Source: a virus
Length of the DNA stretch: 34,898 bases
Reading direction: 5' to 3' (one strand)
Virus record (IMG/VR): IMGVR_UViG_3300025873_000017
Location: 1 to 34,898 of that record
Under the pieces are notes generated by a model. That model was not told where the DNA came from, ran no database searches, and worked only from the letters and a program-made list of their open reading frames with translations. This document shows, one piece after another, positions 1 through 34,898 of this stretch. Numbering within the stretch: the stretch's first letter is position 1; the number at the start of each line of letters is the position of its first letter. The translations under genes and the position numbers were made by a program.

Positions 1-777
1 TTTCATACCATTAGGGACATCTGTAATAATGTACCAAGAATCAGTATCTGTTAAGTAATTGTTCACTCTATAACCTTGAGGAATCATACCCATAGATTTG
101 ATTGCATTGATATCATTGTCAGCAGTTGCTGTTCTACCTTGAGATTTCATCAATCTCTCAGCAGTGAACTGACCAGCAGATGGAATAATCATCTTCACAC
201 CCTTAGCAGCAATTTTTAAACCTCTTTCATCAGTTAGCGCAGCAATATCAATTAATGCTTGCTCCAATGAAGTTTCGTTTAAGTCTGCTTGAGTAGAGAG
301 AGTATTTGAGAAACTCCCTGCTAGTGTAGTGTGTGATGTATTAAACAAAGAAACACCATCACCAGAATCAAAATTATCTACTCCTGGTAGACCTTGATTC
401 AAAGGTGTTGCGCCTTTCACTTGTTTAGTATTTGCCATCGATCTTGCTAGTGCTTTTGTGTATCTTGAAGCAAGTTTGTCATACAGGTTATCTTCAATAG
501 CTTCCTCAGTGATAGCAAAAGCGAGAGCAATTGTCTCGTTAGTGTATCTTGCTGTGAAAGTTTCTTGTGCATCGTCATAAGTTACCCCTTGTCCTTCTGG
601 TTTAACTGATGCGTTTGCAAAACCTGACAACATAACTTCTTCTTCAAAAGCTCTGTCAGATGATTCAGTCGTATATATTTCAGCCGACTGATTTTCGTAT
701 TGTTTATATTCCAGGCCGAATAGTGCATTCAAACCTGGCTCTAGTTCTTTAACTAGCTGATTACGTGATATTGCCAT
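1..777 (-). CDS. Major capsid protein, C-terminus cut off by window edge
   Basis: An open frame of 259 codons runs off the window with no stop. It starts at an ATG preceded by AGGAG about 8 bases upstream. The N-terminus reads MAISRNQLVKELEPGLNALF, followed by stretches on self-assembly-like helices, a SFSNTL/ALIDIAAL segment and a KIAAKGVKMIIPS segment. These resemble the major head protein annotated in many uncultured marine tailed phages and Mu-like gpT capsid proteins. It is the last morphogenesis gene visible, directly downstream of a small decoration-like gene and near scaffold and GroES-like genes, which is the usual place for the capsid gene. The call rests on residue patterns and position; the HK97-type fold is inferred. 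Confidence 0.8.
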   Translation of the reverse strand, partial: MAISRNQLVKELEPGLNALFGLEYKQYENQSAEIYTTESSDRAFEEEVMLSGFANASVKPEGQGVTYDDAQETFTARYTNETIALAFAITEEAIEDNLYDKLASRYTKALARSMANTKQVKGATPLNQGLPGVDNFDSGDGVSLFNTSHTTLAGSFSNTLSTQADLNETSLEQALIDIAALTDERGLKIAAKGVKMIIPSAGQFTAERLMKSQGRTATADNDINAIKSMGMIPQGYRVNNYLTDTDSWYIITDVPNGMK

Positions 778-791
778 TTTCTATGCTCCTA

Positions 792-1406
792 TTAAGATAG
801 TATAGCTGAATTGTAGTAGATTGATTCATTCAATCTTACGACCCAGTTACTATTCGCGTTGCCTGTATCAGAGTTGCTCGGATCTCCGGATAAACGAACT
901 ATTCTAAATTGAGCAGTAGTGAAACCTGAGGTTCCACCTATCTCCATTACAGAATGTCCATTAATCGTTGAACCTGCAGCATATGTTCCTTGATCAATTA
1001 GACTACCTACGTCCGCTTGAGTCAGAGTACCTGATGTCTGCACCTCATATAATTGTTGAGGGTTATCATAACAATACGCGTCTATTAGACCAGTCGTGAT
1101 ATTAACAGCTCCTGGGTAATAGTTTTTCCATGTTGGTTTAGAAGTGGTTGGATCGATATAGAAACAGCCATTAAAAACACCAAGATTCAAAGTTGTAGCT
1201 GCAATTGAACCGAAAATATATCCTGCTACGGATGTAGTTCCTGCTCTGTCAGTTACAGTACCATCACCCATTCCAACTAGATCGCCTTGAAATATAGCGT
1301 TAGTCCAGTTGTCATTGATTTGATACTTTGAAGTACCCTGTGTTTCATAGCTAGATCCTGTACCGCCAATAGCTCTAAAGCCAAATGCAGCGTCTTGATT
1401 TGCCAT
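792..1406 (-). CDS. Probable capsid decoration/head-associated protein (204 aa)
   Basis: The protein begins MANQDAAFGFRAIGGTGSSY and is rich in Gly, Thr, Ser and Asn, with no membrane segment and few charged residues, as is usual for a beta-rich surface protein. It sits 14 bases upstream of the major capsid gene and has a strong AAGGAG site before its ATG. Proteins with this N-terminus lie beside the capsid gene in many marine phage contigs. A role in stabilising or decorating the head is inferred from position and composition; no catalytic motif is visible. It could instead be a minor head fibre. Confidence 0.6.
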   Translation of the reverse strand: MANQDAAFGFRAIGGTGSSYETQGTSKYQINDNWTNAIFQGDLVGMGDGTVTDRAGTTSVAGYIFGSIAATTLNLGVFNGCFYIDPTTSKPTWKNYYPGAVNITTGLIDAYCYDNPQQLYEVQTSGTLTQADVGSLIDQGTYAAGSTINGHSVMEIGGTSGFTTAQFRIVRLSGDPSNSDTGNANSNWVVRLNESIYYNSAILS

Positions 1407-1423
1407 GTTTATCTCCTTACAGT

Positions 1424-1454
1424 GTGACCTGTCCCGTTAGGGACCTCCAGTCAC
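1424..1454 (-). promoter_or_regulatory. Hairpin in the leader of the head-protein gene
   Basis: GTCCC (1431-1435) pairs with GGGAC (1440-1444) around a 4-base loop. An outer GTGAC (1424-1428) pairs with GTCAC (1450-1454). On the coding strand it lies just before the AAGGAG site of the decoration-like gene and is not followed by a T-run, so it is not a classical terminator. It could be an RNA processing or stabilising hairpin that raises expression of the two abundant head proteins. Confidence 0.45.
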
Positions 1455-1493
1455 GGTTTATTTTAAAATTTCGTTGGTTGAATTGTTAAAAAA

Positions 1494-1952
1494 TTAACGT
1501 TTTCTTCCACCGAAGGTTGTACGAGACTGTCGATCAATATCGATCGGCATACTCTTATGCTGTTCCTCTCGAAGTCGATTGTCTACTGCTTCAATCTGTT
1601 CAGTTGATAATCTTTTAAAATATTCTGAACGTTGTCGCGCGATTTCTTCAGGTACCCTTGTTAGCACAAGGCCTCCGTGCCCGATAATCCCTTTATACTT
1701 GCCATCCGGTATTGCTGCGTAGTCCTCTTCTGGATATTCGTCGGCTCTTACTAATTCATACCCTGACCTTAAGCGTCCTTGTATGTTTTTCGTGTCGACG
1801 TACCCTAAGATTTCTACCCTGACCCATCTGTGTCTGAATCCAGCTGGCGCGTTGGGCGTATCTAAGTACGATGGTGGAGTCCAAACTTTTTTACGTAATG
1901 TTTTTTCCCTTGTTTGGCTCGCACGGGAAGTTTTATTTTCTTCTTGTTTCAT
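1494..1952 (-). CDS. Hypothetical protein in head-gene cluster (152 aa)
   Basis: A charged, soluble protein with a very basic N-terminus (first 25 residues), a central segment with HRWVRVEILGYVDTKNIQGR, and a basic tail ending GGRKR. Its ATG lies only 3 bases after the stop of the scaffold-like gene, so the two are likely co-translated. Similar proteins occur between scaffold and capsid genes in marine phage contigs. The location suggests a head assembly or completion role, but no domain of known function is recognisable. Confidence 0.6.
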   Translation of the reverse strand: MKQEENKTSRASQTREKTLRKKVWTPPSYLDTPNAPAGFRHRWVRVEILGYVDTKNIQGRLRSGYELVRADEYPEEDYAAIPDGKYKGIIGHGGLVLTRVPEEIARQRSEYFKRLSTEQIEAVDNRLREEQHKSMPIDIDRQSRTTFGGRKR

Positions 1953-1955
1953 ATG

Positions 1956-2981
1956 CTATTCTCCCTCCGTGAGTCTTAATTGTCTTGCATACTCTTCTAG
2001 TGGCACACGCAATTTTTTAGCGATTGCTACCTGTGAGGATGTGAGTTTCACAGTTTTGCGACTAGTCTTTGAACTACGCGTTGCAGAAGCAACGTTTTGT
2101 GTAGGTTTACTAATCTGTTGTTCTACCTTACCAAATTTATGTGGGAATTCAAGCTTTATTCTTTTATCAATTTCCTCATAATAAGAATCTGACTTTGGAT
2201 CAAATCCTTCTTCTTCAGTAAGCTTCCTATGTAGATCAAAAGCTGTGTAGGTCATGGCATTATCTTTGCCAAACCATTCATTTTTTTCCGCCCAATCTTC
2301 TGCTTTTGCATCTGGTGGCGGGGTTCGTTGAGTTGGATACTGAGCTGCGGGTCCTTGTTTTCTTGAATTTTCTCTAGCAGTTTCTTCCATCTGTTGTCTG
2401 CTTTTCATTTCTGCAAGTTTAGCTTGCTCATATCCTAATTGAGAGATTGCAGTTAAGGCTTCCACTTCAGCTTTTTTATCATCAGTTTCACGTGAAGTTG
2501 ATAATTTAGCTTGGGCTGCTGCAAGGGAAGATTTAATTCTTCCTTCCATTTCAGTAGTGTATCCCTGATCTAAATCACTTGCCTGTCTGCCAAGATCATC
2601 TCTTTCTCTCATGACACGTCTAGCATAAGAAACAGCTTCTTCTTTTTGTCTCTCAGCTTCACGCATTTTTTTAGTAAGCTTGGCAATACGTTTTTGAACG
2701 CCTTCGCTATACTCTTCCATTTCTTTCTTTTGTTCTTGTACTGGTTCTTTTACTTCTTCTTTTACTTCTTCTTTTTTTTCTGGTTCGCTATCCTGAACAT
2801 CAGGCTGCTTATCAGGTTCCGCAGGTGTGTCAGCGGGCTTATCACTGTCTTGAGTAGTTTTTTCATCTTGTATTTCTCCTCCTTCAGCTTTTTTATCTTT
2901 ATCTAAATCAATTTCGGTTGCTTTTTCATCAGCATCCCCGACGTCAATTAGATCTTCTTTTTTTACTTTATCTTCTGGCAT
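1956..2981 (-). CDS. Capsid scaffolding-like protein (341 aa)
   Basis: Residues 1-90 are extremely acidic and Lys/Glu/Asp rich (repeated EEVKEEVKEPV-type runs). Residues about 90-200 are predicted to be long coiled-coil helices (KRIAKLTKKMREAERQKEEA), and the C-terminal 60 residues are basic. An acidic N-terminus, central coiled coil and short basic end that can touch capsid subunits is the usual build of a phage scaffold. The order co-chaperonin, scaffold, capsid agrees with that. Sequence identity to a named scaffold family was not established; it could be a fused scaffold-protease relative, but no protease motif is seen. Confidence 0.65.
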   Translation of the reverse strand: MPEDKVKKEDLIDVGDADEKATEIDLDKDKKAEGGEIQDEKTTQDSDKPADTPAEPDKQPDVQDSEPEKKEEVKEEVKEPVQEQKKEMEEYSEGVQKRIAKLTKKMREAERQKEEAVSYARRVMRERDDLGRQASDLDQGYTTEMEGRIKSSLAAAQAKLSTSRETDDKKAEVEALTAISQLGYEQAKLAEMKSRQQMEETARENSRKQGPAAQYPTQRTPPPDAKAEDWAEKNEWFGKDNAMTYTAFDLHRKLTEEEGFDPKSDSYYEEIDKRIKLEFPHKFGKVEQQISKPTQNVASATRSSKTSRKTVKLTSSQVAIAKKLRVPLEEYARQLRLTEGE

Positions 2982-2995
2982 AGTTTCTCCTATGG

Positions 2996-3445
2996 TTACA
3001 TTTCATGGAATATTTCCTCGGGGTCATCCACGGTCGCTAAAACTTCATCGTCATTTAAAAGTCTAACTTCACCCCCCTCTATTTTGATTCGAGATCCTGC
3101 ATATCTTGCAAAAATAACCCAATTACCTTTTTTACACCACGGTCCTTCGGGATATCTTTCTTTATCTTTATAAGCCTGAGGCCCAACGGATAAAACAAGT
3201 CCACAAGTTGAGGCTACTTGAGCTCGTTCTAAAGCGTCATCAGTTATAATAATTCCACCTTTAGTTTTTTGTTTATGCTTGAAAGGAAGAACCAATAATC
3301 GCCATCCTGTAGGAATTGGCAACTTAGCTGTTTCGGAGGTTAAATCCTTTTTAGGTCTTTTAGGTTCTTTATCGTATTTTTCTTGGAGAGCCGCCTTATG
3401 TTTTGGGACTTCCTTTTGGTTTGATACTGATAACTGTTCCGTCAC
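2996..3445 (-). CDS. GroES-like co-chaperonin (Cpn10 family), GTG start
   Basis: Residues 47-145 match the Cpn10 fold. GWRLLVLPF is the first strand; KTKGGIIITDD (about 61-70) corresponds to the mobile loop that binds GroEL; GLVLSVGP and then KKGNWVIFARYAGSRIKI and NDDEVLATV complete the barrel. About 45 extra basic, hydrophilic residues precede the domain. The start is GTG at 3443-3445, with AAAGGAG about 10 bases upstream; the first 50 bases lie inside the end of the preceding gene. Phage co-chaperonins such as T4 gp31 replace host GroES to fold large capsid subunits, and the capsid gene is only 2.2 kb away, so the same role is inferred here. Confidence 0.88.
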   Translation of the reverse strand: MTEQLSVSNQKEVPKHKAALQEKYDKEPKRPKKDLTSETAKLPIPTGWRLLVLPFKHKQKTKGGIIITDDALERAQVASTCGLVLSVGPQAYKDKERYPEGPWCKKGNWVIFARYAGSRIKIEGGEVRLLNDDEVLATVDDPEEIFHEM

Positions 3446-3638
3446 TGTTCTTTTGCTCCTTTTTTTCTAGCAGGGTGGATATCTCCTGACTTAGATACTG
3501 ATATGTTCGTATCTGTCCTAACATATACTGATATTTTTCCATATTGTCAACACCACCAGAAACCAAGGCTGCAACAACATCATCATGACGCATTTTAATA
3601 ATTCGTCTAATTTTATCTATAAATATAAAGTCTTCCAT
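3396..3638 (-). CDS. Small hypothetical protein (80 aa)
   Basis: A mostly helical protein starting MEDFIFIDKIRRIIKMRHDD with a basic tail. It has a clear AAGGAG site that lies inside the end of the upstream 43-residue gene, whose TAA overlaps this ATG by one base. The final 50 bases overlap the start of the GroES-like gene. Similar short proteins (IDKIRRIIK...DVVAALVSGGVDN) recur in marine phage structural clusters. Function unknown; translational coupling on both sides is likely. Confidence 0.7.
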   Translation of the reverse strand: MEDFIFIDKIRRIIKMRHDDVVAALVSGGVDNMEKYQYMLGQIRTYQYLSQEISTLLEKKEQKNSDGTVISIKPKGSPKT

Positions 3639-3769
3639 TATTTTTTTCTCCTTTTTGCTTTTTTCTTCTTTTTAACTGGTTTACTTCCATAAGCTTTTGT
3701 CCATTCACGCGCTATCTTGGGCTCATTCTTCCATAAATAACGTCTTTGTTTTTCTGATTTAAATGGCAT
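3638..3769 (-). CDS. Very small Lys/Arg-rich protein (43 aa)
   Basis: Starts MPFKSEKQRRYLWKNEPKIA and ends in a run of lysines and arginines. The start has AAGGAG 7 bases upstream, inside the end of the preceding gene. The stop codon shares one base with the next ATG. Short proteins beginning MPFKSEKQRRYL are widespread in marine phages, so this is a real gene despite its length. The charge suggests nucleic-acid binding, but that is inference. Confidence 0.75.
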   Translation of the reverse strand: MPFKSEKQRRYLWKNEPKIAREWTKAYGSKPVKKKKKAKRRKK

Positions 3770-3983
3770 CTTTCTCCTTACTAGGAATATTATAATCTTT
3801 CAAAACAGATAACTTCTCTTCGGCAGATGCAATTTTATGTAGTTGACTATCTAATTCTTGTTGATGATTAAGATGTTCACTGACCCCTACAGAATTTTCT
3901 AAAAGTAATTTAATCTTAACATCCGCTGCTGAGATCTCTGCTTCATACTGTTTTTCTAATGCGTCTATTAAGACTTGTCTCAT
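3759..3983 (-). CDS. Small coiled-coil hypothetical protein (74 aa)
   Basis: Almost entirely helical with heptad-like spacing (LIDALEKQYEAEISAADVKI and QELDSQLHKIASAEEKLSVL). It overlaps the cold-shock gene by one base at its start and the 43-residue gene by 11 bases at its end. No catalytic motif is visible. A small assembly or adaptor protein is possible; function unknown. Confidence 0.65.
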   Translation of the reverse strand: MRQVLIDALEKQYEAEISAADVKIKLLLENSVGVSEHLNHQQELDSQLHKIASAEEKLSVLKDYNIPSKEKDAI

Positions 3984-4192
3984 TAAGATGTTTTCTGCAG
4001 ATTAACTGCATTGGAACCTTTCGGACCTTGCTCCACTTCAAAAGTTATAGCTTGACCTTCGGCAAGGTTATCCATACCTGCACTTTTTAATGCAGACACA
4101 TGAACAAACACATCTTTTTCTTTGTCGTCTCTTTCAATAAACCCAAATCCTTTGGTTGGATTAAACCATTTTACTTTTCCGTTTATACTCAT
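3983..4192 (-). CDS. Cold-shock-domain protein (CspA family)
   Basis: A complete single cold-shock domain of 69 residues. It carries both RNA-binding motifs: KGFGFI (14-19, RNP1) and VFVHVS (28-33, RNP2), plus the family start [14 protein letters not shown] and the [11 protein letters not shown] end. Family members bind single-stranded RNA or DNA, melt RNA secondary structure and act in the cytoplasm. It sits in a run of small overlapping genes between portal and GroES-like genes; its start overlaps the upstream stop by one base. It may help translate the hairpin-rich phage messages, which is an inference. Confidence 0.93.
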
Positions 4193-4410
4193 TATGCTGA
4201 CTTTCTGTCTCTTCCTATTTTTTTAAATGTTAATGCTAGAGCTTTAGCTCGACCTGTACATCCTGGTTTTGTAATCGGAGTACACTTTCCTTTAGTCCCT
4301 CTTCTTTTAATTGAAGCGGTAGCTTTTTGAATCCATCCACCTTTAGCGGCATAAATTCTTTGTTTAGTCTTCATTGGAAATTTTGCTGTTGAATCGAAAT
4401 ATTGTGGCAC
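4192..4410 (-). CDS. Small basic hypothetical protein (72 aa)
   Basis: A Lys/Arg-rich protein with three cysteines (CTPITKPGC and SRAKALAL-like end) and the segment [19 protein letters not shown]. Its last base is shared with the cold-shock start, and a 4-base gap separates it from the upstream gene. Proteins with the [16 protein letters not shown] pattern recur in marine phage head clusters. Function unknown; nucleic-acid binding is possible from charge. Confidence 0.65.
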
Positions 4411-4414
4411 TGAA

Positions 4415-4642
4415 TTATCTATTTATCTTTCCAGATTTTTTAGCAGACGAACCGAATCTTCCGTAAGATTCATCACGACTTGCTTTTAATTGTTTAGGTG
4501 TTCTTTTCTTTTTAATTCTCATTGCAATGGATTCATCTTTTCTATCAGTGTATCCTTGCTTTTTAGCTTTGCCACCTTTCTTCATTCCTTTAGAATAAGG
4601 AAATCTAGGTGTGTAAGGTCTTGTTCCAAAATCGTCTCTCAT
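4415..4642 (-). CDS. Small basic hypothetical protein (75 aa)
   Basis: Starts MRDDFGTRPYTPRFPYSKGM and continues with a strongly basic body (KKGGKAKKQGY, RIKKKRTPKQLKASRDE). There is no membrane segment. Its ATG overlaps the preceding stop by one base. The KQLKASRDESYGRFGS end is seen in other marine phage proteins of unknown role. It may bind DNA in the head, but nothing in the sequence proves this. Confidence 0.65.
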   Translation of the reverse strand: MRDDFGTRPYTPRFPYSKGMKKGGKAKKQGYTDRKDESIAMRIKKKRTPKQLKASRDESYGRFGSSAKKSGKINR

Positions 4643-5070
4643 TATTTTTTCCCCTTCATTAGTGCTCTACCAAAACCACGTTTTGCGGCTCCAGTAACTC
4701 TTCCACCTTTTTTATAATTAAAATTACCTCTTCCTACATGAGTTCTCATACGAGTTGGATTATGTAAAGGATGCATTATATTTTTAGGTGCCGATGCTGC
4801 TGCAGCATGAGCTGCTCTAATCTTTTGTCCTATATGACCTGTGGGATCATCAGGATTGCCTCCGGTCATTTTACCTAAATATGAACCAGTTGTATCTGCA
4901 ACATTTGAAGCTTTTTTGGAAATCCAATTTTTTGCCGCTGATGCCGCATCTATTCCAGAGGGTCTATTAGAAGAAATTTCTCCTTTACCTCTTCCTAACA
5001 TCGCTGCTCCGCCTGCTAAGGCTAATGCAGCTAAAATCTTTTTATTTCTTCGTCTACTTTTCTTTGACAT
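4642..5070 (-). CDS. Hypothetical Ala/Gly-rich basic protein (142 aa)
   Basis: A basic start (KKSRRRNKK) leads into a short hydrophobic Ala/Gly stretch (ILAALALAGGAAML, residues 11-24), then a low-complexity Ala/Ser/Lys-rich body with a His-rich segment (HPLHNPTRMRTHVGRGNF) and a basic tail. The hydrophobic stretch is short for a membrane span but could insert. It overlaps the next start by one base. A minor virion protein is plausible; not identified. Confidence 0.6.
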   Translation of the reverse strand: MSKKSRRRNKKILAALALAGGAAMLGRGKGEISSNRPSGIDAASAAKNWISKKASNVADTTGSYLGKMTGGNPDDPTGHIGQKIRAAHAAAASAPKNIMHPLHNPTRMRTHVGRGNFNYKKGGRVTGAAKRGFGRALMKGKK

Positions 5071-5093
5071 GATACCCTTTTATATGTTTTTTA

Positions 5094-5498
5094 TTATTTT
5101 TTGTCTACCTTATTGTTTCTTCCATTTCTAAATACCTGCGTCCCCTTTATACCAAAAATGCTCGCGCAAACCAATACCCAAAGGGAAGTAAACCATGTCG
5201 GCAGCTGCTGGAAATGCTCGAAGAAGATTTTAACCTTATTTAAGGCATCCGGATTGTCACTGAAAACACCCCAGGCCAAAATAATTATGGGCGCCGAGAG
5301 AATGACCAAAACGAATTCGTCCTTGAGATCTGTCTGTCGGGCTTCTAAAAGCTTGCCCTGGTAAGATTCCTCACCACGGGCTTGTCGCTCTGCATGCAAT
5401 AACTGTGCATCAGACATAGCTGCTTTTGCTTTTTGTCTATTGGAATATATTTTCGCTCCAGTTTGAAGAGCTATTCTCGCTAAACCGAACCAGGCCAT
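5094..5498 (-). CDS. Holin-like membrane protein (134 aa)
   Basis: A helical charged N-terminal half (residues 1-58) is followed by two clear membrane segments: FVLVILSAPIIILAWGVF (about 62-79) and TWFTSLWVLVCASIFGIKG (about 101-119). The DEFVLVILSAP...LPTWF...GIKG layout resembles the gene-transfer-agent type 3TM holin family (PF11351), where a hydrophilic helix precedes two or three membrane spans. A holin would permeabilise the inner membrane for lysis. It lies 2 bases from the upstream gene within the morphogenesis operon. No endolysin is visible nearby, so the assignment is tentative. Confidence 0.5.
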   Translation of the reverse strand: MAWFGLARIALQTGAKIYSNRQKAKAAMSDAQLLHAERQARGEESYQGKLLEARQTDLKDEFVLVILSAPIIILAWGVFSDNPDALNKVKIFFEHFQQLPTWFTSLWVLVCASIFGIKGTQVFRNGRNNKVDKK

Positions 5499-5499
5499 A

Positions 5500-5700
5500 T
5501 TAGAACCAAGTTGCTGTCTTACGTTTGCTTGCTAGCATTCTTCGAGTACCTTGAACCTTAACTGTTGTTCCAACACCTATTTTGCTAGGTACACTATCTG
5601 CGTTAGTAATGATTTCAGATCGAGGGTCGTTACGACTAGTATCAAGTTGTGGCTTGTACTTTTTTCCTCCTTCTGGAACTCCTACTTCTCTTTTTGCCAT
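5500..5700 (-). CDS. Small hypothetical protein (66 aa)
   Basis: Begins MAKREVGVPEGGKKYKPQLD and ends with a basic KVQGTRRMLASKRKTATWF segment. A good AAGGAG site precedes the ATG. It sits directly after the portal gene and 1 base before the holin-like gene. The same short protein is recurrent next to portal genes in marine phages. A head-tail joining or packaging accessory role is possible from position only. Confidence 0.65.
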   Translation of the reverse strand: MAKREVGVPEGGKKYKPQLDTSRNDPRSEIITNADSVPSKIGVGTTVKVQGTRRMLASKRKTATWF

Positions 5701-5725
5701 AATTTTCTCCTTTTAAATTAATATA

Positions 5726-8239
5726 CTATCTTCTAGGGCCTTTCAAGGTTTTAACATCTTTACGTTTCATCCTATCAGAATATACTTTGACTTGATTAGC
5801 CATTTGTTGTTTTTGGATCGAAGTATCAGCTCTTAGTTCAGCTAAGTCTTCATTCTGTTCTAATTTATCATCAAACTGCTCTTGACCCATTAATTGTTTA
5901 GATTTCTCCATATTAATCTTCTGGTCTGCTTGTTCACGTTTAGCCGAGTCATCCATAGCTCTTAAATCTAGTTCTCTTGCTTTTAATTTAGCAATTGGAT
6001 CATTTCCAAACTGACCCATGATCTTATTTTCTTCATCTTTGAATTCTTGCATCATTTCAGCAATTAAAGTTGCTTTTCTAGCTTCAAGTTTCATAGAAAC
6101 TTGCATCATTTGTTGTTGAAACTGGGGATTCTGCTGCATTTGAGGATTTTGTTGCGACATTTGCTGCATTTGCTGCATTTGTTGTATTTCTTCTCTAAAT
6201 TCGACTTCAATTTGTTCTTGAGCCATCATTGAAATGTGTTCAAAGCAGTTTTTTTCCAAAGCACCTAAAATCATCGGATTATTTCGAGCTAAATTAGTAG
6301 AAATGAAATTTAAATGCGAAGTTATGTGCGCTTGGTGGTTCTGACCTTTAAAAGCTTGGAAAGGTTTTTGGCTTAATGCCATAATATTCTCTACCGCCGG
6401 ATCTAAAGGCGTCGGTTGAGGTGGAGGAGGTAAAATTTTATCAATTTCTTTCACTCCGATCGCACTATACATAGAATAAAACGCTTCATACAAATTATGA
6501 AGCTGTGGATTAGCCATTGCGAGTTGTAATTCGGTTTGTGCCATTGAAATTCTTTGAGATTGAGAAAAAATATTTGGATCTGCAACCGGAACAATATCTA
6601 CTTTGTCATCAAAATCTGTAACTTTAACATTTCGCTGTGCTCCAACTACATCATAAGGATATTCAGGAGGTAAATAAGTTTTAAATACGCCAGCTAACAA
6701 ATTAAATTCTTGTTTAAGCCCCACAAACAATCGTTTGTGAATCGCTGACATGACTCGTGAACCACGTTCTAAGAGTGCGATGGTCGTTCCAACAGCGGCC
6801 TGTTGGTTGCCGTCTCCGACCTGCATATCAGCGATGGCGGCAAATCTTTGTCCTGCTTGGACAACAATTCCCATCAAAGACAATAAAGTCTGTGATGGTT
6901 CTTTGAAAGGTAAAGTCATAAAAGCGTCCTTGATGTTTCCACCAGGTGCATCTACATCTCTAAATTCGCCGGGCTGTATTGCTTGGGCCTCGTCTCTTAC
7001 ACGTATTCCTCTTTGTTTAAAACCTGCGGGAAGGTTACTTAACGTTCCTGCATCTAATAATTGACGTAAAGCAGTTGTTGCAGTACGACTTAAACCGCCA
7101 ATCATATGAATTAAACCAAAACCATAAAAACCCATTCCAGGTAAAAATCTGAAATGAACAAAATATTGTATTTTTAATTTCATCGGATCTTCTTGTCTAT
7201 AGTTTCGTCTGATCGATAAAACTTGTCGTGAGCCTTCTTCAATCGTCACGATATAAGGAAGTTTAATTCCTGTGGGCTCTCCATCTTTTCCTATATCTTC
7301 GAACCCTTCAATATCTAAATTAACATGACATTCAAGAATCGTAAAAATATCTTCATCTCTTGTTTTTCTAATTCCTTCAAGTTGTCTTTCCTTTTTTTCA
7401 ACTTCAGTTTCCTGATCATAACCAGGTTTAACTTCAATATCTCTATAGAAACCTCCAACTTGTTTTTTTCTGAGATCATTCTCAGACATTTTAATTGTGT
7501 GAATAACCGCCTCCGCATCGGCTAATGAGGTAGCCGTATACGGGACAATTAAATCGTCGGCTTGAACAAATTTAGAAACCGCTCGTCCTAAAAGTTCATC
7601 GTAATAAACTTTTTTAAAAGCGGATCCTGCCAACGGTAGATAAAAGAGCATTTGATCGAACTCGGGTTCGTACTCTTTCATAACATCCATGAGTTGGTAA
7701 TTCATGAAATTTTTAACACGAACAGACTGTTCTTCTTTTTGTCTGCTCGGCCTTCCTAAAACCTGAGTCCGTACTGGACCCATAGCTGGAAGTAATTCTT
7801 TATAAGCTTGCGCTTGGAATTGGGTGACTGCTTCAGCAAGCACTGGATGAGTTGCACCACTTGCTCCCTGAAACGGTTGAGTTGGATTCACATATTTAAA
7901 TCCTAATAAATCTAAGCCTTTGGTATAAGTATCTTCCCAATCTTTACGGGAAGTTCTATATTGCATGTAATTTTCATTTAAATCAGAACCAATCCGACCT
8001 AAAATATCGTCCGGTAATAATTCGGCTAAATTAGCATTATGATCTCCACCTGCCTGTTGATCAGCCATTGGATCGAAACTAACTTCCGCTCCGCCTTCTT
8101 CATCCATAATAACTTCAGCACCATCTGGTGTTACTTCAGATAGTTTATCTTCTTCCGTTACAACGAGTTCCTCTTTAGGTAATACGACTTCTTGGTCTAC
8201 GTTCGGTAGAGCCTTGTCTATATTGTCTTTGTCTGCCAT
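5726..8239 (-). CDS. Portal protein (837 aa)
   Basis: An acidic N-terminal 75 residues is followed by the portal body, including NYMQYRTSRKDWEDTYTKGLD, FQGASGATHPVLAEAVTQFQ and the FYGFGLIHMIGGLSRTATTA helix near residue 385. A Gln/Met-rich coiled coil lies near 670-710 and a long charged helix at the C-terminus. Portal rings form the DNA entry and exit channel at one head vertex and dock terminase. It lies two genes after the large terminase, the normal order. Length fits the long portals of P22-like phages, but the exact family is not settled. The final Gln/Met tract is low complexity. Confidence 0.8.
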   Translation of the reverse strand: MADKDNIDKALPNVDQEVVLPKEELVVTEEDKLSEVTPDGAEVIMDEEGGAEVSFDPMADQQAGGDHNANLAELLPDDILGRIGSDLNENYMQYRTSRKDWEDTYTKGLDLLGFKYVNPTQPFQGASGATHPVLAEAVTQFQAQAYKELLPAMGPVRTQVLGRPSRQKEEQSVRVKNFMNYQLMDVMKEYEPEFDQMLFYLPLAGSAFKKVYYDELLGRAVSKFVQADDLIVPYTATSLADAEAVIHTIKMSENDLRKKQVGGFYRDIEVKPGYDQETEVEKKERQLEGIRKTRDEDIFTILECHVNLDIEGFEDIGKDGEPTGIKLPYIVTIEEGSRQVLSIRRNYRQEDPMKLKIQYFVHFRFLPGMGFYGFGLIHMIGGLSRTATTALRQLLDAGTLSNLPAGFKQRGIRVRDEAQAIQPGEFRDVDAPGGNIKDAFMTLPFKEPSQTLLSLMGIVVQAGQRFAAIADMQVGDGNQQAAVGTTIALLERGSRVMSAIHKRLFVGLKQEFNLLAGVFKTYLPPEYPYDVVGAQRNVKVTDFDDKVDIVPVADPNIFSQSQRISMAQTELQLAMANPQLHNLYEAFYSMYSAIGVKEIDKILPPPPQPTPLDPAVENIMALSQKPFQAFKGQNHQAHITSHLNFISTNLARNNPMILGALEKNCFEHISMMAQEQIEVEFREEIQQMQQMQQMSQQNPQMQQNPQFQQQMMQVSMKLEARKATLIAEMMQEFKDEENKIMGQFGNDPIAKLKARELDLRAMDDSAKREQADQKINMEKSKQLMGQEQFDDKLEQNEDLAELRADTSIQKQQMANQVKVYSDRMKRKDVKTLKGPRR

Positions 8240-8357
8240 TAATTTTCTCCGAGTTTATCACAGTTTTAACTTGTTTGAAAGGAACATTCAACCCTTGTGG
8301 ATCAGGTCCTCTTAAAGGTGGAATAGTTAAAGTCAACCTTTTAATCTTCTGGGTCAT
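8175..8357 (-). CDS. Small protein overlapping the portal start (60 aa)
   Basis: The frame could open further upstream, but the ATG at 8357 has GAGGAG 5 to 6 bases before it and gives MTQKIKRLTLTIPPLRGPDP. The segment TIPPLRGPDPQGLNVPFKQV recurs as a short protein between virion-protein and portal genes in marine phages. The last 65 bases lie inside the portal N-terminus in another frame, and the start lies inside the end of the 761-residue gene. Function unknown. Confidence 0.6.
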   Translation of the reverse strand: MTQKIKRLTLTIPPLRGPDPQGLNVPFKQVKTVINSEKINGRQRQYRQGSTERRPRSRIT

Positions 8358-10626
8358 TGACTCCTCTATTCTTCCATTTATCATAGCCCCACATTCCAGC
8401 ACTAACCATCAGTCCTGGTAAACCAAATCTGCTAGACACAGTTCTTAATACACTTGGACTTATTCCTAATCTTAATGCTTTTAATAATGTTGGGTTCGTA
8501 ATTCCTTTACTTGCCATTTGATATCCGGAACTGGCGAATGCAGGTCCAAACCAATGAGAAGGATCAGTTGCAATGTCTCCCCACTCCGTTCCTTCTTTTC
8601 TTTGAGCAGCGATGTGTAGAGGAGTTGTGGCTGCAACCGCTAAAGGAGAAAAAGTTGCTCCTAAAGCTTTTCCTAAAACACCTTTAATTCCTAAAGCTGC
8701 TCTAAGTTTACCAACCGGTTTCTCAGGAATAGTTGCTAATGCTCTTGTACCTGCAGGTCCTACTGCTGGACCTCTTCCGGTTAATCTATCAAGATACGCT
8801 TCTCGGGCACCAGGAACTGCACCTGCAACGGTTGCTCCTCCTAACGCTGGCAGTTGCCATTTTAAAATTTCTTCATCAACTTTTGGAGTTTCTCCTTCAA
8901 TTGTTGCAAGGAGCATTCCTTTCATCTGACTTTCGTCCGTTAAATAAGTATTTGGATCATCAATTACAAATGGTTTCACTAACGGTTCTATACCTGCACC
9001 TACTGCAGCAAGTGCTGCAAACGGCGCAGCTCTCGCTCCGCCTTTACCCAATAGTTTTAAAAAGTTTGTGGCTGCAGGTTTAATTTTACCCACTCCTTCT
9101 GCAATTCTTAATCTCATTGAAGATTGAACCGGTTCATTAGTTAATTTTGTATTAACGCAGTTGATAGTTGCACTTCCTAGAGCATAACCAATTCTTCCTC
9201 CCTCAGCTTTGCCAATACATTGTAATGCAATAGCAATTTGGTTTTTTTGTGGGGTTGTAGTAGTTTTATTGTTGAATATATCTAGGAGTGCAGTCTGTAC
9301 TCCTCTTCCCTCTTGAATATCCTTTGGTAGATTTAATGCTATTAAATCTAGCTTTGCTGGAGTTAAATCTTTAACTAGACCATCTACGAAACCCTTTCCA
9401 AGAACCTTATTGTAATTTATTCCATAAATATGTCCTACTCTACCTGTTTTTTCATTCATCAATACACCCTGTAACGCTCCGTCTGTTTCTCCAGAGACCC
9501 TGCTTATGGTGTAGTTTAATTGTTCTAATCTTTTTTGAATATCTTTTGGAAATTTCCCTGGAGTTAAACCTTTAATTAATTTCTTTTGAGCATCATATAA
9601 GCCACCTAGTTTTATTTCTGCAGGCTTAACTATTCTTGAGTTTACTTCTTTAGGATCAATACCTAGGGAGTTAATTAAATAATTACCCCCAAAAATTGCA
9701 TTAGCTCTTAAAGACGCCCTATGGGCAACATCAATATCATATTTTAAAGCTGTTGGATCAATCTTTTTTATAAGATCTTGAATTAATTTTTCATTACTAC
9801 GACTAGAAGCTACATCAATATAGCCTTTTCTCTTTATGTCTCTTAGCCTTTGTATTTCCTTTTTTCCTTCGTAAGTTTGTGGAGTGTATTTTAAGTTTTC
9901 TTTTTTTATAAAGTATGAATTTATTCGCTCCGCAGTACTTACATCACCCAATTTAAATCTTTTGGCTAATTGTGGGTTGCTTAAAATCTCTCCTCTTGCT
10001 ACTGCAGCTCTATACTCCGCTCCTGCAGCCGGATACTTTAATCTTTTCTTCAATTCCGTTAAATATTCTTTTTTTAATTTTTCGGGACCAGCTAGATCAA
10101 CTACCTTTGGAGTCTCGCCGAATTTAGAGCCTCTTCCCTTATAAACAGGTTTTAATTCTTTTAAACGGAGTCGGTTTTTTTCTAGGGCCTCTTGAGTTTT
10201 TTTTAATTGAGCTTCTTGTACTTCCGGAGAAAGACTTCTTGGCTCTACGTTTAAATTTTCAGCTTTAATAACTCTACTGACTACAGACGAACCGAGATTG
10301 GTTTCCCGTATTAAAGAAGCCTGACTTGGTTTAATCTTTAAACCTCTTTTTTTATAATCCTTTACTAAAGTGTCATAGGCGTCTTTAACTTTTTTATTAT
10401 CGGCTACTTGTTGAGTAATTCTATTTTTTATTTCAAGAGCACTAATTTTTAATGGAGCTAACCCTTTTTTCATAGAGTTTAGAGCATGAGCCACTGTTCC
10501 TTTTGCCTTAAATTTGTTAGGATTAGATTCAAATATCTCTTGAGCCGAATTTCCTTCGAGCCATAATTTTTTAATTTCTTGAAGATGTGCTTTGAGACTT
10601 CCTCCAGGATAACCAGTTGCAGTCAT
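8341..10626 (-). CDS. Large virion-associated protein, probably ejected or internal (761 aa)
   Basis: Residues 1-250 are basic and contain three segments that look like helix-turn-helix units (about 20-50, 95-125, 212-240). A conserved-looking DIDVAHRAS segment (297-305, Asp299 and His302) follows, with a GGN further on, in a region that recurs in marine phage proteins. A Gly-rich GGRIGYALG motif lies at 476-484. The C-terminal 250 residues are Ala/Gly-rich and hydrophobic with several possible membrane helices. DNA-binding front plus membrane-active back suits an internal ejection protein. It starts at the stop of the next gene (shared base) and ends inside the 60-residue gene. A nuclease role for the Asp/His segment is speculation. 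Confidence 0.55.
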   Translation of the reverse strand: MTATGYPGGSLKAHLQEIKKLWLEGNSAQEIFESNPNKFKAKGTVAHALNSMKKGLAPLKISALEIKNRITQQVADNKKVKDAYDTLVKDYKKRGLKIKPSQASLIRETNLGSSVVSRVIKAENLNVEPRSLSPEVQEAQLKKTQEALEKNRLRLKELKPVYKGRGSKFGETPKVVDLAGPEKLKKEYLTELKKRLKYPAAGAEYRAAVARGEILSNPQLAKRFKLGDVSTAERINSYFIKKENLKYTPQTYEGKKEIQRLRDIKRKGYIDVASSRSNEKLIQDLIKKIDPTALKYDIDVAHRASLRANAIFGGNYLINSLGIDPKEVNSRIVKPAEIKLGGLYDAQKKLIKGLTPGKFPKDIQKRLEQLNYTISRVSGETDGALQGVLMNEKTGRVGHIYGINYNKVLGKGFVDGLVKDLTPAKLDLIALNLPKDIQEGRGVQTALLDIFNNKTTTTPQKNQIAIALQCIGKAEGGRIGYALGSATINCVNTKLTNEPVQSSMRLRIAEGVGKIKPAATNFLKLLGKGGARAAPFAALAAVGAGIEPLVKPFVIDDPNTYLTDESQMKGMLLATIEGETPKVDEEILKWQLPALGGATVAGAVPGAREAYLDRLTGRGPAVGPAGTRALATIPEKPVGKLRAALGIKGVLGKALGATFSPLAVAATTPLHIAAQRKEGTEWGDIATDPSHWFGPAFASSGYQMASKGITNPTLLKALRLGISPSVLRTVSSRFGLPGLMVSAGMWGYDKWKNRGVNDPED

Positions 10627-11474
10627 TATACCTCCAAGATCCTTGCGAGACCACCATGAGCAAAATCAAGATCCTCTCTTCTAAAAAATGGGTCGTCTAT
10701 CTTTCTTCCCATACGATCGGTTCTTCGTAATAATTGTAGAGCGAAATTGTCGATAACTTCAGGCGTTCCTGCGCTTGGAAGTTGTTTAGCTGAAGCGTTG
10801 CCAAAATATTTTGCAAAAAGAGTAATAGGGTCTCCTTTAGTTCCGCCTCCGCCTTCTAAAAGCCATTTCAAATCTTGCTTGGACATAATTTCTCTAAGAG
10901 TCAGTCCTACGCCTTCCTTAGTCGCCGACATGTCTAAAAGTTTTAACATAGTCGCTCGTGCCGATGCAGTTTTTTCAGGAAGTTCAGCACCTTCAAAAAA
11001 TTTTAATCCTGGTTTGATATCAACCGATTCATCGATTGCTTTAGCCATGGTGCTTCCTGGTTGTGCTCTTCCATACATCTCAGGATTTTTAAATCCTAAA
11101 TCTTTAGATACTTTTAGGCCCCTGATCCCTGGAACCATGTCCGCTACGCTTGCCATCGGTAGAACCGGTGGATTATAAATTTTGTTAATACTTTCAAGAT
11201 TCAGGGTTAAAGCTCTAAGTTGAATAGCGTTTAATTTATTAGCGCTGGCAAAACCCATAGCATCTTCAACTGCTTCAATGATTGTTTCTCGTGGTCCCAG
11301 CTGCGTTTCGCTTGCAGACTCTATTCCTCGTAAAGGGCCCTGGAACAAGGGATTCTTAGTTGGGCCTTTTCCTAAAAAAGTAACATTCGTTCGAGTCCCC
11401 ATAAACCTTTGAGGATTGGCTCCAATATTTTGAGCCAATTTCATTAAATTTTTTAATATGAGTTGTCTAGCCAT
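10626..11474 (-). CDS. Hypothetical structural-cluster protein after terminase (282 aa)
   Basis: A soluble, mildly basic protein starting MARQLILKNLMKLAQNIGAN and ending with an FAHGGLARILEV motif; a C-terminal HGGLA motif is common in marine phage proteins at this location. It overlaps terL by 8 bases and the next gene by one base, so it belongs to the same operon. No enzyme motif is visible. It may be a head-completion or internal protein; not identified. Confidence 0.6.
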   Translation of the reverse strand: MARQLILKNLMKLAQNIGANPQRFMGTRTNVTFLGKGPTKNPLFQGPLRGIESASETQLGPRETIIEAVEDAMGFASANKLNAIQLRALTLNLESINKIYNPPVLPMASVADMVPGIRGLKVSKDLGFKNPEMYGRAQPGSTMAKAIDESVDIKPGLKFFEGAELPEKTASARATMLKLLDMSATKEGVGLTLREIMSKQDLKWLLEGGGGTKGDPITLFAKYFGNASAKQLPSAGTPEVIDNFALQLLRRTDRMGRKIDDPFFRREDLDFAHGGLARILEV

Positions 11475-12948
11475 AATAATTTAGTCCGGTTCTCTCAATT
11501 TTCTCTTCCTTATAGTCTTCAGGATGAGTTATGAACATTCCACCCCTTAAACGCATAATTGCTTGCGTTGTCGAGTCCACATAGTCATCATGATCACCAT
11601 GCGGGAATGCTGCACACTCTTCAACCACTTCTTGGGCAAAATGCTCATGCATAGGGGCCCAAATTTTACCCGCCTCAAAAAGCGGAGCGATTGAGTTCAC
11701 TCTAATGTGTTTATCATTTCCTTTTGACGGTGTATAGTTAATAACTGGGATTCCGATTTTTCTAAGCTCGTGAGTTAGGGGGATCCCTGATGCCTTGGCC
11801 TCGATTAAAACAATATCCGGACGATGGTGTATATATTCTTCATGAGCTAAACGTCTTAATTCTGGAAACTCATATCGACCTTTAAATGCATCAAGTAAAA
11901 TTGCATTTTGGCCGCTGCCTTCTTTCTCAAAAACTCCCCACGTTGTAATTGCAGAAAAGTCAGCTGTTTCTTTTTTCATAAATGCGGTGTCATAACTTTG
12001 AATAATGAAACTCAGTTTAGGAGGCTTCTCGCTTTTCCAATCTTTCCACCAGCTTCGTTTAATAAGGGCTCCTTCTTCAGCAGTTGGAGTTTGCATATAT
12101 TGAGCATTCCATTTACCAACGCTAATAGAAGCTTTTACAGATTCTAATTCATCTCTATTCCAATACTCCGGCCAAACAGGTTTGTCATTTGGCAAGATAG
12201 CGGGAAATTCGACTACTTCCCATTGGTCTCCTTTTACTTCTTTTTGAGCCTTGAGTAATGCACCCGTTAGATCTCTTGTCGACCAACGCGTCATAACTAA
12301 AATGATCCGGCCGCCTGGTTGAAGTCTTTGACGTGGACCTGATGTGTACCACTCATATGCTTTATCAAAAGAGTCTCTACTTAATAAATCTTTTTCTTTG
12401 TGAGGATCATCAATGATTAATAAGTCAGCTCCTCTTCCTGTCATGGCACCTCCAACACCAACCGCAAAGTACTCACCTCCTTGTGCCGTTTCCCATCGAC
12501 CTGCTGCCTTACTATCTTCTTGCAGCGTAGTTTCAAAAATTTCTTGATACTCCGGAGAATCGATGACATGCTTAGCTTTACGACCAAACCGTATAGCGAG
12601 TTCTGCTGTGTGGGTAGCTTGAATTATTTTTAAATCTGGATTCTTCCCAATCATCCAAGCGGGTAGATAATTAGAAGCAAATTCTGATTTCGTATGCCTA
12701 GGGGGCATATTCACAATAAGTCTTTTATTTTTACCATTAGCGATATCATTAAATTTTTTAGAAATAATTTTATGATGTTCACCACTAATAAACGCAGGCC
12801 AGATATATTTTATAAATTCTAAAAAATCTCCTTTAACTCTAGTTTGGGTCTCTAATTGATCTGCTTTTAAATAAGCTTTTAAATATGCTTTCTGTTCGTC
12901 TACTGGTAATTTTTTTATAAAATTTATGTCGTCGTTCATCTGAATCAT
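11467..12948 (-). CDS. terL: Terminase large subunit (493 aa)
   Basis: This is the packaging motor ATPase with a C-terminal nuclease. The ATPase shows an adapted Walker A MPPRHTKSE (81-89), Walker B LLIIDDP (176-182) and the coupling motif MTRW (219-222). The RNase H-like nuclease shows acidic residues Asp320 (QSYDTAF), Glu383 (VLIEAKASG) and Asp454/455/458 (GDHDDYVDS). Full length for the family. ATGs at codons 1 and 4 are both possible; neither has a strong ribosome-binding site. It heads the morphogenesis operon, while the small subunit lies 5 kb away on the other strand. Confidence 0.96.
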   Translation of the reverse strand: MIQMNDDINFIKKLPVDEQKAYLKAYLKADQLETQTRVKGDFLEFIKYIWPAFISGEHHKIISKKFNDIANGKNKRLIVNMPPRHTKSEFASNYLPAWMIGKNPDLKIIQATHTAELAIRFGRKAKHVIDSPEYQEIFETTLQEDSKAAGRWETAQGGEYFAVGVGGAMTGRGADLLIIDDPHKEKDLLSRDSFDKAYEWYTSGPRQRLQPGGRIILVMTRWSTRDLTGALLKAQKEVKGDQWEVVEFPAILPNDKPVWPEYWNRDELESVKASISVGKWNAQYMQTPTAEEGALIKRSWWKDWKSEKPPKLSFIIQSYDTAFMKKETADFSAITTWGVFEKEGSGQNAILLDAFKGRYEFPELRRLAHEEYIHHRPDIVLIEAKASGIPLTHELRKIGIPVINYTPSKGNDKHIRVNSIAPLFEAGKIWAPMHEHFAQEVVEECAAFPHGDHDDYVDSTTQAIMRLRGGMFITHPEDYKEEKIERTGLNYYG

Positions 12949-13001
12949 CGTTTATAAAAGGTTTACCATGAGAGTCTGAATTAAGCAATAAAGGGTAAGA
13001 T

Positions 13002-13130
13002 TGGGACCCCTATTTTCTTGTTTAAGGGGGGTGGGCCCTCCCTTAAAATTCTGAGCTATGCAGAAACTGGGACCCCTCGGGCTCGGGTGGGCCCGCCCGA
13101 GCCCGGGATTCGGGTGGGCCCGCCCCGAAT
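13002..13130. repeat. Array of GC-rich hairpins upstream of terL
   Basis: The 284-base gap between terL and the next gene holds no convincing gene. It has three strong inverted repeats in an AT-rich genome: 13021-13047 (TTTAAGGG with CCCTTAAA), 13079-13104 (GGGCTCGGG with CCCGAGCCC) and 13108-13130 (ATTCGGG with CCCGAAT). Each has GTGGGCCC in its middle. A direct repeat TGGGACCCCT occurs at 13002-13011 and 13068-13077. The same core recurs at 15540, 16346 and 33706-33733. It may terminate transcription, protect terL mRNA or be a protein-binding or packaging site. Confidence 0.7.
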
Positions 13131-13200
13131 AGCACAACCTCACGAGGTATGCAATAATAACATGGGATATTATAAGATTTAGCTTGACAGGATATTAGAA

Positions 13201-13222
13201 CAAGGCGCATTTCTGCGCCTTG
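13201..13222 (-). terminator. Terminator-like hairpin after the 14033-13233 operon
   Basis: CAAGGCGCA (13201-13209) pairs perfectly with TGCGCCTTG (13214-13222) around a TTTC loop. It begins 11 bases after the stop of the last gene in the minus-strand three-gene operon. The tract beyond it on that strand (TTCTAATAT) is only weakly T-rich, so termination may be partial. Confidence 0.6.
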
Positions 13223-13232
13223 CATGTCTAAC

Positions 13233-13619
13233 TTATTGGGATAAGTTATTCGGTGTGATTATATTCTCATCTTGATACTGTTGTTCAGTAATTGGAATAC
13301 GAGTACCAAGTAAATCATTAATTAAGAAATGCCGATTATTACTTCTGTTGTTAGTATGGTCATAGTTATAAGTATAATCTTTATACCATGCCTGGTCGCA
13401 CATTACTTTCTTCGGTTCAGTTAATCTTCCGAAATGATTAATAGCAAGATTGCCAAACTTATTAAACCAATCGTTCTGACAATTTAAAGAGCAAAAATTT
13501 CCTTTGCCATAATAAAAGTCAGAACGTCTGCGAGTTTGATAATGCTTACTCCCTTTCATGCCACGAATTCTGTCTTTAGTTCTGTATTCGTGGCAATTAG
13601 TTCCTTGACAATACTTCAT
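13233..13619 (-). CDS. Putative zinc-binding protein (128 aa)
   Basis: Two cysteine pairs frame a likely metal site: CQGTNC near residues 4-9 and FCSLNC at about 43-47. Between them lies a basic segment GMKGSKHYQTRRRSDFYYG, and FGNLAINHFGRLTEPKK follows. The CxxxxC / CxxxC plus NHFGRLTEP pattern recurs in marine phage proteins of unknown role. It is the last gene of a small minus-strand operon, with a 4-base ATGA overlap with the gene before. DNA or RNA binding is inferred from the metal site and basic stretch. Confidence 0.65.
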   Translation of the reverse strand: MKYCQGTNCHEYRTKDRIRGMKGSKHYQTRRRSDFYYGKGNFCSLNCQNDWFNKFGNLAINHFGRLTEPKKVMCDQAWYKDYTYNYDHTNNRSNNRHFLINDLLGTRIPITEQQYQDENIITPNNLSQ

Positions 13620-13858
13620 GAAGTTAAAGTTGGGTTGTCATTTATTTCCCACTCTTTACTTGCACATCTATATTGATTCTTGCCATTGTCTATTTCTTCA
13701 GTAGCTTGAATATCAACATAAACTTTATAAGGATAACCATGTTTTTTATGCGTTCCCTCATAACACTCATTATCAAGAGTTGCTTTGCGTTCAATTATGC
13801 AACCATGTTTAGTTGCATAATATTTAATCCAAAAGATAGATTTAGAAAGTGATGTCAT
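13616..13858 (-). CDS. Small hypothetical protein (80 aa)
   Basis: The start at 13858 (MTSLSKSIFWIKYYATKHGC) was chosen because GAGGAAAC lies just before it; a longer frame reaches 13921 but has no good site. The protein has three cysteines and many aromatic residues and no membrane span. It overlaps the upstream gene by 17 bases and the downstream gene by 4 (ATGA). Function unknown. Confidence 0.6.
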   Translation of the reverse strand: MTSLSKSIFWIKYYATKHGCIIERKATLDNECYEGTHKKHGYPYKVYVDIQATEEIDNGKNQYRCASKEWEINDNPTLTS

Positions 13859-14033
13859 TTGTTTCCTCACTATTCTTTTTGGATTTCCATTGTTTAAACT
13901 CCTCTTGTTCTTTATCTTCATTGTCCAATTCTCTACTTATTGAATTGCCAACAACGTCAAGAACATTTTGAAGTTCTTGTCTTGTATCTAACATCATTAC
14001 TTTTTTAATGATGTCTATTTTTAGTTTAGACAT
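13842..14033 (-). CDS. Small acidic hypothetical protein, first gene of operon (63 aa)
   Basis: Starts at 14033 (MSKLKIDIIKKVMMLDTRQE) with AAAGGAG 8 bases upstream. A longer frame from 14060 would begin inside the operator palindrome, so it is rejected. The protein is helical with an acidic, Gln/Lys-rich second half, likely coiled coil. It is the first gene after the promoter with the CATGGGATAAT palindrome, so it may be regulatory or auto-regulated; not identified. Confidence 0.6.
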   Translation of the reverse strand: MSKLKIDIIKKVMMLDTRQELQNVLDVVGNSISRELDNEDKEQEEFKQWKSKKNSEETNDITF

Positions 14034-14057
14034 TTTACTTTCTCCTTTATTGTTAAA

Positions 14058-14095
14058 CATGGGATAATATTACATTATCCCATGCCTAAAGTCAA
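14058..14095 (-). promoter_or_regulatory. Promoter with palindromic operator for the 14033-13233 operon
   Basis: On the minus strand, TTGACT (14090-14095) and TAATAT (14067-14072) are separated by exactly 17 bases. An inverted repeat with 11-base arms, CATGGGATAAT at 14058-14068 and ATTATCCCATG at 14074-14084, covers the -10 box and most of the spacer. A dimeric repressor bound there would block RNA polymerase. The AAAGGAG site and ATG follow at 14033. Confidence 0.75.
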
Positions 14096-14101
14096 GAAGT
14101 G

Positions 14102-15091
14102 TTATTGTTGTGATTGTTGTTTTTCTTCGTTGTATTTCTTTAAAGCCAAGAGTTTATCTGCTCTTGATACATCTTTATTCTTCATGCTTTCAAGATAGTC
14201 AGCACAATTCTGTGGATTGAAAATCGCCAAGCCAGTAGAATTACATCTGATTATTTCTGCCTCATCAATCGGACATTTTGCTTTTGCACAAAAGTCTAAT
14301 GCCTCATCAAGATATTTCCAAGATTTCAACCAAGTTTTAATTTTACTCACTTGACCTAAAACACTTGATATCCATTTATCATGTGCCATGATTAATTGAC
14401 CTTTTGCAGTTTGCCAAATCATTAAAGTATCATACTCTTGTTTTTCACAAGAGATTGACCTATCTCGGCAATACTCCCGACCAATTAAATCAAGAACATA
14501 ATCATTATTCCAGTTTGCTGAAAATGAAGTGTGATTTTCATTACTACTTCTATTTCCAAGTCCAAGATATTTTTCATTATTATCTTCAATCTTTGTCCAA
14601 TGTGGATTAGATTGATTATCTTTCTGCTCTATATTTATATCGGGATTGCAACCCTCTCTATTTTTGAGTTCATCACGATACATGGCATAAGCAAAATCAG
14701 TTTGTCTGCCACTTTCTTTACCATTGATATTTCCATTTAATCTAAAATCAAAATGACTTTCAATGTATTTATCTTTCATAACTGGTCTATCATCATTATC
14801 TCTACCCTCTACTTGACCTTGATAACCAAAATGAAAGCAACTATCTTTTGCAATAGTGTCCACATTTTCAAACTTGTTTTGTAAATGATAAGCCATTTTA
14901 ATATCTTCGGGTGTATAATGTCGGCTTACTATTTCTTCGGCAAGTTCCCATGTTTTATCTTGCAAAGGTTTCATGCGTTCACGCAACTGAAAAAATTTCT
15001 CTTTCTCTTGCGTGTTCTCTTGTTCAAGATGACTTCTCATACGATTAGCAATCTTGTTTCTGTACTCTTGATTTAGTCTTAATCTAGCCAT
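14102..15091 (-). CDS. Hypothetical protein of the control region (329 aa)
   Basis: The N-terminus is basic and coiled (NRMRSHLEQENTQEKEKFF), and the body is polar, rich in Asn, Asp and Lys, with about five cysteines. The segment KGQLIMAHDKWISSVLGQVS is a possible amphipathic helix. There is no membrane span or recognised catalytic motif. It has its own promoter 25 bases upstream that shares a palindrome with a plus-strand promoter. It could be an early host-takeover or regulatory protein because of that promoter, but this is inference. Confidence 0.65.
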   Translation of the reverse strand: MARLRLNQEYRNKIANRMRSHLEQENTQEKEKFFQLRERMKPLQDKTWELAEEIVSRHYTPEDIKMAYHLQNKFENVDTIAKDSCFHFGYQGQVEGRDNDDRPVMKDKYIESHFDFRLNGNINGKESGRQTDFAYAMYRDELKNREGCNPDINIEQKDNQSNPHWTKIEDNNEKYLGLGNRSSNENHTSFSANWNNDYVLDLIGREYCRDRSISCEKQEYDTLMIWQTAKGQLIMAHDKWISSVLGQVSKIKTWLKSWKYLDEALDFCAKAKCPIDEAEIIRCNSTGLAIFNPQNCADYLESMKNKDVSRADKLLALKKYNEEKQQSQQ

Positions 15092-15115
15092 TGTTTTTTC
15101 CTTTCATAAAAAAAA

Positions 15116-15156
15116 ACAATAGACTACTTGACAATGGTTGTCAATAGGATTATATA
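15116..15156. promoter_or_regulatory. Back-to-back divergent promoters sharing a -35 palindrome
   Basis: TTGACAA (15128-15134) and TTGTCAA (15138-15144) form a perfect palindrome with a TGG centre. Read leftward, TTGACA (15139-15144), 17 bases and TATTGT (15116-15121) make the promoter for the 329-residue gene. Read rightward, TTGACA (15128-15133), 17 bases and TATATA (15151-15156) make a plus-strand promoter. One bound protein or polymerase would exclude the other, so this looks like a two-way switch. Confidence 0.7.
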
Positions 15157-15177
15157 AGATATTAATTCTTGAAGATA

Positions 15178-15252
15178 AAAGAGTATCACTCTTTGATGAT
15201 AAAGAATAAAACTTGAACTGCTTGTAATTTTTCATCAATCTCTACAAGCAGT
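15178..15252 (+). ncRNA. Two hairpins in the plus-strand leader
   Basis: AAAGAGT (15178-15184) pairs with ACTCTTT (15188-15194) around a 3-base loop. ACTGCTTGTA (15217-15226) pairs perfectly with TACAAGCAGT (15243-15252) around a 16-base loop. Both lie just downstream of the rightward promoter at 15128 and before any reading frame. They could be an attenuator, a small RNA or a stabilising leader. Confidence 0.5.
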
Positions 15253-15270
15253 AAGAGTGAGAAAGGTTAT

Positions 15271-15444
15271 ATGATAATATATGGAAAGCCATTAAGAGAA
15301 TTTTTTTCCTTTTGGCCAAAATGGTTATGGGCATTAAATATCTTTGCCATAGCTTTTGGTTTAGGGATTATATTTTTGCTTTAAGCTTTCAAGCCCTGAG
15401 TGGTAGAACATCAACTACTATATCTTGGATGGCGCTTGTCATGA
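15271..15444 (+). CDS. Possible small membrane protein (57 aa)
   Basis: An ATG at 15271 with GAGAAAGG about 5 bases upstream opens a 57-codon frame. A hydrophobic segment (residues 12-30, WPKWLWALNIFAIAFGF) could span the membrane. The last third overlaps a potential RNA hairpin structure (15392-15493) and reads as unremarkable Ser/Thr-rich sequence, so the true product may be shorter or absent. The rightward promoter at 15128 could drive it. Weak call. Confidence 0.35.
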
Positions 15445-15493
15445 CACGACCAGTTAAATCGCCAGCGCACTGGCTCCAATGACACCAGGGCTT
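15392..15493 (+). ncRNA. Candidate structured RNA, about 100 nt
   Basis: AAGCCCTG at 15392-15399 pairs perfectly with CAGGGCTT at 15486-15493, closing a region that contains a smaller hairpin GCCAG/CTGGC (15461-15474), a 10-base palindrome TGTCATGACA and a weak GGTAG/CTACT hairpin. The sequence before the next promoter (15494-15596) is AT-rich and holds no convincing gene. Strand is uncertain; plus is chosen because of the promoter at 15128. It is not a tRNA. Could also be an inverted-repeat terminator region. Confidence 0.35.
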
Positions 15494-15533
15494 TAAACTT
15501 AAAAAAAAAATAAAAAATATGAATGAGTCCTCA

Positions 15534-15553
15534 AGCAGGGTGGGCCCGCCCAC
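15534..15553. repeat. GTGGGCCCGCCC repeat copy
   Basis: CAAGCAGGGTGGGCCCGCCCA-type sequence; GTGGGC at 15540-15545 pairs with GCCCAC at 15548-15553. The copy at 16339-16358 has the same CAAGC lead-in. Both lie 30 to 45 bases before a plus-strand promoter, so they may insulate the promoter from upstream transcription or bind a regulator. Confidence 0.65.
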
Positions 15554-15596
15554 ATAATTTAAAAGGACTGTCAAGAAAAAAATTTTTCTTTTTTGC

Positions 15597-15625
15597 TTGA
15601 CTTGTCAGCTGCTCTGGGATATACT
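15597..15625 (+). promoter_or_regulatory. Sigma70-like promoter with GGGA/CTGGGA repeats
   Basis: TTGACT (15597-15602), 17 bases, TATACT (15620-15625). CTGGGA occurs at 15614-15619 and again at 15624-15629, ten bases apart, so both face the same side of the helix and flank the -10 box. Start of transcription is expected near 15632; AAAGGAAA and the ATG at 15648 follow. Confidence 0.8.
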
Positions 15626-15647
15626 GGGATCTTAACGAAAGGAAAAA

Positions 15648-16214
15648 ATGTCAACAAGAAGTAATATAGCAATAGAAGACCCAAAGACTAAAAAAGTAAA
15701 AGTTATATATGTTCACAGTGATGGCTATCCATACGGAATTGGTTCAATTCTTATGGATCATTATCATAAGCGCGAAGTTGCGGAACTATTATTTAATCAG
15801 GGTGACGCCAGCTACTTAGGCGATACTCTAGATGAGTGTAGTTTTTACGGTCGCGACTGGGATAGGAAGGAAGACCCAGCCAAAGTGTACAGAGATGAGT
15901 GGATGTATATGCATGATATGCGCGGAGATATGCACATTGAATATATTTATATATTTAAAGATAATAGATGGCATGTATCAACTCAAAAAATGTATACAAC
16001 TAAAGACGGTTATGATGGTGGGAAATTTTGGTATCATACCAAGTTTGAGCCACTAGCATTGAACAAAGAATATATTAAACACAATGGCAAGCACGAGAAG
16101 CACGCCGAGGTCAAAATGATTTCAGGCTTGACTAAAATGCTTACTAAGAATTTTGGACAGGACAATATCACGGTCCAGAGTTTCACCCAAGGGCTACCAA
16201 AGAAATCTAATTAA
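15648..16214 (+). CDS. MSTRSNIAI-family hypothetical phage protein (188 aa)
   Basis: Starts MSTRSNIAIEDPKTKKVKVI and contains VHSDGYPYGIGSILMDHY, then alternating aromatic-rich strands. Proteins beginning MSTRS-IxI with the HxDGYP segment are widespread in phages of diverse hosts and have no proven function. Length is typical. It has its own promoter and a good AAAGG site; no start/stop overlap with neighbours, so it is an independently controlled, likely early gene. Confidence 0.8.
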   Translation: MSTRSNIAIEDPKTKKVKVIYVHSDGYPYGIGSILMDHYHKREVAELLFNQGDASYLGDTLDECSFYGRDWDRKEDPAKVYRDEWMYMHDMRGDMHIEYIYIFKDNRWHVSTQKMYTTKDGYDGGKFWYHTKFEPLALNKEYIKHNGKHEKHAEVKMISGLTKMLTKNFGQDNITVQSFTQGLPKKSN

Positions 16215-16236
16215 TGTTTAAAACTATAGCCTGGAA

Positions 16237-16260
16237 GACTGGCCCCACCCGGGGCCGGTC
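16237..16260 (+). terminator. Strong hairpin after the 188-residue gene
   Basis: GACTGGCCCC (16237-16246) pairs with GGGGCCGGTC (16251-16260), one G-T pair, loop ACCC, 23 bases after the stop of the MSTRSNIAI-family gene. The following bases are GAAAAAAC, not a T-run, so it may be a mRNA 3'-end stabiliser or a weak terminator rather than a classical one. Confidence 0.5.
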
Positions 16261-16338
16261 GAAAAAACCCAATAGAAAAAAAATGTTAAAGCTCCACGAT
16301 GCCTGGGCGAAAAAAAATGGGTACAGGGTACAAGCTCC

Positions 16339-16358
16339 CAAGCGGGTGGGCCCGCCCA
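16339..16358. repeat. GTGGGCCCGCCC repeat copy
   Basis: CAAGCGGGTGGGCCCGCCCA (16339-16358) repeats the element at 15534 almost exactly, including the CAAGC lead-in. It ends 28 bases before the next promoter (-35 at 16387). The longer reading frame that runs through here from 16299 is not considered coding. Confidence 0.65.
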
Positions 16359-16386
16359 TTAAAGAATCAGGGTCCAAGCAGCAGGG

Positions 16387-16415
16387 TTGACAGCGTCTGG
16401 GCTCTGGGATATACT
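16387..16415 (+). promoter_or_regulatory. Sigma70-like promoter with CTGGGA repeats
   Basis: TTGACA (16387-16392), 17 bases, TATACT (16410-16415). CTGGGA at 16404-16409 and 16414-16419, ten bases apart, as in the promoter at 15597. Drives the 80-residue gene at 16437. Confidence 0.82.
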
Positions 16416-16436
16416 GGGAGTAACAAAAGGATAATT

Positions 16437-16679
16437 ATGATTGAATATAAAGATCTAAAGAAAAAAGACGAAGTAAGGACCACACAGCTGGGCACCCCGG
16501 TGACTGGCAAGCTGTTGGAGTCTCCAAAGCAGGGCCGCGGGCTCAAGAGAGCTATCCTGATCCAGAGCAATGGCTCAGAGATCGGATTTTTTGACGAAGC
16601 AGGATCCGTCTATGCTCATCAGGTGACTGAAGTGCGCAGAGATGGCGACTGGCAACAGGTGAAGGGACAACCACAATAA
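16437..16679 (+). CDS. Small hypothetical protein (80 aa)
   Basis: The ATG at 16437 has AAAGGATAA upstream and lies 22 bases after the -10 box; the longer frame from 16299 would have to start before the promoter and is rejected. The protein MIEYKDLKKKDEVRTTQLGT looks like a small beta-barrel-type domain (GKLLESPKQGRG, AILIQSNGSEIGFFDEAGSV), with basic patches. It may bind nucleic acid or protein; no family recognised. Base composition is GC-richer than most of the window. Confidence 0.65.
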   Translation: MIEYKDLKKKDEVRTTQLGTPVTGKLLESPKQGRGLKRAILIQSNGSEIGFFDEAGSVYAHQVTEVRRDGDWQQVKGQPQ

Positions 16680-16711
16680 AAATAAGGGCTCAAGCCTGCA
16701 AGCTCCCAAGC

Positions 16712-16740
16712 TTGACAGGCTGCAAGCTCTAGGATATTCT
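16712..16740 (+). promoter_or_regulatory. Promoter of the Gp88-like gene; predicted leaderless transcript
   Basis: TTGACA (16712-16717), 17 bases, TATTCT (16735-16740). CTAGGA occurs at 16729-16734 and 16739-16744, again ten bases apart. The ATG begins at 16748, only 7 bases after the -10 box, so transcription should start at or next to the start codon; no ribosome-binding site exists upstream. Confidence 0.75.
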
Positions 16741-16747
16741 AGGACAT

Positions 16748-17344
16748 ATGAATAAAAAAGAAGCAATCAAAATAACTGGCGGGCTGTCGAAGCCTTCCAA
16801 GATGCCGGGGCCAGCGTTTAACCTGCCAGCTCAGGCATGCATTACAGGGTCCAAGCTGGTCAAGATCCCGGGCTCGGTATGCTCAGGCTGTTACGCTCTT
16901 AAGGGCCGGTATAGATTCCCGAATGTGAAGGAAGCGTTAACGCGTCGACTGGCTGGCCTAACACATCCTGAATGGATTCCCGCTATGGTTGTATTAATTG
17001 ATCAGACTCCATGGTTCAGATGGCATGACTCAGGGGACCTGCAAGGCGTCCAGCATTTAAAAAATATTTTTGAAGTGTGCAAGCTCACGCCAGACACACA
17101 GCACTGGCTGCCAACTAGAGAGGCCAAATTCCTGCCACTAAGTACTGACAGTATACCAAAAAATTTGATTATTAGATTATCAGGACACAAAATAGATAAA
17201 CCCGCGGCCAGCTTCTGGAGATGGACCAGCACTGTGGTGACTGATGGCAAGAGCTGCCCGGCCAAGGAACAAGGCAACGAATGCAAAGATTGCCGCGCAT
17301 GCTGGGACCGGAGTACAGCCAACATCGCATATGGACTACACTAA
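16748..17344 (+). CDS. Gp88-family cysteine-rich phage protein (198 aa)
   Basis: Matches the phage Gene product 88 family (PF17338). Signs are FNLPAQACITGSKLVKIPGS followed by VCSGCYALKGRYRFPNV, the WFRWHDSGDLQ motif, HWLPTREAKF, and a C-terminal cysteine cluster (CPAKEQGNECKDCRACWD). Seven or so cysteines in two clusters suggest a metal or iron-sulfur site. Biochemical role is unknown. It has its own promoter and should be translated from a leaderless message. Its stop overlaps the stop of the convergent nuclease gene by 4 bases. GC content is visibly higher than the surrounding genome, hinting at separate acquisition. Confidence 0.85.
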   Translation: MNKKEAIKITGGLSKPSKMPGPAFNLPAQACITGSKLVKIPGSVCSGCYALKGRYRFPNVKEALTRRLAGLTHPEWIPAMVVLIDQTPWFRWHDSGDLQGVQHLKNIFEVCKLTPDTQHWLPTREAKFLPLSTDSIPKNLIIRLSGHKIDKPAASFWRWTSTVVTDGKSCPAKEQGNECKDCRACWDRSTANIAYGLH

Positions 17345-17715
17345 ATTTTTTCTAGGAACTTGGAACAGGAAGTGAGACCACAAGCTAAGGGTTCAAGCTT
17401 CAATCCGGAGTCAACAAGCTCAAGGATCCGGGAGCCAGGGTACAAGCGCACAAGCTGGTCCAGGGCACAAGCAACCAGGACAAAAGTATTTTTTTTATGC
17501 TTCATGTGGAAAGATATTTGGTGCGGGGAACAGCGCACAAAATTAGGGTTTTTAAGGGTGGTTGATTTTAATTCTACTGTAAAAAAGGTCCCACGAGAAG
17601 AGTAGCCCAAAAGATCAGGAGTACCAAATAAAGCCCAGTTTTCAAGCCTCGTCCACGATATGGAGGGAGTCGCATTTTTTAATTTCTTCCAAAGTTGTCT
17701 TTCTCTCAGGGCCAT
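17341..17715 (-). CDS. VRR-NUC-like PD-(D/E)XK nuclease (124 aa)
   Basis: Catalytic pattern: Glu25 in RLENW, PD at 33-34 (FGTPDLLGY), then TVELKS with Glu48 and Lys50, the PD...ExK signature. SPHQISFHMKH and FVLVACA follow, the usual VRR-NUC or Holliday-junction-resolvase-like C-terminal part. Length is normal for stand-alone phage VRR-NUC proteins, which likely cut branched DNA during replication or packaging. It is convergent with the Gp88-like gene (4-base overlap of stops). The last 20 or so residues are in GC-richer, CAAGC-rich DNA and are not conserved in type. Confidence 0.75.
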   Translation of the reverse strand: MALRERQLWKKLKNATPSISWTRLENWALFGTPDLLGYSSRGTFFTVELKSTTLKNPNFVRCSPHQISFHMKHKKNTFVLVACALDQLVRLYPGSRILELVDSGLKLEPLACGLTSCSKFLEKI

Positions 17716-17734
17716 CTAACCGCCCTAATTGAAA

Positions 17735-17959
17735 TTATAATTTTCCAATGATTTTACCCATAGGATTTCTTGATTTTCCACATTTAAAAACTAATCTGTG
17801 AGTCTCTTTACTACCTAATAAAGTATTCTCTAGCAAGCTAATTTCTAAAATATCCATCATTTCTCCGTTTGGAAGCTCAACTTGAACTCTGGCTGACTGA
17901 GATGCTGGTGACAGAAGAAATTTATCTAGCATCTGTCTGAAGTGTTTTCCTGTAATCAT
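17735..17959 (-). CDS. Small hypothetical protein, leaderless start (74 aa)
   Basis: Starts MITGKHFRQMLDKFLLSPAS; a beta-rich middle (ARVQVELPNGEMMDILEISLLEN) and basic tail follow. No domain was recognised. The -10 box of its promoter ends 9 bases before the ATG and there is no ribosome-binding site, so a leaderless message is expected. Divergent from the small terminase and sharing its promoter region, it may be a regulator or early gene. Confidence 0.65.
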   Translation of the reverse strand: MITGKHFRQMLDKFLLSPASQSARVQVELPNGEMMDILEISLLENTLLGSKETHRLVFKCGKSRNPMGKIIGKL

Positions 17960-17963
17960 TCTG

Positions 17964-17997
17964 TTGAACTTATAAAATAAGTATTATATATTGTCAA
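17964..17997. promoter_or_regulatory. Face-to-face divergent promoters, both leaderless
   Basis: Rightward: TTGAAC (17964-17969), 17 bases, TATATT (17987-17992), ATG at 18002. Leftward: TTGACA (17992-17997), 17 bases, TATAAG (17969-17974), ATG at 17959. The two promoters overlap almost completely, each -10 touching the other's -35, and each -10 ends 9 bases from its start codon. Only one polymerase can bind at a time. Confidence 0.78.
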
Positions 17998-18001
17998 TAT
18001 T

Positions 18002-18499
18002 ATGTCTGGACCACCAAAGGAATTAACACCTCAACAAATGAAGTTTGCTCACCTCATAGTATATGGGGTAGAAGGCAATCCTATCACCAAAACAGAAGCT
18101 GCAAAACGAGCAGGATATTCTGACACTGGCAATTGGTGTTCTGTTGCAGGATCTGACTTAACGAATCCAAATAAATATCCTCTTGTATGTGCTCACATCA
18201 GTAATCTCAGAGATGAAGTAAGGCATAAATATGGCATCAGTTACGAGGGACATTTAGAAGAATTAGGAAAAATTAGAGATCAGGGTAAAAAAGATGGCAG
18301 GAATCTAGCGGCTGCGGCTACTACTGAAATAGCTAGAGGAAAAGTGGGTGGTTATTATATTGATCAAAAAATTATTAGACACGGAAAGATCGACGACCTC
18401 AATCTCGATCAACTGTATGAAAGAATGAAGACAATCAAACAGAAGAACGAGAAAGTATTAGAAGCTAAAAAACTTTTAGCCAAAAAATCAAAGTCTTAA
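18002..18499 (+). CDS. terS: Terminase small subunit (165 aa)
   Basis: The N-terminus LTPQQMKFAHLIVYGVEGNP followed by TKTEAAKRAGYSDTGNW is the helix-turn-helix DNA-recognition region typical of phage small terminases (recognises the packaging site and feeds the large subunit). A helical oligomerisation part follows (about 75-130) and a Lys-rich C-terminal tail (135-165). Length fits the family. It lies on the plus strand, 5 kb from terL, with a promoter of its own and a leaderless start, an unusual split of the two terminase genes. Confidence 0.8.
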   Translation: MSGPPKELTPQQMKFAHLIVYGVEGNPITKTEAAKRAGYSDTGNWCSVAGSDLTNPNKYPLVCAHISNLRDEVRHKYGISYEGHLEELGKIRDQGKKDGRNLAAAATTEIARGKVGGYYIDQKIIRHGKIDDLNLDQLYERMKTIKQKNEKVLEAKKLLAKKSKS

Positions 18500-18571
18500 T
18501 TATCTTTTAGACTTTTTAGTTTTTTTCTTTTTCTTTTTAACTATTTTCTTTTTCTTTTTTTTCTTAGGCAT
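18500..18571 (-). CDS. Poly-lysine microprotein (23 aa)
   Basis: The start ATG at 18571 has a strong GGAAGGAG site 11 bases upstream. The product is 23 residues, 16 of them lysine, in the form MPK7-IVK6-TKKSKR. The TAA ends one base from the stop of the convergent small terminase. Lysine codons alternate AAA and AAG, which argues against a simple A-run slip. A DNA- or RNA-condensing or antimicrobial-like peptide is possible. Strong initiation signals support it as real, but no homology is claimed. Confidence 0.6.
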   Translation of the reverse strand: MPKKKKKKKIVKKKKKKTKKSKR

Positions 18572-18626
18572 ATTGTTATATTTCTCCTTCCTAAAGTTAT
18601 ACTTTTCTTCACTTAACCAGTCAATA

Positions 18627-18911
18627 CTAGACATCTCTCTTCTCCAACTTCAACACACATCCCATAGGCATAATGTTTCTATCTGAGAACACTTCATCTT
18701 TTGTATCGAAGCTACTGAATGTCCAAATAAATTTTTTTGTTTTCTTATAGACGTACGCAAACGTAATCATGGTAGCACACTCGAACTTATCAAACTCCTG
18801 CGCTGTTGCATGCCCCGCATCACCAGTGATATCCATCCATTTAATCTTATAGAAATAATATTTTTTCTTATTGATGACTATGTGTTTATATTTAGACTTC
18901 TTCCTTCTCAT
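18627..18911 (-). CDS. Hypothetical protein of the KIxWxDI...DR-iPxG family (94 aa)
   Basis: The start at 18911 was chosen because AAGGGGAG lies about 11 bases upstream; a start at 18935 is possible. The protein has a basic N-terminus, then YKIKWMDITGDAGHATAQEF, a central FAYVYKKTKKFIWTFSSF and a DRNIMPMGCVLKLEK end. This order (W-D-I-GD ... phenyl-rich core ... iP-G-v) recurs in phage proteins of unknown function. It could be a small beta-sandwich. Separate from its neighbours, with a possible promoter TTCACT-17-TATGGT upstream. Confidence 0.65.
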   Translation of the reverse strand: MRRKKSKYKHIVINKKKYYFYKIKWMDITGDAGHATAQEFDKFECATMITFAYVYKKTKKFIWTFSSFDTKDEVFSDRNIMPMGCVLKLEKRDV

Positions 18912-19001
18912 ACCTCTGTATACTCCCCTTACCATAAATTGAAAAATAAAAAGAGTGAATCATGTGCGCGCGCCCCTTAAGTTGTTGGTATTGCTAGCTT
19001 T

Positions 19002-19108
19002 TTGAATCCATTGTATCTTTTGTATCCTATTGTATCTTTGTAAAAGATACAAAAACGAGCGAATAAGTGTTGGTATACAACAAGAATAACTTTTGTATCC
19101 ATTGTAAC
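19002..19108. repeat. Iteron-like TTGTATC repeats with palindrome (non-coding)
   Basis: The 260-base gap 18936-19195 has no convincing gene. On the plus strand TTGTATC-type units lie at 19002 (TTGAATC), 19011, 19020, 19030, 19093 and 19102 (TTGTAAC), spaced 9 to 10 bases within each group. TTGTATCTTT (19030-19039) and AAAGATACAA (19043-19052) form a palindrome with a 3-base centre. Phased repeats in an AT-rich gap suit an iteron-type origin or multi-site operator. A 67-codon frame here is an artefact of the repeats. Confidence 0.55.
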
Positions 19109-19195
19109 CACTTTTAAAAAAAATAAAAAAAACTTTTTCTTTTTCATTGAGAAAAGGGTATACAAAGGTACAAAATGCAATTAATGGCTAATTTA

Positions 19196-19915
19196 CTATA
19201 CTTTTTCATCATGTTTTGTATATTGGTGGTCTTTATTGTTTACATGGGAGCTGTAATATTGGTCAACTCTCTTCAGGAATTGGTGTTGGTACTTTACAAA
19301 CTCTTGGTCAGACACTTCAAACTTCTGAAAAAAGTGATCTTTTGAGCACATTAGAATAACTCCAGTCTGTATCTTCGTACGATATACATAATTATGGGCC
19401 ATTGCGTATGCCCCAAGTTGTACGAAATAGTCATCAATCCATTCTCTTCTTTTTGGTTTGTTAGTTTGTTTAAAGTCTATTATACTTTCGCGTCCATTAT
19501 AAAGTCCTACTACATCAGTCGCACCAGCGTATAATTCTGGGTAATATAAGGTAACCTCACTGCCCCATATTTCATTTAAGTCAATTAAACCATCGCTTAT
19601 TATCTTTTTGGCCATTGGCTCAGCTTCCTGGCCCACGCGCGTCAGGTCCCTGTGCCCTGTTCCCCGAATATAAGCGTCCAGATACGTGTGCATGGCGGTG
19701 CCACGCAGCGCAGCTACATCTCTAACTCTATCTGCAGCAACATCACCTAGTCTGGCCTTCCATTTCGCTAAACTTTGTTTCTTCTCCTCCGACTGAGTTG
19801 CGCCAATGATAGTTGTAACACTTGGTAACTTTGTGTGTCCAATATCATAGTGACGTTTTCCATCGATCAGGGACCGGGAACTAGTCGGGTAGATAAATTT
19901 TTTATTCCATTTCAT
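19196..19915 (-). CDS. RecB/Cas4-like PD-(D/E)XK exonuclease (239 aa)
   Basis: Motifs in order are GTAMHTYLD (His76), GSEVTLYYPELYAGATDVVG (Glu120, Asp134), SIIDFKQTNK (Asp147, Lys149) and VQLGAYAMA (QxxxY motif, Gln166 and Tyr170). This is the RecB-nuclease family pattern (PDDEXK_1) used by 5'-3' exonucleases in phage recombination and DNA degradation. Length fits a single-domain phage protein. AAGGAAAC lies before the ATG. A structured 131-base region lies just upstream. Role: recombination-linked or host-DNA degradation. Confidence 0.85.
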   Translation of the reverse strand: MKWNKKFIYPTSSRSLIDGKRHYDIGHTKLPSVTTIIGATQSEEKKQSLAKWKARLGDVAADRVRDVAALRGTAMHTYLDAYIRGTGHRDLTRVGQEAEPMAKKIISDGLIDLNEIWGSEVTLYYPELYAGATDVVGLYNGRESIIDFKQTNKPKRREWIDDYFVQLGAYAMAHNYVYRTKIQTGVILMCSKDHFFQKFEVSDQEFVKYQHQFLKRVDQYYSSHVNNKDHQYTKHDEKV

Positions 19916-19933
19916 TTGTTTCCTTCTTTTAGT

Positions 19934-20054
19934 GAGCCGTTAAGCAAGGCTAAAACCTAACGACTCCGTTATATTATGGACACCAACCCGGGCTAATTAG
20001 ATTAAGGGTGATCCCCGCGCCCGAGTTAGCTTTTTCAGGATTCCATTAACCCTG
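19934..20054 (-). ncRNA. Structured RNA segment between endonuclease VII and RecB-like gene
   Basis: Three stems lie in the 155-base gap. CAGGATT (20036-20042) pairs with AACCCTG (20048-20054). CCAACCCGGGC (19983-19993) pairs with GCCCGAGTTAG (20019-20029). GAGCCGTTAAG (19934-19944) pairs with CCTAACGACTC (19956-19966). The region precedes the AAGGAAAC site at 19915. It resembles a leader with a riboswitch- or attenuator-like architecture, but no known class was recognised. Confidence 0.55.
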
Positions 20055-20070
20055 TGAACTTGCGGAGGCC

Positions 20071-20547
20071 CTATTCTTTAATTTCATTTTTTTCCTTTGC
20101 TAAATAAACTGCAGCCTGGAGTACACCTTCCAGGTTATCTCCCAATGATCCTATTCCGGTATTACAATTCCTGCATACCCACCCCCTAAATGTAGTAGTG
20201 CCGTGGATATGGTCGCTTTGAAGTTTTTTATCTTTATGACAACAGTCGCAACGATCGGGTTTTGGGAGAGTATTTTTTTTCACTGCCCAACGTTCTGATT
20301 CTACTATAGTCTTACATTCTCGGCAGATTTTAAGAAGATAGTAGGCTCCGTCTGATCTTAAAGTATGGGTTGTAAATGCTGTTAAAGGAAGAACCCTGTG
20401 ACATTCTTTACATTCTTGTACATCATCTTCTTTTCCTACAATTTTAATTCCAGTTGATCTGAAATGAAAACAGTCGTGAGCTTTATGATGTTGCTTATTT
20501 TGCTTCAGAGGAGATGAATTTAAATTTATGGTTCGTTGTTCACCCAT
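20071..20547 (-). CDS. Recombination endonuclease VII-like protein (158 aa)
   Basis: The His-Me-finger endonuclease VII pattern is in the C-terminal half: SDHIHGTTTFRGWVCRNCNT (residues 112-130; catalytic His113/His115, Asn129), with Cys pairs at 100/103 and 125/128 for zinc. A second zinc set lies upstream (Cys46, Cys49, Cys75, Cys78). The Endo VII family resolves branched DNA during packaging. The start at 20547 overlaps the stop of the small membrane protein by one base. A longer frame to 20673 exists but lies over that gene. Confidence 0.85.
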   Translation of the reverse strand: MGEQRTINLNSSPLKQNKQHHKAHDCFHFRSTGIKIVGKEDDVQECKECHRVLPLTAFTTHTLRSDGAYYLLKICRECKTIVESERWAVKKNTLPKPDRCDCCHKDKKLQSDHIHGTTTFRGWVCRNCNTGIGSLGDNLEGVLQAAVYLAKEKNEIKE

Positions 20548-20630
20548 TATAGAACCACCACCAGCATGTAAAGAGCTAATAGAGTCATTAGACCTAAAAA
20601 CGTAAATACAATTATAAATACTTCGTTCAT
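20547..20630 (-). CDS. Tiny single-span membrane protein (27 aa)
   Basis: A 27-residue product, MNEVFIIVFTFLGLMTLLAL and VVV tail, almost wholly one transmembrane helix. The ATG overlaps the upstream stop (ATGA) and the TAA overlaps the endonuclease VII start (TAATG). Short membrane proteins with such couplings are common in phages; function unknown, possible host-membrane effector. Confidence 0.5.
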   Translation of the reverse strand: MNEVFIIVFTFLGLMTLLALYMLVVVL

Positions 20631-20812
20631 TTATTTTTTTCTTTCTGCTCAAGTTTCCAGATTGCTTCTTCAATTGCAGTCATGCCTCGAGGGATTTCCC
20701 CAGATGTATGTCTATGCACGGTTCCGGTTCCCCGGAGCGTTTGGCCGGAGACCTTACCAGCGATCATGTCGCGTCCTCGACGCTGAAATAGAGTTGTTTT
20801 ATCTTTTGTCAT
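20627..20812 (-). CDS. Small hypothetical protein (61 aa)
   Basis: MTKDKTTLFQRRGRDMIAGK, then GTGTVHRHTSGEIPRGMTAI and a charged helical end. Overlaps the SET-domain gene by 4 bases (ATGA) and the tiny membrane gene by 4 bases. Basic N-terminus, no recognised domain. Function unknown. Confidence 0.55.
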   Translation of the reverse strand: MTKDKTTLFQRRGRDMIAGKVSGQTLRGTGTVHRHTSGEIPRGMTAIEEAIWKLEQKEKNK

Positions 20813-21150
20813 ATTTTATAAAAAGTATATTTAACTGTTAGTTCTTCACCGGCTTCAATATCTCTAAGAGTAGAAAGATTCCATACAATATATTTAGGAC
20901 CTTTCGTATGCAGGGTTGGTGCTTCTGCATCTGCAATCTTGGTTGTTTTTAAAGACCTAACCTTATCACAATTAGGAGTATCTGAATGATTAATAAATCC
21001 TCCAAGTGGAGTTCTGTATAAATCTACTCCGACTTGGATATGGCTAATACCCAGCTCATGTACTCTTTTAAGTTTTACATTGGTGTAGAGTCCACAGCCA
21101 TGAATGCTGGATTCGTCAATAAATAATCCACGAGGTAAGGGCTGATACAT
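20809..21150 (-). CDS. SET-domain protein (putative lysine methyltransferase, 113 aa)
   Basis: Small SET domain. HGCGLYTNV (17-25) is the S-adenosylmethionine-binding GxG-like start, GGFINHSDTPNC (50-61) is the NHSxxPN motif that carries the pseudo-knot Asn-His, and IEAGEELTVKYTFY (98-111) is the ELTxxY motif with the catalytic Tyr. The domain is minimal, like viral SET proteins. Family members transfer methyl from S-adenosylmethionine to protein lysines. The substrate here is unknown and could be a host or virion protein. It overlaps both neighbours by a few bases, so it is part of the early operon. Confidence 0.85.
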   Translation of the reverse strand: MYQPLPRGLFIDESSIHGCGLYTNVKLKRVHELGISHIQVGVDLYRTPLGGFINHSDTPNCDKVRSLKTTKIADAEAPTLHTKGPKYIVWNLSTLRDIEAGEELTVKYTFYKI

Positions 21151-21368
21151 TAGTGCACAGTTCCTTTTCTAATATCGTATGGTTTAATGTCTATTTCAGA
21201 AGCGATCTTCATAATTTTATTATATTCTTCTTTGCTTAAGTGAGTTCTGTAAAGTCGTTGTGCAATTGCCATTAAACAACCTGCAACCATTTCAATTGAA
21301 TGGTGCTCACTTAGTAATCGTAAAACATGTTCTAGGATTTCATTATAAATTTTATCTTGTATTTTCAT
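21150..21368 (-). CDS. Small helical hypothetical protein (72 aa)
   Basis: A helical protein, MKIQDKIYNEILEHVLRLLS and MVAGCLMAIAQRLYRTHLSK, with short overlaps with both neighbours (4 bases upstream, 1 downstream). The AGCLMAIAQRLYRTHLS type recurs in marine phages. No membrane span is certain. Function unknown. Confidence 0.6.
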   Translation of the reverse strand: MKIQDKIYNEILEHVLRLLSEHHSIEMVAGCLMAIAQRLYRTHLSKEEYNKIMKIASEIDIKPYDIRKGTVH

Positions 21369-22000
21369 TTCTTAGTCGGTGTAAGTGATTTAAATGGAAC
21401 ATGACTCGCAATGTTTCCTGACACTGAGACTCTTTCCACATCTGATTTAAAAGGAGCGACCCAATGTTTTAGCCATGCAGGAAAAATAAAAAAATCTTTT
21501 TCCTCTGGAAAGTACGCTTGATAAGTAATGGCTTGCCTATTGCCTTCTCCATAGAGAAAGCTAATTCCACCAGGACCAGAGCTTTTACCTTTATAGTCTT
21601 TGTGTTCTTTTTTAAGTTTTTCAGGAACTTTTAAATAAGCTACAAATGATAAATCATCTGAGTGATCGTGTGGTGGATTAAATTCACCAGGTCCCATATA
21701 ATTAACCCATAGAGCATTAATTAAATATTGATTACTACTAGGCTTATCAACGTTTCTCCATTTGTCCCAGATGTGATCGTATATCCTAACAATGTCGCTT
21801 ATGAAGGGTTGAACTTTTGTATAATCTTTTAGCTGATATTCCTTTTTAATAATACCAGCGAGTTTATCTTGATAAAGTTGGGCTTTGGTTTGAGATGCCT
21901 CTGCTTCTTTCGTTAGCGCTTCATAAAATTTGTCAGTTATTTTCATTTTAACAACGCAAGGCCCCCACGTTAAAACAGAATATTCTATCTTATCTGACAC
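21365..22000 (-). CDS. 2OG-Fe(II) oxygenase-like protein (211 aa), GTG start
   Basis: The double-stranded beta-helix pattern is visible: NPPHDHSDDLSFVAYLKVP with the HxD iron ligands (His113, Asp115), FFIFPAWLKHW with the distal His (179) and a following Arg (190) that binds 2-oxoglutarate. The start was set to a GTG at 22000 because GGGAGG is 6 bases upstream; the longer frame to 22033 would use TTG with no site. It overlaps the LAGLIDADG gene by 11 bases. Such phage oxygenases hydroxylate proteins or nucleic acids; the substrate is unknown. Confidence 0.8.
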   Translation of the reverse strand: MSDKIEYSVLTWGPCVVKMKITDKFYEALTKEAEASQTKAQLYQDKLAGIIKKEYQLKDYTKVQPFISDIVRIYDHIWDKWRNVDKPSSNQYLINALWVNYMGPGEFNPPHDHSDDLSFVAYLKVPEKLKKEHKDYKGKSSGPGGISFLYGEGNRQAITYQAYFPEEKDFFIFPAWLKHWVAPFKSDVERVSVSGNIASHVPFKSLTPTKK

Positions 22001-22397
22001 CAAACCCTCCCTTTCCGAAAAATTTTTTAGCAAAAATTTTATCGTAGTGATCTATAACAAGTTTTGATTTTTCCTGTTTCACAATTAAATATTTGTGGAC
22101 CTGCTTTAGGACTCGGTAAACGCCTCGATATCCAAGACGCCATCGGTGTTGGTCTTGCCATTTATCGTTGCCAGGGAAACGTTTCATGTCCCTGTGCCCT
22201 TCACCCGTAGTCTCCATCAAGTAATCAATAAGTCGGCCGTCCACTTGAGGAACTTCCATACGAATGTTCCAAACTTTATGAACTGGTTTTCCTTTTCGAT
22301 CATGACGGATCCGGTCGCGTTGAACATATTCAATACTGCCTTCTCCATCTATAATACCTGCAACGTAGGCTCGTTCAGTCGGAGTCATTGTTCTCAC
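21990..22397 (-). CDS. Free-standing LAGLIDADG-type homing endonuclease (135 aa)
   Basis: A single LAGLIDADG motif, AYVAGIIDGEGSI (residues 10-22), at the N-terminus. Basic middle (RDRIRHDRKGKPVHKV) and a C-terminal helix-rich half with lysines follow. One motif implies a homodimer. It overlaps the next gene by 11 bases and the one before by 4, so it has been inserted neatly between genes without disrupting them. Homing activity promotes its own spread at a specific DNA site. The cut site is not identified. Confidence 0.82.
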   Translation of the reverse strand: MRTMTPTERAYVAGIIDGEGSIEYVQRDRIRHDRKGKPVHKVWNIRMEVPQVDGRLIDYLMETTGEGHRDMKRFPGNDKWQDQHRWRLGYRGVYRVLKQVHKYLIVKQEKSKLVIDHYDKIFAKKFFGKGGFGVR

Positions 22398-22594
22398 AGA
22401 CCACCTTTGCGCAAGGTATTCAACGGACTAGTAAGGGATTGAATTTGTTCCTCTAAGTCTTTAATTTTAGTAGCTGCTTCACGACAGGTAAATTGTAAAA
22501 ACTCTACTTGTTTTTTTAATTTTTGATTGTTTTCTTTTAGCTGTTCCAAAAGAATTTTTTTCTCTTCAATTACTTTATCTTCATTCGTCCCCAT
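22394..22594 (-). CDS. Small coiled-coil protein (66 aa)
   Basis: Long single helix with heptad repeats (LLEQLKENNQKLKKQVEFLQ, IKDLEEQIQSLTSPL), charged ends. ATG has AGAGGTT upstream. Overlaps the endonuclease by 4 bases. Function unknown, probably oligomerising. Confidence 0.6.
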   Translation of the reverse strand: MGTNEDKVIEEKKILLEQLKENNQKLKKQVEFLQFTCREAATKIKDLEEQIQSLTSPLNTLRKGGL

Positions 22595-22796
22595 CTATAA
22601 CCTCTTTCATTTTATTATACGCGTGGGTCTTAATACCTTTTTCTGTTTTCATAATAGTTAATACATCCATGCCATTGTAAACTTTAGCATAGGTATTTTG
22701 ACTAATGGCAACACTTGATCCGCTCATAAGCAGAGCAAACTCACTGCAGCTTGTGCACACCACTAGAAGTAATAATAATATCATCGTTCGGATCAT
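22581..22796 (-). CDS. Small secreted or lipoprotein-like protein (71 aa)
   Basis: The start at 22796 has AAGAGGAG 6 to 7 bases upstream; a frame from 22817 is also possible. The N-terminus MIRTMILLLLLVVCTSC looks like a signal peptide, possibly a lipoprotein with the Cys near residue 17, though the lipobox is imperfect. The segment SSVAISQNTYAKVYNGMDVL recurs in marine phage and bacterial proteins. It overlaps the upstream zinc-finger gene by 56 bases. Function unknown, probably envelope-associated. Confidence 0.6.
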   Translation of the reverse strand: MIRTMILLLLLVVCTSCSEFALLMSGSSVAISQNTYAKVYNGMDVLTIMKTEKGIKTHAYNKMKEVIDGDE

Positions 22797-22947
22797 TAAT
22801 TTCTCCTCTTGAATCACACATAGGACATTGTACTACTTTGTCCAGTGGATTATCTACACTTTCTTTAACTGTAAAATAACCATTTCCCTTACAACGTGGG
22901 CAAATGGTAGATTTACTTTTGCTTATCTTTAGTTCTGTCTTTTCCAT
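22741..22947 (-). CDS. DnaJ-type zinc-finger protein (68 aa)
   Basis: Two CxxCxGxG-like motifs, CPRCKGNGYF (16-25) and CPMCDSRGEI (40-49), form the cross-brace zinc site of DnaJ cysteine-rich domains. No J-domain is present. Stand-alone proteins of this type occur in phages. It may bind unfolded protein or nucleic acid. Tail is acidic. It overlaps the preceding gene by 35 bases and the next by 56. Confidence 0.7.
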   Translation of the reverse strand: MEKTELKISKSKSTICPRCKGNGYFTVKESVDNPLDKVVQCPMCDSRGEINDPNDDIIITSSGVHKLQ

Positions 22948-23098
22948 TTAACCTTTGCATTTCTTTATTAACTAAAATGTTAATAGTTCCACTACGACTT
23001 TGAACAATGTGTGGAGTTATAATTTTGCGAATCTTATCTAAGTTTTGATAAGTATCTTTGGTTAACGAAACATTTTTATATCGACTAATGTCAGTCAT
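22913..23098 (-). CDS. Putative ribbon-helix-helix DNA-binding protein (61 aa)
   Basis: KNVSLTKDTYQNLDKIRKII matches a beta-strand-plus-helix start and SGTINILVNKEMQRLNGK a second helix, the usual ribbon-helix-helix layout of small repressors. It is the first gene after the promoter at 23135-23163 and could regulate it. RBS AAGAGGT lies before the ATG. RHH assignment is by pattern and moderate. Confidence 0.55.
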   Translation of the reverse strand: MTDISRYKNVSLTKDTYQNLDKIRKIITPHIVQSRSGTINILVNKEMQRLNGKDRTKDKQK

Positions 23099-23134
23099 GT
23101 GTTATACCTCTTTCTGTTGGTTTCATATATATGT

Positions 23135-23163
23135 GATATATCCCATAATATAATAGCTGTCAA
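23135..23163 (-). promoter_or_regulatory. Sigma70-like promoter of the 23098 operon
   Basis: On the minus strand, TTGACA (23158-23163), 17 bases, TATATC (23135-23140). The spacer ends GGGA, the same feature as in the plus-strand promoters at 15597 and 16387. It drives the operon beginning at 23098. Transcription start is expected near 23128. Confidence 0.78.
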
Positions 23164-23170
23164 TAGAACT

Positions 23171-23386
23171 ATGAAATATATTTTAATAATCTGGGTGTGC
23201 TCGTTTCTTCAGGGCAACGCCTGCATGGCCCCAATTGAATACCCTACCTTATATGATAGTTGGTATGAGTGCTCTCGTGATGCTAATATAGAGTCTATGA
23301 AGATTTTGAGTAAAATGGGCTATAAATATGTTAATGACTATAGGGTAGCAACAAAGTATAATTGCAAACCGGTTCAAACTTATTGA
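23171..23386 (+). CDS. Small secreted Cys-containing protein (71 aa)
   Basis: MKYILIIWVCSFLQGNACMAP is a signal peptide with likely cleavage after residue 17 or so. The mature part has Cys38 and Cys67 plus aromatic residues (PTLYDSWYECSRD). Proteins of this shape are common in marine phages. The longer frame from 23099 is rejected as it would start in the promoter. A TATAAT box at 23149-23154 is the only promoter hint. Its stop overlaps a convergent gene by 7 bases. A disulfide-bonded periplasmic protein is inferred. Confidence 0.6.
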   Translation: MKYILIIWVCSFLQGNACMAPIEYPTLYDSWYECSRDANIESMKILSKMGYKYVNDYRVATKYNCKPVQTY

Positions 23387-23568
23387 CACATATAAGCAAA
23401 CATTAACTTACCATCATGGGTATAGTTCCCTTGATTAGGTCCCTCATAATATGTGGTGTTTACTTCACGCCACGCTTTAGCCATCTCCCCACAGTCAAGA
23501 CCGTGAGTTTCAAATTTTATTTCTTCGACTCCGTTCACGCTTAATAGAAGTATGATTACATATTTCAT
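23380..23568 (-). CDS. Small secreted protein (62 aa)
   Basis: MKYVIILLLSVNG is a likely signal or anchor; the mature part has two cysteines (CGEMAKAW, YMCQ end) and is polar. Its ATG overlaps the oxygenase gene by 4 bases. It converges on the plus-strand secreted gene with overlapping stops. Similar signal-peptide style suggests both are envelope proteins; function unknown. Confidence 0.6.
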   Translation of the reverse strand: MKYVIILLLSVNGVEEIKFETHGLDCGEMAKAWREVNTTYYEGPNQGNYTHDGKLMFAYMCQ

Positions 23569-24176
23569 TGAATAATTAATTCTGTTAAGTTTTCCCCGTT
23601 TCCAATTGTACCCTTGAAGAAATTATTAAAAGATAAACTGATACGAGTATTGGTTCCTTTTTTCGGATTTACTCCATGATGTAAAGAAGAGGGAAAAAGA
23701 ATCACATTTCCTGTTTCAACTGGAAACTCCCAAGTGCTGGAGTTAAAAATATTATATTTAGCTATGTTTGGTTTGATCGGCTCATGGGCTGGCGTTTTAT
23801 AAAATGTGATTTTATCAACCTTTTTATCAGCAGCAATATAAAAAACTCCTGAGATGTAAGAATTAGCGTGAGAATGACGATGATGAAACTGATTGGTTTC
23901 TGTGTTGTTAATCCAGGATTGAGTAGTATAAGGAACAATAGAATTATTTGTACAAATTACTTCATTAAAATAATTAATAACCTTTTTATTCAGATCTTTT
24001 TTAAGATCCTTTAACATTTTATTTTCTAAAACATATTTATTCTTAGAAACTGTATTGCCTTCGTTTTTATAGGTTTTCTTTCTATATTTATTAATTGCTT
24101 TTACTTCTTCTTTAGTTAGTTTTCTTTCAAGATTAGAAATGTAAATAGGTTGAGGAAAAAGTGGATGGACTGGCAT
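23565..24176 (-). CDS. 2OG-Fe(II) oxygenase-like protein (203 aa)
   Basis: Pattern of the PF13759-type family. HHRHSHANSYISGVFYIAAD (98-117) has the iron-binding H-x-H pair (His101, His103), GNVILFPSSLHHGVNPKKG holds the distal His (166 or 167), and TRISLSFN supplies Arg178 for 2-oxoglutarate. The N-terminus (FPQPIYISNLERKLTKEE) is also typical. It sits in a run of overlapping small genes. Substrate unknown; second of three such enzymes here. Confidence 0.85.
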   Translation of the reverse strand: MPVHPLFPQPIYISNLERKLTKEEVKAINKYRKKTYKNEGNTVSKNKYVLENKMLKDLKKDLNKKVINYFNEVICTNNSIVPYTTQSWINNTETNQFHHRHSHANSYISGVFYIAADKKVDKITFYKTPAHEPIKPNIAKYNIFNSSTWEFPVETGNVILFPSSLHHGVNPKKGTNTRISLSFNNFFKGTIGNGENLTELIIQ

Positions 24177-24613
24177 TAGAGATTATAAAGTCTAGGCCTT
24201 CCTCCTTTTATTCCTCGTAAAAACATTGTTGAATCTTTTTTTCTAGGTCTTCCCCGTCCCCTGGTTCCTGCTCCCCGGTAATGACTGCGATGTTGTTTAG
24301 GAGGTTGTGTAGTTTCTGCTACATAAAGACGTCCTCCATTACGAACCATTGACATATGAGATTCTCTTCTTTTGATAGGAAGTTCCATTACTCTATGCAC
24401 ATACTCAGGGTCACGACCTGCATACCCACACACGGTTCTGAAATTAAACCCCCCTGACTTAAACCATTCAATAGCCTGAAGAGACTCTCTCCAGTCTGAA
24501 GCGTAAATTGCGTCATGAGCTGCCTTACTTAAAACAGCAACCCACAAGTCATGCTCTGAAGTTCCACTTTCGTTTATTTCAGGTAGACTTTTCTGAGCGT
24601 ATATCCCCTTCAT
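24176..24613 (-). CDS. Hypothetical DNA-binding-like protein with AT-hook (145 aa)
   Basis: The N-terminal half, EHDLWVAVLSKAAHDAIYAS to GFNFRTVCGYAGRDPEYVHR, recurs as a short domain in phages, probably helix-turn-helix. The tail has GRGRPRKK, a core AT-hook motif, and GGRPRLYNL. Minor-groove binding of AT-rich phage DNA is plausible. Its stop overlaps the oxygenase start by one base. Confidence 0.65.
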   Translation of the reverse strand: MKGIYAQKSLPEINESGTSEHDLWVAVLSKAAHDAIYASDWRESLQAIEWFKSGGFNFRTVCGYAGRDPEYVHRVMELPIKRRESHMSMVRNGGRLYVAETTQPPKQHRSHYRGAGTRGRGRPRKKDSTMFLRGIKGGRPRLYNL

Positions 24614-24782
24614 TGTGACTTTTGTTTCCCCATTTAATTATTCTTTCTGCGTTCAACGCGCTTATTGTTATATCAACACCAAATCTTTTCCATGACTTAG
24701 ACATACTGTTAAGTTCTAAAAGCAAAGTAGACCATTGTCTTTGGCTGATGTGATCTGTGGTTAATGTTATCTTTCTACTCAT
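24579..24782 (-). CDS. Small hypothetical protein, leaderless start (67 aa)
   Basis: MSRKITLTTDHISQRQWSTL then MSKSWKRFGVDITISALNA. Short proteins with this TxxHISxxQWS...LLLELN pattern recur in marine phages. The promoter's -10 box ends 10 bases before the ATG and there is no ribosome-binding site. It overlaps the next gene by 35 bases. Function unknown. Confidence 0.65.
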   Translation of the reverse strand: MSRKITLTTDHISQRQWSTLLLELNSMSKSWKRFGVDITISALNAERIIKWGNKSHNEGDIRSEKST

Positions 24783-24792
24783 TCTAAAAAGT

Positions 24793-24821
24793 AGTATAAG
24801 AAATTATAGGATAATTGTCAA
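24793..24821 (-). promoter_or_regulatory. Promoter for the 24782 gene; near-leaderless transcript
   Basis: TTGACA (24816-24821), 17 bases, TATACT (24793-24798) on the minus strand, a near-consensus match. Expected transcript start near 24786 leaves about 3 untranslated bases before the ATG at 24782. Confidence 0.8.
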
Positions 24822-24824
24822 GAA

Positions 24825-24902
24825 CTAAATTCCACCCCAATCCACGTCATCTTCGTGAACTACGCAATTTGATATTGGAAATTGAGGTTTAAGGGGTGTC
24901 AT
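24825..24902 (-). CDS. Possible microprotein (25 aa)
   Basis: A 25-codon frame MTPLKPQFPISNCVVHEDDV to a TAG, acidic at the end. Upstream AAAGAAT is only a weak ribosome-binding site. It lies next to and inside the -35 side of the following promoter. Could be a real peptide or chance; low confidence. Confidence 0.3.
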   Translation of the reverse strand: MTPLKPQFPISNCVVHEDDVDWGGI

Positions 24903-24974
24903 ATTCTTTACATAATTGACAACCAGGGGAGATGCAACAAAAATGTTGGTACTACGTGTAAATAAGGAAAACTT

Positions 24975-25012
24975 TTGTAAACGAATTTTGTAAACTTGTA
25001 AATTTTGTCAAC
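24975..25012. repeat. TTGTAAAC direct repeats
   Basis: TTGTAAAC at 24975, 24988, TTGTAAAT at 24996 and TTGTCAAC at 25005, spacing 13, 8 and 9. They lie in the gap between the 43-residue gene and the microprotein. The related TTGTATC repeats at 19002-19108 suggest a common binding protein. Could be an operator. Confidence 0.45.
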
Positions 25013-25139
25013 GGCCCTGACCAACGTAAGGCTTATAACTGCGTCTTGCAGATTTATTCATATTTTTTGTGTGACGCCCAATCTTCTTTCTGGTTCTCTC
25101 GCGATAGTTATTTACACCGTAAAGACCTTTTTTAGCCAT
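25008..25139 (-). CDS. Small basic protein, YVGQGR type (43 aa)
   Basis: MAKKGLYGVNNYRERTRKKI followed by GRHTKNMNKSARRSYKPYVG and QGR. Basic proteins ending in Y.GQG(R) with a GRHTK core recur in marine and T4-like phages. Starts inside the end of the zinc-ribbon gene (8-base overlap). Nucleic-acid binding is inferred from charge. Confidence 0.7.
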   Translation of the reverse strand: MAKKGLYGVNNYRERTRKKIGRHTKNMNKSARRSYKPYVGQGR

Positions 25140-25386
25140 TATCCTCGGGAAGATCTGAAAGCCGACTTAAAATTGGAAGCTTACTTCCAGACACAACAGC
25201 CGGAATATAGCTAATTACGCCATTAACTTTTTGTTCTGTGTCCCCGCCACAATGCATACATCTATAAAGATTTTTATAAATGGATACAAAGATTGTAGGA
25301 GAGTCGCAGACTGGGCACTTTCCATTAGTGACTTCTGCCTTGAGGTCAAAACCCCTTCCAAAAATATTTTTTCCAGTCTTGGTCAT
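25132..25386 (-). CDS. Zinc-ribbon protein (84 aa)
   Basis: CPVCDSPTIF (24-33) and YRCMHCGGD (42-50) make a four-cysteine zinc ribbon of the transcription-factor type. N-terminus is basic. It overlaps the 53-residue basic gene by 41 bases and the downstream gene by 8. It may be a regulator of transcription or replication; unproven. Confidence 0.7.
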   Translation of the reverse strand: MTKTGKNIFGRGFDLKAEVTNGKCPVCDSPTIFVSIYKNLYRCMHCGGDTEQKVNGVISYIPAVVSGSKLPILSRLSDLPEDNG

Positions 25387-25507
25387 CTGTTCTCCTATAC
25401 TTAGTTTTATCTCTTATGACTTTGGGTGTAAAGAACTTTAAAGCTTTAGCAACTGGATTCTTTCTTCTATTCTTTTTAAGGAAAAAAGCATAATGCTTTC
25501 TGTTCAT
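25346..25507 (-). CDS. Small Lys/Arg-rich protein (53 aa)
   Basis: MNRKHYAFFLKKNRRKNPVA, then KALKFFTPKVIRDKTKYRRT and a short aromatic end. ATG overlaps the upstream stop by one base; the last 41 bases overlap the zinc-ribbon gene. The KHYxFF-KKxRRKNPVAKAL pattern recurs in phages. Function unknown. Confidence 0.65.
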   Translation of the reverse strand: MNRKHYAFFLKKNRRKNPVAKALKFFTPKVIRDKTKYRRTDDQDWKKYFWKGF

Positions 25508-25725
25508 TATTCAAGAATAAGTTTTGTAATCTTTTTTTCACCCATGTAAATCTCTATTTCAGCTTTTGATTTGATACATTGAAATATCACCCGATCAGTA
25601 GATTTTTTATCCCGCATCGCATAACGCTTGCCCTTAAGGCATTCGCTGAGTGAGGGTTGAATACGATGCTCTATAATTTCATTATTGTAAATGAGTAAAA
25701 GTGCGAATACAGTCTCTATAATCAT
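25507..25725 (-). CDS. Small secreted or anchored protein (72 aa)
   Basis: MIIETVFALLLIYNNEIIEH is a likely signal anchor. The mature part includes IQPSLSECLKGKRYAMRDKK with two cysteines (Cys29, Cys50). The QPS-SECLKxKR pattern recurs in marine phages. ATGA overlap with the upstream membrane gene. Envelope location inferred. Confidence 0.6.
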   Translation of the reverse strand: MIIETVFALLLIYNNEIIEHRIQPSLSECLKGKRYAMRDKKSTDRVIFQCIKSKAEIEIYMGEKKITKLILE

Positions 25726-25910
25726 TTAAAAAACCCCCACCAGATTAAAGCTAAAGGTATAATAATATGTTCAAAAATTTCATATAAACATATAAAAACT
25801 AAAAGCCATGTAAAGAATATACTGGTTTTAGATTTTAAAGTTATATACTTAAACATTTTCTCATGCCAAGTAGTAATTTTGTGTGTAAGTTTTAATAAAC
25901 TTTCTTTCAT
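25722..25910 (-). CDS. Small membrane protein (62 aa)
   Basis: Positively charged start, then a long hydrophobic stretch (about 28-60: SIFFTWLLVFICLYEIFEHI and IIPLALIWWGFF) that could form one or two spans. ATGA overlap on both sides. Could be a holin-related or effector membrane protein; not identified. Confidence 0.55.
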   Translation of the reverse strand: MKESLLKLTHKITTWHEKMFKYITLKSKTSIFFTWLLVFICLYEIFEHIIIPLALIWWGFFK

Positions 25911-26314
25911 TGTGTGTCTCCATTAGAAAAAGTTCTTTGCTTATCTTTTAATTTTTCAATATCACTTAATACCTTCTCAACATCTTTTTGTAAACGTTCA
26001 ATGTTAACGGTATTTGACATCATATTCTCCATCCGGTTTTCCATTTTCTCTAATTGACCTGACATATGCTCCACCAACATGAAAAGTTCGGCCTCTCCCG
26101 AAGATTGTCCTAATTCTCCACGAGGGTATTTGATTCTAAATTCTGAGTTTTGTTCTAAATCTTTTTCCATTAACTCTAAGGTTGTTGTATGCCTGTTAAG
26201 AGTCTCTTGGATAGAAAAAAATGCCCAGGTTCCGATCGCAACCAGCGCGATGAGGCTGGCAACTGTCTTCATCGGCATTTGAACTTTTGCTTCGTCTGAA
26301 ATTTTTAGGGCCAT
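25907..26314 (-). CDS. Membrane-anchored coiled-coil protein (135 aa)
   Basis: One span near residues 16-34 (TVASLIALVAIGTWAFFSI), then LNRHTTTLELMEKDLEQNSE and KYPRGELGQSSGEAELFMLV, then a coiled coil to the end. Proteins with MPMKTVxSLI...YPRGELG recur in marine phages, including T4-like ones. The build fits an inner-membrane spanin-like or partner protein. It overlaps the membrane gene by 4 bases and the next upstream gene by one. Confidence 0.6.
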   Translation of the reverse strand: MALKISDEAKVQMPMKTVASLIALVAIGTWAFFSIQETLNRHTTTLELMEKDLEQNSEFRIKYPRGELGQSSGEAELFMLVEHMSGQLEKMENRMENMMSNTVNIERLQKDVEKVLSDIEKLKDKQRTFSNGDTQ

Positions 26315-26445
26315 TAATTACACCCGGAATAATGAACATAAAATAGATATGCAATTGCTACCAGAACAAAGATTCTGTATTCGAATTCATATCTATTAAT
26401 CCAGCAGTCCACTTTGTGTATTATTTTTTTTATTTTATTTAACAT
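26314..26445 (-). CDS. Tiny membrane protein (43 aa)
   Basis: MLNKIKKIIHKVDCWINRYE then FVLVAIAYLFYVHYS, one span near the C-terminus, with a C-terminal Cys-Asn. AAAAGGAG lies just before the ATG. Overlaps the 135-residue gene by one base. Possibly a lysis or envelope accessory protein; not identified. Confidence 0.55.
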   Translation of the reverse strand: MLNKIKKIIHKVDCWINRYEFEYRIFVLVAIAYLFYVHYSGCN

Positions 26446-26447
26446 AC

Positions 26448-26606
26448 CTACTCCTTTTGATTCACATCTCCAAAGATGATTTTATATTTTAATTTGCCGC
26501 CATCATCTCCTGAAGTATGATCTGTTGGTTCTTCAATTGATATAACATGCTTTACACCGTTACATCCAACCAAAAGAAAAAGAACCAATGCTAGGCCAAT
26601 TATCAA
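26448..26606 (-). CDS. Small lipoprotein (52 aa), TTG start
   Basis: The start is uncertain. A TTG at 26606 with GAAAAGGG upstream gives MIIGLALVLFLLVGCNGVKH, a short lipoprotein signal peptide with lipobox LVGC (Cys15). An ATG at 26690 would add 28 basic residues and overlap the upstream gene. The mature part is 38 polar residues. Following the inner-membrane gene at 26623, it could be an outer-membrane spanin (o-spanin). Moderate. Confidence 0.5.
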   Translation of the reverse strand: MIIGLALVLFLLVGCNGVKHVISIEEPTDHTSGDDGGKLKYKIIFGDVNQKE

Positions 26607-26622
26607 AGCCTGTATTCCCTTT

Positions 26623-26817
26623 TCAGTTGTTTGAATTCTTTTTCTTGCGTTTTTTCTTCTTCTTAAAAGTTTTAAAGTCCGATACTTCATCTTCAATCCC
26701 CGATACTTTTTCTTTGATAAGAACCATATCTTGCGACAGGGAGAACGTTCGTGAGAGCGTCCATCCTCCAAGGGCGATGAGAATTGCCAAAAGTGCAGTA
26801 ATGATTTTATCATGCAT
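26623..26817 (-). CDS. Small inner-membrane protein with coiled coil (64 aa)
   Basis: MHDKIITALLAILIALGGWT is one span; DMVLIKEKVSGIEDEVSDFK is a short coiled coil; the end is lysine-rich (KKKKKRKKKNSNN). ATG lies one base after the upstream lipoprotein's stop. The layout resembles a short i-spanin or holin-like protein, with the following lipoprotein as partner. Not proven. Confidence 0.55.
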   Translation of the reverse strand: MHDKIITALLAILIALGGWTLSRTFSLSQDMVLIKEKVSGIEDEVSDFKTFKKKKKRKKKNSNN

Positions 26818-26818
26818 A

Positions 26819-26980
26819 TTAGTTACAATTGTTTTTATCTAAATCAATTGGCTTATCGCTACCGTAAAACCATACCCAAGATGAAATCTTCGTTCCTTCT
26901 TGTGTATAGGTACATTTTTTGCCTACTGAGCAGGCGCTCAAGGCAAATAATAGTGCGAGTACCAGAAATAGTTTATTCAT
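26819..26980 (-). CDS. Small lipoprotein (53 aa)
   Basis: MNKLFLVLALLFALSACSVG is a good lipoprotein signal with lipobox LSAC (Cys17). The mature part has two more cysteines and Trp/Tyr-rich centre (SSWVWFYGSDKPIDLDK). AAGGAG is 5 to 6 bases before the ATG. It overlaps the Cys-rich gene at 26973 by 8 bases. Envelope lipoprotein; could also be an o-spanin. Confidence 0.65.
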   Translation of the reverse strand: MNKLFLVLALLFALSACSVGKKCTYTQEGTKISSWVWFYGSDKPIDLDKNNCN

Positions 26981-27131
26981 GTTGCTCCTTCATTATTTTT
27001 TCTACTTGTGTATAGGTTAAAGTTGGATTTTCTTTAGCCAGTTGATGAATGCTTTTTGTTTGACAGCATTCACCTAATTCTTCCTTTTCTTCAGTATGTG
27101 TCTTACAACATTTTGTTTTATCTATTGACAT
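26973..27131 (-). CDS. Small Cys-pair protein (52 aa)
   Basis: Starts MSIDKTKCCKTHTEEKEELG with a CC pair, then a second CC in GECCQTK near residue 22, then a helical Lys/Glu-rich tail. CC...CC with His nearby suggests metal binding. It overlaps the metallothionein-like gene by 10 bases upstream and the lipoprotein gene by 8. AGGAATGTG precedes the ATG. Function unknown, but its pairing with the next gene is striking. Confidence 0.55.
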   Translation of the reverse strand: MSIDKTKCCKTHTEEKEELGECCQTKSIHQLAKENPTLTYTQVEKIMKEQHE

Positions 27132-27241
27132 GTTTCACATTCCTCATGTTCACAGTTCATGCAATTGCAAACTCCATACATATCACCATGTTCCTTTAAA
27201 GAACAGTGGCAATCGCAGTTACAATTTTTACACTTTGTCAT
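27122..27241 (-). CDS. Metallothionein-like Cys-rich protein (39 aa)
   Basis: Ten cysteines in 39 residues: Cys4, 7, 9, 11, 13, 25, 27, 30, 35 and 38, with several CxC and CxxC pairs, plus three histidines; there are no hydrophobic segments. Such a cysteine density and CxC spacing is characteristic of metallothioneins that bind zinc, copper or cadmium. The start, with GAGG about 9 bases upstream, overlaps the 219-residue gene by 14 bases, and the gene is followed by another Cys-pair protein. Metal sequestering or redox protection is inferred; an alternative is a small zinc-binding regulator. Confidence 0.65.
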   Translation of the reverse strand: MTKCKNCNCDCHCSLKEHGDMYGVCNCMNCEHEECETCQ

Positions 27242-27887
27242 TTTTTACTTCCTCAATGTTGTAGAAGAATCTATCCGAATCTTCTGTTTTCCATTTACGA
27301 TCATCTTCCACATTCCATTCACTACTCTGTGTCTTCCAATCATAAGGTATTTCATCTTTAACAGTAAAAGAGGGAATACTCCATATAATTCTATTGTTGG
27401 GTTGAGCTGCATAGTTGCCATTTTCTAAAGCAAGTATGTGTGCGCATTTATGTTCTTGCGGGATCTCCGAATGATCAGTGTCGATAATATTACTCTCTGG
27501 ATGAGCCCAGTCAACTGTAAACAGGTAAGCTCCCGCATACCATTTTTTATCTTTTCCTATATATTTTCCTGATTGTGCGTCTAGGATATCAAAAGTAGTA
27601 ACGCTAGGATAGTAACTAAAGCAATTCCACAGCTCCAGCTCATCAAGTCGCATCCTAGGAACTTTTTTCGCGTCATAAGCTCTTTGAATGAAAGCGGATA
27701 TTGGTAGCCGATAGAATACAGCACCGTTTTCCATAATTGCATGAAAGAGTATAGGACGTCCTGTAATCGATGCCAGGCCAAAGATAATGCAGTCTTCAAC
27801 TTCTCCATGGTGATCTTTAAGATCATAGAGATATTCTCTTCTGATCTGTGAATAGATCACAGGAATGTTTGCATTTAAATAGGCCAT
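27228..27887 (-). CDS. Conserved hypothetical phage protein (219 aa)
   Basis: Begins MAYLNANIPVIYSQIRREYL with GEVEDCIIFGLASITGRPIL and GAVFYRLPISAF; these strings recur in marine and T4-like phage contigs. It is mostly beta-rich with an acidic, Trp-rich C-terminal part (YDWKTQSSEWNVEDDRKW). No known catalytic motif. It lies between the polymerase block and the small-protein block. Function unknown. Confidence 0.75.
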   Translation of the reverse strand: MAYLNANIPVIYSQIRREYLYDLKDHHGEVEDCIIFGLASITGRPILFHAIMENGAVFYRLPISAFIQRAYDAKKVPRMRLDELELWNCFSYYPSVTTFDILDAQSGKYIGKDKKWYAGAYLFTVDWAHPESNIIDTDHSEIPQEHKCAHILALENGNYAAQPNNRIIWSIPSFTVKDEIPYDWKTQSSEWNVEDDRKWKTEDSDRFFYNIEEVKNDKV

Positions 27888-27901
27888 CGGTCATATAGTT
27901 C

Positions 27902-28015
27902 CTAGTTTACTAAAAAATATATGGCAACTACCACTACTACTACAGCTGCAGAGATCTTAGGATGAGCTACTGCTAGTCCCCAGATTCTCTTAGCTTCATT
28001 TTTTACTTTTTCCAT
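27902..28015 (-). CDS. Tiny single-span membrane protein (37 aa)
   Basis: MEKVKNEAKRIWGLAVAHPK, then a pure hydrophobic Val/Ala stretch to the end. AAGGAGGAA lies just before the ATG, one of the strongest ribosome-binding sites in the window. Short proteins with KRIWGLAVAHPK recur in phages. Function unknown. Confidence 0.65.
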   Translation of the reverse strand: MEKVKNEAKRIWGLAVAHPKISAAVVVVVVAIYFLVN

Positions 28016-28028
28016 AGGTTCCTCCTTG

Positions 28029-29885
28029 TTAATCGTATATATCTCCCCAATTGGATCCGAACTCATAGTCTACTTTGTTGGGAACTTCAAGTGTAACAGC
28101 ATTCTCCATAATCTCAACAATTTTTTGGGCCTCTTTTTCATCTTTAATAGATAAATCAAGTTCATCGTGAATTTGAATATGCGCTATGATTCCTTCTTTA
28201 TATAATTCTAGCATAGATTTTTTTGTCATATCAGCAGCTGATCCTTGAATTAATTTATTTAAAGATTTGTATGTGTATGCTCTTCGAATTCCTGGTCCAT
28301 GTTCCCTGAGTGCTTCTTCATGAGGCATGGCCTTATGCATACCAAAACTATTTGGTTCCCATAAATGAAACCTGCAAAGTCTTCCGAGTAAAGTTCTTAT
28401 CTGTCCTCGATCCTGTGCTCTGTTAGATGCTTTCTCCATTAGCTGTTTAACAAAAGGAACTTTAGCATGGTACTGATTAAATAAGTCGGCTGCTTTTTCT
28501 TTTGTGATTCCTAGTTCTGCTTGAAGTTTAGCTTTACCCATTCCATAAAATAATCCTAAGTTAATTGTCTTGGCCTGTGATCTAGGAATCTCTGCCATGT
28601 CGGCTACGGTCTGGTGAAAATCTGCTTTAACATTATCATTATAAGAATCTACAACATCATAGACAGAAGGTAATTTATAAAGTGATGCATAGTGTACGAC
28701 GAGTCTTGGTTCCTGTTGATTGTAATCGAAGCAACCCCACTTACATCCTTCTTCAGGTATAAATAAACTTCTGATCTTGGGTCCTAAGTCTTTGTTTCTA
28801 GCGGGAATTTGTTGGAGGTTGGGATTTTGATAACTAAATCTTCCTGTGACCGTGCCTCCTCCTGCATTTCTAAGTTGGTTAATCTCTGCATGGATTCTGC
28901 CTTTATGTTCGTATCTTAAAATAGAATCAATGAATGTAGTGTGAGCTTTATTTATTTCTCTCGCTTTAGCAATTAGGTTTACGACCGGATGTTTATGTTC
29001 TTGTAAAAAATTTTTAGTAAAAGAGGGGGCAGATGTTTTTTCTGTTCGAGGGTATTCTATTTTTAACATATCAAATACATTAGCAACAGACCGTGCCGCC
29101 CAGATTTGTGCATCAATATTTGTTTCACTTTTTATCTTATGTAATAAATCTTGTTCTGCTTTTTTAAATTCTTTTTTCATTGCATGAGCTCTTTCAATGT
29201 CAACACGCACACCTTTAAATCTCATGTCCACAAGACAGGGGAAAAGTTCTGTTTCTAAATCAAAGATGTCCTCCAGGTCCTGATTAATAATTTCTTTTTT
29301 CATCTCTTGCCAAAGCCCTAAAGTAATCTCTGCATCTCGTTCTGCGTAAGATCCTGCATGCATAGCTGGTAGTTTATACATTTCAGCTTTTGGATCTATT
29401 CCCCATTCAGAGGCAGCTTCAGCTAAAGCAGATTCATTTTTTCCATATCCTAAATAGTGCCAGGATAAACTGTTAAGATCATAACGGAATCTGTTTTCAT
29501 CTGTTACAGCTGCAGCAATCATTGTACAGACAATGTCACCGTTGATTTTAAATCCCATCTTTTTTAGCCAGCAGACGTCGTACATAGCGTTGTGAAATAT
29601 TTTTGTGGAAGGAGATTCTAAAATATCCTTAAGCCAAGATAAAACTTTAGCTTTTTCCATATTACCCCCACCTTCATGGGCAATAGGAAAGTATCCTTTG
29701 TAAAAAGAAGTAGCTACAGCAATCCCTATAACTTCTCCATTACCAATAATGGCACCGGATCCTTTTTTAATCAGATCAGGATCTTTTGTTTCTAAGTCTA
29801 TCGCTATTTCATCTGCTTGACGTAGGTCGGGATACTCTGTTGGTTTCACCCATTCGGTTTGAGCTTCAAATTTTGGTATTCTCAT
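28029..29885 (-). CDS. DNA polymerase I-type (family A) with 3'-5' exonuclease (618 aa)
   Basis: Exonuclease: IAIDLET (Asp30, Glu32), IFHNAMYD (Asn99, Asp103), YAERD (Tyr180, Asp184). Polymerase: motif A CFDYNQQEPR (Asp387), motif B RSQAKTINLGLFYGMG (Arg435, Lys439, Leu443, Tyr447), motif C QIHDELD (His573, Asp574, Glu575). No 5'-3' nuclease domain. The motif B Leu443 aligns with E. coli Phe762; Leu at this site has been linked to slower or temperate-type replication in phage ecology. It copies phage DNA with the helicase and primase upstream. Start overlaps the oxygenase stop by one base. Confidence 0.97.
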   Translation of the reverse strand: MRIPKFEAQTEWVKPTEYPDLRQADEIAIDLETKDPDLIKKGSGAIIGNGEVIGIAVATSFYKGYFPIAHEGGGNMEKAKVLSWLKDILESPSTKIFHNAMYDVCWLKKMGFKINGDIVCTMIAAAVTDENRFRYDLNSLSWHYLGYGKNESALAEAASEWGIDPKAEMYKLPAMHAGSYAERDAEITLGLWQEMKKEIINQDLEDIFDLETELFPCLVDMRFKGVRVDIERAHAMKKEFKKAEQDLLHKIKSETNIDAQIWAARSVANVFDMLKIEYPRTEKTSAPSFTKNFLQEHKHPVVNLIAKAREINKAHTTFIDSILRYEHKGRIHAEINQLRNAGGGTVTGRFSYQNPNLQQIPARNKDLGPKIRSLFIPEEGCKWGCFDYNQQEPRLVVHYASLYKLPSVYDVVDSYNDNVKADFHQTVADMAEIPRSQAKTINLGLFYGMGKAKLQAELGITKEKAADLFNQYHAKVPFVKQLMEKASNRAQDRGQIRTLLGRLCRFHLWEPNSFGMHKAMPHEEALREHGPGIRRAYTYKSLNKLIQGSAADMTKKSMLELYKEGIIAHIQIHDELDLSIKDEKEAQKIVEIMENAVTLEVPNKVDYEFGSNWGDIYD

Positions 29886-30379
29886 TAAAAATAATTAAAG
29901 TTAATGTTAATTCTAGCTTGTTGATTCGTACAAGTTGTACTGTTATGGGGGATACTTGCATCAAAAAAGAATGCTTGATTTTCTATACTCGGTATAAATT
30001 TTTTACCTACACGAGTTCCTCCATCACAAGTATTTAAAGACAAGACTAAAGCTTTGTGTTTAAACTCGTGATCTGTATGGGGATAATGATGTAAAAGGGT
30101 ATCTGTTCTCGGATATAAATTTAATTTAGCTCTTATTAATGCTTTCGCTTTAAGTGTATCCCAAATAATAGGTTTTACTAATTCGTAAAAGTCACTCATG
30201 ATAGCATGGTCATAGAAAAGGTGGGTAAAATAAAAATGTTCTAAGCTTTTTTCGTTAGTTTTGTGGGCAACTGTACGTTGTAGATAAAATGGCAATTTAG
30301 ATCCGTCTATCCCCTCTACAAAGACGCTTTTAAGTTTATTAAAGTAGTCTTTATCCAAATAGTTTTTTATTACTTTCAT
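29885..30379 (-). CDS. 2OG-Fe(II) oxygenase-like protein (164 aa)
   Basis: HYPHTDHEFKHKALVLSLNT carries the HxD pair (His101, Asp103), FFFDASIPHNS the distal His (145), and QARININF the Arg (156) for 2-oxoglutarate. Third oxygenase-like gene in the window and the one placed inside the replication genes, directly before the polymerase, so DNA or a replication protein is a possible substrate. Smaller than the other two; one or two strands of the fold may be compressed. Confidence 0.75.
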   Translation of the reverse strand: MKVIKNYLDKDYFNKLKSVFVEGIDGSKLPFYLQRTVAHKTNEKSLEHFYFTHLFYDHAIMSDFYELVKPIIWDTLKAKALIRAKLNLYPRTDTLLHHYPHTDHEFKHKALVLSLNTCDGGTRVGKKFIPSIENQAFFFDASIPHNSTTCTNQQARININFNYF

Positions 30380-30597
30380 TATGAATAATCTCTTTCAATT
30401 ATCATATCTATGAAATGTTTTGCCTTTTCCAAATCTTGCTTTTTTCCTTTCAACCTGTGTCTCAAGATATATTTTATAACGCATCCTTCTGGATAAAGCA
30501 ACTCGTTTTCAACTACGAACTTACTTGGCTGAATTTTAAACTTCTGATAATGTGTTCCACCAATTTGTTTATTGTAGACTTTCGATGTCGTAACCAT
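30379..30597 (-). CDS. DUF3310 (SaV-like) protein (72 aa)
   Basis: The GGTHYQKFKIQPSKFVVENE start, then GCVIKYILRHRLKGKKQDLE and KAKHFIDMI, is the DUF3310 pattern (GG-HY...QP...G...KY..R...K...DL.KA...). Occurs in many phages beside replication genes; role unproven, possibly nucleotide-related. Overlaps the helicase gene by 29 bases. Confidence 0.85.
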   Translation of the reverse strand: MVTTSKVYNKQIGGTHYQKFKIQPSKFVVENELLYPEGCVIKYILRHRLKGKKQDLEKAKHFIDMIIERDYS

Positions 30598-32056
30598 GGT
30601 CCTCCTTTTTTGCTGCCATAATATATAAATTTTGTTTAGTACGCGTGACGCCTACATACCAAACCCGGTGTTCTTCGTCTTCTTTATCGAGACTTTTTTC
30701 GATAGCCTCCCGGATAGTTTTGGTATTATCCATAATAAGTAAAACATTATCAGCTTCGCCTCCTTTGGCTGAATGAATCGTTGATAGTTTAACTCTAGCT
30801 TTTTTGGATAATTCTTCGCCCGCCTGCATCATATTTCTAATGTAGAGACTGTCCTCAGGTTCAGTTTCAAAAACTTCAGACCATTGCTGAGTGGGGCTAT
30901 AACCAAATTCTTTTAAGTCATAAAGTCTTTCTTCTTTTTCTAGAAATTCCTTTCCAAAAAACTCAAATAAATCTCTACATTCTGAAATGGATAGTTGAGA
31001 CCCATTTGTCCAGCGTATATAGTTTTGAATAGCATCGTAGAGACGAGTCTTATAACTCTTTCTGTTTTTATATTCGAAATAAATTCCCATATCTCTAAGT
31101 AATGGTTTAAGCTTTCTTAATTTATCATTGTAACGAGCTAACACTAACCATTTTCCCTTGTGCAAAGGAACATCTTCAATAGAAGTAACCGGCTGTACGA
31201 ATCCATCTTCATCTCTTGCCTTCCATTTTTTTTCTAATCTCCGTTCCTTTGGTATTCTACTTAAAATATTGTCAGCAATATGTTGAACGAGTTTAGGAAC
31301 TCGATAGGATTGTGGTAATACTATTTCTTTTGCAGGTTCTTGTTGAAATCTTTTAACATCAGCACCCGCCCATCCATAAATAGCTTGATCATCATCACCA
31401 GCCAAGATAACATATTTGGAATTTTTCTTTAAGACATCAAACATTTTCCACTGAATCGGCGATAAATCTTGTGCTTCATCAATAAAAACGACGTCATATT
31501 TCGGACATAATTCGGCCACAATGAAATTTTCGATCATGTCTGTGTAGTCTTTGAGAGAATATGCTTTTTTATAGTTGTCTAATTCTGCTTTTAAAATATG
31601 TAATAAATTTCTATCTAAGTCTTGAGAATACATGTCCGTATTATATTCTGCCTCAGTAGATATTTCTTTGATTCGAGCAGCATTAATTATATTAAAATAT
31701 TCACTATCGGAATTAACAAAACCGGTTGTCTCTTGTCCATTACTATAAACTGTTACTTCTATTCCTAAATCTCTTCCTATGTCTTCATAATGTTCGTCCT
31801 GCATCACTTCACTTTTCTTCATGCCTAATTTCCAGAAGGCCAGAGAATGAAGAGTTCTAAAATGTTTTAATTGTTTTTCACCGATGTGTGGATTTTGATC
31901 GAGCATTCTTTCCTTAGCTTCACCGGCAGCTTTCTTAGTAAAAGCAAAATATCCTATTTTATCAATAGGAGTTCCTAGTTTGAGAAAAGTTTGGGCATAA
32001 TGTAAGAGACGTGTTGTTTTCCCTGTTCCCGGAGGCCCGAGTATTTTTCTCATCAT
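30569..32056 (-). CDS. UvrD/Rep-type SF1 DNA helicase (495 aa)
   Basis: Motifs in order: GPPGTGKT (7-14), AFTKKAAGEAKER (Ia), VFIDEAQDLSPIQ (Walker B, about 190-202), ILAGDDDQAIYGWAGAD (III, about 217-233), PQSYRVP (IV), STIHSAKGGEADNVLL (V) and VWYVGVTRTKQNLYIM (VI). Complete, if compact, for the UvrD family. Unwinds DNA 3' to 5'. Starts at an ATGA overlap with the primase. Together with primase and polymerase it forms the replication set. Confidence 0.95.
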   Translation of the reverse strand: MMRKILGPPGTGKTTRLLHYAQTFLKLGTPIDKIGYFAFTKKAAGEAKERMLDQNPHIGEKQLKHFRTLHSLAFWKLGMKKSEVMQDEHYEDIGRDLGIEVTVYSNGQETTGFVNSDSEYFNIINAARIKEISTEAEYNTDMYSQDLDRNLLHILKAELDNYKKAYSLKDYTDMIENFIVAELCPKYDVVFIDEAQDLSPIQWKMFDVLKKNSKYVILAGDDDQAIYGWAGADVKRFQQEPAKEIVLPQSYRVPKLVQHIADNILSRIPKERRLEKKWKARDEDGFVQPVTSIEDVPLHKGKWLVLARYNDKLRKLKPLLRDMGIYFEYKNRKSYKTRLYDAIQNYIRWTNGSQLSISECRDLFEFFGKEFLEKEERLYDLKEFGYSPTQQWSEVFETEPEDSLYIRNMMQAGEELSKKARVKLSTIHSAKGGEADNVLLIMDNTKTIREAIEKSLDKEDEEHRVWYVGVTRTKQNLYIMAAKKEDHGYDIESLQ

Positions 32057-33693
32057 AAGATTTCTGTTTTATGTTTTATGTTAGTGTGATGAATCGGAAC
32101 GTTTTCAAATTCTTTAATAGAAATTTTTACGACATTTTTAGTCGGTGTATTATATTTCCCTTCCTCTTTACTAGGGAATCTTTTTTGATCTAAGAATTCT
32201 ATTTCACATTTTTCGTAGGTCTTCATCATCATTGTACCTGTTTTATCTTCGTTGTACTTCCAGTTCTTAGATTTTAGTTTGTCATAAAATTTATCAAATT
32301 TAAAAAAAGCATATCCATCTTGAATTAAAACCGTTCCTGTTTTAAAGGATGCATCAGCCTGGGCTTTAGCTCCATTAATCTTAGCGTGCAAGACGCCGTG
32401 TAATTTCTCTTTAGGAGTGGTACCGATCGGTGGCGAAACAACTTCCTGAGTTTTAAATAAAGCGTCCAGAACTGCTTGATCACTTTTGATGATTGGAGGA
32501 ACGAATTCTGCGTCCTTGGCTATTGCGTTTCTTCTTTTACGTTGGTCGGTCACATGTTCTATGCTTCTACAATGTACGGTAGTTGTGGTGAATCCATCAG
32601 ATTTAATAACATCAAATTCAAATTCTGGTTCTGGATCTAGGGCTATTTTTTTTAAATTAGTTAATTCTGGATAATTTCCCTTGGAACCAGCCAGTACTCC
32701 AAATTTTTTCGTAACACATATTCCTTTTTTACAATGATCACTAATAGGACTTTGAGTACAAGTAAAACCTTTTTCAGATCTATTCCATGATCTTACCTTG
32801 GCATTTAATAATTGATCATCCCATGCATTAGCATATTGTTCTTCAAAATATTTTACAGGTGCATTCTTAACTTTTTTTTTCCATGTGTCCGGATACTTTA
32901 GCTTAACGAAGACATGATAATTATACATGAATCTGTCTCTACCATCGAATTTAGGATCTTTCATAATTTTAGATAGATGAGCTAAACAAGGAGGACCATC
33001 TTTAAAGTCTTCATCAGTCCCTTCATATATTTGTTTATCTATGCCCTCGGTTATAGCATCTAGATTTTTTACTTCTACAAGGTTAGCTTCGGCTACTTTT
33101 ATAAATTGTTCAAAAGTGAAAGGAGTTCCATCTACATTGAGAGCCTGTCGTTGAGTTTTTTTGTAATAAGGCAAATTAATAAATTGTCCTGGTCTTAGTT
33201 CACCAGTCTCGGTGTCTTTGGTTAATTGAGTTTGTTTTGGAAAAATTTCATTATCAGGTTTTAAATTAAAGAGAGGAAGAAGATTACTTAGAAAGGATAC
33301 TAATAAAGCAGCTGATACAAACTCCTTCATAAATATAAATAAATGGAGCCCTCCGCTTTTAGATTCTATAGGTATTAAAGGTAATTTAAATTCTTGAATT
33401 TTATCTATGAAAAATTTTTTGTCGTAGTCCTTGTAACTACACCCAGGGATTTTATCTGGATCTACATCAATAACTGCAAATTTAACTTGTGCATTTTCAT
33501 TTGTAGGCTGGATGCCCACAGATTTGGCACCATTTAAATGATCGATAAAGATTTGATCCGTGAATGGTTCATAGTTCCATCTATAATCTGGCTTTCTTTT
33601 TCCAGTTTTGGGTTCTATTTTAACGTTGGTCCAATCAGCGACACCATACGCGCCTCTATAACCATCAAAAATCTGTATGTATTTCTTCTCCAT
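32053..33693 (-). CDS. Archaeo-eukaryotic primase (AEP)-like protein with PriL-like Fe-S cysteines (546 aa)
   Basis: AEP signature: FAVIDVDPD (Asp76, Asp78) and SKSGGLHLFIF (His117), followed by DNEIFPKQTQL and GQFINLPYY. Downstream, GPPCLAHL (Cys236), then FTCTQSPISDHCKKGICVTK with Cys312, Cys321 and Cys326, gives four cysteines spaced like the iron-sulfur domain of primase large subunits. A long C-terminal part of unknown fold follows (370-546). It makes primers for the family A polymerase. Fe-S identity is inferred from spacing and from the PPC / ...RDRF context. Confidence 0.75.
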   Translation of the reverse strand: MEKKYIQIFDGYRGAYGVADWTNVKIEPKTGKRKPDYRWNYEPFTDQIFIDHLNGAKSVGIQPTNENAQVKFAVIDVDPDKIPGCSYKDYDKKFFIDKIQEFKLPLIPIESKSGGLHLFIFMKEFVSAALLVSFLSNLLPLFNLKPDNEIFPKQTQLTKDTETGELRPGQFINLPYYKKTQRQALNVDGTPFTFEQFIKVAEANLVEVKNLDAITEGIDKQIYEGTDEDFKDGPPCLAHLSKIMKDPKFDGRDRFMYNYHVFVKLKYPDTWKKKVKNAPVKYFEEQYANAWDDQLLNAKVRSWNRSEKGFTCTQSPISDHCKKGICVTKKFGVLAGSKGNYPELTNLKKIALDPEPEFEFDVIKSDGFTTTTVHCRSIEHVTDQRKRRNAIAKDAEFVPPIIKSDQAVLDALFKTQEVVSPPIGTTPKEKLHGVLHAKINGAKAQADASFKTGTVLIQDGYAFFKFDKFYDKLKSKNWKYNEDKTGTMMMKTYEKCEIEFLDQKRFPSKEEGKYNTPTKNVVKISIKEFENVPIHHTNIKHKTEIL

Positions 33694-33705
33694 AATATCT
33701 TTTCA

Positions 33706-33733
33706 TGGGCCCTTAAGTCTCCCGCCGGGCCCA
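33706..33733. repeat. TGGGCCC inverted repeat before the primase
   Basis: TGGGCCC (33706-33712) pairs with GGGCCCA (33727-33733) around a 14-base GC-rich loop in the gap between primase and the next gene. The core matches the GC hairpins at 13079-13130, 15540 and 16346. It stands between two genes of one operon, so processing or internal regulation is possible. Confidence 0.55.
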
Positions 33734-33744
33734 CGTCATGCATG

Positions 33745-33764
33745 ATTTCTTCTTCCGAAGAAAT
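33745..33764. repeat. Hairpin just after the 33764 gene stop
   Basis: ATTTCTTC (33745-33752) pairs with GAAGAAAT (33757-33764) around TTCC. It overlaps the stop codon of the upstream gene. No T-run follows on the minus strand, so it is more likely a processing or stabilising hairpin than a terminator. Confidence 0.4.
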
Positions 33765-34537
33765 TAGAAATGCGCTTCAGACCCTTTCGGTTTTTCCTCG
33801 CCATGTTTTGCTCTAACATTTCCTTTAGAAATGTTTTCAGAAAACGTTTTGGCTTGTTGATAGAGCGAACTATCAGTGACTGGTCCTACCTTACTTACTT
33901 CCCAACCAAACCAAGTGCCTTTGTCATTAGACATTTGAGTTGTTTTTAGTTTGTAAATATGGCTAAAAGATGCCGGAGTAAATGATCCAGCTTTACCTTT
34001 TATTTTTAAACCACTCATCATTGAGTTCCATTTTCTACTAATTTTTAATTGAGTAGATTTCATAGAAATCAATGCGGTTGAAGGACTATCTCCTAAGATA
34101 ATCACAAAATGTGACGCAGTTTTTTCGATGTAATTACCATTAGGTAATCTATCTTTATAATTTGCATCGGCTTTTGTTTTTGAGATGATGTCAGATGAAG
34201 ATGGGTAGATGTTAATTGGCGCACCTAGACCTTCCCCTCTATCCTTCCATTCAAGATATTCAAGTTTATAATAAGCTGGAATAACATTAATGCCTTCCAC
34301 CCCGTTATATAACTCTCCAGTAACAGAATTGTAAATCATTCCTGCTTCTGCACCTGCCACATATTTACCATCCCTTTTGTTTACTTCAGGTGATAACTGT
34401 GCAAGGATTTTTAAGAAAGGCAACGCTAAGTCTTGTTGACCTATATTGCCTAGTCCTTTCCCCATGTCATCTTCAAACATATTGGCTGGAAGAGGAGCAT
34501 CGGTTCTTTTTGTCATGGTTCCTTGTTCTTTGCTCAT
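33764..34537 (-). CDS. Putative ssDNA-binding/replication-associated protein (257 aa)
   Basis: Contains DLALPFLKILAQLSPEVNKR, GAEAGMIYNSVTGELYNGVE, GINVIPAYYKLEYLEW and SALISMKSTQLKISRKWNSM-type segments, a recurring protein family at the head of replication clusters in marine phages. Mostly beta-rich with an acidic-to-basic C-terminal tail. The neighbour genes suggest a single-strand DNA-binding or recombination accessory function; no proof. AAGGAAAA lies before the ATG, inside the end of the upstream gene. Confidence 0.6.
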   Translation of the reverse strand: MSKEQGTMTKRTDAPLPANMFEDDMGKGLGNIGQQDLALPFLKILAQLSPEVNKRDGKYVAGAEAGMIYNSVTGELYNGVEGINVIPAYYKLEYLEWKDRGEGLGAPINIYPSSSDIISKTKADANYKDRLPNGNYIEKTASHFVIILGDSPSTALISMKSTQLKISRKWNSMMSGLKIKGKAGSFTPASFSHIYKLKTTQMSNDKGTWFGWEVSKVGPVTDSSLYQQAKTFSENISKGNVRAKHGEEKPKGSEAHF

Positions 34538-34539
34538 GA

Positions 34540-34898
34540 TTATTTTTTCCTTGTTATTTTTGTTCTGTTGCCCGTGAACAGGTTAAATAAGTCAGAGGGA
34601 ATCTCTTGTCCAGATTCTAAACGCTCTCTAACTAATGCTTTAAGTGTCATAGGTTCAACCTTTAATTTCTGGACAGGTTCAAACCCTTGACCTTTTGCAA
34701 GGATCGCATATTGCGATGCCTTGGTGTCTTCGTTACGACCAAAAGCAACAGTAACCTCATTTTTAATAAGATCACCTAGGCCGTTGTCTCGAAGCCATTT
34801 AAATGCTTCTTCCTTTTTTGCAATTGGAATAGAAGCACCGTAGACGGGTTTAACTTCAACTGAAGATCCGTCTGCGAGTTTTAATGTAGAGATATTCA
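34540..34898 (-). CDS. Partial hypothetical replication-cluster protein (N-terminus beyond window)
   Basis: An open frame of 118 codons to TAA at 34540-34542, without a start in the window. It reads ISTLKLADGSSVEVKPVYGA, AKKEEAFKWLRDNGLGDLIK, VTVAFGRNEDTKASQYAIL and ends TGNRTKITRKK. The GASIP...AFKWLRDNG...LVRERLESGQEIP pattern recurs in marine phage contigs beside the gene at 33764. Probably co-functional with that gene; function unknown. Confidence 0.65.
   Translation of the reverse strand, partial: NISTLKLADGSSVEVKPVYGASIPIAKKEEAFKWLRDNGLGDLIKNEVTVAFGRNEDTKASQYAILAKGQGFEPVQKLKVEPMTLKALVRERLESGQEIPSDLFNLFTGNRTKITRKK

Follow-up and report, generated by a model that had tools for sequence, protein, structure and literature searches.

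A conserved promoter element in HTVC023P-type pelagiphages and a candidate RHH-like regulator

Genomic context

The window, by which we mean the whole 34,898-nt stretch of viral DNA analysed (IMG/VR record IMGVR_UViG_3300025873_000017), encodes a terminase sharing 63-66% identity with the terminases of Pelagibacter phage HTVC027P and phage 023Pt_psg01, and the genes flanking the terminase are arranged as in HTVC027P, but in reverse. These two features together identify the window as a fragment of an HTVC023P/HTVC027P-type pelagiphage with a SAR11 host. SAR11 are the commonest bacteria of the ocean, and HTVC023P-type phages have been described as widespread pelagiphages (PMC9599517).

Between terL (11467-12948, - strand) and the replication genes lies an island of genes on the + strand, opposite to nearly all other genes. 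These comprise a phrog_1987-type gene (15648-16214), an 80-aa gene starting at 16437, a GP88-family gene (16748-17344) and, further on, a terminase-small-subunit-like gene. The island has a G+C content of 48-50% (16201-17400) against ~37% around it, and tandem CAAGC arrays with a period of 7-8 precede the island promoters (16331, 16691 and 16699; in HTVC027P, L360, at 16506-16620, 17396-17417 and 17719). G+C-rich palindromes, possible terminators or insulators, occur upstream of the first two island promoters (GTGGGCCCGCCCA, at 15540 and 16346) and near the terL leader (GGGCCCGCCC, at 13089 and 13116). Tandem repeats of ~32 bp (CAAATCTTGAGAATACATACCGAAAATTTTTTG) are found upstream of gp22 in HTVC023P (L362, 12566).

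Promoters carrying the repeat

Three of the island genes are preceded by + strand promoters of closely similar design. P1, before the phrog_1987-type gene, spans 15597-15629 and consists of TTGACT, a 17-nt spacer and TATACT (15620-15625), with CTGGGA at 15614-15619 and 15624-15629 (RGGAT at 15616 and 15626). P2, before the 80-aa gene, spans 16387-16419 (TTGACA, N17, TATACT) and carries CTGGGA at 16404-16409 and 16414-16419 and an additional CTGGG at 16397. P3, before the GP88-family gene, spans 16712-16744 (TTGACA, N17, TATTCT) and carries CTAGGA at 16729-16734 and 16739-16744. The GP88 ATG follows the P3 -10 element by only 7 nt (16735-16748), and the corresponding distance is 5-9 nt in 16 relatives, from which we infer that a leaderless or near-leaderless GP88 mRNA is conserved.

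An earlier note on this DNA had described these promoters as bearing CTGGGA or CTAGGA units one helix turn apart, and a search of the whole window bears this out. The pattern CTNGGA-N4-CTNGGA, CTNGGANNNNCTNGGA, has exactly three matches (15614-15629, 16404-16419 and 16729-16744, all on the + strand), compared with an expectation of 0.06, and three matches were reached in none of 100 shuffles. Tolerating one mismatch added a single chance-level site in the window. All three copies straddle the -10 element of a TTGACW-N17-TATNCT promoter (hexamers TTGACT or TTGACA with TATACT, TATACT and TATTCT), and hexamers resembling TTGACA and TATAAT at a spacing of 16-18 bp, as in host sigma-70-type promoters, are present at P1-P3 and in relatives.

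The unit is also found reversed and inverted at other promoters. Both further sites named in the earlier note were recovered: a - strand promoter at 14058-14095 (TTGACT, 14095-14090) contains the palindrome CATGGGATAATATTACATTATCCCATG at 14058-14084, composed of CATGGGATAAT-N5-ATTATCCCATG with perfect 11-bp arms, and the - strand promoter of a ribbon-helix-helix (RHH)-like gene (23132-23163) carries, after TTGACA at 23163-23158, an imperfect inverted unit, TATGGGATATATCACA (23147-23132). A 10-bp direct pair, ATCTTATAATATCCC, surrounds a TATAAT at 13164-13178 on the - strand, ~220 nt upstream of terL, and the - strand promoter (TTGACA-N17-TATACT, 24808-24821) of a 67-aa gene (24579-24782) has one unit, ATCCT, within its spacer. 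Another + strand promoter with a 10-bp direct pair, TTGACAATGGTTGTCAATAGGATTATATAAGAT (15128-15160; AGGAT at 15146, AAGAT at 15156), recurs in relatives. It is divergent from a - strand TTGACA at 15144 and has no obvious ORF directly downstream; its product is possibly a small RNA.

Recognition unit and geometry

In the downstream unit, CT is the last two bases of the -10 hexamer, and the C varies among relatives, so the unit itself is better written TRGGAT(A). The unit is present at 155 of 289 non-redundant promoter-like sites, where 25.5 would be expected, and at 42 of them it occurs at least twice, against an expectation of 0.9. In a spacing scan of non-redundant TTGACW sites, the direct pair RGGAT-N5-RRGAT, with its units 10 bp apart, occurred 40 times, and any other spacing was represented at most five times. 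For inverted pairs the spacing peaked at N1-2 and again, roughly one helix turn further, at N11-13. The two units of P1-P3 are of the same variant within each promoter, as the earlier note implied; as a rule this does not hold, since across 84 promoters the R base of the upstream unit shows no correlation with that of the downstream one (Fisher p=0.49).

The position of the direct pair relative to the -35 element is variable. The pair stands at offset 8 after TTGACW in 13 cases and at offset 12-13 in 19, with ~0.01 expected at each and other offsets rare; the 12-13 offset is the arrangement of P1-P3, with the -10 between the units, and at offset 8 the downstream unit overlaps the -10. The two main registers thus differ by 5 bp while the spacing within the pair is constant. 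As both offsets strongly exceed expectation, the pair is not tied to the register of RNA polymerase. A polymerase contact would stay fixed to the -10, whereas the pair shifts by half a turn with its own spacing preserved, and this independence, together with the inverted forms, favors an operator over a sigma-factor contact.

Conservation and specificity

In many contigs the block recurs before homologues of GP88 (80 loci) and of the phrog_1987-type gene (67 loci), with varying spacers and flanks. A broad scan of the collection with CTNGGATATACTNGGA, whose matches are mostly chance, found TTGAC 17-18 nt before the unit in 19 of the 80 contigs examined; all 19 read CTGGGATATACTGGGA, and these promoters precede several different genes. 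Two comparisons on which the earlier note had staked its proposal came out in its favor. The repeat concentrates at promoters, judged on promoter-like sites of relatives, and it is retained in relatives sharing the genes, namely before homologues of the GP88, 15648 and RHH-like genes. It is a real, conserved promoter element of HTVC023P-type pelagiphages.

The element is also restricted to this phage group. In records with an RHH-like gene, RGGAT or ATCCY lies near the -10 in 59 of 86 distinct TTGACA promoters, compared with 10% of random 33-mers, and the same test gave 3 of 14 control promoters of the TTGACA-N17-TATNNT type in unrelated pelagiphages (HTVC033P and HTVC103P; HTVC010P yielded no promoter-like sites under the filter). 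Conserved TTGACA-TATGAT matches in SAR11 genomes had been considered as a host promoter control and were dropped; because several resembled coding sequence, pelagiphages without the RHH-like gene were taken instead. The density of RGGAT-N5-RRGAT is ~82 per Mb in records with an RHH-like gene (33 in 402 kb); three unrelated pelagiphages, 142 kb together, have a single occurrence, and six SAR11 genomes have 11 per Mb (72 in 6.4 Mb). HTVC033P and HTVC010P have the same host strain as HTVC027P and lack the enrichment, which makes it unlikely that host polymerase needs the element, a conclusion that comes mainly from HTVC033P.

A candidate regulator

The earlier note had proposed a common regulator of several operons and offered two candidates. 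The shared recognition element on which that proposal depends is well supported, and the candidates fared differently. The 63-aa protein at 13842 was rejected, as it is present in only one of 24 records, the window itself, and in no relative searched. The RHH-like protein of 61 aa encoded at 22913-23098 (- strand) was retained and is the best candidate. It belongs to a conserved family of 54-73 aa that is carried by all four HTVC023P-type genomes examined and by none of three unrelated pelagiphages. Homologues of the window protein occupy the corresponding syntenic position in both HTVC027P and 023Pt_psg01, HTVC023P has a divergent one, and many are found in contigs. In relatives the gene has 81 distinct promoters, of which 79 contain the unit (71 with a strict unit in place, eight with a shifted or shorter one) and two (L565 and L587) do not.

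Assignment to the RHH class derives from the sequence pattern, a near-cut-off match of an orthologue and weak structural neighbors. The window protein had no match among RHH sequence families, and the family is not in Pfam, PHROGs or NCBIfam. The 023Pt_psg01 orthologue, which the RHH-like family profile recovers at E=1.4e-6, matched PF01402 at E=0.0023 and 18.3 bits, just under the cut-off of 20.5. An hhalign comparison with CopG and Arc sequences gave no support. The predicted monomer has helices at residues 14-27 and 35-50 and no strand; a Foldseek search with this model returned no significant match, and the six best rows of VIA-align were pCXC100 ParB, TraM, Rv0298, MazE6, 1y9b and Arc, with Z of only 3.1-4.1. 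All six are RHH proteins.

Several observations count against an operator for this protein or leave it without added weight. The strict unit is confined to 54-69% of the promoter-like sites of these phages, and one and the same RHH-like protein is found with a CCC and with a CCT site (L572/L573). The 10-bp pair is absent from HTVC023P despite its divergent RHH-like protein. The first contigs seemed to show a strict link between the RHH-like sequence and whether the unit has G or A, but in a larger set this link was weak and the idea was set aside; between the unit and the site at the RHH-like gene itself (28/81 against 57/97 G) the G/A choice covaried only weakly, with phylogeny not removed (rho 0.26, p=0.04).

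Proposed mechanism and alternatives

On balance we favor, with some confidence, the reading that the repeats are operators of a phage-encoded RHH-like regulator. The promoters would be ordinary host sigma-70-type promoters, TTGACW-N17-TANNNT, on which a phage protein, most likely that encoded at 22913-23098, would recognize TRGGAT(A). In the promoters of the + strand island, the 10-bp spacing of two units would place two protomers or dimers side by side on one helix face over the -10, and other promoters would use the same unit as an inverted repeat. With an imperfect inverted site at its own gene, the regulator would also control itself. A protein bound at these sites would lie over the -10 and start region and hence be in competition with host RNA polymerase, and the expected outcome is transcription early in infection followed by shut-off once the protein accumulates. 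That the sites are bound, which protein binds them and that the effect is repression rather than activation are what we infer from the sequence comparisons.

Published expression data bear on the timing. HTVC027P lacks an RNA polymerase and depends on that of the host, and its early genes are all of unknown function, with no regulator named (PMC12753301). In RNA-seq of HTVC027P on HTCC1062, gp33 and gp34 form an extra early-to-middle cluster, high at 6-9 h and separate from the early, middle and late clusters (PMC12753301). The gp34 promoter, AGGATAGTATAGGATA, has the same 10-bp pair, and that of gp33, the GP88 homologue, has AGGAT. This timing fits timed control through the units, and a distinct cluster would also suit an activator or another cause. 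The description of the targets as early operons was only partly right: the genes behind direct-repeat promoters in HTVC027P peak early to middle (PMC12753301), and a unit also lies upstream of terL.

A broader form of the operator reading, which we consider rather unlikely, holds that a new RHH family governs most HTVC023P-type promoters through one half-site whose arrangements are interchangeable, whether as direct pairs in registers differing by 5 bp or inverted over one or two turns, with the arrangement and not the sequence setting the timing class of each gene. It is similarly doubtful that the direct repeats and the palindromes serve different regulators, for example an island protein and another for the - strand promoters, or that a host DNA-binding protein is responsible. 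Half-site spacing does differ between gene classes, and each phage has more than one small unknown gene able to encode a regulator, but the half-site is identical in all classes, the RHH-like gene alone of the two candidates tested tracks the group, and the enrichment is missing from the host and from unrelated pelagiphages.

GGGA at -6 to -3 is a discriminator known from sigma-70 work. The downstream GGGA might accordingly contact sigma region 1.2 and the upstream GGGA act as an extended -10 contact, making these strong host promoters with no phage regulator. The downstream RGGA of P1-P3 lies exactly at -6 to -3, and some GP88 promoters have TATTAT-AGGAT with no upstream unit. We nevertheless regard this explanation as unlikely: the 10-bp spacing is kept in differing -35 registers and the pair is also reversed and inverted, pelagiphages without the RHH-like gene, including HTVC033P on the same host strain, have the unit at just 3 of 14 control promoters, and SAR11 genomes show no comparable density. 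Finally, P1 and P2 have the 18-mer CTCTGGGATATACTGGGA in common, base for base, and the hairpin GTGGGCCCGCCCA lies upstream of each, as recent copies of one cassette recombined along with the island genes would, but an origin of the likeness in ancestry and not regulation is very improbable because the spacers and flanks of P1-P3 differ, relatives keep the unit while its surroundings diverge, and inverted units stand at unrelated genes.

If the operator reading is right, having a specific operator and candidate gene would open the temporal control of such an infection to direct test, and regulated genes in uncultured contigs could be recognized by the signature of the direct pair.

Comparison with known systems

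The closest parallels for the candidate are the RHH repressors Arc, Mnt, CopG and plasmid omega, which it resembles in its small size (54-73 aa), its beta-strand/helix/helix sequence pattern, the presence of a site in its own promoter and half-sites repeated about one helix turn apart. Plasmid omega accepts direct or inverted half-sites. The candidate differs in belonging to a family outside Pfam, PHROGs and NCBIfam and in its putative unit, TRGGAT(A), and the sites here form part of host-type -10 regions in many promoters. Apl of phage 186 likewise has direct repeats one helix turn apart (PMC7498355), comparable with the 40 pairs at 10 bp found here. However, Apl is an excisionase-type recombination directionality factor whose sites form an array between pR and pL, whereas the putative regulator here looks RHH-like and the pairs lie on the -10. 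The CtrA sites of Alphaproteobacteria phages are similarly short repeated sites concentrated at phage promoters, but CtrA comes from the host and has the site TTAA-N7-TTAA (PMC9437464).
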